Source: Cellulomonas fimi ATCC 484 (GTDB lineage: Bacteria > Actinomycetota > Actinomycetes > Actinomycetales > Cellulomonadaceae). Taken from it: a stretch of 64,000 nt of DNA. This document shows positions 1 to 64,000 of the stretch, in pieces. Position 1 is the first letter of the stretch; every line of letters begins with the position of its first letter. Position numbers and translations under genes: made by a program. Where the stretch lies: positions 2,480,001-2,544,000 of the forward strand of contig NC_015514.1 in assembly GCF_000212695.1 (NCBI RefSeq). Reading direction: 5' to 3'. Below the pieces are notes generated by a model that was not told the origin of the DNA, did not search any database, and saw nothing but the letters and a program-made list of their open reading frames with translations.

Positions 1-604
1 CGAGCGCCGCCGCGGCGAGGTCCGCGAGGGCCGCCGCGACACCCGGCAGGCGGGACAGGGGGTCGCCGGTCGTGACGTCCGCGGCGGCGATGCGCAGCAG
101 ACGGGTCCGGTAGGCGCGGCGCACGTCGTCGGTCGTCTCCGCCGAGCCGGCGCGCGCGACGGGGACCGCGGCGTCCGGGTCGGCGCCGACGGCCCGCAGG
201 AGCTCGGCACGGACGTCCCCGACGGGCACGCCGAGCGCGGGGGCGTCGTCGACGAGCACGTGGAGGTTCTCGGGGTGCGCGACGAGCGTGTCGCCGAGCG
301 CGACGGAGGTGCCCGCGACGCCGAGCAGGCGCGCCCGCGCCGGGCCGTCGTCGGTGAGCACGTCGCGCAGCAGGGCGGCCAGCTCGGGCCGCTCACGCAC
401 GGCGCCCGCGAGCTTCGCGAGCGTGAGGAGCGCCTGGTCCGGGTCGGCGAGGTCGCCGAGCGCGCCGGCGAGCAGCGCGGGCGCGTCGGGCACGACCTCG
501 AGCAGCGCGGCGTCCGCGAGCAGCCGCTCGGCGCGCGCGACGTCCGCCACGCCGGCACGCGTGAGGCGCCCGGCGAGGCTGCCGCTGCGGCCGTCGACGC
601 TCAC
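1..604 (-). CDS. glnE: Bifunctional glutamine synthetase adenylyltransferase/deadenylase, N-terminal part
   Basis: GlnE attaches and removes AMP on glutamine synthetase in response to nitrogen status. Only the first 201 codons are present; the gene runs off the window start. Reading from GTG 604 gives a helical, Ala/Leu-rich N-terminus with GlnE hallmarks: a G-T-S-x-A-L-G-D-T-L then HPENL stretch (about residues 95-115), followed by RRAYRTRLLRIAAADV (about 165-180). The start is preceded by a GAGG-type ribosome site. It lies 67 nt downstream of glnA2 on the same strand, as in many actinobacteria, so the two are probably cotranscribed. Confidence 0.85.
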   Translation of the reverse strand, partial: MSVDGRSGSLAGRLTRAGVADVARAERLLADAALLEVVPDAPALLAGALGDLADPDQALLTLAKLAGAVRERPELAALLRDVLTDDGPARARLLGVAGTSVALGDTLVAHPENLHVLVDDAPALGVPVGDVRAELLRAVGADPDAAVPVARAGSAETTDDVRRAYRTRLLRIAAADVTTGDPLSRLPGVAAALADLAAAAL

Positions 605-671
605 GCGGCACCTCGCCCGACGCCCCGCGCCGCCCCGGACGGGGCGGGCGGGCAGCCCAGCACGGGAGCCG

Positions 672-2018
672 TCACAGGACCGGCAGGAACCGCCGCAGCT
701 CGTACGGCGTGACCTGCGCGCGGTACTCGTCCCACTCCTGGCGCTTGTTGCGCAGGAAGTAGTCGAACACGTGCTCGCCGAGGGTCTCCGCGACGAGCTC
801 GGAACGCTCCATGACGGCGATCGCGGCGTCGAGCGACTGCGGCAGCGGGTCGATGCCGAGCGCGCGGCGCTCCGCGTCGGTCAGCTCCCACACGTCGTCC
901 TCGGCACCCTCGGGGAGCTCGTAGCCCTCCTCGATGCCCTTGAGCCCCGCGGCGAGGATGACGGCGAACGCCAGGTACGGGTTGGTCGCCGAGTCCACCG
1001 CGCGGTACTCGATGCGGCTCGAGTTGCCCTTGCCGGGCTTGTAGAGCGGCACCCGCACGAGCGCGGAGCGGTTGTTGTGGCCCCAGCAGACGTAGCTCGG
1101 CGCCTCGGCGCCGCCCCACAGCCGCTTGTAGGAGTTGACGAACTGGTTCGTCACCGCGGTGATCTCCGCCGCGTGGCGCAGCAGCCCCGCGATGAACGAG
1201 TGCGCGGTCTTCGACAGCTCGAGGTGCCCGCCCGGCTCGTGGAACGCGTTGCGGTCGCCCTCGAACAGCGACAGGTGGGTGTGCATGCCCGAGCCCGGCT
1301 GGTCCGCGAGCGGCTTCGGCATGAAGGACGCGAACACGCCCTGCTCGAGCGCGACCTCCTTGACGACGGTGCGGAACGTCATGATGTTGTCGGCCGTCGT
1401 GAGCGCGTCCGCGTAGCGCAGGTCGATCTCGTTCTGGCCCGGGCCCGCCTCGTGGTGGGAGAACTCCACCGAGATGCCCATGGACTCCAGCATCGTGATC
1501 GCGGCGCGCCGGAAGTCGTGCGCCGTGCCGCGCGGGACGTGGTCGAAGTAGCCGCCCTGGTCGACCGGGACGAGCGGCTGCGCGGGGTCGGCCGGCGCCT
1601 CGAAGAGGTAGAACTCGACCTCGGGGTGCGTGTAGAAGGTGAACCCCTGGTCGCTCGCGCGGGACAGCGCGCGCTTGAGCACGTGCCGCGAGTCCGCGAG
1701 CGACGGCTGCCCGTCGGGCGTCAGCAGGTCGCAGAACATGCGGGCGGTGCCGTGGCGCTCGCCGCGCCAGGGCAGCACCTGGAACGTCGACGGGTCCGGC
1801 TTGGCGATCATGTCGGCCTCGTAGACGCGCGTGAGGCCCTCGATGGCGCTGCCGTCGAAGCCGATCCCCTCGGCGAACGCGTTCTCCAGCTCCGCCGGCG
1901 CCACGGCGACCGACTTGAGGATCCCGAGCACGTCGGTGAACCAGAGACGGATGAAACGGATGTCCCGCTCCTCGACGGTGCGGAGCACGAACTCCTGCTG
2001 CCTGTCCATGGCGTACAT
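672..2018 (-). CDS. glnA2: Type I glutamine synthetase, GlnA2-like (alpha type)
   Basis: This enzyme condenses glutamate and ammonia to glutamine using ATP. The 448-residue product opens MYAMDRQQEFVLRTVEERDI, very close to the actinobacterial GlnA2 type. It carries the GS signatures GFDGSAIEG (about 53-61), a EVEFYLFE stretch, GSGMHTHLSL and NRSALVRVP. The NLYDLP adenylylation loop of beta-type enzymes is absent near the C-terminus, so the neighbouring GlnE probably acts on another synthetase. ATG 2018 and ATG 2009 are both possible starts; homologues begin at MDRQ, which favours 2009. glnE follows in the same direction. Confidence 0.93.
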   Translation of the reverse strand: MYAMDRQQEFVLRTVEERDIRFIRLWFTDVLGILKSVAVAPAELENAFAEGIGFDGSAIEGLTRVYEADMIAKPDPSTFQVLPWRGERHGTARMFCDLLTPDGQPSLADSRHVLKRALSRASDQGFTFYTHPEVEFYLFEAPADPAQPLVPVDQGGYFDHVPRGTAHDFRRAAITMLESMGISVEFSHHEAGPGQNEIDLRYADALTTADNIMTFRTVVKEVALEQGVFASFMPKPLADQPGSGMHTHLSLFEGDRNAFHEPGGHLELSKTAHSFIAGLLRHAAEITAVTNQFVNSYKRLWGGAEAPSYVCWGHNNRSALVRVPLYKPGKGNSSRIEYRAVDSATNPYLAFAVILAAGLKGIEEGYELPEGAEDDVWELTDAERRALGIDPLPQSLDAAIAVMERSELVAETLGEHVFDYFLRNKRQEWDEYRAQVTPYELRRFLPVL

Positions 2019-2088
2019 CCTGCCCGATGGGGGCGCCGTGTCGACGCCGTCTCACGTCCCGGCGGCGAGGCGCGCCCGCGGCGGTGAC

Positions 2089-2094
2089 TAGGCT
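2089..2094 (+). promoter_or_regulatory. -10 box (TAGGCT) of a likely leaderless nadE promoter
   Basis: TAGGCT matches the actinobacterial TAnnnT -10 consensus and ends 6 nt before ATG 2101. No Shine-Dalgarno sequence is visible, so transcription probably starts at or next to the start codon. Confidence 0.55.
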
Positions 2095-2100
2095 CGACGC

Positions 2101-3768
2101 ATGACGACCCTCCGCATCGCCCTCGCGCAGATCGACACGTGCGTGGGCGACGTCGACGGCAACGCGGCGGCCGTCCTGTCCTGGGCGCGACGCGCCGCCG
2201 ACGCCGGTGCGCACCTCGTCGTGTTCCCGGAGATGACGCTCACGGGCTACCCCATCGAGGACCTCGCGCTGCGCGCGTCGTTCCGGCGCGGTGCCGAGGC
2301 GGCCCTGCAACGCACCGCTGCGGAGCTGGCCGCGGCCGGGCTCGGCGACCTCGCCGTGCTCGTCGGGACGGTCGGCGAGCGCGGGCAGGGCGACGTCGAC
2401 GCGCCGGACGACCGTGGCCTGCCGACGAACCAGGCGGTGCTGCTGCAGCACGGGCGCGTCGTGACGCGCTACGACAAGCACCACCTGCCGAACTACGGCG
2501 TGTTCGACGAGTTCCGGATCTTCGCGCCCGGCGACGCGACGTGCGTCGTCGACGTCGCGGGCCGCCGGGTGGGCGTGGTCGTGTGCGAGGACATCTGGCA
2601 GGACGGCGGGCCCGTCGCGCAGATGGACGAGAACGACGTCGACCTGCTGGTCGTCCTCAACGGCTCCCCGTACGAGGAGGGCAAGGGGCACGTCCGCGTG
2701 GAGCTCGCCCAGCGGCGCGCGCGCGAGGTCGACGCGCCGGTCGCGTACGTGAACCTCGTCGGCGGCCAGGACGACCTCGTGTTCGACGGCGGCTCGTTCG
2801 TCGTCGGCACCGACGGCGAGCTGCTGGCCGGTGCGCCGCAGTTCGTCGAGCACCTGCTCCTGTGGGACCTCGCAGAGCGCGGCACGGCGCCGGTGCGCGG
2901 CGCGGTCGCCGCCCCGCTCGCGCCCGACGAGGAGGTGTACCGGGCGATCGTCACCGGCCTGGCCGGCTACGTCCGCAAGAACGGCTTCCGCTCGGTCGTG
3001 CTCGGCCTGTCGGGCGGCATCGACTCGGCGCTCACCGCCGCGATCGCGGCGGACGCGATCGGCGGCGAGAACGTCGTCGGCGTGTCGATGCCGTCGTCGT
3101 TCTCGTCCGCGCACAGCAAGGACGACGCCGCGGACCTCGCGAAGCGGCTCGGCGCGGACCTGCGCGTGCAGCCGATCGCGTCCGTGGTCGACGCGTTCCA
3201 GGCGCAGCTCGCGCTCGAAGGCGTCGCCGAGGAGAACCTGCAGGCACGCGTGCGCGGCGTGCTGCTCATGGCGGTCTCGAACCGCGAGGGGCACCTCGTC
3301 ATCGCGCCCGGCAACAAGTCGGAGCTCGCGACGGGCTACGCCACGATCTACGACGCGGGCAGCATCGGCGGCTTCGCGCCCCTCAAGGACGTCGACAAGT
3401 CGCGCGTGTGGGCGCTGGCCCGGTGGCGCAACGCGTACGCCGAGGCCCGGGGCGAGGTGCCGCCGATCCCCGAGTCGTCCATCACGAAGCCGCCGTCCGC
3501 GGAGCTGCGCCCCGGCCAGCTCGACCAGGACTCGCTGCCGCCGTACGACCTGCTCGACGAGGTGCTCGACGCGTACGTCGAGCACGCCGAGGGGCGCGCG
3601 GAGCTGCTGGCCCGCGGCTTCGACCCGGCGGTCGTCGACAAGGTCGTCACGCTCGTCGACCGTGCCGAGTGGAAGCGCCGGCAGTACCCGCTCGGCCCCA
3701 AGGTCACGGCGCTCGCGTTCGGGCGCGACCGCCGCCTGCCCGTCACGTCCCGGTGGCGCGAGCCCTGA
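2101..3768 (+). CDS. nadE: Glutamine-dependent NAD+ synthetase
   Basis: It amidates deamido-NAD to NAD+, using glutamine as the ammonia donor and ATP, in the cytosol. The 555 residues form two domains. The N-terminal nitrilase-type glutaminase has the Glu-Lys-Cys triad E44 (FPEMTLTGYP), K126 (YDKHHLPNYG) and C162 (VVCEDIWQ). The C-terminal synthetase domain carries the ATP pyrophosphatase P-loop SGGIDS at 304-309 and the TK-P-SAELRP segment. The length is normal for the glutamine-dependent class. It is divergent from glnA2, so two amide-nitrogen genes share one 82-bp control region. panB follows after 54 nt and is likely in the same operon. Confidence 0.96.
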   Translation: MTTLRIALAQIDTCVGDVDGNAAAVLSWARRAADAGAHLVVFPEMTLTGYPIEDLALRASFRRGAEAALQRTAAELAAAGLGDLAVLVGTVGERGQGDVDAPDDRGLPTNQAVLLQHGRVVTRYDKHHLPNYGVFDEFRIFAPGDATCVVDVAGRRVGVVVCEDIWQDGGPVAQMDENDVDLLVVLNGSPYEEGKGHVRVELAQRRAREVDAPVAYVNLVGGQDDLVFDGGSFVVGTDGELLAGAPQFVEHLLLWDLAERGTAPVRGAVAAPLAPDEEVYRAIVTGLAGYVRKNGFRSVVLGLSGGIDSALTAAIAADAIGGENVVGVSMPSSFSSAHSKDDAADLAKRLGADLRVQPIASVVDAFQAQLALEGVAEENLQARVRGVLLMAVSNREGHLVIAPGNKSELATGYATIYDAGSIGGFAPLKDVDKSRVWALARWRNAYAEARGEVPPIPESSITKPPSAELRPGQLDQDSLPPYDLLDEVLDAYVEHAEGRAELLARGFDPAVVDKVVTLVDRAEWKRRQYPLGPKVTALAFGRDRRLPVTSRWREP

Positions 3769-3822
3769 GCCGCCGCACCGCCCGCACGACCCCCGACCCG
3801 TCCTGACCCCCGGAGCAGCCCG

Positions 3823-4635
3823 ATGAGCCAGACCCCCAAGCGCGTGCGCGTCCACCACCTGCGCGAGGCGAAGACGCGCGGCGAGCGCCTGACGATGCTC
3901 ACCGCGTACGACGCCGTCACCGCGCGCATCTTCGACGACGCGGGGGTCGACATGATGCTCGTGGGCGACTCGATCGGGAACACCATGCACGGGCACGCGA
4001 CGACGCTGCCCGTCACCGTGGACGACCTGATCCCGCCCGCGCGGGCCGTCGCGCGTGCCCGCCAGCGGGCGTTCGTCGTGGTCGACCTGCCGTTCGGCTC
4101 GTACGAGGCGGGCGCCGAGCAGGCGCTGGGCACCGCGGTCCGGATGATGAAGGAGACGGGCGTCGACGCGGTCAAGCTCGAGGGCGGGCGCCGCGTCGTG
4201 CCGCAGATCCGCGCGCTGACCGACGCTGGGATCCCCGTCGTCGGGCACCTCGGCTACACGCCGCAGTCGGAGAACCTCTTCGGCGGGCCGCGCGTGCAGG
4301 GGCGGGGCGACGTCGCCGCCGAGCGGCTGTCCGAGGACGCGGTCGCGATCGTCGAGGCGGGTGCCGTCGCGGTGGTGCTCGAGATGGTGCCGGCCCCGCT
4401 CGCGGCGCGGATCACGGAGATCGTCGCGGTGCCCACGATCGGCATCGGCGCGGGCGCGCAGTGCGACGGCCAGGTGCTGGTGTGGGTCGACATGGCGGGC
4501 ATGACCGACTGGTCGCCGCGGTTCGCCAAGCGCTTCGGCGAGGTCGGCGCCGCGCTGCGGTCGGCGGCCGCCGCGTACGTCGACGAGGTCCGCGGCGGGA
4601 CCTTCCCCGACGCCGCCCACCAGTTCGACGCGTGA
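3823..4635 (+). CDS. panB: 3-methyl-2-oxobutanoate hydroxymethyltransferase
   Basis: PanB makes ketopantoate from 2-oxoisovalerate and methylene-tetrahydrofolate, the first committed step to pantothenate and CoA. The 270-residue product shows the family motifs LTAYDAVTARIFDDAG, MLVGDSIGNTMHGH (Mg2+-binding Asp/Ser region), VKLEGG, HLGYTPQS and the catalytic-Glu segment AVVLEMVPAPLA near residues 185-197, then PTIGIGAG. The length is typical. It follows nadE, and its TGA overlaps the GTG of the next gene, so the three genes read as a cofactor-related operon. Confidence 0.96.
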   Translation: MSQTPKRVRVHHLREAKTRGERLTMLTAYDAVTARIFDDAGVDMMLVGDSIGNTMHGHATTLPVTVDDLIPPARAVARARQRAFVVVDLPFGSYEAGAEQALGTAVRMMKETGVDAVKLEGGRRVVPQIRALTDAGIPVVGHLGYTPQSENLFGGPRVQGRGDVAAERLSEDAVAIVEAGAVAVVLEMVPAPLAARITEIVAVPTIGIGAGAQCDGQVLVWVDMAGMTDWSPRFAKRFGEVGAALRSAAAAYVDEVRGGTFPDAAHQFDA

Positions 4636-5597
4636 GGTCCCGCGCCCGCGCCTGGTCGGCGGTCGCCGCGGGGCTCGTGCTCGTCGTCCTGGTCGTGCTG
4701 GCCGTGCCCGTCGGCGCAGGTGCGCTCGGCGTCGCGCAGCTCGTCTCGTTCCGGGCCGTGCTGGCCCTCGGCGCGCTGGTCCTCGCCGCGGCTCTCGTCG
4801 CCGTCCCGACCACGCGTCGACGGCTGCGGCCGCTCGTCGCCGTGCTCGCGGTCGGCGCGCTCGCGCAGGTCGCGGTCCTGGTGTGGCGGTCGGTGCCGCT
4901 GCCCGCCGCGCCCACGCAGGCCGACGACGAGGTCGTGGAGCTCGCGTTCAACACGCTCGACACCGTGGGGCCGCAGGAGCTCGCGCGGCTGGTCCTCGAC
5001 CAGGACGCCGACGTCGTCGTCCTCCCGGAGACGTCGCGCACGACGGCCGACGGCGTCGCGCTGCTGCTGCGGGCCGCGGGCCGTCCCGTCCTCGTCCACG
5101 CCGCCGACAGCGACGTGCGCGGCATCGCCGGCACCTCGCTGCTCGTCGCTGCCGACCTCGGCGTCTACCCGGACGCGCAGGTCCTGCCCACGCGCCTGGG
5201 GTCGCTGCGCGCCGAGCCGGCCGACGGCGGGCCGGTCCTGGTCGCCGCGCACCCCGCGGCACCGATCACTCCGGGGTCCATGACGACGTGGCGCACCGAG
5301 ACGGCCCTCGTCGTCGCGCAGTGCGCGTCCACGCCTGGCGCGATCGTCGCCGGCGACCTCAACGCGACGCTGGACCACCCCGCGCTGCGGGACCTGGGGC
5401 AGTGCGTGGACGCCGCACGCGCCGCGGGGGCCGGGGCCCGCGGGACGTGGCCGTCGACGGTCCCGAGCCTGCTCGCCGCACCGATCGACCACGTGCTCGT
5501 CGACGGGCGCTCGTGGCGCGTGACGGGCTTCGAGGTCCTGGGCCGCACGGGCGCGAGCGACCACCGGCCCGTCGTCGCCCGGCTCGTCCGCCGCTGA
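4632..5597 (+). CDS. Membrane-anchored endonuclease/exonuclease/phosphatase-family protein
   Basis: The 321-residue product has three hydrophobic segments in its first about 85 residues, then a soluble EEP-fold domain. Visible EEP motifs are the early Asn (LAFNTLD), the metal Glu (VVLPETSR), the GDLNAT phosphodiesterase motif and the terminal SDHRPV motif. This fold cleaves phosphodiester or phosphomonoester bonds; the substrate cannot be read from sequence. GTG 4632 overlaps the panB stop codon (GTGA), indicating translational coupling. The catalytic domain is predicted to lie on the outer face of the membrane. Confidence 0.8.
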
Positions 5598-5621
5598 CGC
5601 ACGCCGGGAGCCACGCCGGGA

Positions 5622-5795
5622 TCACCGGCTGCGGCGGTCCTCCTCGTCCCACGCCTCGGTCCGCTCCTTGGCCCGCTGCAGCGCGTGCTCGGCCGCCTCC
5701 CGCGTCGGGTACGGACCCATGAGCTTGCTCCAGTCGCTCCGGCGCCCCTCCTCGACCGCGTGCGTCTCGGTGTTGTACCAGTACTCCGCGCCCAT
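5622..5795 (-). CDS. Small SPOR-like protein
   Basis: This is a 57-residue soluble protein beginning [17 protein letters not shown]. The pattern W/Y-Y-N-T-x-T-x-A-V-E-E-G, then [29 protein letters not shown], resembles the small proteins labelled SPOR-domain-like in actinobacteria. [13 protein letters not shown] looks like the repeated half of a SPOR fold. ATG 5795 has a GAGGAG ribosome site 8 nt upstream. It converges with the upstream gene and is divergent from map. The function is unknown. Confidence 0.7.
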
Positions 5796-5870
5796 GCCGC
5801 ACTCCTCTCGGTCCCGGCCGCGACGCCCGACCGGCGGGTGCCCCGCCCGGGCGTCCCGGCCCGCAGTCCG

Positions 5871-5876
5871 TAGACT
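5871..5876 (+). promoter_or_regulatory. -10 box (TAGACT) of a likely leaderless map promoter
   Basis: TAGACT ends 7 nt before ATG 5884, and no ribosome binding site is visible between them. The geometry matches leaderless actinobacterial promoters. Confidence 0.55.
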
Positions 5877-5883
5877 GCCAGGT

Positions 5884-6756
5884 ATGCCGCCCGTGCACGC
5901 GCCACGATCCGCCCTGGTCCCGGGCACGGTGAGCCCTCGCCGTGCCGTCCCGCCGGCCATCGCCCGCCCCGAGTACGTCGGGAAGCCCGGACCGGCCCCG
6001 TGGCGGGGCAGCGACGTCCTCGACGCGGAGACGATCGAGCAGGTGCGCGTCGCCGCACGCATCGCCGCGCAGGCGCTGGCGGAGGTCGGCCGGCACGTCG
6101 AGCCGGGCGTCACGACCGACGCGCTCGACGCCGTCGGCCACGAGTTCCTGCTCGACCACGGCGCCTACCCGTCGACCCTCGGCTACCGCGGCTTCCCGAA
6201 GTCGCTGTGCACGTCGGTCAACGAGGTCATCTGCCACGGCATCCCCGACTCGACCGTGATCGAGGACGGCGACATCGTCAACGTCGACGTCACGGCGTTC
6301 GTCGGCGGCGTCCACGGGGACAACAACGCGACGTTCCTGGCCGGCGACGTCGACGAGGAGTCCACGCTGCTGGTCGAGCGGACGCGCGAGGCGCTCACGC
6401 GGGCGATCAAGGCGGTCCAGCCGGGCCGCGAGGTCAACGTCATCGGCCGCGTCATCGAGAAGTACGCCGCGCGGTTCGGGTACGGCGTCGTCCGCGACTA
6501 CACCGGGCACGGCGTCGGGCCGGCGTTCCACACGGGCCTCGTCATCCCGCACTACGACGCCGCCCCCGCCTACGACCGGGTCATCGAGCCCGGCATGGTC
6601 TTCACCATCGAGCCGATGCTCAACCTCGGCACCTCCGACTGGGTCATGTGGGACGACGACTGGACCGTCGTCACCGCGGACGGCCGCCGCAGCGCGCAGT
6701 TCGAGCACACCCTGCTGGTCACCGACACCGGGGCGGAGGTCCTGACACTGCCATGA
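5884..6756 (+). CDS. map: Type I methionine aminopeptidase
   Basis: It removes the initiator methionine from nascent proteins. The 290-residue product carries the pita-bread fold metal ligands: H118 region ([10 protein letters not shown]), D135 (VNVDVTAF), the second Asp in HGDNNATF, the GHGVG His, FTIEPML Glu and FEHTLLV Glu. An N-terminal extension with [18 protein letters not shown] is the actinobacterial MetAP1c type that carries an SH3-binding-like linker. The leaderless-type -10 box fixes the start at 5884. ppgK overlaps the stop by 4 bp. Confidence 0.96.
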
Positions 6757-7523
6757 ACCACCACCACAAGAAGAAGCACGCGGTCGCGTTCGGCATCGAC
6801 ATCGGCGGCAGCGGCATCAAGGGCGCCCCCGTCGACCTGGCCGCCGGGGAGTTCTCCGCCGACCGCGTCCGCATCCCCACGCCCCTGCCCGCCACGCCCG
6901 ACGCGGTCTCCGCGACCGTCGCCGAGGTCGTCGCGTCGTTCGACCTCGACACGGACGTGCCGATCGGTGTCACGTTCCCCGCGGTGATCCTGCACGGCGT
7001 CGCGCAGTCCGCGGCCAACGTCGACAAGTCCTGGATCGGCACGGACGTCGAGGCCGCCGTCGGCGCCGCGACCGGCCGCCGCGTGGTCGCCGTGAACGAC
7101 GCCGACGCCGCCGGCTACGCCGAGGTGCGGTACGGCGCGGCCAAGGACGTCGACGGCGTCGTGCTGGTCGTGACGCTCGGCACCGGGATCGGCTCCGCGC
7201 TCGTCGTCGACGGGCGTCTCGTGCCGAACACCGAGCTCGGCCACCTCGAGATCGACGGGTTCGACGCCGAGTCGCGTGCCGCCGACAGCGCCCGCGACCG
7301 CGAGGACCTCGACTGGGCGACCTGGGCGCAGCGCCTGCAGCGCTACTTCACCGTGGTCGAGAACCTGTTCTGGCCCGACCTCATCGTGGTCGGCGGCGGC
7401 GTCAGCAAGCACCACCAGCAGTTCCTTCCGCTGCTGGACCTGCGGACCCGCATCGTCCCGGCCGAGCTGCGCAACGCGGCCGGCATCGTCGGCGCGGCGG
7501 CACTCGCCGCCAGGGCCCACTGA
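6753..7523 (+). CDS. ppgK: Polyphosphate glucokinase
   Basis: It phosphorylates glucose using inorganic polyphosphate (and usually ATP), feeding glycolysis after disaccharide hydrolysis or import. The 256-residue ROK-fold protein has the phosphate motif [16 protein letters not shown] near the N-terminus, [10 protein letters not shown] for the sugar-binding Asp, [12 protein letters not shown] and the ELGHLEIDG His/Glu motif. As usual for this subfamily, the ROK zinc cysteines are missing. ATG 6753 overlaps the map stop codon (ATGA). The run of histidines and lysines after Met1 is unusual but encoded. Confidence 0.95.
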
Positions 7524-8359
7524 CGCGCACCCGCCCGCGCCCGCTGCTCGAGGTCGCCCCCGGCGTCCACGTCGCGACGAGCGCGGTCTACGCGACGACG
7601 TCGAGCGTGGTGGTCGGCGACGACGGTGCCGCCCTGGTCGTCGACCCGGCGCTCACGGCGTCCGAGGTCGCCGGCCTGTCGGCGGCCGTCGCCCGGCGCG
7701 GGTGGCGGCCGCGGGCCGTCTGGTCGACGCACGCGCACTGGGACCACGTGCTCGACGGTCCCGGCCTGCGCGGCCTGCCGCGGTGGCGAGGCGGACCGGC
7801 GCGGACGGTCGACACCGGCTGGCGGTCCCGGACCGAGGCCGAGCGCGACGCCGACCCGGAGCTCGCCCGGCACCTGTCCACGCACGAGGACGCGGCCCCC
7901 GACGTCGTCCTCGAGGCCCCGCTCCCCTACCCCCGTGCCGCCGACGGTCGCGTCGACTGGTCCGGCCCGACGCTCGTGGTCGTCGAGCACACCGCGCACG
8001 CCCCGGACCACGGTGGACTGGTCGTCGTCGACGCCCGCGTCCTGGTCTGCGGCGACATGCTCTCGGACCGCGAGGTGCCGCTGCTCGACACCGACGCGCC
8101 CGACCCGCTCGGCCGCTACGCCGCCGGTCTCGACGCCCTGGAGCGTGCCGCCGTGGAGCACGACGTCGACGTCGTCGTCCCCGGGCACGGCACACCGGGC
8201 GACGGTGACGAGCTGCGCCGACGCCTCGACGCGGACCGTGCCTACCTCGACGGCCTGCGCACCGGTGCCGCGGCCGCGGACCCCCGGCTCGCGGACCCGC
8301 AGGTCGCGGCCGTGCACGACGCGCAGGTCGCGTCCCTCCACCACCACGAGGAGCCCTGA
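7520..8359 (+). CDS. Metallo-beta-lactamase-fold hydrolase
   Basis: The zinc-site motif [12 protein letters not shown] (HxHxDH), a downstream [17 protein letters not shown] and PGHG mark a glyoxalase II-like MBL hydrolase of about 250-280 residues. The substrate is unknown. The start is uncertain. The family-like N-terminus [20 protein letters not shown] lies upstream of the first conventional start, GTG 7607. The only nearby in-frame candidate is CTG 7520, which overlaps the ppgK stop as CTGA, so I extended the gene to it. If CTG is not used, the protein begins at 7607 and lacks its first beta strand. Confidence 0.8.
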
Positions 8360-8387
8360 ACCGGATCGCAGGTGCGACGATGGCGGC

Positions 8388-8681
8388 GTGGAGTGGCTGT
8401 GGGGCGTCGGCGGTGTCGTCGTCGTGCTCGTCGCCGCGGACCGCATGGTCGCGCGCGGCTGGTTCGACCGGCGCCGGCCCAAGGTACGCGTCCCGTCCGG
8501 CTCGGCGGGGTCCGGCATGTTCGGTGGTCTCGTCGAGGTGTTCCAGCCGAGCCTGCAGCACCTGACCGCGGAGCAGGACCGCCGGCGGCACGACGTGCAG
8601 CTGGCCGGCGACGCCGCACCGCCCGTCGACCTCGACGCCGGGATCGCGCGGCTCGACCCGCCGGTGCCACCCGACGCCTGA
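8388..8681 (+). CDS. Small membrane-anchored protein, DUF6191-like
   Basis: This 97-residue protein has one N-terminal transmembrane helix (WLWGVGGVVVVLVAADR), a basic linker, then SGSAGSGMFGGLVEVFQPSLQHLTAEQDRRR and an acidic, proline-rich tail. The GMFGG-EVFQPS-H pattern resembles DUF6191 proteins of actinobacteria; I am moderately sure of that match. The function is unknown. GTG 8388 sits 6 nt after GACGAT, a weak leaderless-type -10 box. Confidence 0.65.
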   Translation: MEWLWGVGGVVVVLVAADRMVARGWFDRRRPKVRVPSGSAGSGMFGGLVEVFQPSLQHLTAEQDRRRHDVQLAGDAAPPVDLDAGIARLDPPVPPDA

Positions 8682-8692
8682 CGACCCGCGCG

Positions 8693-9631
8693 TCAGTCGC
8701 CCGTGTCGGCCCTCGAACGCTCCGCGAGCGCCCACGCCTCGAGCTCGTCGCCGTGCTGCCGGACGAACTCCTCCTCGAGGTCGCGCAGGGCTGCCGCCCG
8801 CCGGGCGGCCAGGTCGACCTCCTCCTGGCAGTCCAGGTCCGCGACCGCGAGGACCGTCTCCGCCCGTCGCACCGCGGCGACCTGGTCGGCGTCGACCTGC
8901 ACGAGACCGTCGGTGCCCGTCGTCTGCGCCGCGTCGAGCACGGCCCGCACCGACGCCTCCGCCGCCTGCGGGTCCGTCAGGCCCGCGTGCCCGCGCTCCG
9001 CCATGCAGCGCGACCACTCCGACGTCGCCTCCTGCACCGCGGACGCGTCGTCCACCCGGTCATACAACGCGTCCATCTCCGCGAGGAGCTCCTGCCAGTC
9101 GGGGTGCGCGAGCAGGACGCCGTAGACGGCGTCCCACGCCGCGTTCGTGCACCCGCCGACCTGTGCGACGACCCCTGCCGCGTCCTTCTCGCCGGTGCCG
9201 TACAGCTCGGCGTCGAACGCCTCCTGCGCCCCCGGCGTGAGCGTCGCCCGATAGGCCGCATTCGCGTCGGCCGCGTCCGCCGTCGCCACCTGCGCCTGCC
9301 AGGGGTCGGTCGTGACGCCGTACCCGAACTGCTCGCGGAACGCGCGCGACCCCGGCGCCGGGACGTCGTCGGCGAGCACCGGGCCGGCCGCCGGCGTGAC
9401 CGCCGGGACGTACTCGAAGCCCGCGTCCTTCATGCACGCCGCGATGTGCTCTTCGTACCGCCGCTGCTGCGCCTGCGAACGGTCCTCCTGCTCGCCCGCC
9501 GTACCGTAGGCGAGCTCACGGTAGGGCGCGAGCGGACCACCTGCCGCCTCGTCCGGCCCCGCTCGACCGGAGCACCCGGCCGCGAGGAGCGCCGCCACGA
9601 CCAGCACGGCCGTCCGTCCGCCGCGTCGCAC
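8693..9631 (-). CDS. Hypothetical secreted lipoprotein (312 aa)
   Basis: A signal peptide with lipobox (LLAAGC, Cys about residue 20) predicts a lipid-anchored extracellular protein. The mature part is helical and Asp/Ala/Glu-rich, with conserved-looking Cys pairs (HIAACMKDAGFEY, GGCTNAAW, WSRCMAERG, DLDCQEE) that could form disulfides. The pattern -CM-DAGFEY- recurs in actinobacterial lipoproteins of unknown function. One base separates it from the upstream lipoprotein gene, so they are cotranscribed. I do not recognise an enzyme motif. Confidence 0.75.
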   Translation of the reverse strand: MRRGGRTAVLVVAALLAAGCSGRAGPDEAAGGPLAPYRELAYGTAGEQEDRSQAQQRRYEEHIAACMKDAGFEYVPAVTPAAGPVLADDVPAPGSRAFREQFGYGVTTDPWQAQVATADAADANAAYRATLTPGAQEAFDAELYGTGEKDAAGVVAQVGGCTNAAWDAVYGVLLAHPDWQELLAEMDALYDRVDDASAVQEATSEWSRCMAERGHAGLTDPQAAEASVRAVLDAAQTTGTDGLVQVDADQVAAVRRAETVLAVADLDCQEEVDLAARRAAALRDLEEEFVRQHGDELEAWALAERSRADTGD

Positions 9632-9632
9632 G

Positions 9633-10271
9633 TCAGCCGCCGACCGGGAACTCGCCGATCACGGTCCGCCCGTCGCTCTCGTACACGGGCACCACCCGCA
9701 CGTTCACCGCGGCCGCCCGGTCGAGCGCGAGCGCGCACAGCGCGGCGTCGTCCGTCCCGGCCGGGCGCGCGGCCGTGATGCCGCCCGCCGCGAGCAGGGC
9801 GTCGAGCAGCTCGGTCGCCCGTGCGGTCGCCGAGCCCGTCACCACGGCTTCCTGGATCGCGTCGAGCGCCGCGGTCCCCGCGGCCACGTCGACCGACGTC
9901 GCCGGCCCGGCACCGAGCTCGGTCGTGACGGCGTCGAGCGCCGCGGAAACCGACGCCTCGTCCCGCCGCGCCTGCTGCTCGACGGCCTCCGTGGGGTTCG
10001 CAGGCTCGTCCGCGTACAGGTCGACCTTGCGGACGTAGCCCACGGTCCCGTCGTCGGTCTCGACCTGGATGAGGTCGGGCTCGGCGTCCCGGTCGGCGGC
10101 GCCCAGCGCCGAGCCGTACGTCAGGCCGTCCGCGTTGGTCGACGCCGCCGCCGGGGACGGCGTGGTGCCGTCCGGGCTGGAGCACCCGGACAGCACCACG
10201 ACCGCGACCACCAGCAGGGCGACACCCCACCGCAACGTCACCGGGCGGTGGGCATTCCCTCCCTGCCGCAC
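9633..10271 (-). CDS. Hypothetical secreted lipoprotein (212 aa)
   Basis: It has an N-terminal hydrophobic segment ending in the lipobox VLSGC, followed by a Ser/Thr/Pro linker and then DGLTYGSALGAADRDAEPDLIQVETDDGTVGYVRKVDLYA. The C-terminal strand VNVRVVPVYESDGRTVIGEF suggests a small beta domain. No catalytic motif is recognised. It lies between a secreted protein (3 bp upstream) and another lipoprotein (1 bp downstream), forming a three-gene envelope operon. Confidence 0.75.
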   Translation of the reverse strand: MRQGGNAHRPVTLRWGVALLVVAVVVLSGCSSPDGTTPSPAAASTNADGLTYGSALGAADRDAEPDLIQVETDDGTVGYVRKVDLYADEPANPTEAVEQQARRDEASVSAALDAVTTELGAGPATSVDVAAGTAALDAIQEAVVTGSATARATELLDALLAAGGITAARPAGTDDAALCALALDRAAAVNVRVVPVYESDGRTVIGEFPVGG

Positions 10272-10274
10272 TGC

Positions 10275-10712
10275 TCAGGCGTTCTGCTGCGGCGACTTGT
10301 ACGTGTAGTGCGCGTTGTACGACGAGCCGTTCCAGACCTTCACGACGCCGTAGCTGTAGTACGAGCCGGACCGGTAGAGGGTGCCCGAGGGGATCGACAG
10401 GCCCGACGCCGCCCCCGAGTTGTACGTGAAGCCGCCCTCCTTGACCAGCGAGCCCGCCGAGTTGAACAGGCGGCCGTTCGCGCCCATCCACCCGGACGCC
10501 ACGTTGCCGGACGAGGAGTTGATCCGCGAGTACGCCCACGCCGAACCGGTGTTCGTGTAGACGACTGCCTGCGCGGTGTAGGACTTGCCGTTCGCCGACA
10601 GCGAGCTGACGCTGCTGGACGCCGAGCCCGCCTGCGCGGCACCGATGCCGGCGAAGGTGAGCACTGCGGCGCCCGTGACGGCGACGACGGTCCTGACGAG
10701 TGCGTGACGCAT
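10275..10712 (-). CDS. Small secreted Ser/Gly/Tyr-rich protein (145 aa)
   Basis: A clear Sec signal peptide (VVAVTGAAVLTFAGIGAAQA, cleavage after AQA) is followed by about 115 residues rich in Ser, Gly, Tyr and Asn: repeated beta-like segments such as AVVYTNTGSAWAYSRINSS, LFNSAGSLVKEGG, TLYRSGSYYSYGVVKVWNG and a YKSPQQNA tail. No cysteine remains after cleavage. An AGGGGG ribosome site precedes ATG 10712. The composition suggests an extracellular beta protein; no family is recognised. It leads the operon with two lipoproteins. Confidence 0.75.
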   Translation of the reverse strand: MRHALVRTVVAVTGAAVLTFAGIGAAQAGSASSSVSSLSANGKSYTAQAVVYTNTGSAWAYSRINSSSGNVASGWMGANGRLFNSAGSLVKEGGFTYNSGAASGLSIPSGTLYRSGSYYSYGVVKVWNGSSYNAHYTYKSPQQNA

Positions 10713-10885
10713 GAGACCCCCTGGTTGCGTTGGACTGCCCCGGATGCCCGGTGCGTCCGGAACGTACCAAACCCCGCCGACAGACCGACAGGGGTGGGGG
10801 CCGACGAATCCGCAGGTCGGGCGGCGTCAGCCGCGGCGACGCCCGGCGTTCACCGCACGGACGTCCGCGCCCGGTCGGCCGGGCG

Positions 10886-11179
10886 TCAGCTCAGTGGGCG
10901 CCTGCTGCGCTGCCGCGCCGCCGCCTCGCGCTCCTGCTCCGCCAGGAGCCGGTGCCGCGCCGCGCGGGCCAGGTAGTAGCCGCGACGTTCGGTGCCCGAC
11001 GCGGCAAGCCCGTCGAAGAACAGCGCGGCGCGCTCGTGCGCGTCGCGCGCCTCCTCGTGCACGCGCAGCGCGTGCGCGACCAGGTCGGTCGGGGCGAAGG
11101 TCTCGGAGACGTCCCGCAGGACGTTCGGCGGCACGGCGGGCGATGCCGCGACGTCCGGCGTGACGTGGATGGTGGCCAT
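10886..11179 (-). CDS. Hypothetical 97-aa helical protein
   Basis: The product starts MATIHVTPDVAASPAVPPNV, then becomes helical and charged (LRVHEEARDAHERAALFFDGLAASGTERRGYYLARAARHRLLAEQERE). No signal peptide or membrane segment is seen. The start has a GAGGGGG-like ribosome site on the minus strand. It stands alone, with about 170 bp before the next gene. The function is unknown. Confidence 0.6.
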   Translation of the reverse strand: MATIHVTPDVAASPAVPPNVLRDVSETFAPTDLVAHALRVHEEARDAHERAALFFDGLAASGTERRGYYLARAARHRLLAEQEREAAARQRSRRPLS

Positions 11180-11539
11180 GTGGTCCCCCTCGGCGACGCT
11201 GCCGTCCGGGCACGGACGTGATGGGCGGCCTCCCCCTCCCTGGTGAGGCCAGGTGCCCAGTCTCGGACCGCTGCCGCCGGAGCGCGACCGGAGGACGCGC
11301 CGGATCGCGGACGGTGCGGATGAGTCGTCGACACGCCGGGCTTCGGAGAATCAGCGTCTGAGCTGCGCCCGTCGCGGCGACGCGCCCTGGTCGACCACGG
11401 CAACGGAGACCACCGACTCGACGAGCGCGACCCAGAGGGCGTTGCCCGGCATACGCGCCGGAGGCCGCCTGGGGCGCGTCAGACGACCTCCAGCCGCGTC
11501 GCCGCAAGGTCCGGCTCTGATTGCCGGGTTGGTGCCCGC
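11180..11539. other. Intergenic stretch without a supported gene
   Basis: Short open frames here lack ribosome sites and codon periodicity. The part next to 11180 carries the leader of the 97-aa gene. The rest shows no clear hairpin, repeat or RNA gene to me. Confidence 0.4.
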
Positions 11540-11953
11540 CTACGCGAGCCCGTACACCTCCCGAGTGAGGGTGCACCGGGTGTCAGTTCTCGCGGGAGCG
11601 GCGCCTTCGACGTTCGCGCGTCCGAAGGTGGCCGATGAGTCGAGCTTCACGACGCCCCAGCTGAGCCTGATCTCGTCCGAGGTGACCGTAGCTCGCGGCC
11701 CGAGAGCCACCAGGTACGTCTCGCCCTCGTCATCCGGGGTCACGTACAGGCAACCGTCTTCGGCTATGAAGATCCGGCCCGTGTGGGCGACGTCGTCTCC
11801 GACCTGTTCGCCGTGATTCCGCAGGAACGTGACACCGTCGGACGTCTCCAGGGTCAGGCCGGATTCGGACTGGCGGCTGAACCAGAGAACGCCCCCCGCG
11901 ATGATGACGAGAGCGGCGACAGAACCGGTAAGGATGACCCTAGAACGCGACAC
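11540..11953 (-). CDS. Hypothetical membrane-anchored protein (137 aa)
   Basis: One N-terminal transmembrane segment (VILTGSVAALVIIAGGVLWF) is followed by an exported domain of about 110 residues rich in Thr, Asp and Val, with a cysteine pair (EDGCLYVTPDD and DTRCTLTREVYG) that could be disulfide-bonded. It starts 12 bp downstream of the broken S1 protease on the same strand. Base composition is visibly less GC-rich than neighbours, hinting at acquired DNA. The function is unknown. Confidence 0.6.
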   Translation of the reverse strand: MSRSRVILTGSVAALVIIAGGVLWFSRQSESGLTLETSDGVTFLRNHGEQVGDDVAHTGRIFIAEDGCLYVTPDDEGETYLVALGPRATVTSDEIRLSWGVVKLDSSATFGRANVEGAAPARTDTRCTLTREVYGLA

Positions 11954-11965
11954 GGCGCCGACTCC

Positions 11966-12677
11966 TTAGCTCGTCACGACAGTGACGCCCAGCAGCGCGA
12001 GCGATCCGATTCCGCTGAACTGGTCGTAGAGGTAGTCCGACCCCCCGGAATGGACCCCGTGAGCCTTGTTGCCGTAGAACCACGGGCCGCCCGAGTCGCC
12101 CGGTGACGCGTTCTCGTTGACCGTCCGGAACAGGCCGCAGAACGTCGGGAATCCGCTGTAGGTCGTGCAGTTCCCCTTGGACTCAACCGTGTCACAGGAG
12201 AACCCGGAGGTCAGCCCGAACTTGCAGACTGCGCCGCCGACAACGGCGTCACCAGCAGACGTCACCAGCCGGTACTGCCCGAAGTTGTACTGGAAGGAGT
12301 TGCCTGACGTACCTGCCGTGAACCGAGTCCAGCGCACGTCACGATCCCTTCTTCGTCGCGCCAGGGCAGAGCACGATCTCGCCGGAGCCGTTGCCCCAGG
12401 TCGCGGCTACGAAGTCGTCAGGCAGCCGGTTACGCACTCGCTCGGCGGATGTGGTGAACTCCGAGAGCCCGGCGAACCGCTGCAGCACCTCGCTGAGTGG
12501 CTGGCCGTACTGCGTGGCGTACATCTGAAGGTCCTCGAGCTCCGCGGGAGTGAACCGGGCGGTGAGCGACGCCGCGACGGGCTGCTGCGGGCTGGGTGCG
12601 GCGCTCGCCGCTGGCGCGACTGCCGCGAATCCTGCGACGAGCGCGATCGAGAGCACCGCCCGTACCTTCACGGTCAT
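11966..12677 (-). pseudogene. Broken secreted S1-family (streptogrisin-like) serine protease
   Basis: Two consecutive minus-strand frames make one damaged gene. From ATG 12677 (AGGGGA ribosome site) the first 112 codons give a signal peptide and a short pro-region (LEDLQMYATQYGQPLSEVLQ) and stop at 12339. A different frame from about 12337 to 11966 encodes the protease C-terminal half with VCKFGLTSGFSCDTV and the catalytic-Ser motif NENASPGDSGGPW. The middle of the family, with catalytic His and Asp, is missing, so a deletion plus a frame change has removed activity. The combined length of about 235 residues is well short of the usual about 350-400. GC is lower than around it. Confidence 0.7.
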
Positions 12678-13338
12678 TTCCCCTGCTTTCGTCTTGGACG
12701 ACTCCGATGTCGGTCCGTGCTTTGAGAAAATAGCGACCGTCGCCGCTGGCCGTGGCCAGTTCGGCCAGTCCTTTCGCCCGATGTCCGAAACTGGCCACAG
12801 CCGTGCGTCGAGAATGCCGCGCCTGGCGTCGTGAACTTGCTCGGCCTGCGGGCGCTGTGGCGTGTCAGACGAGCGACTCGAGCTCGTTGGTGCGATCCAG
12901 CAGGCTCGGGACCGTGGACGAGGCGACGGCGGCCCGATACGTCGCGACGGGGTTGCGGACTCCGCGAATCTGCGTGCGGTACACCGCGGGGTCGTTGGCG
13001 GACGTTGCCTCGGGCGCGACCTCGAACATCGGCAGCTGGTCGGCGCGGACCAGACGGTTCCACCGCTCACCCTCGCCGCGGTGCGGGAATGGTGTGTGCC
13101 GCGTCCCGTGGAGGTCACTGCCACAACCACCACCGCGCCCGCTCGGACATCGGCGGCCGGCCGCCGATCACGAGGCAGACCAACCTCCCTGGACATCGCA
13201 TCTAGGCGGGAGCTCCGTGGAGCCACGCGTCCTCACACCGGAACACGCTGCGCGTTCATCAACACCTGACGAGCCCCCACGAGCCTCCACGGGCTCCCAA
13301 GAAGGAGCGTTTCCGCAGGTCAGGCCAGGTAACGGGCG
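12678..13338. other. Accessory intergenic region, mostly without intact genes
   Basis: No open frame here has a convincing start and ribosome site. The part next to 12678 holds the leader of the broken protease. The middle contains a minus-strand open frame that may be a gene relic (listed separately). The part up to 13338 is the downstream flank of the RNase P RNA. Composition is somewhat less GC-rich than core genes. Confidence 0.4.
12865..13110 (-). pseudogene. Possible 3' remnant of an unidentified gene
   Basis: A minus-strand frame is open from 13167 to a TGA at 12865 without a usable 5' start. Its last about 65 codons read like real protein, with balanced composition: WNRLVRADQLPMFEVAPEAT, then PAVYRTQIRGVRNPVATYRA and a LLDRTNELESLV end. 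I do not recognise the family. It looks like the C-terminus of a gene whose 5' end has been lost. Chance cannot be excluded. Confidence 0.3.
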
Positions 13339-13730
13339 GATGAGTCAGTCGGTACGCCGGGTTCTGTCCCCGTGCCCGGTTGCCCCGGCACGGGTGGCGG
13401 CCATCCCTCTACGACGTACGTTGCCGCACGCCTCCAGCGGTCTACCCGGGAGCTCGGGCGGGCCGCCCTCGAACGCTCCCTGTCTGACCTTGCTCCGGGT
13501 GGGGTTTACCGAGCCGCACCGGTCACCCGGCACGCTGGTGGTCTCTTACACCACCGTTTCACCCTTACCCGCGCCCGGACGGCTCACGCCGACCGGTGCG
13601 GGCGGTCTTCTCTCTGTGGCACTGTCCCGCGGGTCACCCCGGGTGGGTGTTACCCACCACCCTGCCCTGCGGAGCCCGGACGTTCCTCGGCAGGCCCGAG
13701 GGCCTGACGCGGCCGCCTGACTGACTCATC
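13339..13730 (-). ncRNA. rnpB: RNase P RNA (class A)
   Basis: This is the catalytic RNA that trims 5' leaders from tRNA precursors. On the minus strand the conserved 5' block GAGGAACGTCCGGGCTCC, then ACAGAGAGAAGACCGCC and GGTAAGGGTGAAACGGTGG, match bacterial P RNA core elements. The 12-nt ends GATGAGTCAGTC and GACTGACTCATC are perfectly complementary and form helix P1, which sets the boundaries and a length of about 392 nt. The 3' side carries CGGGGACAGAACCCGGCGTACCG. Confidence 0.93.
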
Positions 13731-13754
13731 CGCGCCGCACAGCCTACCGCCAGG

Positions 13755-14138
13755 TCAGACGTCCACCCGGTACGGCAGGTCGAGCTCGTCGCCGGAGCGG
13801 CCACGGATGCCCCAGTTCTCGGGCGGGCTCTCGAGGAGCACGACCTCGAGGTCGTCGACGGACAGCCCGAGGGCGGGGGCGACGTCGTCGAAGAACGCGG
13901 CGATCAGGGCACGCCGCGCGGCGCGGCTGCGGCCGGTGAAGCAGACGACCTCGACGACGAGGTAGGCGTCGGAGCGGGGCGCGACGAGGTCCTCGCCGTC
14001 GAGCAGCAGGAACCGGTGGAACCGCTTGTCGGCGGGCAGGCCCCACGTGCGGACGAGCGCGTCGTGGATCGCGTCGGACACCTCGCGACGTCGCGTGGCC
14101 CACACGTCACGGCGGCCGTAGACCTTGACCTGCGCCAT
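13755..14138 (-). CDS. Tautomerase-family protein (Tautomerase_2 type)
   Basis: The 127-residue product begins MAQVKVYGRRDVWATRRREV, continues with PADKRFHRFLLLDGEDL and ends ESPPENWGIRGRSGDELDLPYRVDV. This is the standard pattern of the larger 4-oxalocrotonate tautomerase-like subfamily. The catalytic Pro2 of classical tautomerases is replaced by Ala, as is common in this branch, so the reaction cannot be inferred. ATG 14138 has a GAGGGG ribosome site. It is divergent from yaaA. Confidence 0.85.
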   Translation of the reverse strand: MAQVKVYGRRDVWATRRREVSDAIHDALVRTWGLPADKRFHRFLLLDGEDLVAPRSDAYLVVEVVCFTGRSRAARRALIAAFFDDVAPALGLSVDDLEVVLLESPPENWGIRGRSGDELDLPYRVDV

Positions 14139-14197
14139 CGTCGTCCACCCCTCGCGCACCCCGCTCGCCGGATGCGGCCGGGCAGCCCCGCGGAGCC

Positions 14198-14203
14198 TAC
14201 AGT
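14198..14203 (+). promoter_or_regulatory. -10 box (TACAGT) of a likely leaderless yaaA promoter
   Basis: TACAGT ends 6 nt before GTG 14210, with no ribosome site between, which matches the leaderless pattern seen at other genes in this window. Confidence 0.55.
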
Positions 14204-14209
14204 CGGGGC

Positions 14210-14986
14210 GTGCTCGTGCTGCTGCCGCCCTCGGAGGGCAAGACGTCCCCCGCCCGTGGACTGGTGCTCGACCTGGGTGGGCTCTCGCACCCGGGCCTGA
14301 CGCCGGTGCGGGAGAAGGTGCTCGACGCGCTCGTGGAGGTGAGCGCCCGGCCGGACGCCGCGGCGGTGCTCGGGGTCGGTGCGAGCCTCGCGGAGGAGGT
14401 GGCGCGCAACGTCCGGCTGCGGACGCTGCCGACGGCACCGGCGCGACGCGTGTACTCGGGCGTGCTGTACGCGGCGGCGGGGCTGGACCGGTTGACGCCG
14501 GCGGCGCGCCGTCGCGCGGCCGAGTCCGTCCGGGTGGTCTCGGGGCTGTGGGGCGTGGTCACGCCCGAGGACGCGATCCCCGCGTACCGGCTGTCGATGG
14601 GGACCGACCTGCCGGGCATCGGCCCGTTGGCCTCGGCGTGGCGCGGGCCGCTCGGGGTCGAGCTCGACGCGGAGGCGGACGGCGCTCTGGTCGTCGACTG
14701 CCGCTCCGCGGCGTACCTCGCGGCGTGGCACCCGCCGCGCTCCGCGGACCACGTCACGGTACGGGTGCTGCGCGAGGTCGACGGCGTGCGTTCGGTCGTC
14801 TCTCACCACGCCAAGCACACGCGCGGCGTCCTGACGCGCCACCTGCTGACCCGCCGGGCGCGGCCGCCGCGCGACGCCGACGGCCTGGCGCACGCGGCGA
14901 GCGAGCTGGTCGGCGAGACGGTGCTCGCGGTCGAGCTCGGGCCGCCCGCGCGCGGGGCACGCACGCTCTCGCTCGTCGTCGCGTGA
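14210..14986 (+). CDS. yaaA: Peroxide stress protein YaaA
   Basis: YaaA/DUF328 proteins bind DNA and limit iron-driven oxidative damage in E. coli. The 258-residue product opens VLVLLPPSEGKTSPARG and carries the family stretches RRVYSGVLYAAAGLD, SGLWGVVTPEDAIPAYRLSM, VDCRSAAY and SHHAKHTRGVLTRHLL. The length is typical. The start is fixed by the -10 box six bases upstream. It converges with the RNase H/phosphatase gene. Confidence 0.93.
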   Translation: MLVLLPPSEGKTSPARGLVLDLGGLSHPGLTPVREKVLDALVEVSARPDAAAVLGVGASLAEEVARNVRLRTLPTAPARRVYSGVLYAAAGLDRLTPAARRRAAESVRVVSGLWGVVTPEDAIPAYRLSMGTDLPGIGPLASAWRGPLGVELDAEADGALVVDCRSAAYLAAWHPPRSADHVTVRVLREVDGVRSVVSHHAKHTRGVLTRHLLTRRARPPRDADGLAHAASELVGETVLAVELGPPARGARTLSLVVA

Positions 14987-15007
14987 CGCGCCGGCGCGCC
15001 TGACAGG

Positions 15008-16222
15008 TCAGCCCTTCGCGCCCCAGCCCTCGCTCGGCACGCCGACGACGGCGATCTCGTGCCGCTTGTCGCGGAACAGCCGCACGATGCTGACCGACGC
15101 GGGCGCGACCCGCAGCTGGCTCCACGACCCGGGCTGCGCACCCATCGCGACGCCCAGCGCGGCGCGGATCGCGACGGCGTGGCTCACGACGACGACTGTG
15201 CGACCGGTCCCGCCGTCGAGCAGCTGCTCGAACACCTGCGTCAGGCGCTCGCCGACGTCGGCGATCGACTCGCCGCCGGGCGGACGGAGGTCGCCGGCGG
15301 TGTGCCACGGCTCCAGCAGCCCGGGCCAGCGCTCCTCGATCTGCTCGGCGGTCAGGCCCTGCCACTCGCCGAAGTCGGCCTCCTTGACGAGGTCGACCGT
15401 CCGCACGGGCAGCCCGAGCCGCTCGGCGACGACCGCCGCGGTCTCCTGCGTGCGGACCATCGGGGACGCGAGCACCTCGCTCGGGTACTCGATGTCTCCC
15501 CACAGGTCGCGTCCGACGCGGTCCACCAGGGCGGCGGCGGCCCGCGCCTGCGCGCGCCCCGTGTCGTCGAGGGACGGGCCGGGCTCCGACGAGCCCGAGT
15601 AGCCGCGCGAGACCGTCATCGCGGTCTGGCCGTGCCGCACGAGGACCACGGTGACCGGCTGGTCGTCGTCGAAGCGGACACCCGCACCGGACGGCCGGGG
15701 CGCCCGCCCGGACCCCGGGTCGCCCGCCGCGGAGGCGCTCTGCGTGCCGGATCCGGCGGGGTCGGTCGTCGGCGCGCTGAGCGGCCCGACGTCGTCGTGG
15801 TCGGTCATCACGGCAGTCTCACGGTCCATCGCGAGGTTCGCCAGCCGGTCCGCGGCGGCGTTGCGGGCCCGCGGCACCCATGTCCAGGTGACCGTCGTCG
15901 GGTCGACGAGGGCGTGCACCTCGTCGGCGAAGCGGCGCATGTCGGCGTGCTTGATCTTCCACGTGCCGCGCATCTGCTCGATGACGAGCTGGGAGTCCAT
16001 CCGGACCTCCAGCCGCGCGTCGGGGTCGATCGCGAGCGCGGCCCGGAGCCCGGCGACGAGCCCCGAGTACTCGGCGACGTTGTTCGAGGCGACCCCGAGG
16101 AAGTCGGCCCGCTCCGCCAGGACGTCACCCGTCCCCGCGTCGCGGACGACGGCACCGTACCCGGCGGGCCCGGGGTTGCCCCGGGAACCGCCGTCGGCCT
16201 CGACGACGAGCCGCCGGGCCAC
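15008..16222 (-). CDS. Bifunctional RNase H / histidine acid phosphatase
   Basis: This 404-residue fusion is well known in actinobacteria. The N-terminal RNase HI domain (about 1-140) has catalytic acids in VEADGGSRGNPGPAGYG (D10), NVAEYSG, RMDSQLV and AADRLAN, and cleaves RNA in RNA:DNA hybrids. After an acidic/Gly-Ser linker the C-terminal histidine phosphatase domain begins VVLVRHGQTAMTVSRGYSG, with PMVRTQETAAVV, EWQGLTAEQIEERWPG and a late VSHAVAIRAALG His. The phosphatase half resembles alpha-ribazole phosphatase (CobC). GTG 16222 lies 2 bp after the zinc-ribbon gene stop, so the two are cotranscribed. Confidence 0.93.
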   Translation of the reverse strand: MARRLVVEADGGSRGNPGPAGYGAVVRDAGTGDVLAERADFLGVASNNVAEYSGLVAGLRAALAIDPDARLEVRMDSQLVIEQMRGTWKIKHADMRRFADEVHALVDPTTVTWTWVPRARNAAADRLANLAMDRETAVMTDHDDVGPLSAPTTDPAGSGTQSASAAGDPGSGRAPRPSGAGVRFDDDQPVTVVLVRHGQTAMTVSRGYSGSSEPGPSLDDTGRAQARAAAALVDRVGRDLWGDIEYPSEVLASPMVRTQETAAVVAERLGLPVRTVDLVKEADFGEWQGLTAEQIEERWPGLLEPWHTAGDLRPPGGESIADVGERLTQVFEQLLDGGTGRTVVVVSHAVAIRAALGVAMGAQPGSWSQLRVAPASVSIVRLFRDKRHEIAVVGVPSEGWGAKG

Positions 16223-16224
16223 GC

Positions 16225-16971
16225 TCAGCCCTTCGCCGGCTCGGGCAGCCGCACGAGGATGCGCCCGCACTCCTCGCAGCGCACGACCTGGTCCTCGCCC
16301 TTCGACCGGATGGCGTCGAGGTCCAGCGGGTTGAGCTCGAGCCGGCAGCCCTCGCAGCGACGACCGCGCAGCGGCGCGGCGCCGAGCCCGCCGAGCTGAC
16401 CGCGCAGCCGCTCGTACAGGGTCACGAGGCCGGCGTCGAGGCCCTCCGCGGTCGTGGCACGCTGCGCGCGCACGCGCTCGGCCTCGGCGTCGATCTCGCG
16501 GTACGCCGCGTCGCGGTCCGCCTCGACGACCTGCTTCTGCGCGACGAGCGCCTCGTGCGCCTTCGTGACCTCGGCGAGCGCGCCCTCGTGCGCCTCCAGA
16601 CGCTCCATGACCTCGAGCTCGACGTCCTCGAGGTCCGCCTGCCGGCGCGCGAGCGACGTGAGCTCGCTCGTGAGCGCCTGCAGGTCCTTCGCCGAGCCCT
16701 GGCCCGAGTCGAGCCGTGCCTGGTCGCGCGCCGCGCGCGAGCGCACCTGCTCGACGTCCGCCTCCGCCTTCGCGACCTCACGACGCAGGTCCTGCACCGC
16801 GGTCTGCGACGTGACGAGCGCCGTGTGCAGGTCCGCGAGCTGCGCGTCGAGCTCGAGCAGGCGGGCCAGCTCGGGGAGCGAGCGGCGGCGGTGCGCGAGC
16901 TGGTCCATCCGCGTGTCGAGCTCCTGGACGTCCAGGAGGCGGCGCTGGTCGGCGGCGGGGGCAGTGCTCAC
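16225..16971 (-). CDS. Coiled-coil protein with C-terminal C4 zinc ribbon
   Basis: The 248-residue product is a long helical hairpin (about 5-185; heptad-rich DLRREVAKAEADVEQVRSR) followed by a zinc ribbon with RRCEGCRLELNP and VVRCEECGRILVR (CxxC...CxxC). This architecture is the conserved actinobacterial and chlamydial CT398/DUF164 type, thought to be a nucleic-acid or assembly adaptor. GTG 16971 has an AAGGA ribosome site and overlaps the Nif3 stop by 4 bp. Its tight linkage with nif3-like and RNase H genes is common in actinobacteria. Confidence 0.9.
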   Translation of the reverse strand: MSTAPAADQRRLLDVQELDTRMDQLAHRRRSLPELARLLELDAQLADLHTALVTSQTAVQDLRREVAKAEADVEQVRSRAARDQARLDSGQGSAKDLQALTSELTSLARRQADLEDVELEVMERLEAHEGALAEVTKAHEALVAQKQVVEADRDAAYREIDAEAERVRAQRATTAEGLDAGLVTLYERLRGQLGGLGAAPLRGRRCEGCRLELNPLDLDAIRSKGEDQVVRCEECGRILVRLPEPAKG

Positions 16972-18176
16972 GGGTGTCCTTCCGGAAGGGGGTGGGCGGA
17001 CGCGTCGACGCGGCCCGTCCAGGGGTCGGTGCACAGGGTGCTGACCCGGGTCTCCACCGTAGTGCCCAGGCCCGCGAGGTCGGACTGCAGCGTGCGGGCC
17101 GCGTGCGCGAGCCAGGGCCACTCGGACGCGTAGTGCGCGAGGTCGACGAGGAAGGGCCGGGCGGCCCCGTCGCCCGCCTCGAACGCGGCTCGCTCGCGCA
17201 GCTCGGACGCCGGGTGGTGGCGCAGGTCCGCGGTGACGTACGCGTCGACGCCTGCGGCGCGGACGTCGTCGAAGAAGGCGTCACCCGATCCGCCGACGAC
17301 CGCGACGTGCTCGACGCGTCCGTCGGAGTCGCCCGCGAACCGCACGCCCTGGGCGGTCGCGGGGGTGGCCGCGGCGACGGCGGCCGCGAACGCGGCGAGG
17401 GTCGTCGGCCGCGCGAGCCGTCCCACGCGGCCCGTCCCGGTCGAGCCGGGCCACGACGCGAGCTCGAGCACGTCGAACGCGGGCTCCTCGTACGGGTGCG
17501 CCGCGCGCATCGCCGCCACGACCGCCGACCGCAGCCGCCGCGGGGCGACCATCTCGACGCGCGCCTCGACGACGCGGCTCGCGACGCCGACCTCGCCGAC
17601 CGCGGGCGACGCCCCGTCGAGCGGGGTGAACGTGCCCTCGCCCGTCGCCGTCCAGGCGCACCGCGCGTACCGGCCGACCGCTCCGGCACCGGCGGCGGCG
17701 AGCGCGTCCACGAGCCGCTCCGCGTCGGCGACCGGGACGAACACCACGTGCTTGTCGAGCGCCTCCGCGGCGTCGGCCTGCAGGGGCCGGGTGTCGACGA
17801 GCCCGACGGCCTCGGCGAGCGCGTCCGCGACTCCCCCGGCGGCCGCGTCGGCGTTGGTGTGCGCCGTGTAGAGGGCGACCCCGGACCGCACGAGCCGGTG
17901 CAGCAGCGCACCCTTGAACGTCGTCGCGGCGACCGAGTGGACGCCGCGCAGCAGCAGCGGGTGGTGCGTCACGACGAGGTCCGCACCCCACGCCACCGCC
18001 TCCTCGACCACGTCGGCGACGGGGTCGACCGCGAGCAGCACCCGCCGGACCTCCTGCGCGGGGTCGCCCGCGACCAGGCCGACCGCGTCCCACGACTCCG
18101 CCGTCGAGGGCGGGTAGCGGCGCTCGAGCGCGCGGACGACGTCGGAGAGACGAGGGGCGGTCACCGGGGCGCTCAC
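16968..18176 (-). CDS. Nif3-like dinuclear metal-centre protein
   Basis: NIF3/YbgI-family proteins form hexameric rings with a di-metal site; many act as GTP cyclohydrolase I-like or unknown hydrolases. The product has the signature HHPLLLRGVHSVAATTFKG, AHTNADAAAGGVADALAEAVGL, AAHPYEEPAFDVLEL in a PII-like insert and DLRHHPASE near the end. GTG 18176 was chosen over GTG 18185 because a TAGCGT box sits 7 nt upstream, giving 402 residues. It overlaps the downstream zinc-ribbon gene by 4 bp. Confidence 0.9.
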   Translation of the reverse strand: MSAPVTAPRLSDVVRALERRYPPSTAESWDAVGLVAGDPAQEVRRVLLAVDPVADVVEEAVAWGADLVVTHHPLLLRGVHSVAATTFKGALLHRLVRSGVALYTAHTNADAAAGGVADALAEAVGLVDTRPLQADAAEALDKHVVFVPVADAERLVDALAAAGAGAVGRYARCAWTATGEGTFTPLDGASPAVGEVGVASRVVEARVEMVAPRRLRSAVVAAMRAAHPYEEPAFDVLELASWPGSTGTGRVGRLARPTTLAAFAAAVAAATPATAQGVRFAGDSDGRVEHVAVVGGSGDAFFDDVRAAGVDAYVTADLRHHPASELRERAAFEAGDGAARPFLVDLAHYASEWPWLAHAARTLQSDLAGLGTTVETRVSTLCTDPWTGRVDASAHPLPEGHP

Positions 18177-18183
18177 GGCACGC

Positions 18184-18189
18184 ACGCTA
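18184..18189 (-). promoter_or_regulatory. -10 box (TAGCGT) before the Nif3-like gene
   Basis: On the minus strand TAGCGT ends 7 nt before GTG 18176 with no ribosome site, predicting a leaderless transcript. Confidence 0.5.
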
Positions 18190-18212
18190 CCGGCGTGCCC
18201 GCGCGGCCCGCG

Positions 18213-19058
18213 TCACCGCAGCGACGTCACCGGGTCGCCCACGTGGACGCGTCCGGTGGTGACGGGCACGACCCGCACGCCGAACCACGTCCGGCCGTCC
18301 GCGCGGCGGTGCCGCGCGAGCGTCCGGACTGGCTCCTTGGTGGTGACGAGCGCGTCGAGGTCGATCGTCGTGAGGCTGCACCGGTCGCACCGCTCGGAGA
18401 ACCGCAGCTCGACGTCGCCGACCCGCAGGCCCGCCCACGTGTCCTCCTCGAACGGCTCCAGGTCGCCGCCGACGACGAGGTTCGGCCGGAACCGCTCCAT
18501 CGGCAGCGGCGGTCGCGACGGCCCGTCGGGGTCCGCGGACTCGCGTGCGGCATCGGCGATCCAGCCGTTCAGCGCCGCCATCGACGCCACGGTCGTGACG
18601 AGCAGCGGCCCGGCGTCGGCGAGCGCCATCGTGTCGCCCGGCAGGCCGCCGTGCGACTCGCTCACCGTCCGGCGCCGCGGGTCGTCGAGCCACACGAGCC
18701 GGACGGGCCGCCCGAGCGCCTCGGACAGCCACGCATCGGCCCGCGGGCCGCCGGACGTCGCCCGGTCGAGCCGGGACAGCCCGACGGGCACGTCCGCGAC
18801 GCCACCCGCGGGCTCGGCGACCTCCAGGTCGGGCAGGCCCGCCGCCGCCAGCCGGATCCCGCCGTCGACAGGCGTCGCGCGCACGCCCAGCATGCGCGGG
18901 AGCTCACGCGCCGTGAGCACCTCCCCGTCGGGGAGCACGACCATCCACCGCCGGTCCCCCTGCACGCCCCACGCGAGCACGTCCGCTGCCGGCACGTCGA
19001 CGCCGCGCAGCGACTTCACGGGATAGACGCACACCGACGCGACGTGGGGACCGACCAT
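18213..19058 (-). CDS. MOSC-domain molybdoenzyme (mARC-like)
   Basis: The 281-residue product has a MOSC N-terminal beta barrel (HVASVCVYPVKSLRGVDVPAA, GDRRWMVVLPDGEVLTARE) and a C-terminal MOSC domain with the candidate Mo-ligand cysteine motif FSERCDRCSLTTIDLDALVTTKEP. This resembles mitochondrial amidoxime-reducing-component and YcbX-type reductases that reduce N-hydroxylated compounds. The redox partner is not encoded next to it. ATG 19058 follows a TAGCGT box by 7 nt. Confidence 0.88.
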   Translation of the reverse strand: MVGPHVASVCVYPVKSLRGVDVPAADVLAWGVQGDRRWMVVLPDGEVLTARELPRMLGVRATPVDGGIRLAAAGLPDLEVAEPAGGVADVPVGLSRLDRATSGGPRADAWLSEALGRPVRLVWLDDPRRRTVSESHGGLPGDTMALADAGPLLVTTVASMAALNGWIADAARESADPDGPSRPPLPMERFRPNLVVGGDLEPFEEDTWAGLRVGDVELRFSERCDRCSLTTIDLDALVTTKEPVRTLARHRRADGRTWFGVRVVPVTTGRVHVGDPVTSLR

Positions 19059-19065
19059 CCGCCGG

Positions 19066-19071
19066 ACGCTA
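19066..19071 (-). promoter_or_regulatory. -10 box (TAGCGT) before the MOSC gene
   Basis: TAGCGT on the minus strand ends 7 nt before ATG 19058, with the same hexamer and spacing as the Nif3-like gene. It is predicted to give a leaderless transcript. Confidence 0.5.
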
Positions 19072-19114
19072 GCAAGCGTCGGCCGGCACCGGCGCGTCGG
19101 CGCCCGTGCAGCGG

Positions 19115-19188
19115 TGGGCCCGGCCGGTTTCGAACCGGCGACCTCCGCGGTGTAAGCGCGGCGCTCTGACCAGCTGAGCTACAGGCCC
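19115..19188 (-). tRNA. tRNA-Val (anticodon TAC)
   Basis: The minus strand folds as a full cloverleaf. The acceptor is GGGCCTG/CGGGCCC with one G-U pair, the D arm GCTCAGCTGGTCAGAGC, the anticodon arm CCGCG-CTTACAC-CGCGG, and the T arm GCCGG-TTCGAAA-CCGGC. The discriminator is A, and only CC of CCA is encoded. Confidence 0.95.
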
Positions 19189-19301
19189 GTCGTCGGACGC
19201 CCGACGGTCGGTGACCGCGGCGTGCGACGGGCGCACAGCCTACCGGGGTGCAGGTCGGGGCGGGTGCCCGCCGAGCAGGACCGCGGAGGGAGCCTGCCCG
19301 C

Positions 19302-19769
19302 TCAGGCCGTCAGGTCGGCGATCGCGGCCCGGTACGCCGCGAGGTCGCGCGCCTGCCCCGCGGGGTTCACGACGGACCAGCGCACGACACCCTCGGCGTC
19401 GAGGAGGAAGCTGCCGCGCAGCGGGCGGCCGTGCGTCTCGTCGAAGACGCCGTACGCTCGCGCGACGTCGCCGTGCGGCCAGAAGTCGGACAGCAGGTCG
19501 AAGCCGTAGCCCTCCTGCTCGCGCCATGCCCGCAGCGTGAACACCGAGTCGCAGGAGACGACGAGGACCCGCACGCCGGCGTCGTCGAACGCGGCGATGT
19601 TGTCGCGGATCTCGCACAGCTCGCCCCGGCAGGTCCCGGAGAAGGCGAAGGGCACGAACACGACGACCACGGGGGTGCCCCGCAGCTCGCTCAGCGTGAC
19701 TGGCGACCCGTGGGTGTCGGTGAGCGTGAAGTCGGGTGCGACGTCGCCGACGGAGGGGACGCCGCTCAC
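19302..19769 (-). CDS. Peroxiredoxin, AhpE-like
   Basis: Thioredoxin-fold peroxidase that reduces H2O2 and organic peroxides through a reactive cysteine. The 155-residue product has PVVVVFVPFAFSGTCRGELC with peroxidatic C47 and a second cysteine C52. It also has LLSDFWPHGDVARAYGVF, closely resembling mycobacterial AhpE. AhpE itself lacks the second cysteine; the C-x4-C spacing is that of BCP/PrxQ atypical two-cysteine enzymes. It overlaps the DUF3052 gene by 4 bp and is probably cotranscribed with it. Confidence 0.92.
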   Translation of the reverse strand: MSGVPSVGDVAPDFTLTDTHGSPVTLSELRGTPVVVVFVPFAFSGTCRGELCEIRDNIAAFDDAGVRVLVVSCDSVFTLRAWREQEGYGFDLLSDFWPHGDVARAYGVFDETHGRPLRGSFLLDAEGVVRWSVVNPAGQARDLAAYRAAIADLTA

Positions 19770-20188
19770 TTCCCGCGGCCGCGCGTGCCGAGACGCGTCG
19801 CGGACCAGTCGGCGGCGACGGCGAACGTCGTCATGGCGTGCAGACCGCTCGTCGTCGCGGCCTCCTCGATGTCGCTGTGCGACACGTGACCGGGGCGGCC
19901 GGACTTCGGGGTGAGGACCCAGATGACGCCGTTGTCCTCGAGCACGGTCATCGCGTCGACGAGGACGTCGGTGAGGTCGCCGTCGTCGTCGCGGAACCAG
20001 ATGAGGACGCCGTCGGTGACGTCGTCGTAGTCCTCGTCCACGAGGTCCGACCCGGTCACGTCCGTCAGGGCGTCACGGAAAGCCTCGTCGACGTCGTCGT
20101 CGTACCCGAACTCCTGGATCACCTGACCCGCGGTGAACCCCAGACGCGCTGCCACCTGCGAGGCGGCGTCGTCCGTGCTGGATGACAC
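19766..20188 (-). CDS. DUF3052 family protein
   Basis: This is a 140-residue acidic protein conserved in actinobacteria and typically found near aceE. It shows the family pattern LGFTAGQVIQEFGYDDDVDEAFRDALTD, GVLIWFRDDDGDLTDVLVDAM, GVIWVLTPKSGRPGHVSHSDIEEAA and TTFAVAADWSATRL. The function is unproven. GTG 20188 was chosen because it has an AAGGGA ribosome site upstream and fits the family length. It is divergent from aceE and overlaps the peroxiredoxin start. Confidence 0.93.
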   Translation of the reverse strand: MSSSTDDAASQVAARLGFTAGQVIQEFGYDDDVDEAFRDALTDVTGSDLVDEDYDDVTDGVLIWFRDDDGDLTDVLVDAMTVLEDNGVIWVLTPKSGRPGHVSHSDIEEAATTSGLHAMTTFAVAADWSATRLGTRGRGK

Positions 20189-20524
20189 GTCCCGACCGAT
20201 CCCTTCGTCGCGCCGTCCCCCGACGGGACGACCTGCTGATGTCCGCACACCGTAGCCCACCGCACGACGGCAGGCCCTGGCAAGGGACGGCGCCGCGGCG
20301 TGTCCCCCGCGCGGGCGACCCGCGCGCTCCTGACCGGCGCGGGCGGTGTCACGGACGTCACGTGGCCCGAGGACCGGGACGGTGTGACTTTAGGCCCGGG
20401 TCGGACCGAGAATGGGGCCGATCACCCGCACCCGTGGTCGCGCCCACGCGCACCACGGTGACGGGGCCAGATGCGCGCCGGGGCCACGAGGCCTGCGCGT
20501 GCGGACGAGAGGCAAGGAGCACCG
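20189..20524. promoter_or_regulatory. Divergent control region between DUF3052 and aceE
   Basis: This 336-bp stretch separates the minus-strand DUF3052 gene from aceE. It should hold both promoters. I see no gene, strong palindrome or clear -35/-10 pair. An AGGCAAGGAG ribosome site for aceE lies at its right end. Confidence 0.4.
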
Positions 20525-23269
20525 GTGGCTTCCATCGACGAGACGGGCCCGCTGATCGGCGGCCTGCTCAGCCAGGTCCCCGACATCGACCCCGCCGAGA
20601 CCGGCGAGTGGCTCGAGTCGCTCGACGGGCTCATCGAGGACAAGGGCGGGCCGCGCGCGCGCTACGTCCTGCTCAGCATGCTGCGCCACGCGCGGCAGCG
20701 GAACGTGGCGATCCCGGCCTCGCTCAACACGCCGTACGTCAACACGATCGCGGTGCACGACGAGCCGTACTTCCCCGGTGACGAGGTCATCGAGCGGCGT
20801 TACCGCTCGTGGATCCGCTGGAACGCGGCCGTCATGGTGACGCGCGCGCAGCGCCCCGGCGTCTCGGTCGGCGGGCACATCTCGTCGTACGCGTCGGTCG
20901 CGACGCTCACCGAGGTCGGCCTCAACCACTTCTTCCGTGGGAAGGACCACCCGGGCGGCGGCGACCAGGTCTACTTCCAGGGCCACGCCTCCCCCGGCGT
21001 GTACGCGCGCGGCTTCCTCGAGGGCCGGCTCACGGAGCACCAGCTCGACGGCTTCCGGCAGGAGCTGTCGCACCCCGGCGGCGGCCTGCCGTCGTACCCG
21101 CACCCGCGCCTCGCGCCGGACCTGTGGGAGTTCCCGACGGTGTCGATGGGCCTCGGCCCGGCCTCGGCGATCTACCAGGCGTGGACCAACAAGTACCTGC
21201 ACAACCGCGGGATCAAGGACACGAGCCAGCAGGACGTGTGGGCGTTCCTCGGCGACGGCGAGATGGACGAGCCCGAGTCGCGCGGCATGCTGCAGCACGC
21301 GGCGCAGCAGGGCCTGGACAACCTCACGTTCGTCGTCAACTGCAACCTGCAGCGCCTCGACGGCCCGGTCCGCGGCAACGGCAAGATCATCCAGGAGCTC
21401 GAGGCGCAGTTCCGCGGCGCGGGCTGGAACGTCATCAAGGTCATCTGGGGCCGCGAGTGGGACGTCCTGCTCAACGCCGACAAGGACCGCGCGCTCGTGC
21501 ACCTCATGAACACGACGCCCGACGGCGACTTCCAGACGTACCGCGCGGAGAACGGCGCGTTCATCCGCGAGCACTTCTTCGGCCGCGACCCGCGCACGAA
21601 GCAGCTCGTCGAGAAGATGACGGACGACGAGATCTGGGCGCTCAAGCGCGGTGGTCACGACTACCGCAAGCTCTACGCCGCCTACAAGGCTGCGCGCGAG
21701 CACACGGGCCAGCCGACCGTGATCCTGGCGCACACGATCAAGGGCTACGGCCTGGGCTCGGGCTTCGCGGGCCGCAACGCGACGCACCAGATGAAGAAGC
21801 TCAAGGTCGACGAGCTCAAGACGCTGCGCGACTCGCTGCACATCCCGATCTCGGACGAGCAGCTCGAGGCGAACCCGTACCTGCCGCCGTACTACCACCC
21901 GGGGCAGGACGACGAGGGCATCCAGTACCTCCTGGAGCGCCGCCGCCAGCTCGGCGGCTTCGTCCCGGAGCGCCGCTCGACGCACAAGGCCGTCACCCTG
22001 CCCGAGGCGAAGGTCTACGAGGGCCTCGCGAAGGGCTCGGGGCACCAGGAGGTCGCCTCGACCATGGCGCTCGTGCGTCTGTTCAAGGACCTCGTGAAGG
22101 ACAAGGAGTTCGGTCACCGCCTGGTGCCGATCATCCCGGACGAGGCCCGCACGTTCGGCCTGGACTCGATCTTCCCGAGCGCGAAGATCTTCAACACGAA
22201 CGGCCAGAACTACATGGCCGTCGACCGGGAGCTCATGCTCTCGTACAAGGAGTCCGAGGCCGGGCAGATCATGCACACCGGCATCAACGAGGCCGGCTCC
22301 GCGGCCGCGTTCCAGGCCGTAGGCACGTCGTACGCGACGCACGGCGAGCCGCTGATCCCGTTCTACTTCTACTACTCGATGTTCGGGTTCCAGCGGACGG
22401 GCGACCAGTTCTGGGCCGCGGGCGACCAGATGGCGCGCGGGTTCCTCATCGGCGCGACGGCCGGCCGCACGACGCTGACGGGCGAGGGCCTGCAGCACGC
22501 CGACGGCCACTCCCCGCTGCTGGCGGGCACGATGTCGCACGTCGTCCACTACGACGCCGCGTACGGCTACGAGCTGCGGCACATCGTCAAGGACGGCATC
22601 GAGCGCATGTACGGGGAGGGTGACGGCCGCGACAAGGACGTCATCTACTACCTGACGGTCTACAACGAGCCCATGGTCCAGCCGGCCGAGCCGGAGGGCG
22701 TCGACGTTGAGGGCATCCTCAAGGGCATCTACCTGCTGTCCCCGGCCGAGGGCGACGGGCCGCGCGCCCAGATCCTGGCGTCGGGCGTGGCGGTGCCGTG
22801 GGCGCTCGAGGCGCAGAAGCTGCTCGCCGAGGACTGGGGGGTGCGCGCCGCGGTGTGGTCGGTGACGAGCTGGAACGAGCTGCGTCGCGACGGCCTCGCC
22901 GCCGACCAGCACGCGTACCTGCACCCGGGCGAGGAGCCCCGGCAGGCGTACCTCACGCAGAAGCTCGCCGGCGCGGAGGGTCCGTTCGTCGCCACGACGG
23001 ACTACGACCACCTCGTCGCCGACCAGGTGCGCGCGTGGGTGCCCGGCACGTACGCGACGCTCGGCGCCGACGGCTTCGGGTTCTCGGACACGCGCGCCGC
23101 GGCCCGTCGCCACTTCAAGATCGACGGCCCGTCGACGGTCGTGCGCGTGCTGCAGCAGCTCGCGCGCACGGGAGCCGTCCCGGCGGAGGCGCCGGCGCAG
23201 GCGATCGAGCGCTACCGCCTGCACGACGTCACGGCCGGCACGTCCGGCAACACGGGCGGCGACTCCTGA
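20525..23269 (+). CDS. aceE: Pyruvate dehydrogenase E1 component (homodimeric)
   Basis: AceE decarboxylates pyruvate on thiamine diphosphate and passes the acetyl group to lipoyl E2, feeding the TCA cycle and fatty acid synthesis. The 914-residue length is standard for single-chain E1. The ThDP motif is visible as [12 protein letters not shown] followed about 30 residues later by [18 protein letters not shown]. Other E1 stretches are [23 protein letters not shown] and [17 protein letters not shown] 20525 ([13 protein letters not shown]) follows an AAGGAG ribosome site, so the further-upstream frame is not used. E2 and E3 are not adjacent. Confidence 0.97.
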
Positions 23270-23284
23270 CGGTCACGTCCTGAC

Positions 23285-23327
23285 GGACGAGGGCCCGCGG
23301 CGGGTGATCCGCCGCGGGCCCTCGTCC
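23285..23327. terminator. Strong bidirectional hairpin terminator after aceE
   Basis: An 18-bp perfect stem (GACGAGGGCCCGCGGCGG and its complement) flanks a GTGAT loop. It sits between the convergent aceE and TPR-like genes. There is no U-tract, as is usual in GC-rich actinobacteria. Confidence 0.8.
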
Positions 23328-23371
23328 GTGCGGGTGCGGTGCAGGGGTCCGCACCCGCGGCTCGTGCCGGC

Positions 23372-24058
23372 TCAGGTGCCGGGGATGGTCTGCTCCGCGT
23401 GCGCGACGACGCGCGCGAGCTCGGTGCGCAGGTCGGCGACGGCGGCCTGGTCGGGGTACAGGTCGAGCGAGGCGACGTGCTGCTTGGCCTCGAGCGGCCG
23501 GCCGGCCTCGACGGCGGCGAGGACGAGGTGCCGGGCGACCTCGGGGTCGTGCTCGCGCGGCCGCCAGTGCCCGACGCCGAGCCCGAGGGCGTCGACGGGC
23601 TGCCCCGCCTCGCGCAGCAGCGCGAGCGACTCGACCAGGGCGCGACCCGACGGGTCCCGCTCGGAGGCCGTGGTGAGGCGACGCAGCGTGCCCTCGTGGT
23701 CGTCGCGGACGGACAGCCGGGCGACCTCGATGAGCGGGTACCAGGCCCGGGGGTTGCCGGCGAGCTCCTCGCCGAGCGCCCACACGGCCAGGTCGGCGGC
23801 GCGCTCGCGCTCGTCGTCCGTCGTGGGCGCGGCGAGCGGGTCCTCCTCGGACCCGGACTCGGCGGCGCGGCGGCGCACGATCTCGGCGAGGGCCGCGAAC
23901 GCCCGCTCGTTGTTGGGGTCGTCGCTCAGCATCGAGCGCAGGGCGTCCTCGTGCAGGGTGTCCCCGCGCCGCGCGGCCGAGGTCGGTCGACGGGCTCCGA
24001 CGCGCGAGGCCGAGCTCGGCCGACGCATCAGCTGGCGAAGTCGAGGCAGGAGAGCCAT
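23372..24058 (-). CDS. TPR-like hypothetical protein
   Basis: The 228-residue product has a basic N-terminus followed by helical-pair repeats (NNERAFAALAEIVRRRAAES, RAWYPLIEVARLSVRDDHEG, PEVARHLVLAAVEAGRPLEA) typical of tetratricopeptide-type proteins. It has no membrane segment. A TAGGGT box at 24065-24070 lies 6 nt before ATG 24058, predicting a leaderless mRNA. It is divergent from the FasR-like regulator gene, and the FasR-type element lies between them. The function is unknown. Confidence 0.7.
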   Translation of the reverse strand: MALLPRLRQLMRRPSSASRVGARRPTSAARRGDTLHEDALRSMLSDDPNNERAFAALAEIVRRRAAESGSEEDPLAAPTTDDERERAADLAVWALGEELAGNPRAWYPLIEVARLSVRDDHEGTLRRLTTASERDPSGRALVESLALLREAGQPVDALGLGVGHWRPREHDPEVARHLVLAAVEAGRPLEAKQHVASLDLYPDQAAVADLRTELARVVAHAEQTIPGT

Positions 24059-24130
24059 GTGGGGACCCTATCCGTTGGCCGGGCGGCGCACCCGGCCCGA
24101 TCCCGGCCTTTCCTCGACCGTCGCGCGCGC

Positions 24131-24150
24131 CTTTGTCGACTTCCCACAAG
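24131..24150. promoter_or_regulatory. Predicted FasR operator upstream of fasR
   Basis: CTTTGT-N8-CACAAG (TTGT/ACAA dyad) spans exactly 20 bp. The same element with identical spacing lies upstream of fabD at 25472. Here it would cover the -35 region of the fasR promoter, which suits autoregulation. Confidence 0.6.
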
Positions 24151-24159
24151 CGCGCCTCC

Positions 24160-24165
24160 TATGCT
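24160..24165 (+). promoter_or_regulatory. -10 box (TATGCT) before fasR
   Basis: TATGCT ends 7 nt before ATG 24173, which picks that ATG over the one at 24161 (inside the box). A leaderless transcript is predicted. Confidence 0.5.
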
Positions 24166-24172
24166 CCCCCCT

Positions 24173-25459
24173 ATGCCCGGACCTTCGCACGGCGGACGCC
24201 CGCCGACCGGCGCGGAGGCCGCCCGGCCCACCGACGCCGCCCCCGCGCGACGCCGCCGGACGGCGGAGCCGACCGACCCCGCCGACGCCGCGACCGCCGA
24301 GACCCAGCGGCGCGTGCGGGAGGGGTCCGGCCTGCTCGCCGCGGCAGCCATGCGTCGCCTCGACGAGGACCTCGACTGGTACCGCTCGCTGCCGGCGGAG
24401 GACCGCTCGTGGGTCGGGCTCGTCGCACAGGCGGGCATCACGGCGTTCGTCACGTGGTTCATGGACCCGACGCGCCCCCCGCACGGCGTCGGCGACATCT
24501 TCGCCACCGCGCCGCCTGAGCTCACGCGGTCCATCTCGCTGCAGCACACGCTGCAGCTCGTGCGCGTCGTCGTGGACGTCGTCGAGGCGAACAGCGACCG
24601 GCTCGCGGCCCCCGGGGACGAGCGTTCGCTGCGCGAGGCGGTGCTGCGCTACTCGCGGGAGGTCGCGTTCTCGGCGGCCGAGGTGTACGCCCGGGCGGCG
24701 GAGGTCCGCGGCGCGTGGGACGCGCGGCTCGAGGCTCTGGTCGTGGACGCGATCGTGCGCGGCGACGTCGACGACGCGCTGCGCTCGCGCGTCGCGGCGC
24801 TCGGGTGGAGCGGCCGCGGCTCGACGCTCGTCATCGTCGGCACGACCGCGTCGCCGCTCGACGACGTGCGCGCGGCCGACCTGCGCCGGGCCACCCGGCG
24901 GGCCGCGGACGACGCCCTCGTCGGCATCCACGGCGACCGGCTCGTCGTGCTCGTCGGCGGCGAGGGCGACCTGCGGGGCGCCGTGACCGCGCTGCTCCCC
25001 CGGTTCGGCCCGGGGCCCGTCGTCGTCGGCCCCGAGGCGCGGGACCTGGCCGACTGCGCCCGGTCCGCACGTGCGGCGCTCGCCGGTCTGGCCGCGGCCG
25101 CCGCCTGGGCCCAGGCGCCGCGCCCGGTGCAGGCCGACGACCTGCTGCCCGAGCGCGTGCTCGTCGGCGACGTCACCGCGCGCCGCGCGCTCGTCACGCG
25201 CGCGTACGCCCCGCTCGCGGCGAACCAGGGCTCGCTGCTCGAGACGCTGTCCGCCTACCTCGGCGCCGGACGGTCGCTCGAGGCGGCCGCCCGGACGCTG
25301 TACGTGCACCCGAACACGGTGCGCTACCGCCTGCGCCGCGTCGCCGACGTCACGGGCTGGGACCCTCTCGACGCGCGCGAGTCCTACGTGCTGCAGACGG
25401 CCCTTGCGCTCGGCCTGCTGGAGGACGCGGGCGCCCCGTCGGTCGTCGAGCGGCCGTGA
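24173..25459 (+). CDS. fasR: PucR-type transcriptional regulator of fatty acid synthesis (FasR-like)
   Basis: In Streptomyces, FasR is a PucR-family activator encoded directly upstream of fabD and needed for fab operon expression. This 428-residue protein has the same position and architecture. It has a Pro/Ala-rich N-terminus, a central helical domain (LDWYRSLPAEDRSWVGLVAQAGITAFVTWF), a GGDEF-like middle domain and a C-terminal PucR HTH (LETLSAYLGAGRSLEAAARTL, YVHPNTVRYRLRRV). Matching dyads in front of both fasR and fabD support the assignment. The assignment rests on context plus family, not on a search. Confidence 0.85.
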   Translation: MPGPSHGGRPPTGAEAARPTDAAPARRRRTAEPTDPADAATAETQRRVREGSGLLAAAAMRRLDEDLDWYRSLPAEDRSWVGLVAQAGITAFVTWFMDPTRPPHGVGDIFATAPPELTRSISLQHTLQLVRVVVDVVEANSDRLAAPGDERSLREAVLRYSREVAFSAAEVYARAAEVRGAWDARLEALVVDAIVRGDVDDALRSRVAALGWSGRGSTLVIVGTTASPLDDVRAADLRRATRRAADDALVGIHGDRLVVLVGGEGDLRGAVTALLPRFGPGPVVVGPEARDLADCARSARAALAGLAAAAAWAQAPRPVQADDLLPERVLVGDVTARRALVTRAYAPLAANQGSLLETLSAYLGAGRSLEAAARTLYVHPNTVRYRLRRVADVTGWDPLDARESYVLQTALALGLLEDAGAPSVVERP

Positions 25460-25471
25460 CCGTCTCGCGTG

Positions 25472-25491
25472 CTTTGTAGGAGTCGCACAAG
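25472..25491. promoter_or_regulatory. Predicted FasR operator upstream of fabD
   Basis: CTTTGT-N8-CACAAG repeats the element at 24131 with the same 8-bp centre length. It lies 66 bp before the fabD GTG, a distance that suits activator binding upstream of the promoter. Confidence 0.6.
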
Positions 25492-25557
25492 GCGTCGCGA
25501 GAACGTTGGTGCGCGCCACGAGGCCGGGGGGCGGGACCGGCACGGCAAGGTGGTCAG

Positions 25558-26562
25558 GTGCTCGTCGTCGTCTGCCCCGGTCAGGGTGCCCAGTCCCCCG
25601 GCATGCTCGCCCCCTGGCTCGAGCTGCCCGTCGTCGCGGAGTCCGTCGACCGCTCGTCGCAGGTCGCAGGTCTCGACCTGCGCGCGCACGGCACGACGTC
25701 CGACGCGGACACCATCCGTGACACCGCGGTGGCGCAGCCGCTGCTCGTCGCCTCGGCGCTCGCGAGCCTGCGCGCGGTGCTGGAGCTCGACGCGACCACG
25801 CCGCTGGGCACCGTCGCGGGCCCGCTCGTCGGCGCGACCGCGGGCCACTCGGTCGGCGAGCTCGCCGCCGCCGCGGTCGCCGGCGTCCTCACGGACGACG
25901 AGGCGCTCGGCCTCGTCGCGGTGCGCGGGGCCGCCATGGCGCGGGCCGCCGCGAGCACGCCCACGGGCATGAGCGCGGTCCTCGGCGGGGACCCCGACGA
26001 GGTGCTCGCGACGCTCGCCGGGCACGGGCTCGTCGCCGCGAACGTCAACGGCGGCGGCCAGGTCGTCGCCGCGGGCGCGCTCGACGCGCTCGCGGCCCTC
26101 GCCGCCGCTCCCCCGACCCGCGCGCGCGTCGTGCCGCTCCAGGTCGCGGGCGCCTTCCACACGCAGGTCATGGAGCCCGCGGTCGCGGAGCTGCGGGCCG
26201 CCGCGCAGCAGGTGTCGCCCGCAGAGCCCGCGGTCCCGCTGCTCACCAACGCCGACGGCACGGTCGTCCCGTCCGGCGCCCGCGCGCTCGAGCTGCTCGT
26301 CGCCCAGGTCGCGAACCCGGTCCGCTGGGACCTGTGCCAGCAGACGCTGCTCGGCCTCGGGGTCACGGGACTGCTCGAGGTCGCCCCCGGCGGCGTCCTG
26401 ACGGGCCTGGCCCGGCGTACGCTGCCCGGGGTCGAGACGGTCGCCGTGAAGACGCCCGCCGACCTGGACGCCGCGCGCGACCTCGTGCGCCGCCACGGAG
26501 GCACGGCGTCCACCCCCACGCCCGGCGACACCACCGCGACCACCCAGGAGCACCAGTCGTGA
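25558..26562 (+). CDS. fabD: Malonyl-CoA:ACP transacylase
   Basis: FabD loads malonyl units onto acyl carrier protein for type II fatty acid synthesis. The 334-residue product starts VLVVVCPGQGAQSPGML, has the nucleophile motif GHSVGEL with S98, and the distal His segment GAFHTQVMEPA. A C-terminal Thr/Pro-rich tail of about 20 residues is extra. GTG 25558 is preceded by CAAGG, which can be read as a weak ribosome site or as part of a leaderless -10 box (CAAGGT). The fabH start overlaps its stop codon. Confidence 0.96.
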   Translation: MLVVVCPGQGAQSPGMLAPWLELPVVAESVDRSSQVAGLDLRAHGTTSDADTIRDTAVAQPLLVASALASLRAVLELDATTPLGTVAGPLVGATAGHSVGELAAAAVAGVLTDDEALGLVAVRGAAMARAAASTPTGMSAVLGGDPDEVLATLAGHGLVAANVNGGGQVVAAGALDALAALAAAPPTRARVVPLQVAGAFHTQVMEPAVAELRAAAQQVSPAEPAVPLLTNADGTVVPSGARALELLVAQVANPVRWDLCQQTLLGLGVTGLLEVAPGGVLTGLARRTLPGVETVAVKTPADLDAARDLVRRHGGTASTPTPGDTTATTQEHQS

Positions 26563-27563
26563 CCCGACCCACCCTGACGCAGGCGACCGGCCCCGCGCAC
26601 TCGCGCATCCTCGGCATCGGTGGCGTGCGCGGCGAGCGCGTCGTCCCGAACGACGACCTCGTCGGCCCCATCGACTCCTCCGACGAGTGGATCCGCCAGC
26701 GGACCGGCATCGTCACGCGCCGCCGTGCGGGCGAGGGAACCGACGTGCTCGACCTCGCCGAGGGCGCCGCGCGCGCCGCGATCGAGAACGCCGGCCTCAC
26801 GGGGGCCGACATCGACGCCGTGATCCTGTCGACCGTCACGTACTTCCACCAGACGCCCGCCGGCGCCGCGATCATCGCGGACCGGATCGGTGCGACCCCG
26901 GCCGCGGCCTACGACATCTCCGCGGCCTGCGCGGGCTACTGCTACGGCATCGGCCAGGCCGACGCGCTGGTCCGCGCGGGCGCCGCGCGGCACGTGCTGG
27001 TCATCGGTGCCGAGAAGATGAGCGAGTTCGTCGACCCGACGGACCGCAGCATCTCCTTCCTGCTCGGCGACGGCGCCGGCGCGGTCGTCATCGGCCCGTC
27101 CGACACCCCCGGCATCGGCCCGACCGTCTGGGGCTCGGACGGTGCGCAGGCGCAGGCGATCCGCCAGACGCACTCGTGGCTCGCGACGCGCGACGAGGGT
27201 GCCGGCTGGCCGACCCTGCGCCAGGAGGGCCAGTCCGTGTTCAAGTGGGCCGTCTGGCAGATGGCCCCGGTCGCGCAGAAGGCCCTCGACGCGGCCGGCG
27301 TGACGGCCGACCAGATCGACGCCTTCGTCCCGCACCAGGCGAACATGCGGATCATCGACCAGATGATCAAGCAGCTCAAGCTGCCCGAGACGGTCGTCGT
27401 CGGGCGTGACATCGCCGACACCGGCAACACCTCCGCGGCGTCGATCCCGCTGGCCACGGAGCGTCTGCTCCGCGAGGGCCAGGTGAGCAGCGGCGCGCTC
27501 GCCCTGCAGATCGGGTTCGGTGCCGGGCTCGTCTACGCCGCGCAGGTCGTCGTCCTGCCCTGA
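26559..27563 (+). CDS. fabH: Beta-ketoacyl-ACP synthase III
   Basis: FabH condenses acyl-CoA starters with malonyl-ACP, and its starter preference sets branched or straight chains. The 334-residue product has the Cys-His-Asn triad: C124 in DISAACAGYCYG, His in VPHQANMRIID, Asn in DTGNTSAASIP. It also has DEWIRQRTGI near the N-terminus and a GFGAGLVYA C-terminus. GTG 26559 overlaps the fabD TGA (GTGA), giving translational coupling. Confidence 0.96.
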   Translation: MTRPTLTQATGPAHSRILGIGGVRGERVVPNDDLVGPIDSSDEWIRQRTGIVTRRRAGEGTDVLDLAEGAARAAIENAGLTGADIDAVILSTVTYFHQTPAGAAIIADRIGATPAAAYDISAACAGYCYGIGQADALVRAGAARHVLVIGAEKMSEFVDPTDRSISFLLGDGAGAVVIGPSDTPGIGPTVWGSDGAQAQAIRQTHSWLATRDEGAGWPTLRQEGQSVFKWAVWQMAPVAQKALDAAGVTADQIDAFVPHQANMRIIDQMIKQLKLPETVVVGRDIADTGNTSAASIPLATERLLREGQVSSGALALQIGFGAGLVYAAQVVVLP

Positions 27564-27672
27564 CCGCACCAGGCCCGGCGACCCCCGCCGGACCGCCCCG
27601 TCCTCAGACCTTCGGCCGACCCTCGGGTTGTACCGTTCGTCCGACCCATCCAGCAGCACCCAAGGAGACACC

Positions 27673-27921
27673 ATGGCGTACAGCGAGCAGGAGATCCTGG
27701 CCGGTCTGGCCGAGATCGTGAGCGAGGAGACGGGCCTGCCCACCGACTCGGTCCTGCCGGAGAAGTCCTTCACCGACGACCTCGACATCGACTCGCTGTC
27801 GATGATGACGATCGTCACGCTCGCCGAGGAGAAGTTCGACGTGCGCATCCCCGACGACGAGGTCAAGAACCTCGCGACCGTGGGCGACGCCGTCTCGTTC
27901 ATCGCAGGCGCGCAGTCCTGA
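27673..27921 (+). CDS. acpP: Acyl carrier protein
   Basis: This 82-residue acidic four-helix protein carries the growing acyl chain on a phosphopantetheine attached to S41 in DLDIDSLSMM. Its length is typical. An AAGGAG ribosome site precedes ATG 27673. A TACCGT hexamer at 27631-27636 could be the -10 box of an internal promoter that raises ACP expression above that of fabD/fabH. A long hairpin follows the gene. Confidence 0.97.
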   Translation: MAYSEQEILAGLAEIVSEETGLPTDSVLPEKSFTDDLDIDSLSMMTIVTLAEEKFDVRIPDDEVKNLATVGDAVSFIAGAQS

Positions 27922-27936
27922 CCCTGCCGCGACCCC

Positions 27937-27980
27937 GGTCCGTCCCGGCGCCCGCGCACCTCGCCGCGTCGGGACGGACC
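27937..27980 (+). promoter_or_regulatory. Hairpin between acpP and fabF
   Basis: GGTCCGTCCCG (27937-27947) and its exact complement (27970-27980) form an 11-bp stem with a 22-nt loop. It may attenuate transcription into fabF or protect acpP mRNA from decay. Confidence 0.5.
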
Positions 27981-28006
27981 ACCCTCCACCGCCACCAGGA
28001 GCACCG

Positions 28007-29251
28007 ATGAGCCACGCAACCGACGTCGTCGTCACCGGACTGGGCGCCACCACGCCCCTCGGCGGCGACGTGCCCTCGACGTGGGCCGCCGCCCTCGCCG
28101 GTGAGTCCGGGGCGCGCACCTTCGACAACGACTGGGCGGAGACCTACGGGCTGCCCGTGACGTTCGCCGCGACGATCAAGGTCGCACCGCAGGACGTCCT
28201 GCCCCGCCCGGAGCTCAAGAAGATGGACCCGTCCGCGCAGTACGCGGTCATCGCGGCGCGCGAGGCCTGGGCCGACGCCGGCTCCCCCGAGGTCGACGGG
28301 GACCGTCTCGGCGCGGTCGTCTCCTCGGGCATCGGCGGCATCTGGACCATGCTGGACGGCTGGGACACGCTGCGGGAGAAGGGCGCCCGGCGCATGCTCC
28401 CCATGACGGTCCCCATGCTCATGCCCAACTCCCCCGTGGCGTTCGTGTCGCTCGACCTGGGGGCGCGCGCCGGCGCGCACGCGCTCGTCTCGGCCTGCGC
28501 GTCGGGGGCGGAGGCGATCGGCTACGGCGTCGAGATGATCCGCTCGGGTCGCGCCGACGTGGTCGTCGCCGGCGGCACCGAGGCGCCGATCCACCCCATG
28601 CCGATCGGCGCGTTCGCCGCGTCGCGCACGCTGTCGCAGCGCAACGACGACCCGACCGCCGCGTCCCGGCCGTACGACGTCGACCGCGACGGGTTCGTCG
28701 TCGGCGAGGGTGCGGGCGTGGTCGTGCTCGAGAGCGCCGCGCACGCCGCCGCCCGCGGGGCGCGCGTGTACGCCCGCATCGCGGGTGTGGGCCTGTCCGC
28801 CGACGGCTACCACATCACCTCGCCCGAGCCGTCCGGCGACGGCCAGATCCGCGCCATGCGCTCGGCCCTCGCCGACGCCGGCATCGCGCACCGTGACATC
28901 GTGCACGTCAACGCGCACGCGACGTCGACGGTCGTCGGCGACCTCATCGAGGCACGCAGCATCCGCGGCGTCCTCGGCGACGACGCCGACCACGTGGCCC
29001 TGTCCGCGACGAAGTCCATGACGGGTCACCTGCTCGGCGGCGCCGGCGCGCTCGAGACGGTGTTCACGATCCTGGCGCTGCACGACCGGCAGGCCCCGCC
29101 GACGATCAACGTCGCGCAGCCGGACCCTGAGCTCGTGCTCGACCTGGTCCGGGACAAGCCGCGCACGCTGCCGGACGGCCAGATCGCGGCCATCAACAAC
29201 TCGTTCGGCTTCGGCGGGCACAACGTCGCCCTCGTGGTGACGTCGGCCTGA
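28007..29251 (+). CDS. fabF: Beta-ketoacyl-ACP synthase II
   Basis: FabF elongates acyl-ACP chains by condensation with malonyl-ACP. The 414-residue product carries C164 in the SACASGAEAIG motif and histidines in VNAHATSTVVGD and KSMTGHLLGGAGALE, plus the GFGGHN end typical of the KAS I/II family. ATG 28007 follows a CAGGAG ribosome site. It closes the fabD-fabH-acpP-fabF cluster, and a strong terminator follows. Confidence 0.97.
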   Translation: MSHATDVVVTGLGATTPLGGDVPSTWAAALAGESGARTFDNDWAETYGLPVTFAATIKVAPQDVLPRPELKKMDPSAQYAVIAAREAWADAGSPEVDGDRLGAVVSSGIGGIWTMLDGWDTLREKGARRMLPMTVPMLMPNSPVAFVSLDLGARAGAHALVSACASGAEAIGYGVEMIRSGRADVVVAGGTEAPIHPMPIGAFAASRTLSQRNDDPTAASRPYDVDRDGFVVGEGAGVVVLESAAHAAARGARVYARIAGVGLSADGYHITSPEPSGDGQIRAMRSALADAGIAHRDIVHVNAHATSTVVGDLIEARSIRGVLGDDADHVALSATKSMTGHLLGGAGALETVFTILALHDRQAPPTINVAQPDPELVLDLVRDKPRTLPDGQIAAINNSFGFGGHNVALVVTSA

Positions 29252-29260
29252 CGCCGACCG

Positions 29261-29307
29261 GACGACGACGGCGCGCCACCCCTAGCGGGCGGCGCGCCGT
29301 CGTCGTG
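29261..29307. terminator. Bidirectional terminator after fabF
   Basis: ACGACGACGGCGCGCC (29262-29277) and its exact complement (29291-29306) form a 16-bp stem with a 13-nt loop. It lies between the convergent fabF and DUF3145 genes. Confidence 0.8.
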
Positions 29308-29432
29308 CTCCGGGTGGGGCCGCGGCCGCGCGGCGCGGTTCCGGCGGGTCCCGGTGCGGGATGCGGACCCGCGGGATGCGGTCCGGGCGAGCGCCGGCCG
29401 GCGCCGAGCCGGCGGTGCGGCTCCCGCGCGGC

Positions 29433-29933
29433 TCAGCCGACGCGGTGCAGCCAGCGCACGGGCGCACCGGCGCCCGCGTAGCGGAACGGCTCGAGCTCGT
29501 CGTCCCACGCCTGCCCGAGCGCGAGGTCGAGCTCGGCCCGCAGCCGCGCCGGGTCGGCCGCGTGCTCGAGCGCCGCGCGGATCCGGTCCTCGGGGACGAC
29601 GACGTTGCCGTGCACGTCCGTCGCGGCGTGGAAGATGCCCAGCTCGGGCGTGTGGCTCCAGCGGGAGCCGTCGGCGCCGTGGCTGGCCTCCTCGGTGATC
29701 TCGTACCGCAGGTGCGCCCAGCCGCGCAGCGCCGAGGCGAGGCGCGCGCCGGTGCCCTGCGGACCCTGCCAGGAGTGCTCGGCACGGTAGAACCCGGGCC
29801 CGGCGGGCTGCGGGGTCCAGTCGAAGGTGACCCGGGCACTCAGGACGTTCCCCGCGGCCCACTCGATGTGGGGGCACAGCGCGCGCGGTGCTGAGTGCAC
29901 GAAAAGTACACCGCGGGTGATGGCACCTGCCAT
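29433..29933 (-). CDS. DUF3145 family protein
   Basis: This is a 166-residue protein conserved in actinobacteria, often downstream of the fab cluster. Family stretches include TRGVLFVHSAPRALCPHIEWA, WTPQPAGPGFYRAEHSWQG and EWDDELEPFRYAG-like ends. There is no signal peptide, and the function is unproven. ATG 29933 has a strong AGGAGG ribosome site. It converges with fabF across the terminator. Confidence 0.92.
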   Translation of the reverse strand: MAGAITRGVLFVHSAPRALCPHIEWAAGNVLSARVTFDWTPQPAGPGFYRAEHSWQGPQGTGARLASALRGWAHLRYEITEEASHGADGSRWSHTPELGIFHAATDVHGNVVVPEDRIRAALEHAADPARLRAELDLALGQAWDDELEPFRYAGAGAPVRWLHRVG

Positions 29934-30086
29934 GTCGTCCTCCTGGTCGGCTCGAGGTTCGCCTTCCCCAACGACCTCAGTCCACCCCCGCCAGGCGGGG
30001 AACAGGAGTACGCACGGTCTCGCGGCGTGCTGTGCACACTATGCCCGAGGTGCGGCTCGATCGCCAGCACCCCGGGCGTGCACGCC

Positions 30087-30587
30087 TCAGAGCTGCTCGC
30101 GGATCGCCCGCATCGCCTTCTTGCGGACCGAGCGCTCGAGCCGGTCAAGGTAGAGCATCCCGTCGAGGTGGTCGACCTCGTGCTGCAGGCAGCGGGCCAT
30201 GAGCTCGGTGCCCTCGACGACGACCTCCTTGCCGTCGAGGTCGGTGCCGGCGACGCGGGCGTACCAGGCACGACGCGTCGGGTACCACAGGCCGGGCACC
30301 GACAGGCAGCCCTCGTCGCCGTCCTGGTACTCGTCCTCGGACAGCTCGACGATGACGGGGTTGAGCACGTAGCCGATCTCGTCGTCGATGTTCCAGGAGA
30401 ACGCGCGCAGACCGACGCCGATCTGGTTGGCCGCGAGGCCGGCGCGCCCTTCGTGGTCGACGGTCTCCAGCAGGTCGTCGACGAGCGAGCGCACGCGGTC
30501 GTCGATCGTGGTGATGGGGTCGCACGGGGTACGCAGGACGGGGTCTCCGACGGTGCGGATCTCTCGCATGGCCATGGTGGCGATCAT
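30087..30587 (-). CDS. def: Peptide deformylase
   Basis: It removes the formyl group from N-formylmethionine of new proteins. The 166-residue metalloenzyme has all three motifs: [19 protein letters not shown] with the Cys ligand, and QHEVDHLDG with the two His ligands and catalytic Glu. Starts at ATG 30587, 30575 or 30569 are possible; homologues generally begin a few residues before the [12 protein letters not shown] stretch, so a shorter form is likely. It is divergent from the TetR-regulated operon. Confidence 0.95.
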
Positions 30588-30686
30588 TTCATGCCCGGGC
30601 GCGGGACCACGGCCGTCCGCACGGTCGGTGTGAGCAGGCAGACAGGGCAGCCGGTCGTCCGCGACGGCGAGCGGTCGTATCTTTGT

Positions 30687-30700
30687 ACTGACCGGTCAGT
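30687..30700. promoter_or_regulatory. TetR-type operator (perfect 14-bp palindrome)
   Basis: ACTGACCGGTCAGT is a perfect palindrome immediately before the GAAGGAGGA ribosome site of the ABC/YhgE operon. TGACCGGTCA-type cores are common TetR-family targets, and a TetR gene lies at the end of this operon. Confidence 0.7.
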
Positions 30701-30714
30701 TGAAGGAGGATCGC

Positions 30715-31455
30715 GTGGCCACCACGACCGCAGCCCCGCCCGAGGCGTCGTCCGGGTCGTCGTCCGAGGAGGTCGCGGCCCGCGATCCCGCGCTCTGCGC
30801 CCGAGGGCTCGCGCTGCACGGTCCCCGCGGCCGCGTCTACGGCCCGGTCGACCTCGACCTGGCGCCCGGGACGCTCACCGTCCTGCAGGGTGCGCAGGGG
30901 TCGGGACGCACGAGCCTCCTGCTCACGCTCGCCGGCCGCATGACGCCCGACCGCACCGCCGAGCTGCGCGTCCTGGGCGAGCCGCTGCCGCGCCGGCGTC
31001 GTGCGGTGCAGCGCGCCGCCGCCGTCTCCGGGTTCCGCGGCATCGACGACCTCGACGCGTCCGTCACCGTCGCGGCGACCGTCCGCGAGCGGCTCGCCTG
31101 GCTGGGCCCCTGGTACCGGTACACGCCGCGGCCGGGTGATGCGACGCTCGACGCGCTGCTCGCGCCCGCGTTCCGCGAGCGCCCCGTCCCGCCGGGTCGC
31201 ACGGTCGCGTGGGACCTCGACGAGCTCGACGCGATGCTCCTGCGCCTCGGCCTCGCGCTCCTGCAGCGCCCCGCGCTGCTCGTCGTCGACGACGTCGACC
31301 AGGTGCTCGACGACGCCCGCCGCCAGGTCGTCTGGACGCACCTCGAGGAGCTCGCGGCCGACGGCACGACCGTCATCGCCTCCTGCGCGAGCGCCGACGA
31401 GGTCGCCCGCACGCGCTGGACCACGCCGCCGACCGTCGTCGCCCTGCCGTCCTGA
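30715..31455 (+). CDS. Degenerate ABC-type ATP-binding protein
   Basis: The 246-residue product looks like an ABC nucleotide-binding domain, with altered key motifs. Walker A is GAQGSGRTS (59-67) with Arg65 in place of the invariant Lys. No LSGGQ signature is visible; its place is taken by AWDLDELDAMLLRLGLALLQRP. Walker B reads ALLVVDDVDQ, with Asp at the catalytic Glu position. It may bind nucleotide weakly or act structurally with the downstream YhgE/Pip protein. GTG 30715 follows GAAGGAGGA. It is the first gene of the TetR-type operon. Confidence 0.8.
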   Translation: MATTTAAPPEASSGSSSEEVAARDPALCARGLALHGPRGRVYGPVDLDLAPGTLTVLQGAQGSGRTSLLLTLAGRMTPDRTAELRVLGEPLPRRRRAVQRAAAVSGFRGIDDLDASVTVAATVRERLAWLGPWYRYTPRPGDATLDALLAPAFRERPVPPGRTVAWDLDELDAMLLRLGLALLQRPALLVVDDVDQVLDDARRQVVWTHLEELAADGTTVIASCASADEVARTRWTTPPTVVALPS

Positions 31456-31503
31456 CGCACCGCCGCCCGGCCCCCTCCACCGCCACCCACCCGAGGACCC
31501 GCC

Positions 31504-33426
31504 ATGCTCTCGCTCACCGCCGGGACCGAGCTGCGCCGCTTCCGCCGCGGCACGCTCCCCCGGCTCGCCGTCGTCGCGATGATCGTCGTCCCGCTGCTCT
31601 ACGGCGTGCTGTACCTCTGGGCGTTCTGGAACCCGACGGGCCACCTCGACCGGATCCCCGTCGCCCTCGTCGACGCCGACGCGGGCGCGGTGCGCGACGG
31701 CACCCCGGTGGACGCCGGAGGTGACCTCGTCGAGCGGCTGGTCGACGAGAAGCGCCTCGACTGGGTCGTCACGGACGCGGCCGACGCCGCCGCGGGTGTC
31801 GACGAGGGCCGGTACTACTTCGCCGTCACGATCCCTGCCGACTTCTCCGCGGACCTCGTCTCGGCCGGCGGCGACGCGCCGCGGTCCGCGCGCATCGACG
31901 TCACCTACGACGACGCGAACTCGTTCCTCGTGACCTCGCTGGGCCGCACCGCGATGGAGCGCATCCGCGCGGCCGTCTCCGCGACCGCGGGAGAGCAGGC
32001 GGTCGACGCCGTGCTCGTCGGCCTCACGCAGGCCCACGACGGCCTGGCGCAGGCCTCCGACGGTGCGGTGCAGCTCCGGGGCGCCACGCACGAGCTCGCG
32101 ACGGGCGCGACGACTCTCGCCGACGGGGCCCACGCGCTGCGCGACGGCGCCGGACGGGCCGCCGACGGCGCCGCCGACCTCGAGGACGGCACGGCACAGG
32201 TGCGGGACGGTGCCGCGACGACCGCGGACGCCGCCGGCAGGCTCGCCGACGGCAGCGCGCAGGTCGCCGACGGCGTGCACGCGGCCGTCGCCCAGGTCGA
32301 CGCGCTCGCGGCGAGCGCCGAGCAGGTCCCCGCGCAGCTCGGGTCGCTCACCGCCTACCTCACGGCCCGGGCCCAGGGCGGCGACGCGCAGGCCGCCCAG
32401 ATCCTGTCCGGCCTCGCGGCGACGGCGTCGTCGCTGCCCGACGCGGCGACGCTCGACGCGGCGACGCAGAGCCTGCACGAGCTCGACGCCGGGGCCCGCG
32501 GGGTCGCGGACGGCTCCGCGGCGCTGCGGGACGGGGCCGCGCAGCTCGCCGCGGGCGCGGCGGACGTGCGGGACGGCGCCGCGGCGCTCGCCGACGGCAC
32601 CGCGGACGTGGCGGCCGGGGCGACCGACCTCTCCGACGGCGCCGACCGGCTGACGGACGGCACGGGCGGGATCGAGGAGGGCGCGAGCACGCTCGCCGAC
32701 GCGCTCACGCAGGGCACCGCCGCGGTCCCCTCCGACCCGGACGGCACGCGCGAGGCCCGGGCGGCCGCGATCGCCGAGCCCGTCGCGCTCGAGGCCACCG
32801 ACCGCGCCGCCGCCGAGGGGTTCGGCGAGGGGATCGCGCCGTTCTTCCTGCCGCTCGCGCTGTTCCTCGGGGGCGTCGTCACGTGGATGCTGCTGCGCCC
32901 CGTCCCGCCGCGCGCGCTGGCCACTCCGGCGCGAGGCGCTCGCGCGGCGCTCGCCGGGTTCGCTCCCGCGTTCGTCATGGGTGTCGCGCAGGTCGTCGCC
33001 CTGCTCACCGTGCTGCGCGTCGGGCTCGGCCTCACGCCCAGCCACCCGCTCGGGGCGCTCGCGTTCACCGTGCTCGTCGTCGCCGCGTTCCTCGCGCTGC
33101 AGCAGATGCTCCTCGCACTGCTCGGCACGGCTGCCGGTCGTGTCGCGACGCTCGCGCTCCTCGTGCTCCAGCTCGCGTCGGCGGGCGGGACCTACCCCGT
33201 CGAGACGTCGCCCGCGTTCTTCCGGGCCCTGCACCCGCTGCTGCCCATGAGCTACGGAGTCGACGGGCTGCGCGCACTGCTCACGGGCAACCCCGACGGC
33301 CGGCTGTGGACGGCGGTGGCGTACCTCGTCACGCTGCTCGTGGGCTCGCTCGCGGTGACGTCGTGGCGCGCCGGGCGCATGCGCACGTGGACGCTGTCGC
33401 GCCTGCACCCCGCGCTGACCCTCTGA
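31504..33426 (+). CDS. YhgE/Pip-family membrane protein
   Basis: The 640-residue product has one N-terminal membrane helix (LAVVAMIVVPLLYGVLYLWAF, FWNPTGHLDRIPVALVD), an approximately 400-residue exported region and six C-terminal helices (about 430-620) ending in an ABC-2-like permease module. The exported part contains many A/L-x-D-G-A-x-x-L repeats forming a long helical rod, as in phage-infection protein and ESX/type VII-linked YhgE proteins. It probably works with the degenerate ATPase as an export-like complex. The substrate is unknown. Confidence 0.88.
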   Translation: MLSLTAGTELRRFRRGTLPRLAVVAMIVVPLLYGVLYLWAFWNPTGHLDRIPVALVDADAGAVRDGTPVDAGGDLVERLVDEKRLDWVVTDAADAAAGVDEGRYYFAVTIPADFSADLVSAGGDAPRSARIDVTYDDANSFLVTSLGRTAMERIRAAVSATAGEQAVDAVLVGLTQAHDGLAQASDGAVQLRGATHELATGATTLADGAHALRDGAGRAADGAADLEDGTAQVRDGAATTADAAGRLADGSAQVADGVHAAVAQVDALAASAEQVPAQLGSLTAYLTARAQGGDAQAAQILSGLAATASSLPDAATLDAATQSLHELDAGARGVADGSAALRDGAAQLAAGAADVRDGAAALADGTADVAAGATDLSDGADRLTDGTGGIEEGASTLADALTQGTAAVPSDPDGTREARAAAIAEPVALEATDRAAAEGFGEGIAPFFLPLALFLGGVVTWMLLRPVPPRALATPARGARAALAGFAPAFVMGVAQVVALLTVLRVGLGLTPSHPLGALAFTVLVVAAFLALQQMLLALLGTAAGRVATLALLVLQLASAGGTYPVETSPAFFRALHPLLPMSYGVDGLRALLTGNPDGRLWTAVAYLVTLLVGSLAVTSWRAGRMRTWTLSRLHPALTL

Positions 33427-33453
33427 CGACCGCCGACCTGAGAGGCTGCCCCC

Positions 33454-33984
33454 ATGCGGAGCACCGAGACCCGGCAGCGCATCGTCGACGCCTCCCTCGC
33501 CCTCGTCGCCGACCGCGGGTACTCCGCGACGTCCGTCGACGAGATCGCCGCCGCGGCGGGCGTCGCGAAGGGGTCGGTCTTCTACAACTTCGGCTCGAAG
33601 GCGGAGCTGTTCGAGGCGATCCTCGGCGAGGGCGTGCAGCACCTCACCGCGACCCTGCAGGGAGCGGCCGCGGGGGCGCACGGGCGGGAGGCCGTCGAGG
33701 CCCTGGTCACCGAGCTGCTCACGCAGGTGCGCGACCACCCGGACTTCGCGAAGGTCATGGTCGCCACGGGCCGGCGCTGGCAGGACTCGATCCGCTCGCT
33801 GCGGGACGACGCGATGGGCGTGTTCGCGGCGGCGGTGCGGGACGCGTGGCCCGAGCGCGACCCGTCGCTGACCGCGGCGGCGCTGTTCGGGGCGACGGTC
33901 GTGGCCGGGCTGGAGTGGCTCGTGTTCCAGCCGGGTCGCTCGCTCGACGAGGTGCGCGAGGCGGTGCTCAGCACCGTCCGCTGA
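33454..33984 (+). CDS. TetR-family transcriptional regulator
   Basis: The 176-residue product has the N-terminal HTH (TRQRIVDASLALVADRGYSA, TSVDEIAAAAGVAKGSVFYN, FGSKAELFEAIL) and a variable ligand-binding C-terminal domain with a TetR_C-like LTAAALFGATVVAGLEWLVF. It lies 27 bp after the YhgE gene, and a TetR-type palindrome controls the head of the operon, so autorepression is likely. A weak leaderless-type box (GAGGCT, 6 nt upstream) could also give it its own promoter. Confidence 0.92.
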   Translation: MRSTETRQRIVDASLALVADRGYSATSVDEIAAAAGVAKGSVFYNFGSKAELFEAILGEGVQHLTATLQGAAAGAHGREAVEALVTELLTQVRDHPDFAKVMVATGRRWQDSIRSLRDDAMGVFAAAVRDAWPERDPSLTAAALFGATVVAGLEWLVFQPGRSLDEVREAVLSTVR

Positions 33985-34052
33985 GCCGGCGGGACCCTGT
34001 GCAGCCGCCGCCCGTGCGCGCGCCGAGCGACCGCGTCGTCCGGACACGCGGA

Positions 34053-34084
34053 ACGCGGGCGGCGACTGGTGTCACCGCCCGCGT
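34053..34084. terminator. Bidirectional terminator between tetR and bldC
   Basis: ACGCGGGCGGCGAC and GTCACCGCCCGCGT pair over 14 positions (one mismatch) around a four-base TGGT loop, between convergent genes. Confidence 0.7.
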
Positions 34085-34121
34085 CCGGGGTCGTGCAGGT
34101 CGCGGCAGGAGCCGCGGAGGG

Positions 34122-34346
34122 TCACTCGCCCGCGCGCTGCGAGGGGACGCCCTGGAGGAGCTGACGCACCTCGGACTCGTGGAACCGGCGGTGCCCGCCG
34201 AGCGTGCGGACCGCCGAGAGCTTGCCTGCCTGGGCCCAGCGCGTGACCGTCTTCGGGTCCACGCGGAACAGGACGGCGACCTCACCCGGCGTCAGAAGGG
34301 CGCCCTGCGAGAGCGGGGCGTCGGTGGCGGGGGTGGTCACGGCCAT
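34122..34346 (-). CDS. bldC: BldC-family MerR-like DNA-binding protein
   Basis: BldC is a small MerR-type winged-HTH protein that binds head-to-tail on DNA and controls developmental timing in Streptomyces; close relatives occur in non-sporulating actinobacteria. The 74-residue product has the complete core LLTPGEVAVLFRVDPKTVTR, WAQAGKLSAVRTLGGHRRFH and ESEVRQLLQG. ATG 34346 has a CAGGAGA ribosome site. No dimerisation helix follows, as is typical of BldC. Confidence 0.92.
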   Translation of the reverse strand: MAVTTPATDAPLSQGALLTPGEVAVLFRVDPKTVTRWAQAGKLSAVRTLGGHRRFHESEVRQLLQGVPSQRAGE

Positions 34347-34514
34347 GATGGATCTCCTGTCGTTCGGTAGCTCGGCTGACCTCGTGGGTCCCGTGGCTTT
34401 GCGTCCCCACCTTGCGGCGGGTTTGCCGTTGTCGCTGACATCCAGAACTATGACCGTTTCCGAGCGGTTAGTCAAGAAACTCCGCACCTCCCGGACGCGG
34501 CGAACGGGTGAATG

Positions 34515-35321
34515 TCAGAGCCTGCCGAAGCGGGCCCGGGCAAACGCATACCCCCCGTAGGCCACAAGTCCCAGAGCGACGAGCCCGAGCAGCACGGGAC
34601 CGCCAGGCTGGCTTCGGAGCGTGTGCAACGCCTGGTCAAGGCCACCGGCGGCTGCGGGGTCCGCCTTGACGGCCGCGACGACGAACAGGACGCCGACGAT
34701 CCCGAGGGCGATGCCCTTGAGGACGTAGCCCCAGACCCCCAGCCGCTCGACGACGCGCCCGGCGGTGCCCGAAGGAAGTCGGTGCAGGTCAGACAGGAAT
34801 TTCTTCCTCGCACCCTTTACCACGTGGTAAGCCCCGACCCCGACGACGGCCACCCCGGCGAGGCCCACGAGCAGCCGTCCGCCCGTCGCGGACATGAGGC
34901 GCGCCGTCAGGTCCGCGGCCTGCTGCTCGCTCGACGAGCCGCCGCCGCGCGCGAACCCCAACGCCGCCGCCGCCAGCGCGAGGTACACCACGGCCCGCCC
35001 GGCGGCCTTCGCACGCCACGCGCCGCCCGCGCCGCCCGGCAGGTCGCCCCGCATCGTCGGCGGCACGCCGCGGACGGCCTTGACGACCTCCCACAGGCCG
35101 AGGGCGGCGAGCCCCAGGACGAACAGCCACAGCAGCGCGCTGCCGAACGGCGTCGACGCCACCGTCGCGAACGCCCCCGACTGGTCGGCCTGCTGCGAGC
35201 TGCTGCCGAACGCCACCTGGAGCGCCAGCACGCCGATGAGGACGTGCAGCACCCCGCTCACCGCGTACCCCGTGCGCGCCGCGAGCTCCCAGCCCTGCCC
35301 GGCGTTCGTCGTCGTGGTCAT
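34515..35321 (-). CDS. DUF1206 membrane protein
   Basis: The 268-residue product has six transmembrane helices as three helix pairs, matching the three-repeat DUF1206 fold. Repeats start with similar AARTGYAVSGVLHVLIGVLA, AAGRAVVYLALAAAALGFA and LGVWGYVLKGIALGIVGVLF segments. A soluble KGARKKFLSDLHRL loop connects repeats two and three. ATG 35321 (MTTTTNAGQGWEL) is the likely start. The function is unknown. Confidence 0.9.
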   Translation of the reverse strand: MTTTTNAGQGWELAARTGYAVSGVLHVLIGVLALQVAFGSSSQQADQSGAFATVASTPFGSALLWLFVLGLAALGLWEVVKAVRGVPPTMRGDLPGGAGGAWRAKAAGRAVVYLALAAAALGFARGGGSSSEQQAADLTARLMSATGGRLLVGLAGVAVVGVGAYHVVKGARKKFLSDLHRLPSGTAGRVVERLGVWGYVLKGIALGIVGVLFVVAAVKADPAAAGGLDQALHTLRSQPGGPVLLGLVALGLVAYGGYAFARARFGRL

Positions 35322-35439
35322 GCCGTCACCACCCGATCTCCCCCCGGTCGACCCGTCGCGTCGGATCGTGGCAGCGAACACCCGCCCGCGCGACCGGAGA
35401 GCGGGTGAGGACCCGTGCCGTACCCTGGGCGAGCCTTCG

Positions 35440-35513
35440 GGGGCAGTAGCTCAGCCGGTCAGAGCAGCGGACTCATAATCCGTGGGTCGTGGGTTCAAGC
35501 CCCACCTGCCCCA
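35440..35513 (+). tRNA. tRNA with CAT anticodon, probably Met (Ile2 possible)
   Basis: A full cloverleaf is present: acceptor GGGGCAG/CTGCCCC, D arm GCTCAGCCGGTCAGAGC, anticodon loop CTCATAA, T arm GTGGG-TTCAAGC-CCCAC, discriminator A. The CAT anticodon allows elongator Met or lysidine-modified Ile2. It is not the initiator, because the 1-72 pair is G-C and the anticodon stem lacks the GGG/CCC run. Confidence 0.9.
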
Positions 35514-35592
35514 CCCGGACCGCCCAGGACCACGGTCGGGGGGCGCACCCGCGGGCGTGCCCCGCACGGTCCGGAGCGGTCGTGCACGCGGG

Positions 35593-35598
35593 TACCGT
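35593..35598 (+). promoter_or_regulatory. -10 box (TACCGT) before the gene at 35605
   Basis: TACCGT ends 6 nt before GTG 35605 with no ribosome site, which is the leaderless pattern. Confidence 0.45.
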
Positions 35599-35604
35599 GG
35601 CCCG

Positions 35605-36114
35605 GTGCCTCTCCTCCGTCGACGCCGGCTTCCCGCGCCCGAACGCGCCCTGCTCGACCTGCGCCCCGGGGACAAGGTCCTCGTCGAGGCGCACCTCACG
35701 GACGGTCGGTGGGCGGTCGCCACACGACGGGCGGTGCACCTGCTGGAGGAGGGGCAGGTCGTGCGGGTGCCGTGGAGCGACGTCGACCGCGGCTCGCTCG
35801 ACCCCACGACACGCGTGCTGACCGTGACGTGGGTGTGGGGCGGCACGTCGCGGCTGCCGTTCGCGCAGGACGGAGCCTCGGTCGCGTTCACCCAGACGTT
35901 CCGCGAGCGCGTGCAGCAGTCCGTCGTGCACGCCGTCCCCGTCACCGTGCCGGGCGGCGCCCGGGTGCGGCTCGCGCTGCGGCGCGACGAGGAGGGCGAG
36001 ATCTTCACGCAGGTGCTGGGCGACGGGACCGTGGACGTCGAGGACCCCGCCGTGTCGGCGGCGCTCGACGTCGCCGAGGCAGAGGCACGCGACGCGGCGG
36101 GGCTGCCCCGCTGA
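35605..36114 (+). CDS. Conserved-looking hypothetical protein between two tRNAs (169 aa)
   Basis: This is a soluble, beta-rich protein: VPLLRRRRLPAPERALLDLR, GDKVLVEAHLTDGRWAVATRRAVHLLEEG, VPWSDVDRGSLDPTTRVLTVTWVWGG, then VRLALRRDEEGEIFTQVLGDG. The AVATRRAVHLL-VPWSDV pattern resembles PH-like small actinobacterial proteins of unknown function. GTG 35605 is chosen from the -10 box; the frame stays open upstream into the tRNA, so length alone does not decide. I do not recognise a family with confidence. Confidence 0.75.
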   Translation: MPLLRRRRLPAPERALLDLRPGDKVLVEAHLTDGRWAVATRRAVHLLEEGQVVRVPWSDVDRGSLDPTTRVLTVTWVWGGTSRLPFAQDGASVAFTQTFRERVQQSVVHAVPVTVPGGARVRLALRRDEEGEIFTQVLGDGTVDVEDPAVSAALDVAEAEARDAAGLPR

Positions 36115-36195
36115 CGACCGCCCGCGCGCATCCCCCGCGCCCGGTGGGTGGTCCGGAGCACCCCCGCGTGGCTGCTAGAGTTCTTGCCGCAACGA

Positions 36196-36268
<73 letters not shown>

Positions 36269-36278
36269 CTTCACCTGG

Positions 36279-36315
36279 AGGCCTCTGACCAGCGTCACCC
36301 GCTGATCGGAGGCCT
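36279..36315. terminator. Terminator after tRNA-Asn
   Basis: AGGCCTCTGACCAGCG pairs with CGCTGATCGGAGGCCT over 16 positions (two wobble or mismatched) around a short TCACC loop, between tRNA-Asn and the convergent sugar dehydrogenase gene. Confidence 0.7.
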
Positions 36316-36365
36316 TCGTCGTCTCCGCGACCGTCCGGCGACCGACGGCGCGCGCCGGACCCGCC

Positions 36366-38876
36366 CTATGGCCGCAGGCGGGTCGTCGGGACGATCTCCG
36401 AGGCCTGGGACGTGCTCGACCAGCGCAGCTCCGCGACCGCGTTCCGGACGCCGTCGAAGTACTCCAGGACGATCGGCACCGCCTGCCCCGCGGTGAGCGC
36501 GACCGTCCCCGTGTCGACGCGGCGTGAGTGGTTCGTCCATTGGTCGATCACGAGCGTCCCGTCGACCCACAGCCGCACGCCGTCGTCCGACGTCGTCGCG
36601 AACGTGTAGGTCTGCGAGTACCGGGGCACGACCGACCCGCTCCAGCGGACCGAGAAGGTGTCCGCCCCGATCCCGCTCACGGGCGCGGCGAGCCCCCAGT
36701 CGAACGCGACGGCCGGGTCGATGCGCGTGACCGTCGCGCCCGTGAGGTCGGCGTTGTCGTGGTAGACGGCCCGCAGGCCGCGCAGCCCGAGGGTCGCCGT
36801 GAGCGTGGTCGACGACGCGGGCGTGGTCCACGTCCGCGTCGCCGCCGTGGACCCGTCGGACCACCCGTCGAGCTCGTACGTGCGGCCCTGCGCGTCGCGC
36901 TGCGACGGCACCGTGAGCCGCAGGTCGAACCCCGCCCACGACGTCACGGTCGTCGGGCCCGTGACCGTCTGGCCGTTGACCGTGAGCGTGCGTCCGGCAG
37001 GCGACGTCGCGAGCGTCGCCGCGACCCGGCGTGGCAGGAAGTCGCGCGTGACCGTGGTCGTCGCGCCCTGCGCGTCCGTGGCGGTCAGGGTGACCCGCAG
37101 GTGGCTGTTCGCGGCGGCGGCGAGGTCCTCGGGCCCGGGGGCCTGGAACGACACCGCGCTGCCGGTCACCGGGCCGAGGAACGGGTGCGTGTGCTGGTCG
37201 TGGACGCGCACGACCGTCCAGGACAGGCGCGACCCCGGCAGCGTGCCGTCCTGCGCGTCCGTCGCCGACCCGGACAGCGTGTACGTCTGCCCGACGACGA
37301 ACGTCGCGCCGGCCGCCGGGGACGTGATCTGCGCGGTGGGCGCGGTGTTGCCCGAGGTGATCCGCGCCGTCACCGCCGCCGACGTCGCGCCCTGCGGGTC
37401 GCGCACGCGCAGCGTCGCCGTCCACGTGCCCGCCGCGTACGTGTGCTGCACCGTGGGCGTCGTCGTGGTGGCGTCGGGCGTGCCGTCGCCGAACTGCCAC
37501 AGGTACGTGAGCGTGCCGCCGTCGGGGTCGCTGCTGCCGCGGCCGTCGAGGGTGGTCGTCAGCGGTGCGGCGCCGCTCGTCGGGGACGCGGTCAGCGCCG
37601 CCGTCGGCGTGCGGTTGGCGGTGCCCGTGTACGCGAGCCGGCGGATCTCGCCGCCGTTCGCGTACGTCGTGTAGTAGAGCGCCTGGGTGCCCGACCACGG
37701 CCCGAACTCGAGGTGGACCGCGGCGCCGAGGCCGGTCGCGACGTCGGTGCGCGTCCCGCCCCGGAGCATCATGAGCCGGCCGCAGTTGTAGTCGGAGAAC
37801 AGGTACCCGCCCTCGTACGCCGCGGGCCAGACACCGTCCGGGACGAACGCGCCGCCCGTGATGGAGCCGCAGCCCGTGCTCCGGCCGTAGTCGTGGATCG
37901 GGTTCGTCATCCCGGCCGGGAGCGCGCCACCGCAGTCCGTCGCGGAGCCGGTCTGCGCGCAGTGCCCCTCACGCACCGGCCAGCCGTAGTCCGCACCGGG
38001 CGTGCCGAGGTCGATCTCCTCCCACACGTTCTGCCCCACGTCGTTGACGTGGAACACCGTCCCGCTCGCGTCCGGGTCGAAGGCGAACCGGAACGGGTTG
38101 CGCAGCCCCCACGCGAACGTCTCGCGGCAGACGGTCCCGGGCGCGGCCGGCGCGAGCCGGCAGCTCGCGGTCCCGGTGCCGAGGAACGGGTTGCCCGGTG
38201 CGGGCGCCCCGGTGGTCCGGTCGACGCGCAGGACCTTGCCGAGGAGCACGTTGCGGTCGCGGGACGCGTCGTTGTCGCCTCCGCAGCCGCTGTCCCCCCG
38301 GTAGTCGCAGCCGCCGTCGCCGGTGGTGACGTAGAGGTAGCCGTCCTTGCCGACGTGCAGGTCGCCCGCGTTGTGGTTTCCCGCCGGCGACGCGATGCCG
38401 TCCAGCAGGACCGTCTCGCTCGCCGGGTCGACGAGGTTGTCGTCGCCGAGGACGAAGCGCGAGACCCGGTTGACCGGCGCGCCGGCCGGGGTCCCGCCCT
38501 GGCTCGTCGGGCACGAGGTGCCGGTGCGCGCCGTGTAGAACAGGTAGATCGCGCGCGTCGCGGGGTCGGGGTCCGTCGCGACGCCGAGCAGGCCGCGCTC
38601 CGAGTTCGTGCACAGGCGGCTCGCGAGGTCGAGCGCGGGCGTCGCGAGCAGCGTCCCGGCGGCCGTTCGGACGCGCAGGCGGCCCGACTGCTGCGTGACG
38701 AGCATGCGCCCGTCGGCGGTGAACGCGATCGCGGACGGGTTCGGCACGCTCGCGACGAGCGACTCGGAGAACCCGGCCGGGACCGCGGCCGTCGCGGGTG
38801 GAGTCCCTGCCACGGCCAGGCCGGTGGCGACCAGCGCCCCGGTCACGACGGATGCGAGCGAGCGCCAGCGGTTCAT
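36366..38876 (-). CDS. Secreted PQQ-type sugar (glucose/sorbosone) dehydrogenase with PKD and PA14 domains
   Basis: The 836-residue secreted protein has a signal peptide (cleavage near ATA-A about residue 30). A six-bladed propeller of the GSDH family follows (about 35-415), with NHNAGDLHVGKDGYLYVTTG, GLRNPFRFAFDP and YGWPVREG as family landmarks. A PKD domain comes next (about 422-510, DPDGGTLTYLWQFGDG). A second Ig-like region with HDQHTHPFLG and a C-terminal PA14-like domain (about 700-830, TTSDDGVRLWVDGTLVIDQW) complete it. The family oxidises sugars with PQQ; PA14/PKD suggest polysaccharide binding. No PQQ synthesis genes are in the window. Confidence 0.88.
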   Translation of the reverse strand: MNRWRSLASVVTGALVATGLAVAGTPPATAAVPAGFSESLVASVPNPSAIAFTADGRMLVTQQSGRLRVRTAAGTLLATPALDLASRLCTNSERGLLGVATDPDPATRAIYLFYTARTGTSCPTSQGGTPAGAPVNRVSRFVLGDDNLVDPASETVLLDGIASPAGNHNAGDLHVGKDGYLYVTTGDGGCDYRGDSGCGGDNDASRDRNVLLGKVLRVDRTTGAPAPGNPFLGTGTASCRLAPAAPGTVCRETFAWGLRNPFRFAFDPDASGTVFHVNDVGQNVWEEIDLGTPGADYGWPVREGHCAQTGSATDCGGALPAGMTNPIHDYGRSTGCGSITGGAFVPDGVWPAAYEGGYLFSDYNCGRLMMLRGGTRTDVATGLGAAVHLEFGPWSGTQALYYTTYANGGEIRRLAYTGTANRTPTAALTASPTSGAAPLTTTLDGRGSSDPDGGTLTYLWQFGDGTPDATTTTPTVQHTYAAGTWTATLRVRDPQGATSAAVTARITSGNTAPTAQITSPAAGATFVVGQTYTLSGSATDAQDGTLPGSRLSWTVVRVHDQHTHPFLGPVTGSAVSFQAPGPEDLAAAANSHLRVTLTATDAQGATTTVTRDFLPRRVAATLATSPAGRTLTVNGQTVTGPTTVTSWAGFDLRLTVPSQRDAQGRTYELDGWSDGSTAATRTWTTPASSTTLTATLGLRGLRAVYHDNADLTGATVTRIDPAVAFDWGLAAPVSGIGADTFSVRWSGSVVPRYSQTYTFATTSDDGVRLWVDGTLVIDQWTNHSRRVDTGTVALTAGQAVPIVLEYFDGVRNAVAELRWSSTSQASEIVPTTRLRP

Positions 38877-39164
38877 CGAGGTCCCCCGTCCTCGTCGACG
38901 CGTCAGGTGGGCAGCGTCCCGCGTCGGGCTGCGCGGCGCAACGGCCCGAATCGATCCGCTCCCCCGCCGCCCGTCGGCGGGGTGCCGCCCGGGTGGACGG
39001 CGCCCGGGGCCGGCCGGCGCGGCTCGGCGGTCGTCCGGTGCCGTGAGCGCGAGCGGGCCGAGGCCTGGTATCTGGACGGCCGCCCGAGGATCGTTGCGGG
39101 TACGGGGCACGCGAGCCCCGCGGCGCGGCCTCCCCCGGCCCGCCGGGAGCGACGGAGGGCGACC

Positions 39165-40307
39165 GTGCGCACCTACCGACCCGGGCGTGCGACGTGGACC
39201 GGTGACGGCGCGCGCGGCGACCGGGACCCTCGCCCGGACAGCACGGCTCGTCCCGTCGCCGCCGGGCTCGACCGCGTGGTGGGGCTCCAGCGGCTCGCCG
39301 GGAACCGCGTGGTCCGACAGCTGCTCGGCGCGCGCACGCGTCCCGTCGTGCAGCGCAAGGAGTACGGCCTGGACGAGCAGCCCCGGCAGGACCGGTACGT
39401 CGACACCGCCGTCCGGCTCTGGCGGACGCAGCGGAGCATGCCGATCGGCGACTTCGTGGCTGCCGTGATGACGGCGGTCCAGGCCGAGCTGACGGCCGCC
39501 GGCGTGCCGCTGTTCGGCTGGGTGCCGGTGACGGGCGCGGGTGCGGCCGGGGTGTTCGACTCCGCGGCGTGGAAGGTGAAGGTCAACGTCGCGAAGTTCA
39601 CGAGCCGGCTCGTCCCGAAGACTCTGGGCGACCTCACGCCCGCGGAGGTCACCGAGGTCGTCGGCACGCTCTTCCACGAGTCGCGGCACGCGGACCAGGA
39701 CGTCCTCGTCATCCGCTCGCTGCTCGACCAGAAGAGGACGCCGCAGCAGATCCACGCCGCGACGAAGATCCGCAAGGACGTGATCCAGGCGGTGCGGGCG
39801 ACGAGGTCCGCGACGCCGCTCGACCCCGACCAGGTCGCGCACGCCGGCCGGATGTTCGACGTCATGTACGGCACGCACAAGGAGCTGCTCACGTTCCTCA
39901 TGGCCCACTCGGCGGCCGTGGAGGGGATCGACCGCCTGAGCCTGCCGACGTCCCGGCCCGCCGACGCGGCGAGGCACGTGGCGACCCTCACGACCTGGCA
40001 GACGTCGGTGCTCCGCCCGAAGCTCAGGCGGATGGCTGCGGCGAAGGCGCCGACGCCCGTCGAGACGGCGCTCCAGCAGCGCCTGGCGCAGGTCGACAGC
40101 GAGCTCACGGCGTTGTCAGCCGCCTGGCGGAAGGTCGCCGGCGCGCGGAGGCCCGGGGCGGACGACGTCGACGACCTGCGCCAGGCGGCCGGCGACACGC
40201 ACGCGGCGATCACCGACGCCTACACGCACCTCGAGAGCGAGGCGGACGCGTTCCGGGTGGAGGGCGAGGTCACGACGGCCTTCGCCGCACGCATCGCCAC
40301 GCCGTGA
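39165..40307 (+). CDS. Orphan effector-like protein with QRLAGNR N-motif and HExxH
   Basis: The 380-residue product starts at GTG 39165 after a GGAGGG ribosome site. Its first about 65 residues are disordered and carry LDRVVGLQRLAGNRVVRQLL (35-54) followed by VVQRK. That motif pattern is typical of cargo N-termini of extracellular contractile injection systems and DUF4157-linked toxins. The following domain has GTLFHESRHADQ with HESRH at 171-175, a zinc-metallopeptidase HExxH motif, then long charged helices. There is no signal peptide. No sheath, tube or baseplate genes are in the window, so it would be an unlinked effector. The assignment is inference from motifs. Confidence 0.55.
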   Translation: MRTYRPGRATWTGDGARGDRDPRPDSTARPVAAGLDRVVGLQRLAGNRVVRQLLGARTRPVVQRKEYGLDEQPRQDRYVDTAVRLWRTQRSMPIGDFVAAVMTAVQAELTAAGVPLFGWVPVTGAGAAGVFDSAAWKVKVNVAKFTSRLVPKTLGDLTPAEVTEVVGTLFHESRHADQDVLVIRSLLDQKRTPQQIHAATKIRKDVIQAVRATRSATPLDPDQVAHAGRMFDVMYGTHKELLTFLMAHSAAVEGIDRLSLPTSRPADAARHVATLTTWQTSVLRPKLRRMAAAKAPTPVETALQQRLAQVDSELTALSAAWRKVAGARRPGADDVDDLRQAAGDTHAAITDAYTHLESEADAFRVEGEVTTAFAARIATP

Positions 40308-40318
40308 CGGAGGCCCGC

Positions 40319-41221
40319 CTACTTGATGGCTCCCTGCGTGACGCCCGCCATGACCCAGCGCTGGGTGAACAGGTAGACGACGATCGCCGGTGCCATGGCC
40401 ATGAGGTAGGACGCGAACGCCACGTTGTAGTTGCTGCTGAACTGGGTCTGGAACACGCTCTGCAGCACGGGCAGCGTCTGCAGGGTCGAGTCGGCGGTGA
40501 TGAGCGACGGCATCATGAAGTCGTTCCACGAGGCGAGGAACGCGAAGATCGCGACCGTGGCGCTCATGGGCGCCATCATCGGGAAGACGATGTGCCGGAA
40601 GACGGTCCAGGTGGACGCGCCGTCGAGCCGCGCACTCTCCTCGAGCTCCTCGGGCAGGCCGCGGATGAACGCGGTGAACAGCAGCACGCTGAACGACAGC
40701 TGGAACATCACGTGCAGCAGCGCGACGCCGACGGGGTTGGCGAGCCCGACCATGCCGGTGAGCTTGACCTGCGAGAGCGCGAGCACCGGGAACGGCAGGA
40801 ACATCGCGGCGAGCAGGTAGAAGAACGACCAGCGGAAGAAGGGCCGGTCCCAGTTCCGGGCGATCGCGTAGGCGGCGAACGCGGCGAGCAGGACCGTGCC
40901 GACGACGGTGACGGCGGTGACGAACACCGAGATCGCGAAGCCGCGCGGGAAGTTGGTGAGCCGCCACGCCTCGACGAAGCCCTCGGTGCTCACGGGCGAC
41001 GGCAGCGCGAACACCTGGCCGCCGTCGACCGACTGCGCGGTCGTCTTGAACGCCATCGTGACGGTCGCGTACAGCGGCGCCAGGACGGCGAGCGTGCAGA
41101 CGAGCAGCGCCGTGGTGGCGCCCCAGCTCGGGCGGTCCTCCCCGCCGCGGCCGAGGAACCGGCGGCGCCGGCGGACCGGGACCTGACCGGGGGTCGTGGT
41201 GACCAGCGTCTGGGCAGTCAT
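40319..41221 (-). CDS. Carbohydrate ABC transporter permease (MalG type)
   Basis: This inner-membrane subunit of a CUT1 sugar importer has 300 residues and six helices, with the cytoplasmic EAA loop LPEELEESARLDGASTWTVF that contacts the ATPase. It ends in the family-typical TQRWVMAGVTQGAIK. It starts at ATG 41221, sharing that base with the stop region of the MalF-type gene, and is the last gene of the operon. No ATPase gene follows; actinobacteria often use a shared MsiK-type ATPase. Confidence 0.95.
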   Translation of the reverse strand: MTAQTLVTTTPGQVPVRRRRRFLGRGGEDRPSWGATTALLVCTLAVLAPLYATVTMAFKTTAQSVDGGQVFALPSPVSTEGFVEAWRLTNFPRGFAISVFVTAVTVVGTVLLAAFAAYAIARNWDRPFFRWSFFYLLAAMFLPFPVLALSQVKLTGMVGLANPVGVALLHVMFQLSFSVLLFTAFIRGLPEELEESARLDGASTWTVFRHIVFPMMAPMSATVAIFAFLASWNDFMMPSLITADSTLQTLPVLQSVFQTQFSSNYNVAFASYLMAMAPAIVVYLFTQRWVMAGVTQGAIK

Positions 41222-42144
41222 CAGAACGCGTTCCTTCCGCGGGTGAGGCGCAGCTGCACGACGGCGAGGGCCACGGCGATGAGGAAGAAGATCGTGGCGT
41301 TGGCCATCTGGTAGGCGTAGTCGCCGCCGGTGAAGCCGGAGAAGATCGTCATGGCGACGCTGCGGGTGGCCGTGCCGGGGCCACCGTTGGTGAGGCCGAC
41401 GATGATGTCGTAGGCGTTGAGGAAGTTCTTGAAGCCGATGACCATGTTGATCACGACGTACCCGGCGACGAGCGGCAGCGTGATCGCGACGAGCCGTCGG
41501 GCGGGGCTCGCGCCGTCCATGGCGGCGGCCTCGTACACCTCACCGGGGATCGACAGGATGCCCGCGATGTAGATGAGCAGCGCGCTCGGGATGGCCTGCC
41601 ACGCGGTGACGATGACGATCGTGACCCACGCGAGGTCCGGGTCCGCGAGCAGGCTCTGCTCGAGCGCCGTGATGCCGACGGCCTGCCCCAGCTGCGGCAC
41701 CGAGTTGGAGAACAGGAAGTTGAAGACGTAGGCGATGACGATGCCGGAGATCACCATGGGCAGCACGAACACGGCGCGCAGCGCGATCTTGGCCCGGATC
41801 TTCGCGGTCAGGCCGACGGCGAGGAGGAACGCGACGACGTTGACGAGCACGACCGTGACGAGCGCGAAGCCGACCGTGAACAGGTACGAGCTGCGGATCG
41901 CCGGGTCGGAGAACAGCGCGACGTAGTTGGTGAGGCCGGTGAACTCGAACTCGCCGAAGCCGACGGAGTTGGTGAAGCTCAGCGTGATGCCCATGACCGC
42001 CGGCAGGGTGATGCAGAGCGTGAACAGGACGAGCGCGGGCACGAGGAACAGGTAGAACGTCGCCCCGACCCGCGGGCGGACCGCCTTGACCGGGACGGCC
42101 GCGGCGGTGCGGCTCCTCGGTCGGGCGGCAGCTGCTGTGACCAT
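41221..42144 (-). CDS. Carbohydrate ABC transporter permease (MalF type)
   Basis: The 307-residue CUT1 permease has six predicted helices after a basic N-terminus, with the EAA loop GEVYEAAAMDGASPARRLVA. It sits between the binding protein and the MalG-type permease. The pairing with a GH13 glucosidase suggests import of alpha-linked oligosaccharides. Confidence 0.95.
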   Translation of the reverse strand: MVTAAAARPRSRTAAAVPVKAVRPRVGATFYLFLVPALVLFTLCITLPAVMGITLSFTNSVGFGEFEFTGLTNYVALFSDPAIRSSYLFTVGFALVTVVLVNVVAFLLAVGLTAKIRAKIALRAVFVLPMVISGIVIAYVFNFLFSNSVPQLGQAVGITALEQSLLADPDLAWVTIVIVTAWQAIPSALLIYIAGILSIPGEVYEAAAMDGASPARRLVAITLPLVAGYVVINMVIGFKNFLNAYDIIVGLTNGGPGTATRSVAMTIFSGFTGGDYAYQMANATIFFLIAVALAVVQLRLTRGRNAF

Positions 42145-42168
42145 GGGGTGTCTCCGTCCGGGAGGTCG

Positions 42169-43494
42169 TCAGGAGCGGAACGCGAGGCGGCGCCAGTCGG
42201 CGTCGAGCGTCCGCAGGACCGGCTCGGGGGCCGCGCCGGCCGCGAGCGACTGCGTGTAGTTCTGCAGCGGGATCGACTGGGGCACCAGCTGGGACGCGCC
42301 CAGGTAGAAGTCCGCGCGGTCGTAGTACTCCTTGAGCTCGACGAGCGTGGAGTTCGTGACGGGCGCCGCGTCCTTCGTCACGCCGAAGCCGAGGGCGTGC
42401 GCGTTGTAGGCGTCGATGACGTCCGGCCGCATGAGGAACTGCAGGAACTCGCGAGCCGCCGCCTTCTTCGTCGAGCCCTCGGGGATCCACAGCGCGAGGT
42501 CGACGTTGACGCGCACCTTGCGGTCCGCCGGGTCGTCCGTCATGGGCAGCGGGAACGCGCCGACGTCCAGGTCGGGGTTCGTCTTGACGATCTCCCCGAT
42601 CGCCCACGGCCCCTGCAGGTACATCGCCGCCTGGCCGTCCGCGAACGCGAGGTTGCCGTCGCCGTATCCGCGGCTCGCGGCGTCGTCGTTCACGTACGCG
42701 ACGAGCTCCTGCATGCGCTCGACGGGCGGGAGGAACTGCTTCTGGAACGCCACGGGCGAGCCCGGCCCGACCTCGGTGCCCTGCTGCTTGAGCTGGTCGA
42801 AGAACGCCGTGGTGTCGACCATGCCGCCGACCGTGTAGTCGAAGTGGCCCTGCGCGATGGTCCACGGGTCCTTGAAGGTGCTGTAGATCGGCGTGATCCC
42901 GGCGGCCCGGAGCGCGTCGCACACCGCGACGAGCTCGTCCCACGTGGTCGGGACGGTGAGGCCCTGCTGCGCGAAGATCTCCCGGTTGTAGAGCACCGCG
43001 GCCGCCATGAGCGAGTACGGCAGGACGCTCGTGCGGCCCGGGTAGCTCGCGGTGACGTCGATGAGCGGGTGCAGCTCGTCGAGCACCCGCCCGGCCTCCG
43101 GCAGGTCTCCGAGGTCGCTGAGCACGCCGCGCTCGACGTAGCGGGAGATCTCGAAGTTGTAGTTGAGGCAGCCGATGTCCGGCGGCGACTCGCGCACGAA
43201 CGAGCCCGCGAGGTTCGACGTGGCGTCGTGCCGGACCCGCACGCGCGACTGCTCCTGGTGGAACTGCTCGATGAGCTCGTCGAAGTACCCGATGACCTCG
43301 GGCTTCGACTGGAAGAACACGATCTCGGTGGGCTCCGACGCGCTCGTGCGAGCGCACGCGCCCAGCGCGAGACCGGCGCCCACGACCCCCGCAGCCCGCA
43401 GGAAGCCGCGGCGGCTGAGGTCCCGGCTCAGCGGTGGAGCACCCGCGCGGTGGGTCACGTCCGCGCGTGCGGTGGTCAGGTCCGGCTCGGGCAC
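42169..43494 (-). CDS. Sugar ABC transporter substrate-binding lipoprotein
   Basis: The 441-residue product has a Tat-like twin-arginine segment (DLSRRGFLRAAGVVGAGLAL) followed by a lipobox ending GAC, then a two-lobe extracellular solute-binding protein family 1 fold. Family stretches are EIVFFQSKPEVIGYFDELIE, VLYNREIFAQQGLTVPTTWD and AMYLQGPWAIGEI. GTG 43494 is preferred because GAGGGGA lies 9 nt upstream; GTG 43518 is an alternative. It lies just downstream of the GH13 gene. Confidence 0.92.
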   Translation of the reverse strand: MPEPDLTTARADVTHRAGAPPLSRDLSRRGFLRAAGVVGAGLALGACARTSASEPTEIVFFQSKPEVIGYFDELIEQFHQEQSRVRVRHDATSNLAGSFVRESPPDIGCLNYNFEISRYVERGVLSDLGDLPEAGRVLDELHPLIDVTASYPGRTSVLPYSLMAAAVLYNREIFAQQGLTVPTTWDELVAVCDALRAAGITPIYSTFKDPWTIAQGHFDYTVGGMVDTTAFFDQLKQQGTEVGPGSPVAFQKQFLPPVERMQELVAYVNDDAASRGYGDGNLAFADGQAAMYLQGPWAIGEIVKTNPDLDVGAFPLPMTDDPADRKVRVNVDLALWIPEGSTKKAAAREFLQFLMRPDVIDAYNAHALGFGVTKDAAPVTNSTLVELKEYYDRADFYLGASQLVPQSIPLQNYTQSLAAGAAPEPVLRTLDADWRRLAFRS

Positions 43495-43567
43495 GTCGTC
43501 GTCTCCCCTCGGTCGCACGCGGCGTCGGTGCCGTCGTGGTCGGGCGTGTGCCGTGGCACCGTCCGGG

Positions 43568-45229
43568 TCAGCTCGCGTCGTCCTGCAGCCACACGGTGGT
43601 CTCGCCCGGCAGCGCAGCCCCCTCGAGGGGTGCGCTCGCGACGACCACGCGTCCGGGCGGCAGCGGCACCGGCGCGGTGCCGAAGTTCGTCACCGACGTC
43701 CACCCGCCGGGCCGCGCGAACGCGACGACGGTCGGCGTGCGGGTGACCCACTCGAGCGTCTCACCGGACTGCAGGTCCCGCCGCGCGGCGAGCGCACGCC
43801 GGTAGAGCCGCAGCGTGGAGGCGTCGTCCGCCTCCTGGCCCTCGACGGCGAGCGGCCGGAACCGGTCCGGCAGCGGCAGGTGCGCCCGGCGGTCGCCGAA
43901 GCCGAGCGTCGGCCCGTCGGCGGTCCACGGCAGCGGCACCCGGCACCCGTCGCGGCCCTTCTGCGCACCACGCGAGCGCAGGAAGGTCGGGTCCTGCAGG
44001 ACGTCGTCCGGCAGGTCCGCGACCTCGGGCAGGCCGAGCTCCTCGCCCTGGTAGAGGTAGGCGGAGCCCGGCAGCGCGAGCGTCAGCAGGGTGGCGGCCC
44101 GCGCGCGGCGCAGGCCCTGCTCGACGTCGGGCCGGGGGTCCGTGCCGTCGCTCTTCAGCCACGCGACGAGGTCGGTCCCCGTCGGCAGCGCGTACCGCGT
44201 CGCGTGCCGGACGACGTCGTGGTTGGACAGCACCCACGTCGACGACGCGCCCGACTCGAGCGCGAGCGCGAGGTTGCCGTCGATGATCGACGCGAACGCC
44301 TCGGCGTCCCACTCCGCCTCGAGGAGGTCGAAGTTGAACGCCTGGCCCAGCCCCTCGGGCGACGCGTAGCGCGAGCGGCGGTGCGCGGGCACCCAGGCCT
44401 CCGCGACCGCGGTGCGCGGCGGGTCGTACTCGTCGAACACCTGGCGCCACTCGCGGTAGATGTCGTGCACCTCGTCGCGGTCCTGCAGCGGGTGCGCGCC
44501 GCCCCAGGTGTCGGCGTCGAGGTCGGCCTGGCTCGGCAGCGGCTCGGCGAGGTCCTTGGCGAGCGCGTGCGCGACGTCGATGCGGAAGCCGTCGACGCCG
44601 CGGTCCGCCCAGAACCGCAGGGTCGTGAGGAAGTCCGCGCGCACCTGCTCGTCCGCCCAGTTGAGGTCGGGCTGCTCGGGCGCGAACAGGTGCAGGTACC
44701 ACTCGCCGTCGCCGACGGGCTCCCACGCGGGGCCACCGAAGGTCGAGGTCCAGTCGCTGGGCGGCAGCTCGCCGTCCGCTCCCCGGCCACGGCGGAAGAC
44801 GTACCGCTCGCGCGCCCGCGACCCGGGTGGCGACGCGAGCGCCTCGCGGAACCACGCGTGCCGGTTCGACGTGTGGTTGGGCACGATGTCCACGACGAGG
44901 CGGATGCCCGCGGCGTGCAGCGCGGCCCGCATCTCGTCGAACTGCGCGAGGGTGCCGATGCGGGGGTCGACGTCGCGGTAGTCGTCGACGTCGTAGCCGC
45001 CGTCCGCGAGCGCCGACGGGTAGAACGGGCTGAGCCAGACGGCGTCCACGCCGAGGTCGCGCAGGTACCCGACGCGCGAGGTGATGCCGGGCAGGTCGCC
45101 GATGCCGTCGCCGTTCGAGTCGGCGAAGCTCCGCGGGTAGATCTGGTAGACGACGGCCTGCCGCCACCACGTCGCGTCCTGCCCCGTCGAGCCGACCGAG
45201 GTGCTCCCGAGCACCGACACACGCTCCAC
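43568..45229 (-). CDS. GH13 alpha-glucosidase (oligo-1,6/alpha-1,4 type)
   Basis: This cytosolic hydrolase releases glucose from imported malto- or isomalto-oligosaccharides. The 553-residue product has the GH13 conserved regions: DIVPNHTSNRHAWF, GFRIDVAHAL with nucleophile D218, AEAWVP with acid/base E277 and VLSNHDVVRH with the third Asp. It has no signal peptide. GTG 45229 follows AGGGGGAG. It is first in the operon and divergent from the ROK regulator across a palindromic operator. The exact linkage specificity is not readable by eye. Confidence 0.93.
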   Translation of the reverse strand: MERVSVLGSTSVGSTGQDATWWRQAVVYQIYPRSFADSNGDGIGDLPGITSRVGYLRDLGVDAVWLSPFYPSALADGGYDVDDYRDVDPRIGTLAQFDEMRAALHAAGIRLVVDIVPNHTSNRHAWFREALASPPGSRARERYVFRRGRGADGELPPSDWTSTFGGPAWEPVGDGEWYLHLFAPEQPDLNWADEQVRADFLTTLRFWADRGVDGFRIDVAHALAKDLAEPLPSQADLDADTWGGAHPLQDRDEVHDIYREWRQVFDEYDPPRTAVAEAWVPAHRRSRYASPEGLGQAFNFDLLEAEWDAEAFASIIDGNLALALESGASSTWVLSNHDVVRHATRYALPTGTDLVAWLKSDGTDPRPDVEQGLRRARAATLLTLALPGSAYLYQGEELGLPEVADLPDDVLQDPTFLRSRGAQKGRDGCRVPLPWTADGPTLGFGDRRAHLPLPDRFRPLAVEGQEADDASTLRLYRRALAARRDLQSGETLEWVTRTPTVVAFARPGGWTSVTNFGTAPVPLPPGRVVVASAPLEGAALPGETTVWLQDDAS

Positions 45230-45256
45230 GCCAACTCCCCCTGATTTGATCCGGGC

Positions 45257-45268
45257 CCTAAATTTAGG
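45257..45268. promoter_or_regulatory. Predicted ROK-repressor operator (12-bp perfect palindrome)
   Basis: CCTAAATTTAGG is a perfect, AT-rich palindrome in the 84-bp gap between the divergent GH13 operon and ROK gene. A TAGAGT box at 45278-45283 for the ROK gene lies 10 nt away. Such AT-rich dyads are usual for ROK repressors. Confidence 0.65.
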
Positions 45269-45313
45269 TCTCGGCACTAGAGTCGCGCCATCGGCGGAGG
45301 AGGTCAAGAGGCG

Positions 45314-46564
45314 ATGGGCAACCCGGTCACGACACGGCAGCTGCGGGCGGTGAGCACGCGACTCGTCCTGGACCACGTGTGGGACGTCGACGAGGTCACC
45401 GGGTCGGCGCTCATCGACGCGACCGGGCTGTCGCGCGCGACCGTGCACGACGTGTGCGACGAGCTCATCGACCAGGGCTGGGTCGTCGAGCTCGAGAGCC
45501 TGCGCACCGGCAGCGACCGGAGCAAGGGACGCCCCGCCCGCCGGTACGCGTTCGACGCCCGGGCGGGCGTGGTCGTCGGTGTCGACGCCGGTCAGCACCG
45601 GGTCAGCGCCGTCGCCGCCGACCTGCGGGGCGCGACGCTCGCACGGACCGAGCTTCCCGTCGGGCCGGACGACGCCACCCCCGAGCGCCGCCTCGCACTC
45701 GTCGAGCAGGCCGCGCTCGTCGCGCTCGACGGCGCCGGCACCTCGCCCCGTCAGGTCCTCGCGGTGTCCGTGGGCGTGCCCGCCCCGGTGGATCGCGAGG
45801 GCCGCACCTCGTTCCAGGACAACCCGTTCTGGGCCCTGATGAACCCGGACCTCGCGACCCGGCTGCACGACCGCCACAGATGGGCGACGCTCGTCGACAA
45901 CGACGCCAACCTCGCCGCCGTGGCCGAGCAGTGGCGCGGGCACGGCCGGGACGTCCGCAGCCACGTCACGCTGCTCGCCGGCGAGCGGTTCGGGGCGGGG
46001 GTCGTCGACGACGGCCGGCTGCTGCGCGGCGCGCACGGCGGCGTGGGCGAGATGCGCTACCTCGACTTCGTGGAGGGCGTCGGGTCCGCGACGGGCGTCG
46101 CCGCGCTCGTGCGGGACGACGCACGCGCGCAGCTGCGGCGCCTCGACGGCCGCGCGGGGTCCTCGCTGCAGGACGTGGACCCGGCCCGCCTCGACGCGGA
46201 GCAGGTCTTCGCGGCCGCGGCCGCCGCGGACCCGCTCGCCGTCAGCGTCGTCGAGCACGCGGCCGCGCTGCTCGCCCGCGTCGTCGCGACCTTCGCGAGC
46301 ATCTACGACCCGCAGCGGGTGATCGTCGCGGGCGCGGTCGCGGCCTCGTGCGAGCCGCTGCTCGAGCTGGTGCGCCAGGAGCTCGACCGGTACGTGGACC
46401 CGCCGGGGATCGAGGTGCTCGCCTCCGCGCTCGGCGGCGACGTCGTGACCGTCGGCGCCGTCAAGCGCGCGCTCGACCACGTGCGGGAGCACGCGCTCGA
46501 CATCGCGCCTGCCACGCTGCGTCGGCAGCCCGAGGTTCCCGACTGGATACCCCCGGGGGTATAG
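45314..46564 (+). CDS. ROK-family transcriptional regulator
   Basis: The 416-residue product has an N-terminal winged HTH (GSALIDATGLSRATVHDVCD, ELIDQGWVVELES) and a ROK sugar-kinase fold (VVGVDAGQHRVSAVAADLRG, DNDANLAAVAEQW). The zinc motif CxCGxxGC and the preceding GH of GELGH are absent (GGVGEMRYLDFVEGVG), so the kinase fold is regulatory. It is divergent from the GH13/ABC operon and probably represses it until sugar binds. The last codons contain the operator of the downstream persulfide module. Confidence 0.92.
   Translation: MGNPVTTRQLRAVSTRLVLDHVWDVDEVTGSALIDATGLSRATVHDVCDELIDQGWVVELESLRTGSDRSKGRPARRYAFDARAGVVVGVDAGQHRVSAVAADLRGATLARTELPVGPDDATPERRLALVEQAALVALDGAGTSPRQVLAVSVGVPAPVDREGRTSFQDNPFWALMNPDLATRLHDRHRWATLVDNDANLAAVAEQWRGHGRDVRSHVTLLAGERFGAGVVDDGRLLRGAHGGVGEMRYLDFVEGVGSATGVAALVRDDARAQLRRLDGRAGSSLQDVDPARLDAEQVFAAAAAADPLAVSVVEHAAALLARVVATFASIYDPQRVIVAGAVAASCEPLLELVRQELDRYVDPPGIEVLASALGGDVVTVGAVKRALDHVREHALDIAPATLRRQPEVPDWIPPGV
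46547..46562. promoter_or_regulatory. CsoR/CstR-type operator (16-bp perfect palindrome)
   Basis: ATACCCCCGGGGGTAT is a perfect palindrome with the C-tract/G-tract form known for CsoR-family operators. It overlaps the -10 box of the next gene, so a bound repressor would block RNA polymerase. Confidence 0.75.
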
Positions 46565-46565
46565 T
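46560..46565 (+). promoter_or_regulatory. -10 box (TATAGT) of the CoA-disulfide reductase promoter
   Basis: TATAGT ends 6 nt before ATG 46572, with no ribosome site between, and overlaps the 16-bp palindrome. A leaderless transcript is predicted. Confidence 0.6.
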
Positions 46566-46571
46566 GGCGCC

Positions 46572-48296
46572 ATGCCGACCCCCTCCTCCGCGACCAGCAC
46601 GCCGTCCCGCCGGATCGTCGTCGTCGGCGGCGTCGCCGGCGGCATGAGCGCCGCCGCCCGGGCGCGACGGCTCGACGAGGACGCCTCGATCGTCGTGCTC
46701 GAGCAGTCGCCGTACGTGTCGTTCGCGAACTGCGGGCTGCCGTACCACCTGTCCGGCGAGATCGAGCGCCGCGACGACCTGCTCCTGCACACCCCCGAGT
46801 CCCTCGCGGCGAGCCTCGCGCTCGACGTCCGCACCCGCAGCCGGGTCACGACGATCGACCGGCAGGCCCGCACGGTCACCGTCGCGAGCACCGACGGCGA
46901 GTACGACCTCCCGTACGACGCGCTGCTGCTGGCGCCCGGCGCGGTCGCGGTGCGGCCGCCCGTCGACGGCCTCGACCACCCCGCGGTGCACACGCTGCGC
47001 ACCATCCCGGACCTCGACGCGCTCGTGGCGCGGCTCGCCATGCGCCCGCAGGACGCCCCGGGCCGCGCCGTCGTCGTCGGGGCCGGGTTCATCGGGCTCG
47101 AGGCCGTCGAGGCGCTCACCGCGCGCGGCCTCCAGGTCGACCTCGTCGAGCTCGCCGACCACGTGCTCCCGCCGCTCGACCCCGAGCTCGCGCCGCTGCT
47201 CGCCGACGAGCTGCGTTCCCACGGCGTCGGCCTGCACCTCGGCACGTCGGCGCGCGACGTCGCACCCGCGGACGACGGGACGGCGCTCGTCACCCTCTCC
47301 GACGGGACCCGCCTGGCCGCCGACGTGGTCGTGGTCACCGTGGGCGTCCGCCCCGCGAGCGACCTCGCGCGCGCCGCCGGACTCGCCCTCGGACCCACCG
47401 GCGCGATCCGCGTCGACCACGACCAGCGCACCTCCGACCCGCACGTCTTCGCGGTCGGCGACGCCGTCGAGGTCACGCACGCCGTCACGGCCCGGACCGG
47501 GCCCGTCCCGCTGGCGGGACCGGCGAACCGGCAGGGCCGGCGGGCCGCCGACGCGATGGTCGGTCGACGGACCACGCCGCAGGCACCCGTGCTGGGCACG
47601 GCGATCGTCCGGGTGTTCGGGCTCACCGCCGCCGTCACGGGCGCGAGCCAGGCCGCGCTCGTGCAGGCGGCGATCCCGCACGAGGTCGTCCGCCTGCACG
47701 GCGGCCACCACGCGGGCTACTTCCCGGGTGCCGAGCAGGTGCACCTCGTCGCGAGCTTCGCGCCCGACGGGCGGCTGCTGGGCGCGCAGGCCGTCGGCCG
47801 CGAGGGCGTCGACAAGCGGATCGACGTGCTCGCGACCGCGCTGCGCGCCGGCATGACCGCGGACGACCTCGCCGAGCTCGAGCTCGCGTACGCCCCGCCC
47901 TACGGCTCCGCGAAGGACCCCGTCAACATGCTCGGGTTCGTCGCGCAGAACGTCCTCGACGGCACCCTGCCGCAGTGGCACGCGCCCGACGCCGACGCGG
48001 TCCTCGCCTCCAGCCTCGTCCTCGACGTGCGCTCGCGTGCGGAGTTCGACCGCGGACACCTCGACGGGGCGCTCAACGTGCCCCACACCGAGCTGCGCGC
48101 GCGCCTCGACGAGGTCCGGGCCGCCGCGGACGGCCGCCCCGTCGCGGTGCACTGCGCGAGCGGCGTGCGGTCCTACCTCGCGACGCGCGTCCTGCTGCAG
48201 TCCGGGACGGACGCCCGCAACCTGTCCGGCGGCTGGCTCACGCTGGCCGCCGTGCGTCCGGACCTCGTCCGCGTCCCGGCGACCGCCGGGGCGTGA
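46572..48296 (+). CDS. CoA-disulfide reductase fused to rhodanese (persulfide reductase type)
   Basis: The 574-residue flavoprotein handles CoA persulfide/disulfide using NAD(P)H. The FAD motif is VVVGGVAGGMSAAARAR. The catalytic cysteine C54 lies in SFANCGLPYH. The NAD motif is VVVGAGFIGLEAVEAL. The CoADR C-terminal region ends LAYAPPYGSAKDPVNMLGF. A rhodanese domain follows (about 475-570) with cysteine C528 in VHCASGVRSY. Such CoADR-Rhd fusions link sulfur-transfer and polysulfide reduction. It is preceded by a CsoR/CstR-type operator and followed by a Cys-rich peptide and a CstR-like regulator. Confidence 0.92.
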   Translation: MPTPSSATSTPSRRIVVVGGVAGGMSAAARARRLDEDASIVVLEQSPYVSFANCGLPYHLSGEIERRDDLLLHTPESLAASLALDVRTRSRVTTIDRQARTVTVASTDGEYDLPYDALLLAPGAVAVRPPVDGLDHPAVHTLRTIPDLDALVARLAMRPQDAPGRAVVVGAGFIGLEAVEALTARGLQVDLVELADHVLPPLDPELAPLLADELRSHGVGLHLGTSARDVAPADDGTALVTLSDGTRLAADVVVVTVGVRPASDLARAAGLALGPTGAIRVDHDQRTSDPHVFAVGDAVEVTHAVTARTGPVPLAGPANRQGRRAADAMVGRRTTPQAPVLGTAIVRVFGLTAAVTGASQAALVQAAIPHEVVRLHGGHHAGYFPGAEQVHLVASFAPDGRLLGAQAVGREGVDKRIDVLATALRAGMTADDLAELELAYAPPYGSAKDPVNMLGFVAQNVLDGTLPQWHAPDADAVLASSLVLDVRSRAEFDRGHLDGALNVPHTELRARLDEVRAAADGRPVAVHCASGVRSYLATRVLLQSGTDARNLSGGWLTLAAVRPDLVRVPATAGA

Positions 48297-48370
48297 GGGC
48301 GCCCGTGCCGCACCTGCCCCGTCCCACCGTCTCGACGCGATCCGCCACCCACCCCTGAAGGAGAACCCTC

Positions 48371-48487
48371 ATGTGCAGTCCCGCCCGCTGCCGCCGTTGC
48401 GGCAAGGTCACCTGGACCGGCTGCGGCATGCACGTCGACGCCGTCCTGGCCGACGTGCCCGAGAGCGACCGGTGCACCTGCCGCTGA
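48371..48487 (+). CDS. 38-residue cysteine-rich peptide
   Basis: ATG 48371 has an AAGGAG ribosome site 8 nt upstream. The product has six cysteines in 38 residues (positions 2, 7, 10, 18, 35, 37) plus H21, arranged C-x4-C-x2-C-x7-C...C-x-C, like a small metal site or sulfur carrier. Its strong ribosome site and Cys pattern make it a credible gene although many gene finders would skip it. It lies between the CoADR-rhodanese and CstR-like genes on the same strand. Its function is unknown; a zinc or sulfur-binding role is inferred. Confidence 0.75.
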   Translation: MCSPARCRRCGKVTWTGCGMHVDAVLADVPESDRCTCR

Positions 48488-48569
48488 CCCGCCGGTGCGA
48501 CGGCGAGCGGGCAGCCGCTCGCCGTCGCACCCGTCCCGCGACCCGACCCGCCACCACCAGGAGGACGCC

Positions 48570-48842
48570 GTGCAGCTCGACCCCGACGCGATGACCAAGG
48601 TCGGCAACCGGCTCAAGCGGGCCCAGGGCCAGCTGGCCGCCGTCGTCCGCATGGTCGACGAGGGAGCAGCCTGCGAGGACGTCGTCACGCAGCTGGCCGC
48701 CGTCTCCAAGGCGCTCGACCGCGCCGGCTTCGCGATCATCGCGACCGGCATGAAGCAGTGCCTGACGCAGCCCGCGACGCCTGACGAGGAGCCGACGCTC
48801 GACGTCGAGAAGCTCGAGAAGCTGTTCCTGTCGCTCGCCTGA
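48570..48842 (+). CDS. CsoR/RcnR-family repressor, CstR-like (persulfide sensor)
   Basis: The 90-residue all-helical DUF156 repressor includes LKRAQGQLAAVVRMVDEGAA and CEDVVTQLAAVSKALDRAGF. Two cysteines, C35 and C64, have the 29-residue spacing of the CsoR/CstR pair. The copper-ligand His four residues before the second Cys is Gly60 here, so copper CsoR chemistry is unlikely and the thiol-only CstR type is favoured. GTG 48570 follows AGGAGG. The operator at 46547 suggests autoregulation of the whole module. Confidence 0.88.
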   Translation: MQLDPDAMTKVGNRLKRAQGQLAAVVRMVDEGAACEDVVTQLAAVSKALDRAGFAIIATGMKQCLTQPATPDEEPTLDVEKLEKLFLSLA

Positions 48843-48860
48843 GCCCGCGGCGGCGACCGG

Positions 48861-49112
48861 TCAGGCGTCGCCCTGCGGGCTCGTCGCGTCCGTGCCGTGC
48901 TTCGTCAGCTCGGCGAGGAACGCGTGGCACCGCTGCGCACGCTCCGAGTCCTCGCGCATCACCTGCTCGAAGAACGCCGCGATCTCCTCCTTGCCCGCGT
49001 TGCGGGCGTCGCGCACGTACTGGCCGTAGTCGTGCCCGGCCTTCAGGGAGTGGTACTGCACCGAGATCAGGTCGTACGTGACGTCGTCGAAGCCCGTCTC
49101 ACCTGTTGCCAT
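48861..49112 (-). CDS. Small ferritin-like helical protein (83 aa)
   Basis: The product has two long helices with DDVTYDLISVQYHSLKAGHD, YGQYVRDARNAGKEEIAAFF and EQVMREDSERAQRCHAFLAEL. The Y-x-L-x-S-V-x-Y-H and E-x-x-R-x-x-x-C-H positions resemble a half ferritin-like bundle seen in small actinobacterial stress proteins. ATG 49112 has AGGAGAG as ribosome site. Metal binding is inferred. It converges with the persulfide-module repressor. Confidence 0.65.
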   Translation of the reverse strand: MATGETGFDDVTYDLISVQYHSLKAGHDYGQYVRDARNAGKEEIAAFFEQVMREDSERAQRCHAFLAELTKHGTDATSPQGDA

Positions 49113-49251
49113 GACGCTCTCCTGGGGGTGCGCGCCGACCCCGTCCGAGGCCGCGCGTCGCGTGGCGGCCTCCTCCTCGACCGCTGCCCACGCTAGTGCG
49201 CGGCCCGGCCGCCGCAAGCGGGCCCGGGAGCCCGCTGCCGCTCCCCCGGGC

Positions 49252-49629
49252 TCAGCTGCGGGGCACGAGACGGAGCGTCACGTCGACGACCTCGGGACCG
49301 ACGACGGTGCCGACGATCCGAGGGCCGTACCGGTCGTACTTCGCGTGGTAGGCGGCGTCGAGGTCGGCGTGCACGCCCGGGTCCGCGGACTCGAACGTCA
49401 CCTCGCGCTCCACCCCGCCCGCGCGCAGCCGCCCGACGCCTGCGGCCCGTGCGCGCCGGAACCACCCGTTGTCCGGGCCGTACGCGGAGCGGACGTACAC
49501 GTCGTCGCCGGACCGCACCGCCCAGATGGTCACGGCCGGGCGCACGCTGCCGTCCGGGCGGTACGAGGTGACCTCCACCTCGTCGGCCGCGCCGATGCGG
49601 TCGAGCTCCTCGGTGGTCCACGTCGTCAT
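49252..49629 (-). CDS. DUF2255 family protein
   Basis: This 125-residue protein has a split-barrel-like pattern: TTEELDRIGAADEVEVTSYRPDG, PAVTIWAVRSGDDVYVRSAYGP, NGWFRRARAAGVGRLRAGGV and EVTFE. Similar proteins are related to F420/FMN-binding nitroreductase-type barrels. The substrate is unknown. ATG 49629 has a GAGGA ribosome site. Confidence 0.8.
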   Translation of the reverse strand: MTTWTTEELDRIGAADEVEVTSYRPDGSVRPAVTIWAVRSGDDVYVRSAYGPDNGWFRRARAAGVGRLRAGGVEREVTFESADPGVHADLDAAYHAKYDRYGPRIVGTVVGPEVVDVTLRLVPRS

Positions 49630-49779
49630 GCGTCCTCCTCGGTCCCGAAGGGGCGTCCGGCGCCGGGCTGCGCCAGGAGGTGCCACCCCCGTCGTGCCAG
49701 AACCGTGCAGGACGCTCGCCGCTTCCCGCGGGGCAGGACGTCACGCACGGACGGCGCGGCGCAGCGGCACCGCGCCCGG

Positions 49780-50001
49780 TCAGCCGCCCGTCGCGAACGG
49801 GCAGCCCGCGCAGCCGACGGGTCGCACCGGCGCCGGGGCGCACGTCGAGCACCCGCCGGCCGGCCGCACGACCAGCCCTACCGCGGCGGCGTGGTCGAGT
49901 GCGGCCGTGACGACGTCGAGCGACAGACCGAGCCGCGCGGCGACGACGGCCGGGCGCAGGCCGCGGTCCGTCTCGCGCAGCACGTCCGCGAACGTGCTCA
50001 C
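49780..50001 (-). CDS. feoC: FeoC-like transcriptional/assembly factor
   Basis: The 73-residue product has a winged-helix-like first half (VSTFADVLRETDRGLRPAVV, AARLGLSLDVVTAALDHAA) and a cysteine-rich end with GGCSTCAPAP and VGCAGCPFA (CxxC...CxxC). This is the FeoC pattern proposed to sense iron or oxygen through an Fe-S cluster. GTG 50001 overlaps the FeoB stop by 4 bp, completing a feoABC operon. Confidence 0.8.
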   Translation of the reverse strand: MSTFADVLRETDRGLRPAVVAARLGLSLDVVTAALDHAAAVGLVVRPAGGCSTCAPAPVRPVGCAGCPFATGG

Positions 50002-51926
50002 AGCAGGCGCCCGACCTGGAAGACGGTGACGGCCAGCGCCCACGCCAGCACGAGCTGCACGCCGACGGCACCGGCCGTCCACCCGCGGCCCAGCAGGCGC
50101 GCCTGCTCGGCGAGCGTCGCGACGCACGGGGTGTAGGCGAGCACGAACACGAGGAACGCGAGCGCGGCCGGGCCCGGGGCGCCGCCCGACGTGCGCTCGA
50201 ACGTCTCCTGCAGCCGGCTGCCCAGGTCGCCCGGCGCCGACGGGTCCGCCGGCTCGTCGACCGCGAACGTCTGCGCGAGGGAGCCGACGACGACCTCCTT
50301 GGCGACGAACCCCGTCATCAGCGCGGACGACGCGTGCCAGTCCCCGAACCCGGCCGGGGCCAGCACGGGCGCGATCGCGTCGGCGACCCGGCCGTACACG
50401 CTGTCCTCGACCGGGACGTCGGCGACGGCGTGGCCCGGGACCGCCGGAACCGCGGTGAGCACCCACACGACCGACAGCGTCCCGACGATGACGGTGCCCG
50501 CCTTCGTCACGAACGCCCGGACCCGCACGGTCGTCGAGGTGGCGATCGCGCCGACCCGCGGGCGCTGGTACGCGGGCAGCGCGAGCACGAACGGCTCGCG
50601 CTCCAGGTCGCGGAACGCCGTGCGCCGCAGCACGGCCCCGACGCCGACGACCAGCAGCGTGGACAGGACGTACATACCGAGGACGACGGTGCCCGCGTGC
50701 CGCGGGAAGAACACCGACGCGAGCACCAGGTACACGGTGAGGCGCGCGGTGCACGAGGTCAGCGGCACGAGCAGGCCCGTGAGCAGCCGCTGCCGGGCGT
50801 GCGGCAGGACGCGCGTGGCCGACAGCGCGGGCAGGTTGCACCCGAAGCCGACGACGAGCGGCAGCACCGCGCGCCCGTCGAGGCCCACGGCCCGCATGGC
50901 CTTGTCCGCGACGAACGCGGCACGCGCGAGGTACCCGGAGTCCTCCAGGAGCGCGACGGCCACGAACACGAGCGCCATGAGCGGCACGAACGACGCGACC
51001 GTCGCGACGCCCGCGAGCACGCCGTCGAGCAGGAAGCCCGTGAGCCAGGCCGGTGCGGCGGCGAGCGCGACCCGCAGCGCGCCACCGAGCCACCCGTTCA
51101 CCGCGGTGTCGACGCCGTCCATGAGCGGGACGGCCGCGACGGTGACGAGCTCGAACACCGCCCACATGACGGCGAGCAGCACGGGCAGGCCGACCCACGG
51201 GCGCAGCAGCACCTCGTCCGCACGGTCCGACCACGTGCGCGGCGTCACCGCGGGCGGCCCGTCGAGGCCCGCGCGGGCGGTGACGTCCTGGACCCACCCG
51301 AACAGCGCCTGCGCGTCCGCGACGGGGTCGCCCCCGTCCGCCCCCGCCGCCGCATCCAGGCCGCCCGCGTCCAGGAGGCGGGGCGACGCGAGCCCGTCGC
51401 GCACGGCACCGGCGAGCAGGTCCAGCCCGTCCCCCGTGCGCGGGTCGACGCCGACGACCGGCACGCCGAGCGCGGCGGACAGGGCCACCGGGTCCACGTG
51501 CACGCCGCGCGCCGCGGCGACGTCGCGCAGCGTGAGCGCCACGACGGCGGGAAGCCCCGCGCGCGCGACCTGGCCGAGCAGGTACAGCGAGCGGACGACG
51601 GCCGTGGCGTCGACGAGCACGACGGCGAGCGCGATCCCGCCGCCCGCGAGCGCGTCGGCCGTGACCTGCTCGTCGGGCGTGCGCGCGACGAGCGAGTAGG
51701 CGCCCGGCAGGTCCAGGACGGTGGCGTCGGCCGCTCGCCAGGTGCCGGACGCGAGCTCGACGGTCGTGCCCGGGGCGTTGACGACGTGCTGCCGGGCGCC
51801 GGTGACGCGGTTGAACAGCGTCGACTTGCCGACGTTCGGGCTGCCGACGAGCCCGACCGTGGCGTGCTGCTCGGCGCCCTGCTCGGCGACGGCGGTGGCA
51901 GCGGGGGCGGTGTCGTGGCAGGTCAT
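49998..51926 (-). CDS. feoB: Ferrous iron transporter FeoB
   Basis: FeoB takes up Fe2+ through the inner membrane with an N-terminal G domain. The 642-residue product has G1 GSPNVGKS (28-35), the G2 region NAPGTTVE and G3 DLPG (72-75), then about ten membrane helices with Gate-type motifs GFGCNLPALSATRVL and PLTSCTARLTVY. The G4 motif, normally NxxD, reads TLRD (132-135), so base recognition may be altered. ATG 51926 overlaps the FeoA stop, and feoC overlaps its own stop. Confidence 0.95.
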   Translation of the reverse strand: MTCHDTAPAATAVAEQGAEQHATVGLVGSPNVGKSTLFNRVTGARQHVVNAPGTTVELASGTWRAADATVLDLPGAYSLVARTPDEQVTADALAGGGIALAVVLVDATAVVRSLYLLGQVARAGLPAVVALTLRDVAAARGVHVDPVALSAALGVPVVGVDPRTGDGLDLLAGAVRDGLASPRLLDAGGLDAAAGADGGDPVADAQALFGWVQDVTARAGLDGPPAVTPRTWSDRADEVLLRPWVGLPVLLAVMWAVFELVTVAAVPLMDGVDTAVNGWLGGALRVALAAAPAWLTGFLLDGVLAGVATVASFVPLMALVFVAVALLEDSGYLARAAFVADKAMRAVGLDGRAVLPLVVGFGCNLPALSATRVLPHARQRLLTGLLVPLTSCTARLTVYLVLASVFFPRHAGTVVLGMYVLSTLLVVGVGAVLRRTAFRDLEREPFVLALPAYQRPRVGAIATSTTVRVRAFVTKAGTVIVGTLSVVWVLTAVPAVPGHAVADVPVEDSVYGRVADAIAPVLAPAGFGDWHASSALMTGFVAKEVVVGSLAQTFAVDEPADPSAPGDLGSRLQETFERTSGGAPGPAALAFLVFVLAYTPCVATLAEQARLLGRGWTAGAVGVQLVLAWALAVTVFQVGRLL

Positions 51927-52144
51927 GCCGGCTCGACCGCGATGCGCGTGCAGGTGTGCCGGTCGAGCGCGAACCGCTCGGCGCCGACCGCGACCACCCG
52001 GCCCTGCGCACGGGCGTCGTGCGTCACCTCCACGACCGCCCCCGGCCGCAGGCCGAGCTCGCGCAGCCGCAGCCCGGCTCGACCGTCGACGCCGAGGTGG
52101 ACGACCCGGAGCAGGGATCGCGTGGGGGCACCGGTGAGGTCCAT
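51923..52144 (-). CDS. feoA: FeoA iron-transport accessory protein
   Basis: The 73-residue SH3-like protein has VVHLGVDGRAGLRLRELGLRP, GAVVEVTHDA and ERFALDRHTCTRIAVEPA, the standard FeoA pattern (AxRLxxLGLxPG..., ALxxxxAxxIxV). It is first of three overlapping genes feoABC. A DtxR/IdeR-type iron box lies 17 bp upstream of ATG 52144. Confidence 0.93.
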   Translation of the reverse strand: MDLTGAPTRSLLRVVHLGVDGRAGLRLRELGLRPGAVVEVTHDARAQGRVVAVGAERFALDRHTCTRIAVEPA

Positions 52145-52160
52145 GGCGCGAACCTACGAG

Positions 52161-52179
52161 TGAGGCGTGCCTAACCTCA
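52161..52179. promoter_or_regulatory. Predicted DtxR/IdeR iron box upstream of feoABC
   Basis: On the minus strand TGAGGTTAGGCACGCCTCA is a 19-bp dyad matching most positions of the IdeR/DtxR consensus TwAGGTwAGsCTwACCTwA. The first half (AGGTTAGGC) is nearly perfect. Its position just ahead of feoA fits iron-dependent repression. Confidence 0.7.
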
Positions 52180-52200
52180 TGGGACGTTCGTCCCGGCCGC

Positions 52201-52238
52201 GAGCCGGCACCGCGCGTCGGTCCGCGCGGTGCCGGCTC
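52201..52238 (-). terminator. Terminator after the CBS-domain gene
   Basis: GAGCCGGCACCGCGCG (52201-52216) and its exact complement (52223-52238) form a 16-bp stem with a six-base loop just past the CBS gene stop. Confidence 0.75.
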
Positions 52239-52259
52239 ATGGGGTTCCGGCTCGTGCGG

Positions 52260-52676
52260 TCACTCGTCGGGCGCGGCCGCCGAGATGTCCGCGAGCGCCG
52301 AGTCCGGGTCGAGCGCCTGGGCCAGGTCGCCCAGGCTCAGGATCCCCACGGCCTGGTCGCCCTCGACGACCGGGACGCGGCGGACGGCCTTTTCGCGCAT
52401 CAGGCGCACGACCTCCGCGAGGTCGTCGTCGGGTCCGACGGTGACGAGCTCCTCGCTCGCGAGCTGCCCGACCGGCGCGTCCAGGCCGATGCCCTCGGCA
52501 AGGCCGCGGACGACGAGGTCACGGTCGGTCACGATCCCGACGACCGCGCCTCCCTCGGCGACGACGAGCGAGCCGACGTCCTGCGTCGCCATCGTCTGCG
52601 CGACGGCGTGCAGCGTGTCGGTCACCTCGACCACGGTGGGGTGCGGCGTCATGAGCTCGGAGACGGTGCGAGGCAT
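52260..52676 (-). CDS. Tandem CBS-domain protein
   Basis: The 138-residue product is made of two CBS motifs: VSELMTPHPTVVEVTDTLHA with GIVTDRDLVVRGL, and VGQLASEELVTVGPDDDLAE with VGILSLGDLAQAL. Such stand-alone pairs bind adenine nucleotides and usually regulate a partner. No enzyme domain is attached. ATG 52676 has a GAGGA ribosome site. Confidence 0.92.
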   Translation of the reverse strand: MPRTVSELMTPHPTVVEVTDTLHAVAQTMATQDVGSLVVAEGGAVVGIVTDRDLVVRGLAEGIGLDAPVGQLASEELVTVGPDDDLAEVVRLMREKAVRRVPVVEGDQAVGILSLGDLAQALDPDSALADISAAAPDE

Positions 52677-52840
52677 GCGTTCCTCCTCGGGCTCGGGCGG
52701 CGGCCGGCTGGGCCACGCCCGCGGACGGCGACTGCTTCACCGCTGTCCACCGTGGGTCACACGGCGCCGGACCGCATCTCGGGGACGCCGTGCCGTTCAG
52801 CCCCCGCCCGGCCAGGCCGATAGGGAGGCAGGAGGTGCCG

Positions 52841-54409
52841 GTGCCCACGCTGGTGGAGGCGGTGTCGTTGCTCGCGGCGGTCGTGGCGACCGCGACGGGC
52901 CTGCTCGTGCTGCGCGGCCGGCGGACGTCCGCGCTGGCCCTGCCGCTGGCCGTCATGATGTTCGGCGCGTCGCTGTGGGCCGCCGCGCGGGCGCTCCTGC
53001 CGGTCGCCGCCGGCTCGGTGCCGACCACGGTCGTGCTGCACCACCTCGTGCTCCCGGGCGCCGCCGCGGTCTCGGCCGCGACGTTCTGGTACTTCGTCGT
53101 GCTGTCCGGGCGCCGCGTGTCCCGCCGGGGTGCGGCCCTGCTGCTGGTCCATCCCGCGCTGCTCGTCGTCGTCCTGGCGGTCGACGCCTGGACGGGGCTG
53201 CTCCTGCGCGTGCGCGTCGAGGACGGGGTCGTGCGCGTCGGCGCCGGCCCTCTGTACTGGGTCCACCTCGCCTACTGCTACGCGCTCGTCGCCGCGGGCA
53301 TCGTCCTCGCGCTGGGCGCGATGGTCCGCACCGTCCCGCGGCACCGCCGCGTCTACCTCGTGTCCGCCCTCGCGGCCACGATCCCGGTCGTGGGCAACGT
53401 GCTGACGACCCTCGTGGCGACGCGCGGGCAGGGCGTGCACCTCACGCCCGTGTTCTTCCTGGTCAGCGCGGCGATCTGGTGGTGGGTCGAGCGATTCGCG
53501 CGGCACAGCGCCGTCGTGCCGGTGACGACGCGTCAGGTTCTCGAGGCCCTCGACGACGCGGTCGTGGTCCTCGACCCCGACGGCCACGTGCTGGACGCGA
53601 ACCGGTCGGCCCGCACGCTCCTCGGCGGGCCCGACGGGACGGGCCTCGGGAGCTCGGGCCGGGCGTGGCAGGACCACCTGGCGCTCGACCTGTCGGACCC
53701 CGGCGGGTCGACGCTCACGACGGCCGAGGGCACCGCGCTCGACGTGCGCGCCACGCCGATGACCGACGCCGCGGGCCGCGCCGCGGGCACGGTGGTCGTG
53801 CTGCGGGACGTCACCGAGCTCGAGCGACTGCGTGCCGAGCTCGAGGAGCAGGCGAGCCGGGACGGGCTGACCGGCCTGCACAACCGGCGCTCGCTCGCGC
53901 AGCGGCTCACGACGGCGGTCGAGCAGTCCGCGGGGACGGGCGCGCCGCTGAGCATGGTCCTGCTCGACCTGGACCACTTCAAGACCGTCAACGACACGCA
54001 CGGCCACGCGGTCGGCGACCGGGTGCTGCGTGAGGTGGCGGCGCTGCTCGCGGCCGCGACGGGTCCGGGCGAGATCGCGGCACGGCTCGGCGGCGAGGAG
54101 TTCGTCCTGCTGCTGCCCGGGGTCGACGTCGTCGACGCGACGCGGCGGGCGGAGCGTCTGCGCACGCGCTGCGCGCGCCTCGCGGTCCCCGCGGGCGACG
54201 TGACGCTCACGCTGACCCTGAGCGCGGGCGTGGCCGCGCACGCGGCGGGTGGCACCCCCGACGACCTGCTGCGCGCGGCCGACGACGCGATGTACGCGGC
54301 GAAGGCCGCCGGGCGTGACCGGGTCACGGCGGCACCGGACGGCGCACGGGCGGGCCGGGTCCCGACCCCGCGGGGGCCGGTCGACGCGAGCCGACCGGCG
54401 CCCGCCTGA
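52841..54409 (+). CDS. Membrane diguanylate cyclase (7TM sensor - PAS - GGDEF)
   Basis: The 522-residue product has about seven N-terminal membrane helices (3-225) of the histidine-kinase 7TM sensor type. A PAS-like domain follows (about 235-340: VLEALDDAVVVLDPDGHVLD, VVLRDVTELERLRAELEEQA). The last domain is GGDEF (about 345-505: DGLTGLHNRRSL, MVLLDLDHFKTVND, GGEEFVLLLPG). GGEEF is the active-site loop for c-di-GMP synthesis. No RxxD product-inhibition site lies five residues before it. GTG 52841 follows AGGAGG. Confidence 0.9.
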   Translation: MPTLVEAVSLLAAVVATATGLLVLRGRRTSALALPLAVMMFGASLWAAARALLPVAAGSVPTTVVLHHLVLPGAAAVSAATFWYFVVLSGRRVSRRGAALLLVHPALLVVVLAVDAWTGLLLRVRVEDGVVRVGAGPLYWVHLAYCYALVAAGIVLALGAMVRTVPRHRRVYLVSALAATIPVVGNVLTTLVATRGQGVHLTPVFFLVSAAIWWWVERFARHSAVVPVTTRQVLEALDDAVVVLDPDGHVLDANRSARTLLGGPDGTGLGSSGRAWQDHLALDLSDPGGSTLTTAEGTALDVRATPMTDAAGRAAGTVVVLRDVTELERLRAELEEQASRDGLTGLHNRRSLAQRLTTAVEQSAGTGAPLSMVLLDLDHFKTVNDTHGHAVGDRVLREVAALLAAATGPGEIAARLGGEEFVLLLPGVDVVDATRRAERLRTRCARLAVPAGDVTLTLTLSAGVAAHAAGGTPDDLLRAADDAMYAAKAAGRDRVTAAPDGARAGRVPTPRGPVDASRPAPA

Positions 54410-54427
54410 TCCGGGCGGACGAGCGGG

Positions 54428-55204
54428 TCAGCCCTGCGCGTCGCGCCAGGCCACCCACCGCTCGACGAGCGACAGGTCGTAGTCGGGGCCGTCCACGCCG
54501 ATCGTGAACAGCGTGACGCCCGCCTGGACCAGCTCGTCCGCGACCTCCTCCGGCGGGGCGCCGACGCCGATGCTGCGCTCGACGAGGCTCGCCGTGTCGC
54601 GGCCGACGGCGCTGCCGTGCTCGTCGAGGATCGCGCTCTTGCGCCGCAGCGTCTCGACGTCCCCGAACGAGTGCCACGCGTCGGCGTGCTCGGCCACGAT
54701 CCGCAGCGTCTTGCGCTCCCCGCCCCCGCCGATCAGCACCGGGATGTCGCGCGTCGGCGCGGGGTTCGCGACGGCGAGCCGCCGCTTGATGCGCGGCAGC
54801 GCGTCGGCGAGGTCCGCGATCCGCGACCCGGCGGTGCCGAACTCGTACCCGAACTGGTCGTAGTCCTTCTCGAACCACCCGGCCCCGATGCCGAGGACCA
54901 GCCGCCCGCCGCTGATGTGGTCGACCGTGCGGGCCATGTCCGCGAGCAGCTCGGGGTTGCGGTAGGAGTTGCACGTCACGAGCGCGCCGATCTCGACACG
55001 GCTCGTCTGCTCGGCCCAGGCCCCGAGCATCGTCCAGCACTCGAAGTGCTTGCCGTCGGGGTCGCCGGACAGCGGGAAGAAGTGGTCCCAGTTGAAGACG
55101 ATGTCGACCCCGGCGTCCTCCGCGCGGCGGACCGCGTCGCGGATCTGCGCGTAGTCGGCGTGCTGCGGCTGGATCTGGACCCCGATGCGGATGGCGCGTG
55201 TCAT
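54428..55204 (-). CDS. LLM-class F420-dependent oxidoreductase
   Basis: Luciferase-like TIM-barrel enzyme that probably uses coenzyme F420. The 258-residue product starts MTRAIRIGVQIQPQHADYAQ, followed by DAGVDIVFNWDHFFPLSGDP, TSRVEIGALVTCNSYRNPEL, MARTVDHISGGRLVLGIGAG and IPVLIGGGGERKTLR, the standard family landmarks. ATG 55204 is supported by a TAGCGT box 7 nt upstream. The substrate is unknown. Confidence 0.92.
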   Translation of the reverse strand: MTRAIRIGVQIQPQHADYAQIRDAVRRAEDAGVDIVFNWDHFFPLSGDPDGKHFECWTMLGAWAEQTSRVEIGALVTCNSYRNPELLADMARTVDHISGGRLVLGIGAGWFEKDYDQFGYEFGTAGSRIADLADALPRIKRRLAVANPAPTRDIPVLIGGGGERKTLRIVAEHADAWHSFGDVETLRRKSAILDEHGSAVGRDTASLVERSIGVGAPPEEVADELVQAGVTLFTIGVDGPDYDLSLVERWVAWRDAQG

Positions 55205-55211
55205 GGGCGCC

Positions 55212-55217
55212 ACGCTA
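55212..55217 (-). promoter_or_regulatory. -10 box (TAGCGT) before the LLM gene
   Basis: TAGCGT on the minus strand ends 7 nt before ATG 55204, the same hexamer and spacing as for the Nif3-like and MOSC genes. A leaderless transcript is predicted. Confidence 0.5.
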
Positions 55218-55575
55218 CGTCCGCACCGCACGGCGGTCGCGCCCGTCGGCCGGACGTCTCAGCGTCCGGGCGCCCGGCCGGGCGCAGGTCGCACCGGTGG
55301 CGGGCGCCGACGGGCGGGCCTAGCGTCGACAGGGCCGCGCCGGCGTCGTCGGGCGGCACAGCCGTCACCCGGGTCGCACCCGGGGAGCAGGGGGCGGACC
55401 GGCTGCACGGCCGGTGCACAGCGGGCGACCCGCGGCTCCACGCGACGGTCACGCGACAGAGGGTTCGCGTCCACGTCACCTCGCCGTCCTGCGCACGTCA
55501 CCGCGGCGGGACGAGGGCGACACCACCGGCACCCGCGACGGGTGCCGGGCACGGTTCGACGCCGGAGGAGCACCC
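55218..55575. other. Control region before the Mn catalase gene
   Basis: This stretch lies between the LLM promoter and Mn catalase. Open frames here continue from neighbouring shadow frames and have no ribosome site. A GGAGGAG ribosome site for the catalase is at the right end. I see no clear operator or RNA. Confidence 0.4.
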
Positions 55576-56544
55576 ATGTACCTGCACGTGCAGCGACTCA
55601 TCAACGACATCGAGGCCGACGAGCCGGACCCGGCCGCCGCGAACGCGCTCCAGGAGGGGCTGGGCGGCCAGTTCGGCGAGATGCGCACGATGATGCAGTA
55701 CCTGTTCCAGAGCATGAACTTCCGCGGCCCGGCCGGGAAGCCGTACCGCGACCTGCTGCAGGGGATCGGGACGGAGGAGATCAGCCACGTCGAGCTGATC
55801 GGCACGACCATCGTCCGGCTCCTGGACGGCTCGCCGCGGTACAACGGCAAGAAGACCGACCCGCTCGACGAGCCCGGCGCAGGCGGCAGGACGCCGCTCG
55901 AGAACGCGCTGCACGAGAGCAACATCCACCACTACCTCGTGGCGTCGCAGGGTGCGCTGCCCGTCGACGCGGCCGGCAACCCGTGGAGCGGCTCGTACGT
56001 CTACAACTCCGGCAACCTGGTCCTCGACCTGCTCTACAACCTCATGCTGGAGAGCACGGGACGCCTGCAGAAGTGCCGCATCTACGAGATGACGTCGAAC
56101 AAGACGGCGCGCTCGACGATCTCCTACCTCATCGTCCGCGACCAGGCGCACGAGAACGCGTACGCGCGGGCCCTGGAGACGCTCGGCGTGAGCTGGGCGT
56201 CGGTGCTGCCGATCCCGAAGACCAACGCGGAGAAGTTCCCCGAGGTCCGCAAGCTCCTCGACCTGGGGCTGCAGAGCAAGCAGTACTCGTTCGACCTGAC
56301 CGCGCAGTCGGAGGCGGGGCGCATCTTCCAGGGCATGTCGCCGTCGAAGGACGGCACGCAGCTCGACGCGTCCGAGCAGGCCCCGGCGGGGGTCCCCCTG
56401 ACGATCGCCGAGGAGCGGTTCGAGGAGTTCTCCCCCGGGCTCGACCCGGAGCTCCTCGCCCTCGTGCAGGCGACGGCCGAGCTCGAGATGGCGGAGGTGC
56501 AGCCCCTGTACGGGCCGATCCCGCCGCCCGAGGGCACGTCCTGA
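55576..56544 (+). CDS. Manganese catalase
   Basis: It dismutates H2O2 with a di-Mn site in a ferritin-like four-helix bundle. The 322-residue product has ligand helices with EMRTMMQYLFQSMNF, IGTEEISHVELI (E and H ligands), NLVLDLLYNLMLE and VRDQAHENAYARALE (second E/H pair). The C-terminal tail wraps the subunit as usual. ATG 55576 follows GGAGGAG. The length is typical. A terminator follows. Confidence 0.93.
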   Translation: MYLHVQRLINDIEADEPDPAAANALQEGLGGQFGEMRTMMQYLFQSMNFRGPAGKPYRDLLQGIGTEEISHVELIGTTIVRLLDGSPRYNGKKTDPLDEPGAGGRTPLENALHESNIHHYLVASQGALPVDAAGNPWSGSYVYNSGNLVLDLLYNLMLESTGRLQKCRIYEMTSNKTARSTISYLIVRDQAHENAYARALETLGVSWASVLPIPKTNAEKFPEVRKLLDLGLQSKQYSFDLTAQSEAGRIFQGMSPSKDGTQLDASEQAPAGVPLTIAEERFEEFSPGLDPELLALVQATAELEMAEVQPLYGPIPPPEGTS

Positions 56545-56554
56545 CCGACCGCAC

Positions 56555-56592
56555 GACGCCCGCCCGTCACCCGAGGGTCACGGGCGGGCGTC
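56555..56592. terminator. Bidirectional terminator after Mn catalase
   Basis: GACGCCCGCCCG and its exact complement form a 12-bp outer stem (56555-56566 with 56581-56592), extended by a partial CACCC/GGTCA inner pairing, between convergent genes. Confidence 0.7.
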
Positions 56593-56660
56593 GGGGTGCC
56601 CCCCGGTGTGCCGCGGCGGGGTCGCGCGGCCCAGCGCGCCCGAGCGCTCCCGGGCGCGGG

Positions 56661-57086
56661 TCAGGCCGCGACGCTCCGCAGCGGCTGCGCGGCCCCGCGG
56701 CCACGACGCACGACGGTGCGGTCGGGCACCACCTCGTCCGGCGGGACGTACGCGCCCGCCTCCACGACGACCCCGTCGCCGACCTTCGCGCGGCTGCCCA
56801 CGCGGGCGCCCGCCCCGACGCTCGTGCCGGGGCCGAGGTGCACCGACGTGCCGACGGTCACGTCGGCACCGACCCGTACGTCGCGGTCGACCCAGCTGCC
56901 GGCACCGACGCGGCTGCGCGGTCCGACGTGCGCGCCGGCCTCGACGTACGCGCCGGCCGCGACCGAGGCGTCCTCGTGCACGTGCGCGTCGGGCGAGACG
57001 AGGCCGCCGCCGTTGTCGTGGCGCGCGTACCGCAGCACACGGCCGTCGTCGGTCTCGAGCTCGAAGCGGGCTCTCTTCGTCCTCAT
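56661..57086 (-). CDS. Hexapeptide-repeat (left-handed beta-helix) protein
   Basis: The 141-residue product has a short N-terminal domain (RARFELETDDGRVLRYARHD) followed by about eight hexapeptide turns such as AHVHEDASVAAGAYVEAGAH, VGPRSRVGAGSWV and VGTSVHLGPGTSVGAGARVG. This is a transferase-like beta helix without a recognised acceptor motif. Whether it is an enzyme or only a scaffold cannot be told. ATG 57086 has a GAGG ribosome site. Confidence 0.8.
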   Translation of the reverse strand: MRTKRARFELETDDGRVLRYARHDNGGGLVSPDAHVHEDASVAAGAYVEAGAHVGPRSRVGAGSWVDRDVRVGADVTVGTSVHLGPGTSVGAGARVGSRAKVGDGVVVEAGAYVPPDEVVPDRTVVRRGRGAAQPLRSVAA

Positions 57087-57191
57087 GCCACCTCTTCCCA
57101 GTAATGGTTCTCGGTAGCCTCAACGAACGACACCCGCGGAGGATTTCCCGCGACGGCCCGCCGGCGTTGCGCCCAGCGCGAACGGAGGGCA

Positions 57192-57219
57192 CGGGCGTGC
57201 GCGTGGACGCGCACGCCCG
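57192..57219 (-). terminator. Terminator after the lipoprotein/kinase pair
   Basis: CGGGCGTGCGCG pairs with CGCGCACGCCCG around a TGGA loop, 41 bp past the lipoprotein gene stop. Confidence 0.7.
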
Positions 57220-57259
57220 CTCCGGTCACCCAGGACGTGCTCCGGACGCCCCGGAGCCG

Positions 57260-57780
57260 TCAGCCCTTGGGGCCCTTCCCCTTGTCCCGCCCGGGCGCGC
57301 CGGGGGCGGGCTTCGGCGCGGGCGCCGGCGCGGGCGCGGACTTCTCGGCGGCCTCCGCGGCCTTCGCGGCCTCCGCCGCCGCGGCCGCCTCCTGCGCCTG
57401 ACGGGCGGCCTCGGCGTCCGCGAGCGCCTGCGCGACGGCGGCGTCCGCCTCGGCCTGCGCCTGGGCCGCCCGGGCCGCCTCCGCGGCCTGCAGCTCCGCC
57501 TCGACGTCGTCGAGCGCCGCGTCCAGGGCGGCGTACCGCGCGTCCGAGATCTCGCCCGCGGACCGGCCGTCCTCGACCGACGCACGGACCCGGTCGAGCA
57601 GTGCGTCCGCGGCCTCGAAGCGACCCTCGGCCGCGGCCCGGGTCACGGCCAGCACGTCGCCCTGCAGCGAGCGCGCGCGACCGGCGTCGAGGTCGGGTGC
57701 CGCACAGCCACCGAGCACCAGGGCCCCGGTCACCAGCACGCCGGCGGCGAACCGGCGCCGCGCGCGCCCCGTCCGCGGCG

Positions 57781-57784
<4 letters not shown>
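57260..57784 (-). CDS. Lipoprotein partner of the Ser/Thr kinase (174 aa)
   Basis: The signal segment and lipobox GALVLGGC are followed by a short helical domain (AVTRAAAEGRFEAADALLDR, VRASVEDGRSAGEISDARYA) and a long Ala/Glu/Gln coiled coil ending in a Pro/Ala/Lys-rich tail. It overlaps the kinase stop by 4 bp and is translationally coupled. It could sense or bind cell-wall material for the kinase; this is inference. Confidence 0.75.
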
Positions 57785-59214
<1,430 letters not shown>

Positions 59215-59312
59215 GTCGACCGACGGTAGGCGACCCGCGGTCGTGCCGCATGCCGACGAGCCCGTGCGCGGGCGGGTGCGCGCGAGGGCTCCGGGTGACG
59301 CGCGGGCGGTCG

Positions 59313-59957
59313 TCAGCGCTGCGGGAACCCGCGCCACGGGCCCGGCACGGTGAGCCGGAACCGCAGCGCGGCGACCCGCAGCGCGAAGACGAGCAGCACC
59401 GATGCCGCCACCGTCCACGGGTCCAGCCGGTCCCACCACCACAGCAGGACGACGAGGCTCGACCCGAGCAGCGCCGGGACGGCGTAGAGCTGGCGGTGGT
59501 GCAGCACCACGGGAACTTCACCCGTCAGGAGGTCCCGCAGGACTCCCCCGCCCACCCCCGTCATGACGCCGACGACGACGGCCGCGGTGGCGGTCGTGCC
59601 GAGCTCGAGGCCCTTGATCGTGCCGACGACGGTGAAGATCGCGAGCGCCCCCGCGTCGAGCATGACGATGGCGCGCCGCGCCCGCTCGAGCCGCGGGTGG
59701 AAGAAGTACATCGTGAGCCCGCCGGCGACGGCCGTGACGATCAGCCGCCAGTCGGAGATGCCGACCGGTGGCACCGCGCCGATGAGCACGTCGCGCAGCA
59801 TCCCGCCGCCCAGACCGGTCGCCCAGCCCAGGACGAGGATGCCGAACACGTCGAACTGCTTGCGGACCGCCGCGAGCGCGCCCGACATGGCGCTCACGTA
59901 CACCCCGAGGATCTCGAGCAGCGGCTCGTAGGGCAGGTCGGCGATCACGGACCGCAT
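59313..59957 (-). CDS. TRIC-family (UPF0126) cation channel protein
   Basis: The 214-residue membrane protein has seven predicted helices in two homologous halves. The half repeats contain GGGMLRDVLIG and GGGVLRDLLTGEVPVVLHHRQL, which are diagnostic of TRIC/YadS proteins that conduct K+ or other small cations. ATG 59957 (MRSVIADLPYEPLLE) is preferred over an upstream in-frame start at 59981. It lies just downstream of the phosphoesterase. Confidence 0.92.
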   Translation of the reverse strand: MRSVIADLPYEPLLEILGVYVSAMSGALAAVRKQFDVFGILVLGWATGLGGGMLRDVLIGAVPPVGISDWRLIVTAVAGGLTMYFFHPRLERARRAIVMLDAGALAIFTVVGTIKGLELGTTATAAVVVGVMTGVGGGVLRDLLTGEVPVVLHHRQLYAVPALLGSSLVVLLWWWDRLDPWTVAASVLLVFALRVAALRFRLTVPGPWRGFPQR

Positions 59958-59984
59958 CCTGGCAGGTGCCGCCGGGGCCACGCG

Positions 59985-60578
59985 TCAGCCGCTGCGCGGC
60001 GCGGCGGGTGGTGCAGCCGGTGCTGCGGCGGGTCGTGCGGCGGGCCGTGCGGTGCGCGGCGGGACGCGGTGCAGGACGAGGTCGTGCACGCCGCCGTCGG
60101 CCAGGGTGAACGTGAGGAACGTCCCGGTGGGCTGCCGGCGCCGGTCGGTGGGCGACCCCGGGTTGAGCAGCCGCAGGCCACGCGGGGTCGTGGTGTCCCA
60201 CGGGATGTGCGAGTGCCCGAAGACGAGGACGTCGAGGCCGGGGTGGTCCGCGTCGCAGCGCCGCTCGCGGCCCGCCGCCGCGCCGGTCTCGTGCACGACG
60301 CCGAGCCGGACGCCCCCGACCTGCGCGGTGGCGAGCAGCGGGACCCGCGCGCGGACGTCGGGCCCGTCGTTGTTGCCGTGGCAGGCGAGCAGGCGCCGCG
60401 CACGTCCGGCGAGCCGGTCGACGAGCGAGGCCGCCACCCAGTCCCCCGCGTGCAGCACGAGGTCCGCGTCGTCGACCGCGTCCCACAGGGCGTCCGGCAG
60501 GTCCCGGGCCCGGGCGGGCACGTGCGTGTCGGCCGTCGCGACGACGCGTACGGGCCCGTCGGTCAGGGGAGGCTCCAC
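59985..60578 (-). CDS. YfcE-family metallophosphoesterase
   Basis: The 197-residue product carries calcineurin-type metal motifs: ATADTHVPA (Asp, His), LHAGDW, CHGNND, and VFGHSHIPW. This order matches YfcE/MJ0936 phosphodiesterases. A Pro/Ala/Arg-rich C-terminal tail of about 30 residues is extra. GTG 60578 follows CAGACT by 6 nt, a leaderless-type arrangement. The substrate is unknown. Confidence 0.9.
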   Translation of the reverse strand: MEPPLTDGPVRVVATADTHVPARARDLPDALWDAVDDADLVLHAGDWVAASLVDRLAGRARRLLACHGNNDGPDVRARVPLLATAQVGGVRLGVVHETGAAAGRERRCDADHPGLDVLVFGHSHIPWDTTTPRGLRLLNPGSPTDRRRQPTGTFLTFTLADGGVHDLVLHRVPPRTARPAARPAAAPAAPPAAPRSG

Positions 60579-60749
60579 GGACCCAGTCTGCGCCCGCCGG
60601 ACCCCCGCGTCGCGCCCGGTCGCACGCCCGCGACCTGCACCGACGGCACCGGCTCGGCGACCGCTGGACGGGACGCCGCGCGAGCCTCACACTTGCGTCG
60701 CCCCCTCGATGTTCCGGCCGCAGAGTGCCGGGAAAGGACCCGTGCGGTC

Positions 60750-61547
60750 GTGCTGCGCACTGTCACCTCCCACCTGTCGATCGACGTGCGTCAGCCGCTC
60801 GAGCTGCTGCTCGCCGTGACCGTCGCGGACGCCGCATGGGACCGTTCCGAGCTCCTGTCGGTCCGCCACGAGGACGGCCCCCTGGACGTCGTCGAGATCA
60901 AGGGGCCGCACGGCGCGCGCACCCACCGCGTGCTCGCCCCCGCCGGCCGGCTGGTCGTCGACTACACCGCGACCGTGCGCGGTCAGGCCGACGCACCGCC
61001 CGTCGACGACCTCGACCTCGTCGAGTACCGCCGGCCGAGCCGGTACGCCGAGTCCGACCGGCTGCTCGCGTTCGCACGCGACCAGTTCCGCGGGCTCGAC
61101 GGGCCCGAGCTGCTCGACGCCGTCGCCACCTGGGTGACCGGGCACGTCACGTACCTGTCGGGCTCCAGCCTGCCGACGGACGGCGCGACGGACACGCTGC
61201 TCAAGCGGCGCGGCGTGTGCCGCGACTTCGCGCACCTGGTCGTCGCCCTGCTGCGGGCCAAGGACGTCCCCGCGCGGCTCGTGTCCGTCTACGCGCCGGG
61301 GCTCAAGCCCATGGACTTCCACGCCGTCGCCGAGGCGTTCGTCGACGGCGCGTGGCACGTGGTGGACGCGACGCGGCTCGCGCCGCGCGAGTCGCTCGTG
61401 CGGATCGCGACCGGGCGCGACGCCACGGACACCGCGTTCCTGTCGTACTACGGCGGCTCGCTCACGCTGCGCGCCATGACGGTGACGGCCACGGTCGACG
61501 GGACGCTCCCCGTCGACGACGGCGCCGGGCTGGTCACCCTGCGCTGA
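60750..61547 (+). CDS. Transglutaminase-like cysteine protease family protein
   Basis: The 265-residue product has a bacterial transglutaminase-like N-terminal beta domain (LSIDVRQPLELLLAVTVADA) and a core with the Cys-His-Asp triad: LLKRRGVCRDFAHLVVALLR, AVAEAFVDGAWHVVDATRLAP. Members cleave or crosslink peptides in the cell wall or cytosol. No signal peptide is seen. GTG 60750 has an AAAGGA ribosome site about 12 nt upstream. Confidence 0.85.
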   Translation: MLRTVTSHLSIDVRQPLELLLAVTVADAAWDRSELLSVRHEDGPLDVVEIKGPHGARTHRVLAPAGRLVVDYTATVRGQADAPPVDDLDLVEYRRPSRYAESDRLLAFARDQFRGLDGPELLDAVATWVTGHVTYLSGSSLPTDGATDTLLKRRGVCRDFAHLVVALLRAKDVPARLVSVYAPGLKPMDFHAVAEAFVDGAWHVVDATRLAPRESLVRIATGRDATDTAFLSYYGGSLTLRAMTVTATVDGTLPVDDGAGLVTLR

Positions 61548-61553
61548 GCGCCG

Positions 61554-62534
61554 TCACAGGTTGCTGGGCCCGCCCTCGGCGAGGTCCGGCGAGGAGTCGG
61601 GCTGGTGCACGCACACCCACAGGCTCGACGGCTCGACCTTCACCTCCAGCGTGCGCCCCGGCTCGAGGACGTCCCCGTCCAGCTGGCGCGGCTGCGGGCG
61701 GTCGCAGCGGACCACCACGTGCGCGCCGCGCAGCATCTCGCGACGCGGCACGCGGGAACGGCGCAGCGCGATGCCGACGAGCAGCTGCAGCCAGTGCCCG
61801 ACGTTGCGGGGCGCGATGATCGCGACCTCCATGACACCCGTGTCCGGCTGCGCGTCCGGCAGCAGCGTGACACCACCCTGCAGCCGGCCGACGTTGCCGA
61901 TGAGCACCGAGCGCGCGTGCCGGCGCAGCGGCGGCCCGCCGTCGACGACGACCTCGACGCGCATCTCGTCGTCCGCGAGGTGCTTGAGGGCCGAGAACAC
62001 GTAGGCGATCGAGCCCGCGCGGTTCTTGAGCTTCGTCGGGGCGTCGTCCATGGTGGCCGCGTCGAGCCCCATGCCGGCCATGACGGCGAAGACCTGACCG
62101 TCGGCGCGCCCGACGTCGATCTGCCGGCGCCCGCGCTGCAGCACGGTGTCGACACCGTCGGGCACGTTCGTCGGAACGTCGAGGTTGGCGGCGAGCAGGT
62201 TGCCGGTCCCGCCCGGCAGCACGGCGAGCGCGGTGTCCGTGCCGACGAGCCCCTCGACGACGGCGCGCACCGTCCCGTCCCCGCCGCACACGAGCACGAC
62301 GTCGACCCCGTCCTCGACGGCCTGCCGGGCCTGCCCGGTGCCCGGGTCGTCGGCGGTCGTCTCGAGCCACGCGGGGGCGGGCCAGCCCGCCGCGGCGAGC
62401 TGCTCGGTGATCTGGGCGCGCAGCTCCTCGGTGCCCTCCACCCGGTTCGGGTTGACGACGACCGCCGTGCGCAGCGGGTCGTCGCCGTGCCGCTGCTGGG
62501 GCGCGGGCTCGGTGGGGGTCGCGGTTCCGGTCAC
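61554..62534 (-). CDS. Diacylglycerol/sphingosine kinase-family lipid kinase
   Basis: The 326-residue DagK-type kinase has TAVVVNPNRVEGTEELRAQI, the nucleotide motif VLVCGGDGTVRAVVEGL, LAVLPGGTGNLLAANLDV and VMAGMGLDAATMDDAPTKLK. It probably phosphorylates diacylglycerol or a related lipid. GTG 62534 is preceded by CACAAT 6 nt upstream. It lies between dnaG and the transglutaminase-like gene. Confidence 0.92.
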   Translation of the reverse strand: MTGTATPTEPAPQQRHGDDPLRTAVVVNPNRVEGTEELRAQITEQLAAAGWPAPAWLETTADDPGTGQARQAVEDGVDVVLVCGGDGTVRAVVEGLVGTDTALAVLPGGTGNLLAANLDVPTNVPDGVDTVLQRGRRQIDVGRADGQVFAVMAGMGLDAATMDDAPTKLKNRAGSIAYVFSALKHLADDEMRVEVVVDGGPPLRRHARSVLIGNVGRLQGGVTLLPDAQPDTGVMEVAIIAPRNVGHWLQLLVGIALRRSRVPRREMLRGAHVVVRCDRPQPRQLDGDVLEPGRTLEVKVEPSSLWVCVHQPDSSPDLAEGGPSNL

Positions 62535-62579
62535 CCCGCGATTGTGCTGGGTGGCGTGCCGCAGCGCGCGGCGGACGGC

Positions 62580-64000
62580 TCAGGCGCTCTCGCGCAGGGT
62601 GCGGCGGCGGCCCTCGAGAGCGACGAGCTCGGCGAACGCCGCCTGGTAGCCGGCGGCGTCCGCGCCGGGGTCCATGCGCTGCAGGCGCCCGCGCAGGTCC
62701 GCGATGTGGCGGGTGTAGCCGATCTCGACGAGCCGCAGCACGACGTCGCGCACGTAGCCCGGAAGCGACTCCGGCCGGTCCTCGGGCAGCGGCGCGACCG
62801 CGAGCTCCGTGACGAGCGCGCGCACCGGCTCGGCGGCCTGCTCGACGACCGCGTCGACCCACGCCGTCGATGCGCCCGGGGCCGCCTGCACCGCGGCCCG
62901 CGCGGCCGCGACGCCGCCCGCGGCACGGACCGCCTCGTGCACCGCCCGGTACGCGGGCGCGGCGAACGCGTCCGCGGCGAGGTCGTCGAAGTGGTCCGGG
63001 ACGTGCTCGGGGAGCTGCAGGACGACCTCGAGCGCGGTGCGCTCGACCTGGGCCACGGGGTCGCGCCGGTCCGGCACGGGCATGCGCGCGACCGGCACGT
63101 GGACGACGTCGGGCCCCCCGCGCGCCGCCCCGCGGTCGTCGGGGCGCCCGTCGGCACGGCCGCCGCGTCGGTCGTCGGGCCGCCCCCGCCGCTCGTCGGG
63201 CCGGCCCTCGTCGCGCCCGCCGCCGGGGCGCCCGGTGGACCGCGCGCCGGCGACCGCGCGCCGCACCGCGTCCTGGTCGTCGATCCCAAGCCACCCCGCG
63301 AGCAGGCGCGTGTACTCGGGCCGCAGCGCGGCGTCCCGGATCCCCGCGACGACGGGCGCCGCGGCGCGCAGGGCACCGACCCGCCCCTCGGCGGTGCGCA
63401 GGTCGTACGACTCGAGCGTCGATCGGATGACGAACTCGTACAGCGGCTGCCGGCCGGCGACGAGCGCCCGGACCGCGTCGGGCCCCTTGGCCTGCCGCAG
63501 CTCGCACGGGTCCAGACCGGAGCGCTCCACGGCGACGAACGTCTGCGCGGAGAACGACTGGTCCTCGCCGAACGCCCGCAGCGCGGCCTTCTGGCCGGCG
63601 GCGTCGCCGTCGAACGTGAAGATGATCTCGCCGCCCACCGAGGCCCCCGAGGCGAGCTGCACGCCGCCCGTCGACCCGGAGTCGCCCACGAGGCGCCGCA
63701 CGATGCGCGCGTGGTCGGAGCCGAACGCGGTGCCGCACGTCGCGACGGCGGTGCCGACGCCCGACAGGTGCATCGCCATGACGTCGGTGTAGCCCTCGAC
63801 GACGACGACGCGCTTCTCGCGCTGCATGTCCCGCTTCGCGAGGTCGATGCCGTACAGCACCTGCGACTTGCGGTAGAGCGGCGTCTCGGGGGTGTTGAGG
63901 TACTTGGGCCCCTGGTCCTCGTCGAACAGCCGGCGCGCGCCGAAGCCGACCGTCTCCCCCGTGACCTCCCGGATGGGCCACACGAGCCGCCCGCGGAACC
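62580..64000 (-). CDS. dnaG: DNA primase, C-terminal part (5' end outside window)
   Basis: DnaG makes RNA primers for replication. The present part begins within the catalytic core (FRGRLVWPIREVTGETVGFG). It includes the TOPRIM domain with VVVVEGYTDVMAMH, GTAFGSDHARIVRRL and FTFDGDAAGQKAALRAF, a linker rich in G-R-P-D-(D/E)-R repeats, and the DnaB-interaction domain (VAQVERTALEVVLQLPEHVP to the RRTLRESA end). The ACTGGVQLASGASVGGE-like insert before FDGD is typical of actinobacteria. The zinc-binding N-terminus lies outside. Confidence 0.95.
   Translation of the reverse strand, partial: FRGRLVWPIREVTGETVGFGARRLFDEDQGPKYLNTPETPLYRKSQVLYGIDLAKRDMQREKRVVVVEGYTDVMAMHLSGVGTAVATCGTAFGSDHARIVRRLVGDSGSTGGVQLASGASVGGEIIFTFDGDAAGQKAALRAFGEDQSFSAQTFVAVERSGLDPCELRQAKGPDAVRALVAGRQPLYEFVIRSTLESYDLRTAEGRVGALRAAAPVVAGIRDAALRPEYTRLLAGWLGIDDQDAVRRAVAGARSTGRPGGGRDEGRPDERRGRPDDRRGGRADGRPDDRGAARGGPDVVHVPVARMPVPDRRDPVAQVERTALEVVLQLPEHVPDHFDDLAADAFAAPAYRAVHEAVRAAGGVAAARAAVQAAPGASTAWVDAVVEQAAEPVRALVTELAVAPLPEDRPESLPGYVRDVVLRLVEIGYTRHIADLRGRLQRMDPGADAAGYQAAFAELVALEGRRRTLRESA

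Follow-up and report, generated by a model that had tools for sequence, protein, structure and literature searches.

A compact operon of Cellulomonas fimi ATCC 484, lying within the 64,000-nucleotide stretch of DNA analysed here (the window), reads as a CstR-like system responding to sulfane sulfur (persulfides and polysulfides), in which a putative 16-bp operator would serve a reductase-rhodanese, a CsoR-family repressor and, as a further member of the regulon, a cysteine-rich peptide. On the strength of the sequence, this reading is given a probability of about 0.75. The type of operon is already known, and the peptide as a regulon member is apparently new. Both the clade of the repressor and the peptide family are linked to 16-bp and not to 17-bp sites. 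The persulfide reading of the repressor is well supported, though not proven, and we infer all four of repression, the persulfide ligand, the activity of the enzyme and a single transcript. Up to now, persulfide sensing in bacteria has been understood chiefly in terms of regulators and enzymes; a Cys-rich small protein that is conserved and occurs at these same operators in many actinobacterial families would add a new component to sulfane-sulfur handling.

Layout of the locus

The putative operator ATACCCCCGGGGGTAT (ATACC-N6-GGTAT) forms an exact palindrome at 46547-46562, and four of the six bases of a -10-like box, TATAGT (46559-46564, plus strand), lie inside it. Three coding sequences follow in series, all on the plus strand: the CoA-disulfide reductase (CoADR)-rhodanese fusion (46572-48296), the six-Cys peptide of 38 aa (48371-48487) and the repressor (48570-48842), whose GTG start is preceded by AGGAGG. 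The ATG of the fusion at 46572 stands only 7 nt past the -10-like box, so that a leaderless mRNA would probably be expected for the operon. The site is unique in its surroundings. At up to three mismatches ATACCCCCGGGGGTAT is the sole match in the window, where 0.10 is expected from shuffles, and genome-wide one place is listed at the same tolerance, with a backwards control pattern also giving one match. The exact form ATACC-N6-GGTAT occurs nowhere else in the 4.27-Mb genome. Fusion of the -10 box to the operator (GGTATnnT) recurs in 29 of 34 CoADR-type promoters that have a nearby N6 site and in 46 of 100 peptide promoters, against an expectation of about 17% in either case.

A ROK-family gene upstream (45314-46564) also runs through the palindrome at its 3' end and stops at 46562-46564. 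Between the peptide and repressor genes there is a hairpin with a perfect 17-bp stem and a 4-nt loop (48494-48531, plus strand), through which the repressor gene might be expressed apart from the rest of the operon; the hairpin is not conserved.

The reductase-rhodanese and the repressor

The 574-aa enzyme unites a pyridine-nucleotide disulfide reductase domain and a rhodanese in one protein, and its alignment with PDB 8a56, the Coenzyme A-persulfide reductase of E. faecalis, is full length. Its only cysteines, C54 (SFANC) and C528 (CASGVR), fall one in each catalytic motif. The CoA-disulfide reductase equivalog model TIGR03385 scores 405.1 bits, against a cut-off of 578.8. The earlier note had described a perfect palindrome over the -10 box, followed in series by genes for a CoADR-rhodanese, a six-Cys peptide 38 aa long and a repressor of the CsoR family, and this arrangement is borne out.

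The 90-aa repressor is placed in the CsoR family by PF02583, by its residues and by its clade. It carries a cysteine pair, C35/C64, 29 positions apart, and has G60 at the position of the copper-binding histidine. All 116 distinct relatives of the non-copper type from the fetched loci likewise lack His at this position, with G in 62, A in 41, S in 9, and N and T in 2 each. Among the NCBIfam models, RicR, FrmR and RcnR give 39.7, 30.8 and 26.1 bits, all far under their cut-offs, and none is named CstR. A second CsoR-family gene elsewhere in the genome encodes the C-H-C residues, with a 17-bp site upstream and, by eye, a CopZ-like neighbour; this gene, the ROK-gene overlap and the hairpin were all absent from the earlier note. 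That note had also claimed that two cysteines are kept, with Gly60 in place of the copper His, and that the system is of a thiol type and not a copper one. The residues are as it described, and the parts of the second claim that sequence can address agree with it, in the missing His and in the separate C-H-C CsoR with its 17-bp site.

In the proposed mechanism, the repressor would bind at the one 16-bp site, over the -10 box, and block transcription, until per- or polysulfides modify its dithiol pair and it leaves the DNA. A probably leaderless mRNA would then supply the CoA-persulfide reductase-rhodanese, the Cys peptide and the repressor itself, whose expression is perhaps damped by the hairpin.

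Operator spacing and the CsoR paralogues

The length of the nearest site follows the CsoR paralogue. Within 1.5 kb of non-His CsoRs, which were drawn from loci selected for the peptide, the nearest exact site is N6 (16 bp) in 62 cases, N5 in 1 and N7 (17 bp) in none, with no site in 53; for His-bearing CsoRs it is N7 in 20 and N6 in none, with no site in 5. Where a site is nearby, it is thus N6 for 62 of 63 non-His and N7 for 20 of 20 His-bearing proteins. One His-type locus (L144) has a loose N6-like site. In a CsoR tree that included 60 of the 115 other non-His sequences, His and non-His proteins form a single paralogue split, so that the contrast in residue and spacing counts as one event and not as many. 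This contrast between the sites of the paralogues was missed by the earlier note, and no statement of a copper/persulfide spacing difference was seen in the CC-licensed papers searched.

N6 also predominates among all exact ATACC-Nk-GGTAT sites (k 0-14): 74 of 77 in 80 relatives' loci, 102 of 112 in the best 80 of 575 relatives in a named set, and 29 of 33 in 50 loci of a phylum sample, with 0, 1 and 0 matches to the backwards control, respectively. Elsewhere in the genome of C. fimi there are three N7, two N8 and one N5 sites (control 0); of the 17-bp matches, that at 2726821 was rejected as a copper site on account of its overlap with the 5' end of a tRNA-Gln, and that at 2269925 for want of a clear target. 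The 203 distinct N6 sites in peptide-chosen loci have 386 flanks, occupied by the peptide (90), CoADR (63), CsoR (44), rhodanese alone (26) or unassigned genes (163), and the genes around them are of a sulfur type, comprising rhodaneses, CoADR-rhodanese, thioredoxin and a Pyr_redox_2 flavoprotein. A rule of 16 versus 17 bp would allow the persulfide-type CsoR sites of actinobacterial genomes to be told simply from copper-type ones, and raises the question of how paralogues whose half-sites are almost identical keep off one another's operators.

The cysteine-rich peptide family

The peptide, with cysteines at 2, 7, 10, 18, 35 and 37, belongs to an undescribed conserved family of 5,435 database proteins (MCxxxxCxxCGKxTWxGCGxHV...C), and has no real match in Pfam, NCBIfam or the PDB. 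It is a genuine small protein that belongs to the regulon; its function we infer. Across 47 diverse members 11 positions are invariant, among them the non-Cys residues T, G, H and V, and C2 and C35 are invariant as well. In the 400 bp upstream of the peptide gene, N6 occurs in 31 of 80 relatives' loci, in 44 of the best 80 of 575 in the named set and in 17 of 50 phylum-sample loci, whereas N7 is found there in none of the 80, 80 and 50. In 13 of the 31 N6-peptide loci of relatives, neither CsoR nor reductase is nearby. This conservation, and the frequent possession of an operator of its own, had escaped the earlier note.

The relatives' loci represent 80 of 101 peptide matches, taken from the best downwards; among those omitted are the C. 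fimi locus itself, the weakest matches and some at contig ends. The named set (L151-L230) contains mutually repetitive members (L151/L152 and L159-L162), and of 51 phylum loci 50 were kept, L281 having no recognisable peptide. In 118 relatives, presence of the peptide is associated with N6 (site present/absent in genomes with the peptide, then in those without it: 69/9/6/34) and not with N7 (57/21/29/11), two genomes (G030 and G063, E 0.0097 and 0.003) being scored as peptide-negative; 9 of the 78 peptide genomes have no exact N6. Across the 396 genomes of the phylum sample, the peptide does not track N6 (32/49 vs 199/347, p 0.35), and 25 of the 50 loci there have no N6 within about 3 kb. Nearly all rows listed for the A1 profile search have 16 scored candidates for each genome, so that the peptide count of 49 in 396 may be low.

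Record titles of the best 80 of 575 relatives read as actinobacterial, and 73 plasmid records name ten genera, all actinobacterial, with two further names outside this tally, one of them Tsukamurella. No paper on the peptide itself was found in the CC-licensed literature; TTWAGCGQH, GCGQHVD and TTWSGCG occur in no paper searched there, and TTWAGCG in one malaria paper.

A predicted structure of moderate quality (pLDDT 81, pTM 0.41) matches no known fold. It is tentatively proposed that the peptide is a mini metal knuckle, with C7, C10, C18 and H21 holding a metal, probably Zn, and presenting thiols that handle sulfane sulfur; the further thiols C2 and C35, with C37 in short members, would take it up or pass it on. 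The broader proposition, that the family is a dedicated sulfane-sulfur-handling protein of this kind and a core member of the CstR-type regulon and, in addition, that 1 bp of operator length (16 vs 17) separates the persulfide and copper CsoR paralogues of the same cell, is plausible at somewhat below even odds.

Alternative readings

The peptide may equally well be a purely structural Zn-knuckle adaptor of the same regulon, devoid of sulfane-sulfur chemistry of its own, a tentative view that suits the placing of CxxC and CxxH at a hairpin turn and the start of a helix in the predicted model; that the invariant C2 and C35 exceed a four-ligand site is a weak argument against it. Polycysteine attenuators exist in mycobacteria, marked by a run of consecutive Cys codons, and a short, Cys-rich ORF upstream of another gene might resemble such a cysteine-responsive leader, attenuating the downstream gene and making no working protein. 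Here, however, consecutive Cys codons are absent, 11 positions including T, G, H and V are invariant in diverse members, and the peptide is often not directly 5' of CsoR, being alone promoter-proximal in 13 of 80 loci, all of which makes a leader very improbable.

A copper system, with the peptide as a metallothionein and the repressor as a divergent copper CsoR, would agree with the title of PF02583 (metal-sensitive repressor) and with the capacity of Cys-rich peptides to bind Cu(I), but it is scarcely credible given G60, the canonical C-H-C CsoR with a 17-bp site elsewhere in the genome, the want of N7 upstream of the peptide in all three sets of loci, and the indifference of the peptide to N7 among the 118 relatives. 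As a copper-regulated metallothionein the peptide was likewise rejected, being absent from 31 loci around copper CsoR genes, each about 3.2 kb long (the 30 best PF02583 matches and the own one). Cys pairs are broadly reactive, and CstR is also crosslinked by HNO (PMC5480029); the repressor might therefore sense another thiol-reactive signal, such as an aldehyde, quinone, hypochlorous acid or nitroxyl, with the CoADR-rhodanese serving general disulfide stress. This is unlikely in view of the sulfur-type genes around N6 sites, the fit of CoA-persulfide to a CoADR-rhodanese and the precedent of ScCsoR (PMC7533328).

Relation to known systems

The sulfane-sulfur reading draws on published systems, compared here through the accessible portions of their reports. 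ScCsoR of Streptomyces coelicolor is released from ATACCn6GGTAT by polysulfide, and C37S or C66S stops the release (PMC7533328). It shares with the present repressor the two cysteines, 29 positions apart in both, the operator type and a rhodanese target; its targets are PDO, a TauE-like exporter, rhodanese and itself, whereas the CoADR-rhodanese fusion and the Cys peptide found here were not seen in that part of the report. In the Firmicute Enterococcus faecalis, CstR represses a CoA-persulfide reductase-rhodanese (CoAPR), of which C42 and C508 are required, and the enzyme described here is of the same type with two catalytic-motif cysteines; the cst-like operon there has RhdA and RhdB, and no Cys peptide was seen in the portion available (PMC9405070). 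Staphylococcus aureus CstR, a dithiol per/polysulfide repressor controlling cstA, cstB and sqr, coexists with a separate copper CsoR paralogue unresponsive to sulfide (PMC5480029), a pairing that probably recurs in this genome. The CstR-like traits of the present locus are the Cys pair, the missing copper His, the linkage to sulfur enzymes and a G/C-tract palindrome with TAC/GTA ends.

The copper CsoR of Streptomyces lividans also recognises TAC/GTA half-sites with G tracts, but its operator is TACX9GTA (N7, 17 bp) compared to X8 (N6, 16 bp) here (PMC3902906). A copper CsoR identity of the repressor was rejected on this spacing and on the lack of a Cys-His-Cys site. The occurrence of N6 next to non-His and N7 next to His-bearing CsoRs fits the operators given in PMC7533328 and PMC3902906.

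Organization of the operon

The operon lies within bases 2480001-2544000 of a one-contig, 4.27-Mb genome. The earlier note described a perfect 16-bp palindrome on a -10 box; ATACCCCCGGGGGTAT (46547-46562) indeed matches exactly in both arms, and its right arm supplies four bases of a -10-like TATAGT. Since this box stands only 7 bases 5' of the ATG of the CoADR-rhodanese gene (46572-48296, +), the mRNA of this operon is probably leaderless. The last base of the site is also the first base of the stop codon of the upstream ROK-family gene. The genes of the enzyme (574 aa), the peptide (38 aa; 48371-48487) and the CsoR-family repressor (90 aa; 48570-48842) lie downstream of the operator on one strand, the latter two in the order previously noted. 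Directly 3' of the peptide gene is a perfect 17-bp stem with a 4-nt loop (48494-48531) and no T run, where a 91-nt stretch has a folding energy of -49.9 kcal/mol (z -3.65). This hairpin may lower read-through into the repressor gene; its like is uncommon among relatives. Convergent to the repressor gene, a gene on the minus strand (48861-49154) codes for a 97-aa protein with no match in Pfam and NCBIfam searches. Farther along (49998-52144, -), neighbouring ORFs resemble, by eye only, FeoA and FeoB, the FeoB-like product being a long membrane protein with a G1 motif.

Enzyme, repressor and proposed mechanism

The ten Pfam matches of the enzyme include Pyr_redox_2, Pyr_redox_dim and Rhodanese, and its nearest solved structures, among them 8a56, deposited as Coenzyme A-persulfide reductase, cover almost its full length. 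Its only cysteines are C54 (in SFANC) and C528 (in CASGVR), matching in kind C42 and C508, which are described as required in the E. faecalis CoA-persulfide reductase (PMC9405070). Three related loci (L051, L052, L055) each carry two CoADR-type genes, and a second 16-bp site separates the weaker of these from a CsoR gene on the same strand.

The repressor is a PF02583 protein with C35, G60 and C64, bearing out the two retained cysteines and Gly60 noted earlier; in copper CsoR the middle one of these three residues is His. The nearest named relatives of the repressor are mostly from Cellulomonas. The solved structure closest to it in sequence is 7mq1; the deposit names it a copper-sensing CsoR, and we take it to be a pneumococcal persulfide sensor. 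The genome codes for one other PF02583 protein, with C-H-C; a 17-bp site lies upstream of its gene, and a neighbouring gene looks CopZ-like by eye. When 86 CsoR-family sequences (25 His, 61 non-His) are placed in a tree, the two classes separate at a single branch (100/100), and the repressor falls among the non-His proteins.

The operon probably follows a scheme of repression, release and reduction modelled on CstR and ScCsoR. The repressor would occupy the single operator, which overlaps the -10, until per- or polysulfide modifies C35/C64; the operon would then be expressed, and its enzyme product would reduce CoA-persulfide. The two models are described as differing from each other in cysteine chemistry (PMC7533328). 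The operon is of an already known kind, combining a CstR-type regulator and a CoA-persulfide reductase. It is set apart by an undescribed cysteine peptide as a widespread member of the regulon, apparently new in that role, and by the contrast of 16 and 17 bp inside one genome.

Operator length

Exact sites are denoted Nk, for ATACC and GGTAT separated by k bases (N6, 16 bp; N7, 17 bp), with the backwards pattern as control. For k of 5-8, the genome has one N6 (this operator), three N7, two N8 and one N5, and no control match. Of the three N7, the first precedes the copper csoR, another falls on the 5' end of a tRNA-Gln gene, and the third has no clear target. The copper-CsoR set comprised 31 loci of about 3.2 kb (the 30 best PF02583 matches and the genome's own locus); it held no exact N6, 26 N7 across 26 loci, and one N14 overlapping an N7. 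Three of the other five loci (L121, L130, L150) are loosely N7-like, L144 is loosely N6-like and L122 is neither.

Each distinct CsoR was scored by its nearest exact site no more than 1.5 kb away. The non-His proteins, a set collected around peptide loci, gave N6 for 62, N5 for 1, N7 for 0 and none for 53, versus N7 for 20, N6 for 0 and none for 5 of the His proteins. The His position is a sharp predictor of site length, yet a single evolutionary contrast, because the label switches at a single point of the tree and the non-His proteins came from loci selected for the peptide. These lengths agree with operators published separately, in the accounts cited, for the S. lividans copper CsoR (TACX9GTA, equivalent to N7; PMC3902906) and for S. 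coelicolor ScCsoR, released by polysulfide (ATACCn6GGTAT; PMC7533328). Since a Thermus sulfur regulator is reported to use a different motif without G/C tracts (PMC10318464), the rule is confined to Actinomycetota.

The tRNA-Gln match (L039, 2322-2338; genome 2726821), with the 17-bp string ATACCCCCATGGGGTAT, overlaps the gene's 5' end and recurs in several relatives; it is a false positive to be filtered out of copper CsoR site scans.

Promoters and other targets of the 16-bp site

Of the promoters with N6 no more than 100 bp from the approximate start, 29/34 of CoADR type and 46/100 of peptide genes have GGTATnnT, in which the -10 and the operator are fused; local T content predicts about 17%. 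For 203 distinct N6 sites, the 386 flanks comprised peptide (90), CoADR (63), CsoR (44), rhodanese alone (26) and 163 unassigned; as the loci were chosen for the peptide, its share does not stand for a genome-wide frequency. Many of the 163 are spurious ORFs; clusters among them include thioredoxin (6), a Pyr_redox_2 flavoprotein (5) and an MMPL transporter (3). The tested members of a further cluster of 14 were one rhodanese and two proteins with no Pfam match.

Linkage of the peptide to the 16-bp site

Peptide presence tracks N6 in 118 relatives (both 69, peptide only 9, N6 only 6, neither 34; p 2e-15), also in the same genus alone (47/5/1/19), and shows no association with N7 (57/21/29/11, p 1). 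These genomes hold 243 N6, of which 74 lie in 80 fetched loci (768,572 bases; stretches up to 10 kb, some contigs short). There N6 made up 74 of 77 sites for k of 0-14 (N7 2, N14 1, control 0). Some site occurred in 67/80 loci. In 31 of the 80, N6 preceded the peptide by no more than 400 bp, and 13 of these 31 showed neither a CsoR nor a full-size CoADR match over the length fetched, which was at most 10 kb and less on short contigs. Site, CsoR and CoADR were all absent from 11/80.

In 80 named loci, those of the best 80 of 575 relatives, sites numbered N6 102, N5 5, N7 2, N1 2 and N14 1 (control 1), with N6 upstream in 44 loci and N7 in none. Fifty loci sampled across the phylum gave N6 29, N11 2, N5 1 and N14 1 (control 0); N6 was upstream in 17 and nowhere in 25, and in six the AT of the peptide start codon forms the final two bases of the site. 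Across 396 genomes of the phylum, many of them matched by pattern and control alike, peptide presence and N6 were not associated (32/49 vs 199/347, p 0.35). Firm within the order and its neighbours, the link weakens at greater phylogenetic depth. In five deep loci (L234, L235, L239, L272, L275), a TGTCC(G/T)-type palindrome, TTGTCCGTACAA or ATGTCCGGACAT, lies just upstream of the peptide, in the place held by the 16-bp site in other lineages; at these loci the peptide may have come under a different regulator.

The peptide family

Matches to the peptide (E up to 0.01) number 101, in 80 of the 118 relatives. Invariant in 47 aligned members are M1, C2, C7, C10, T14, G17, C18, G19, H21, V29 and C35; many members reach a greater length, about 50-65 aa, carry CxGH instead of CTC and have a tail resembling GFLxRLFGR. 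Apart from two chance-level matches, searches of Pfam, NCBIfam and PDB with the peptide gave nothing. A profile search found 5,435 proteins with E no higher than 0.001. The top 120 of these carry no Pfam domain, and those with a name are called 'hypothetical', one cluster also bearing a stray terminase name.

The peptide is modelled as a beta hairpin and helix (residues 3-6, 13-16, 19-27; pLDDT 81, pTM 0.41), in which C7-x2-C10 and C18-x2-H21 would be placed like the ligands of small zinc knuckles. Because C2 and C35 are invariant beyond this knuckle-type site, a role in thiol chemistry is favoured, at modest odds, over a purely structural one.

Four records (L159-L162), titled Microbacterium (plasmid), Thermocrispum, Cellulosimicrobium and Microlunatus, share one and the same peptide, CsoR match and operator distance, which would reflect either recent transfer or contamination. 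Peptide relatives occur in 73 plasmid records, 48 of them from Rhodococcus or Clavibacter.
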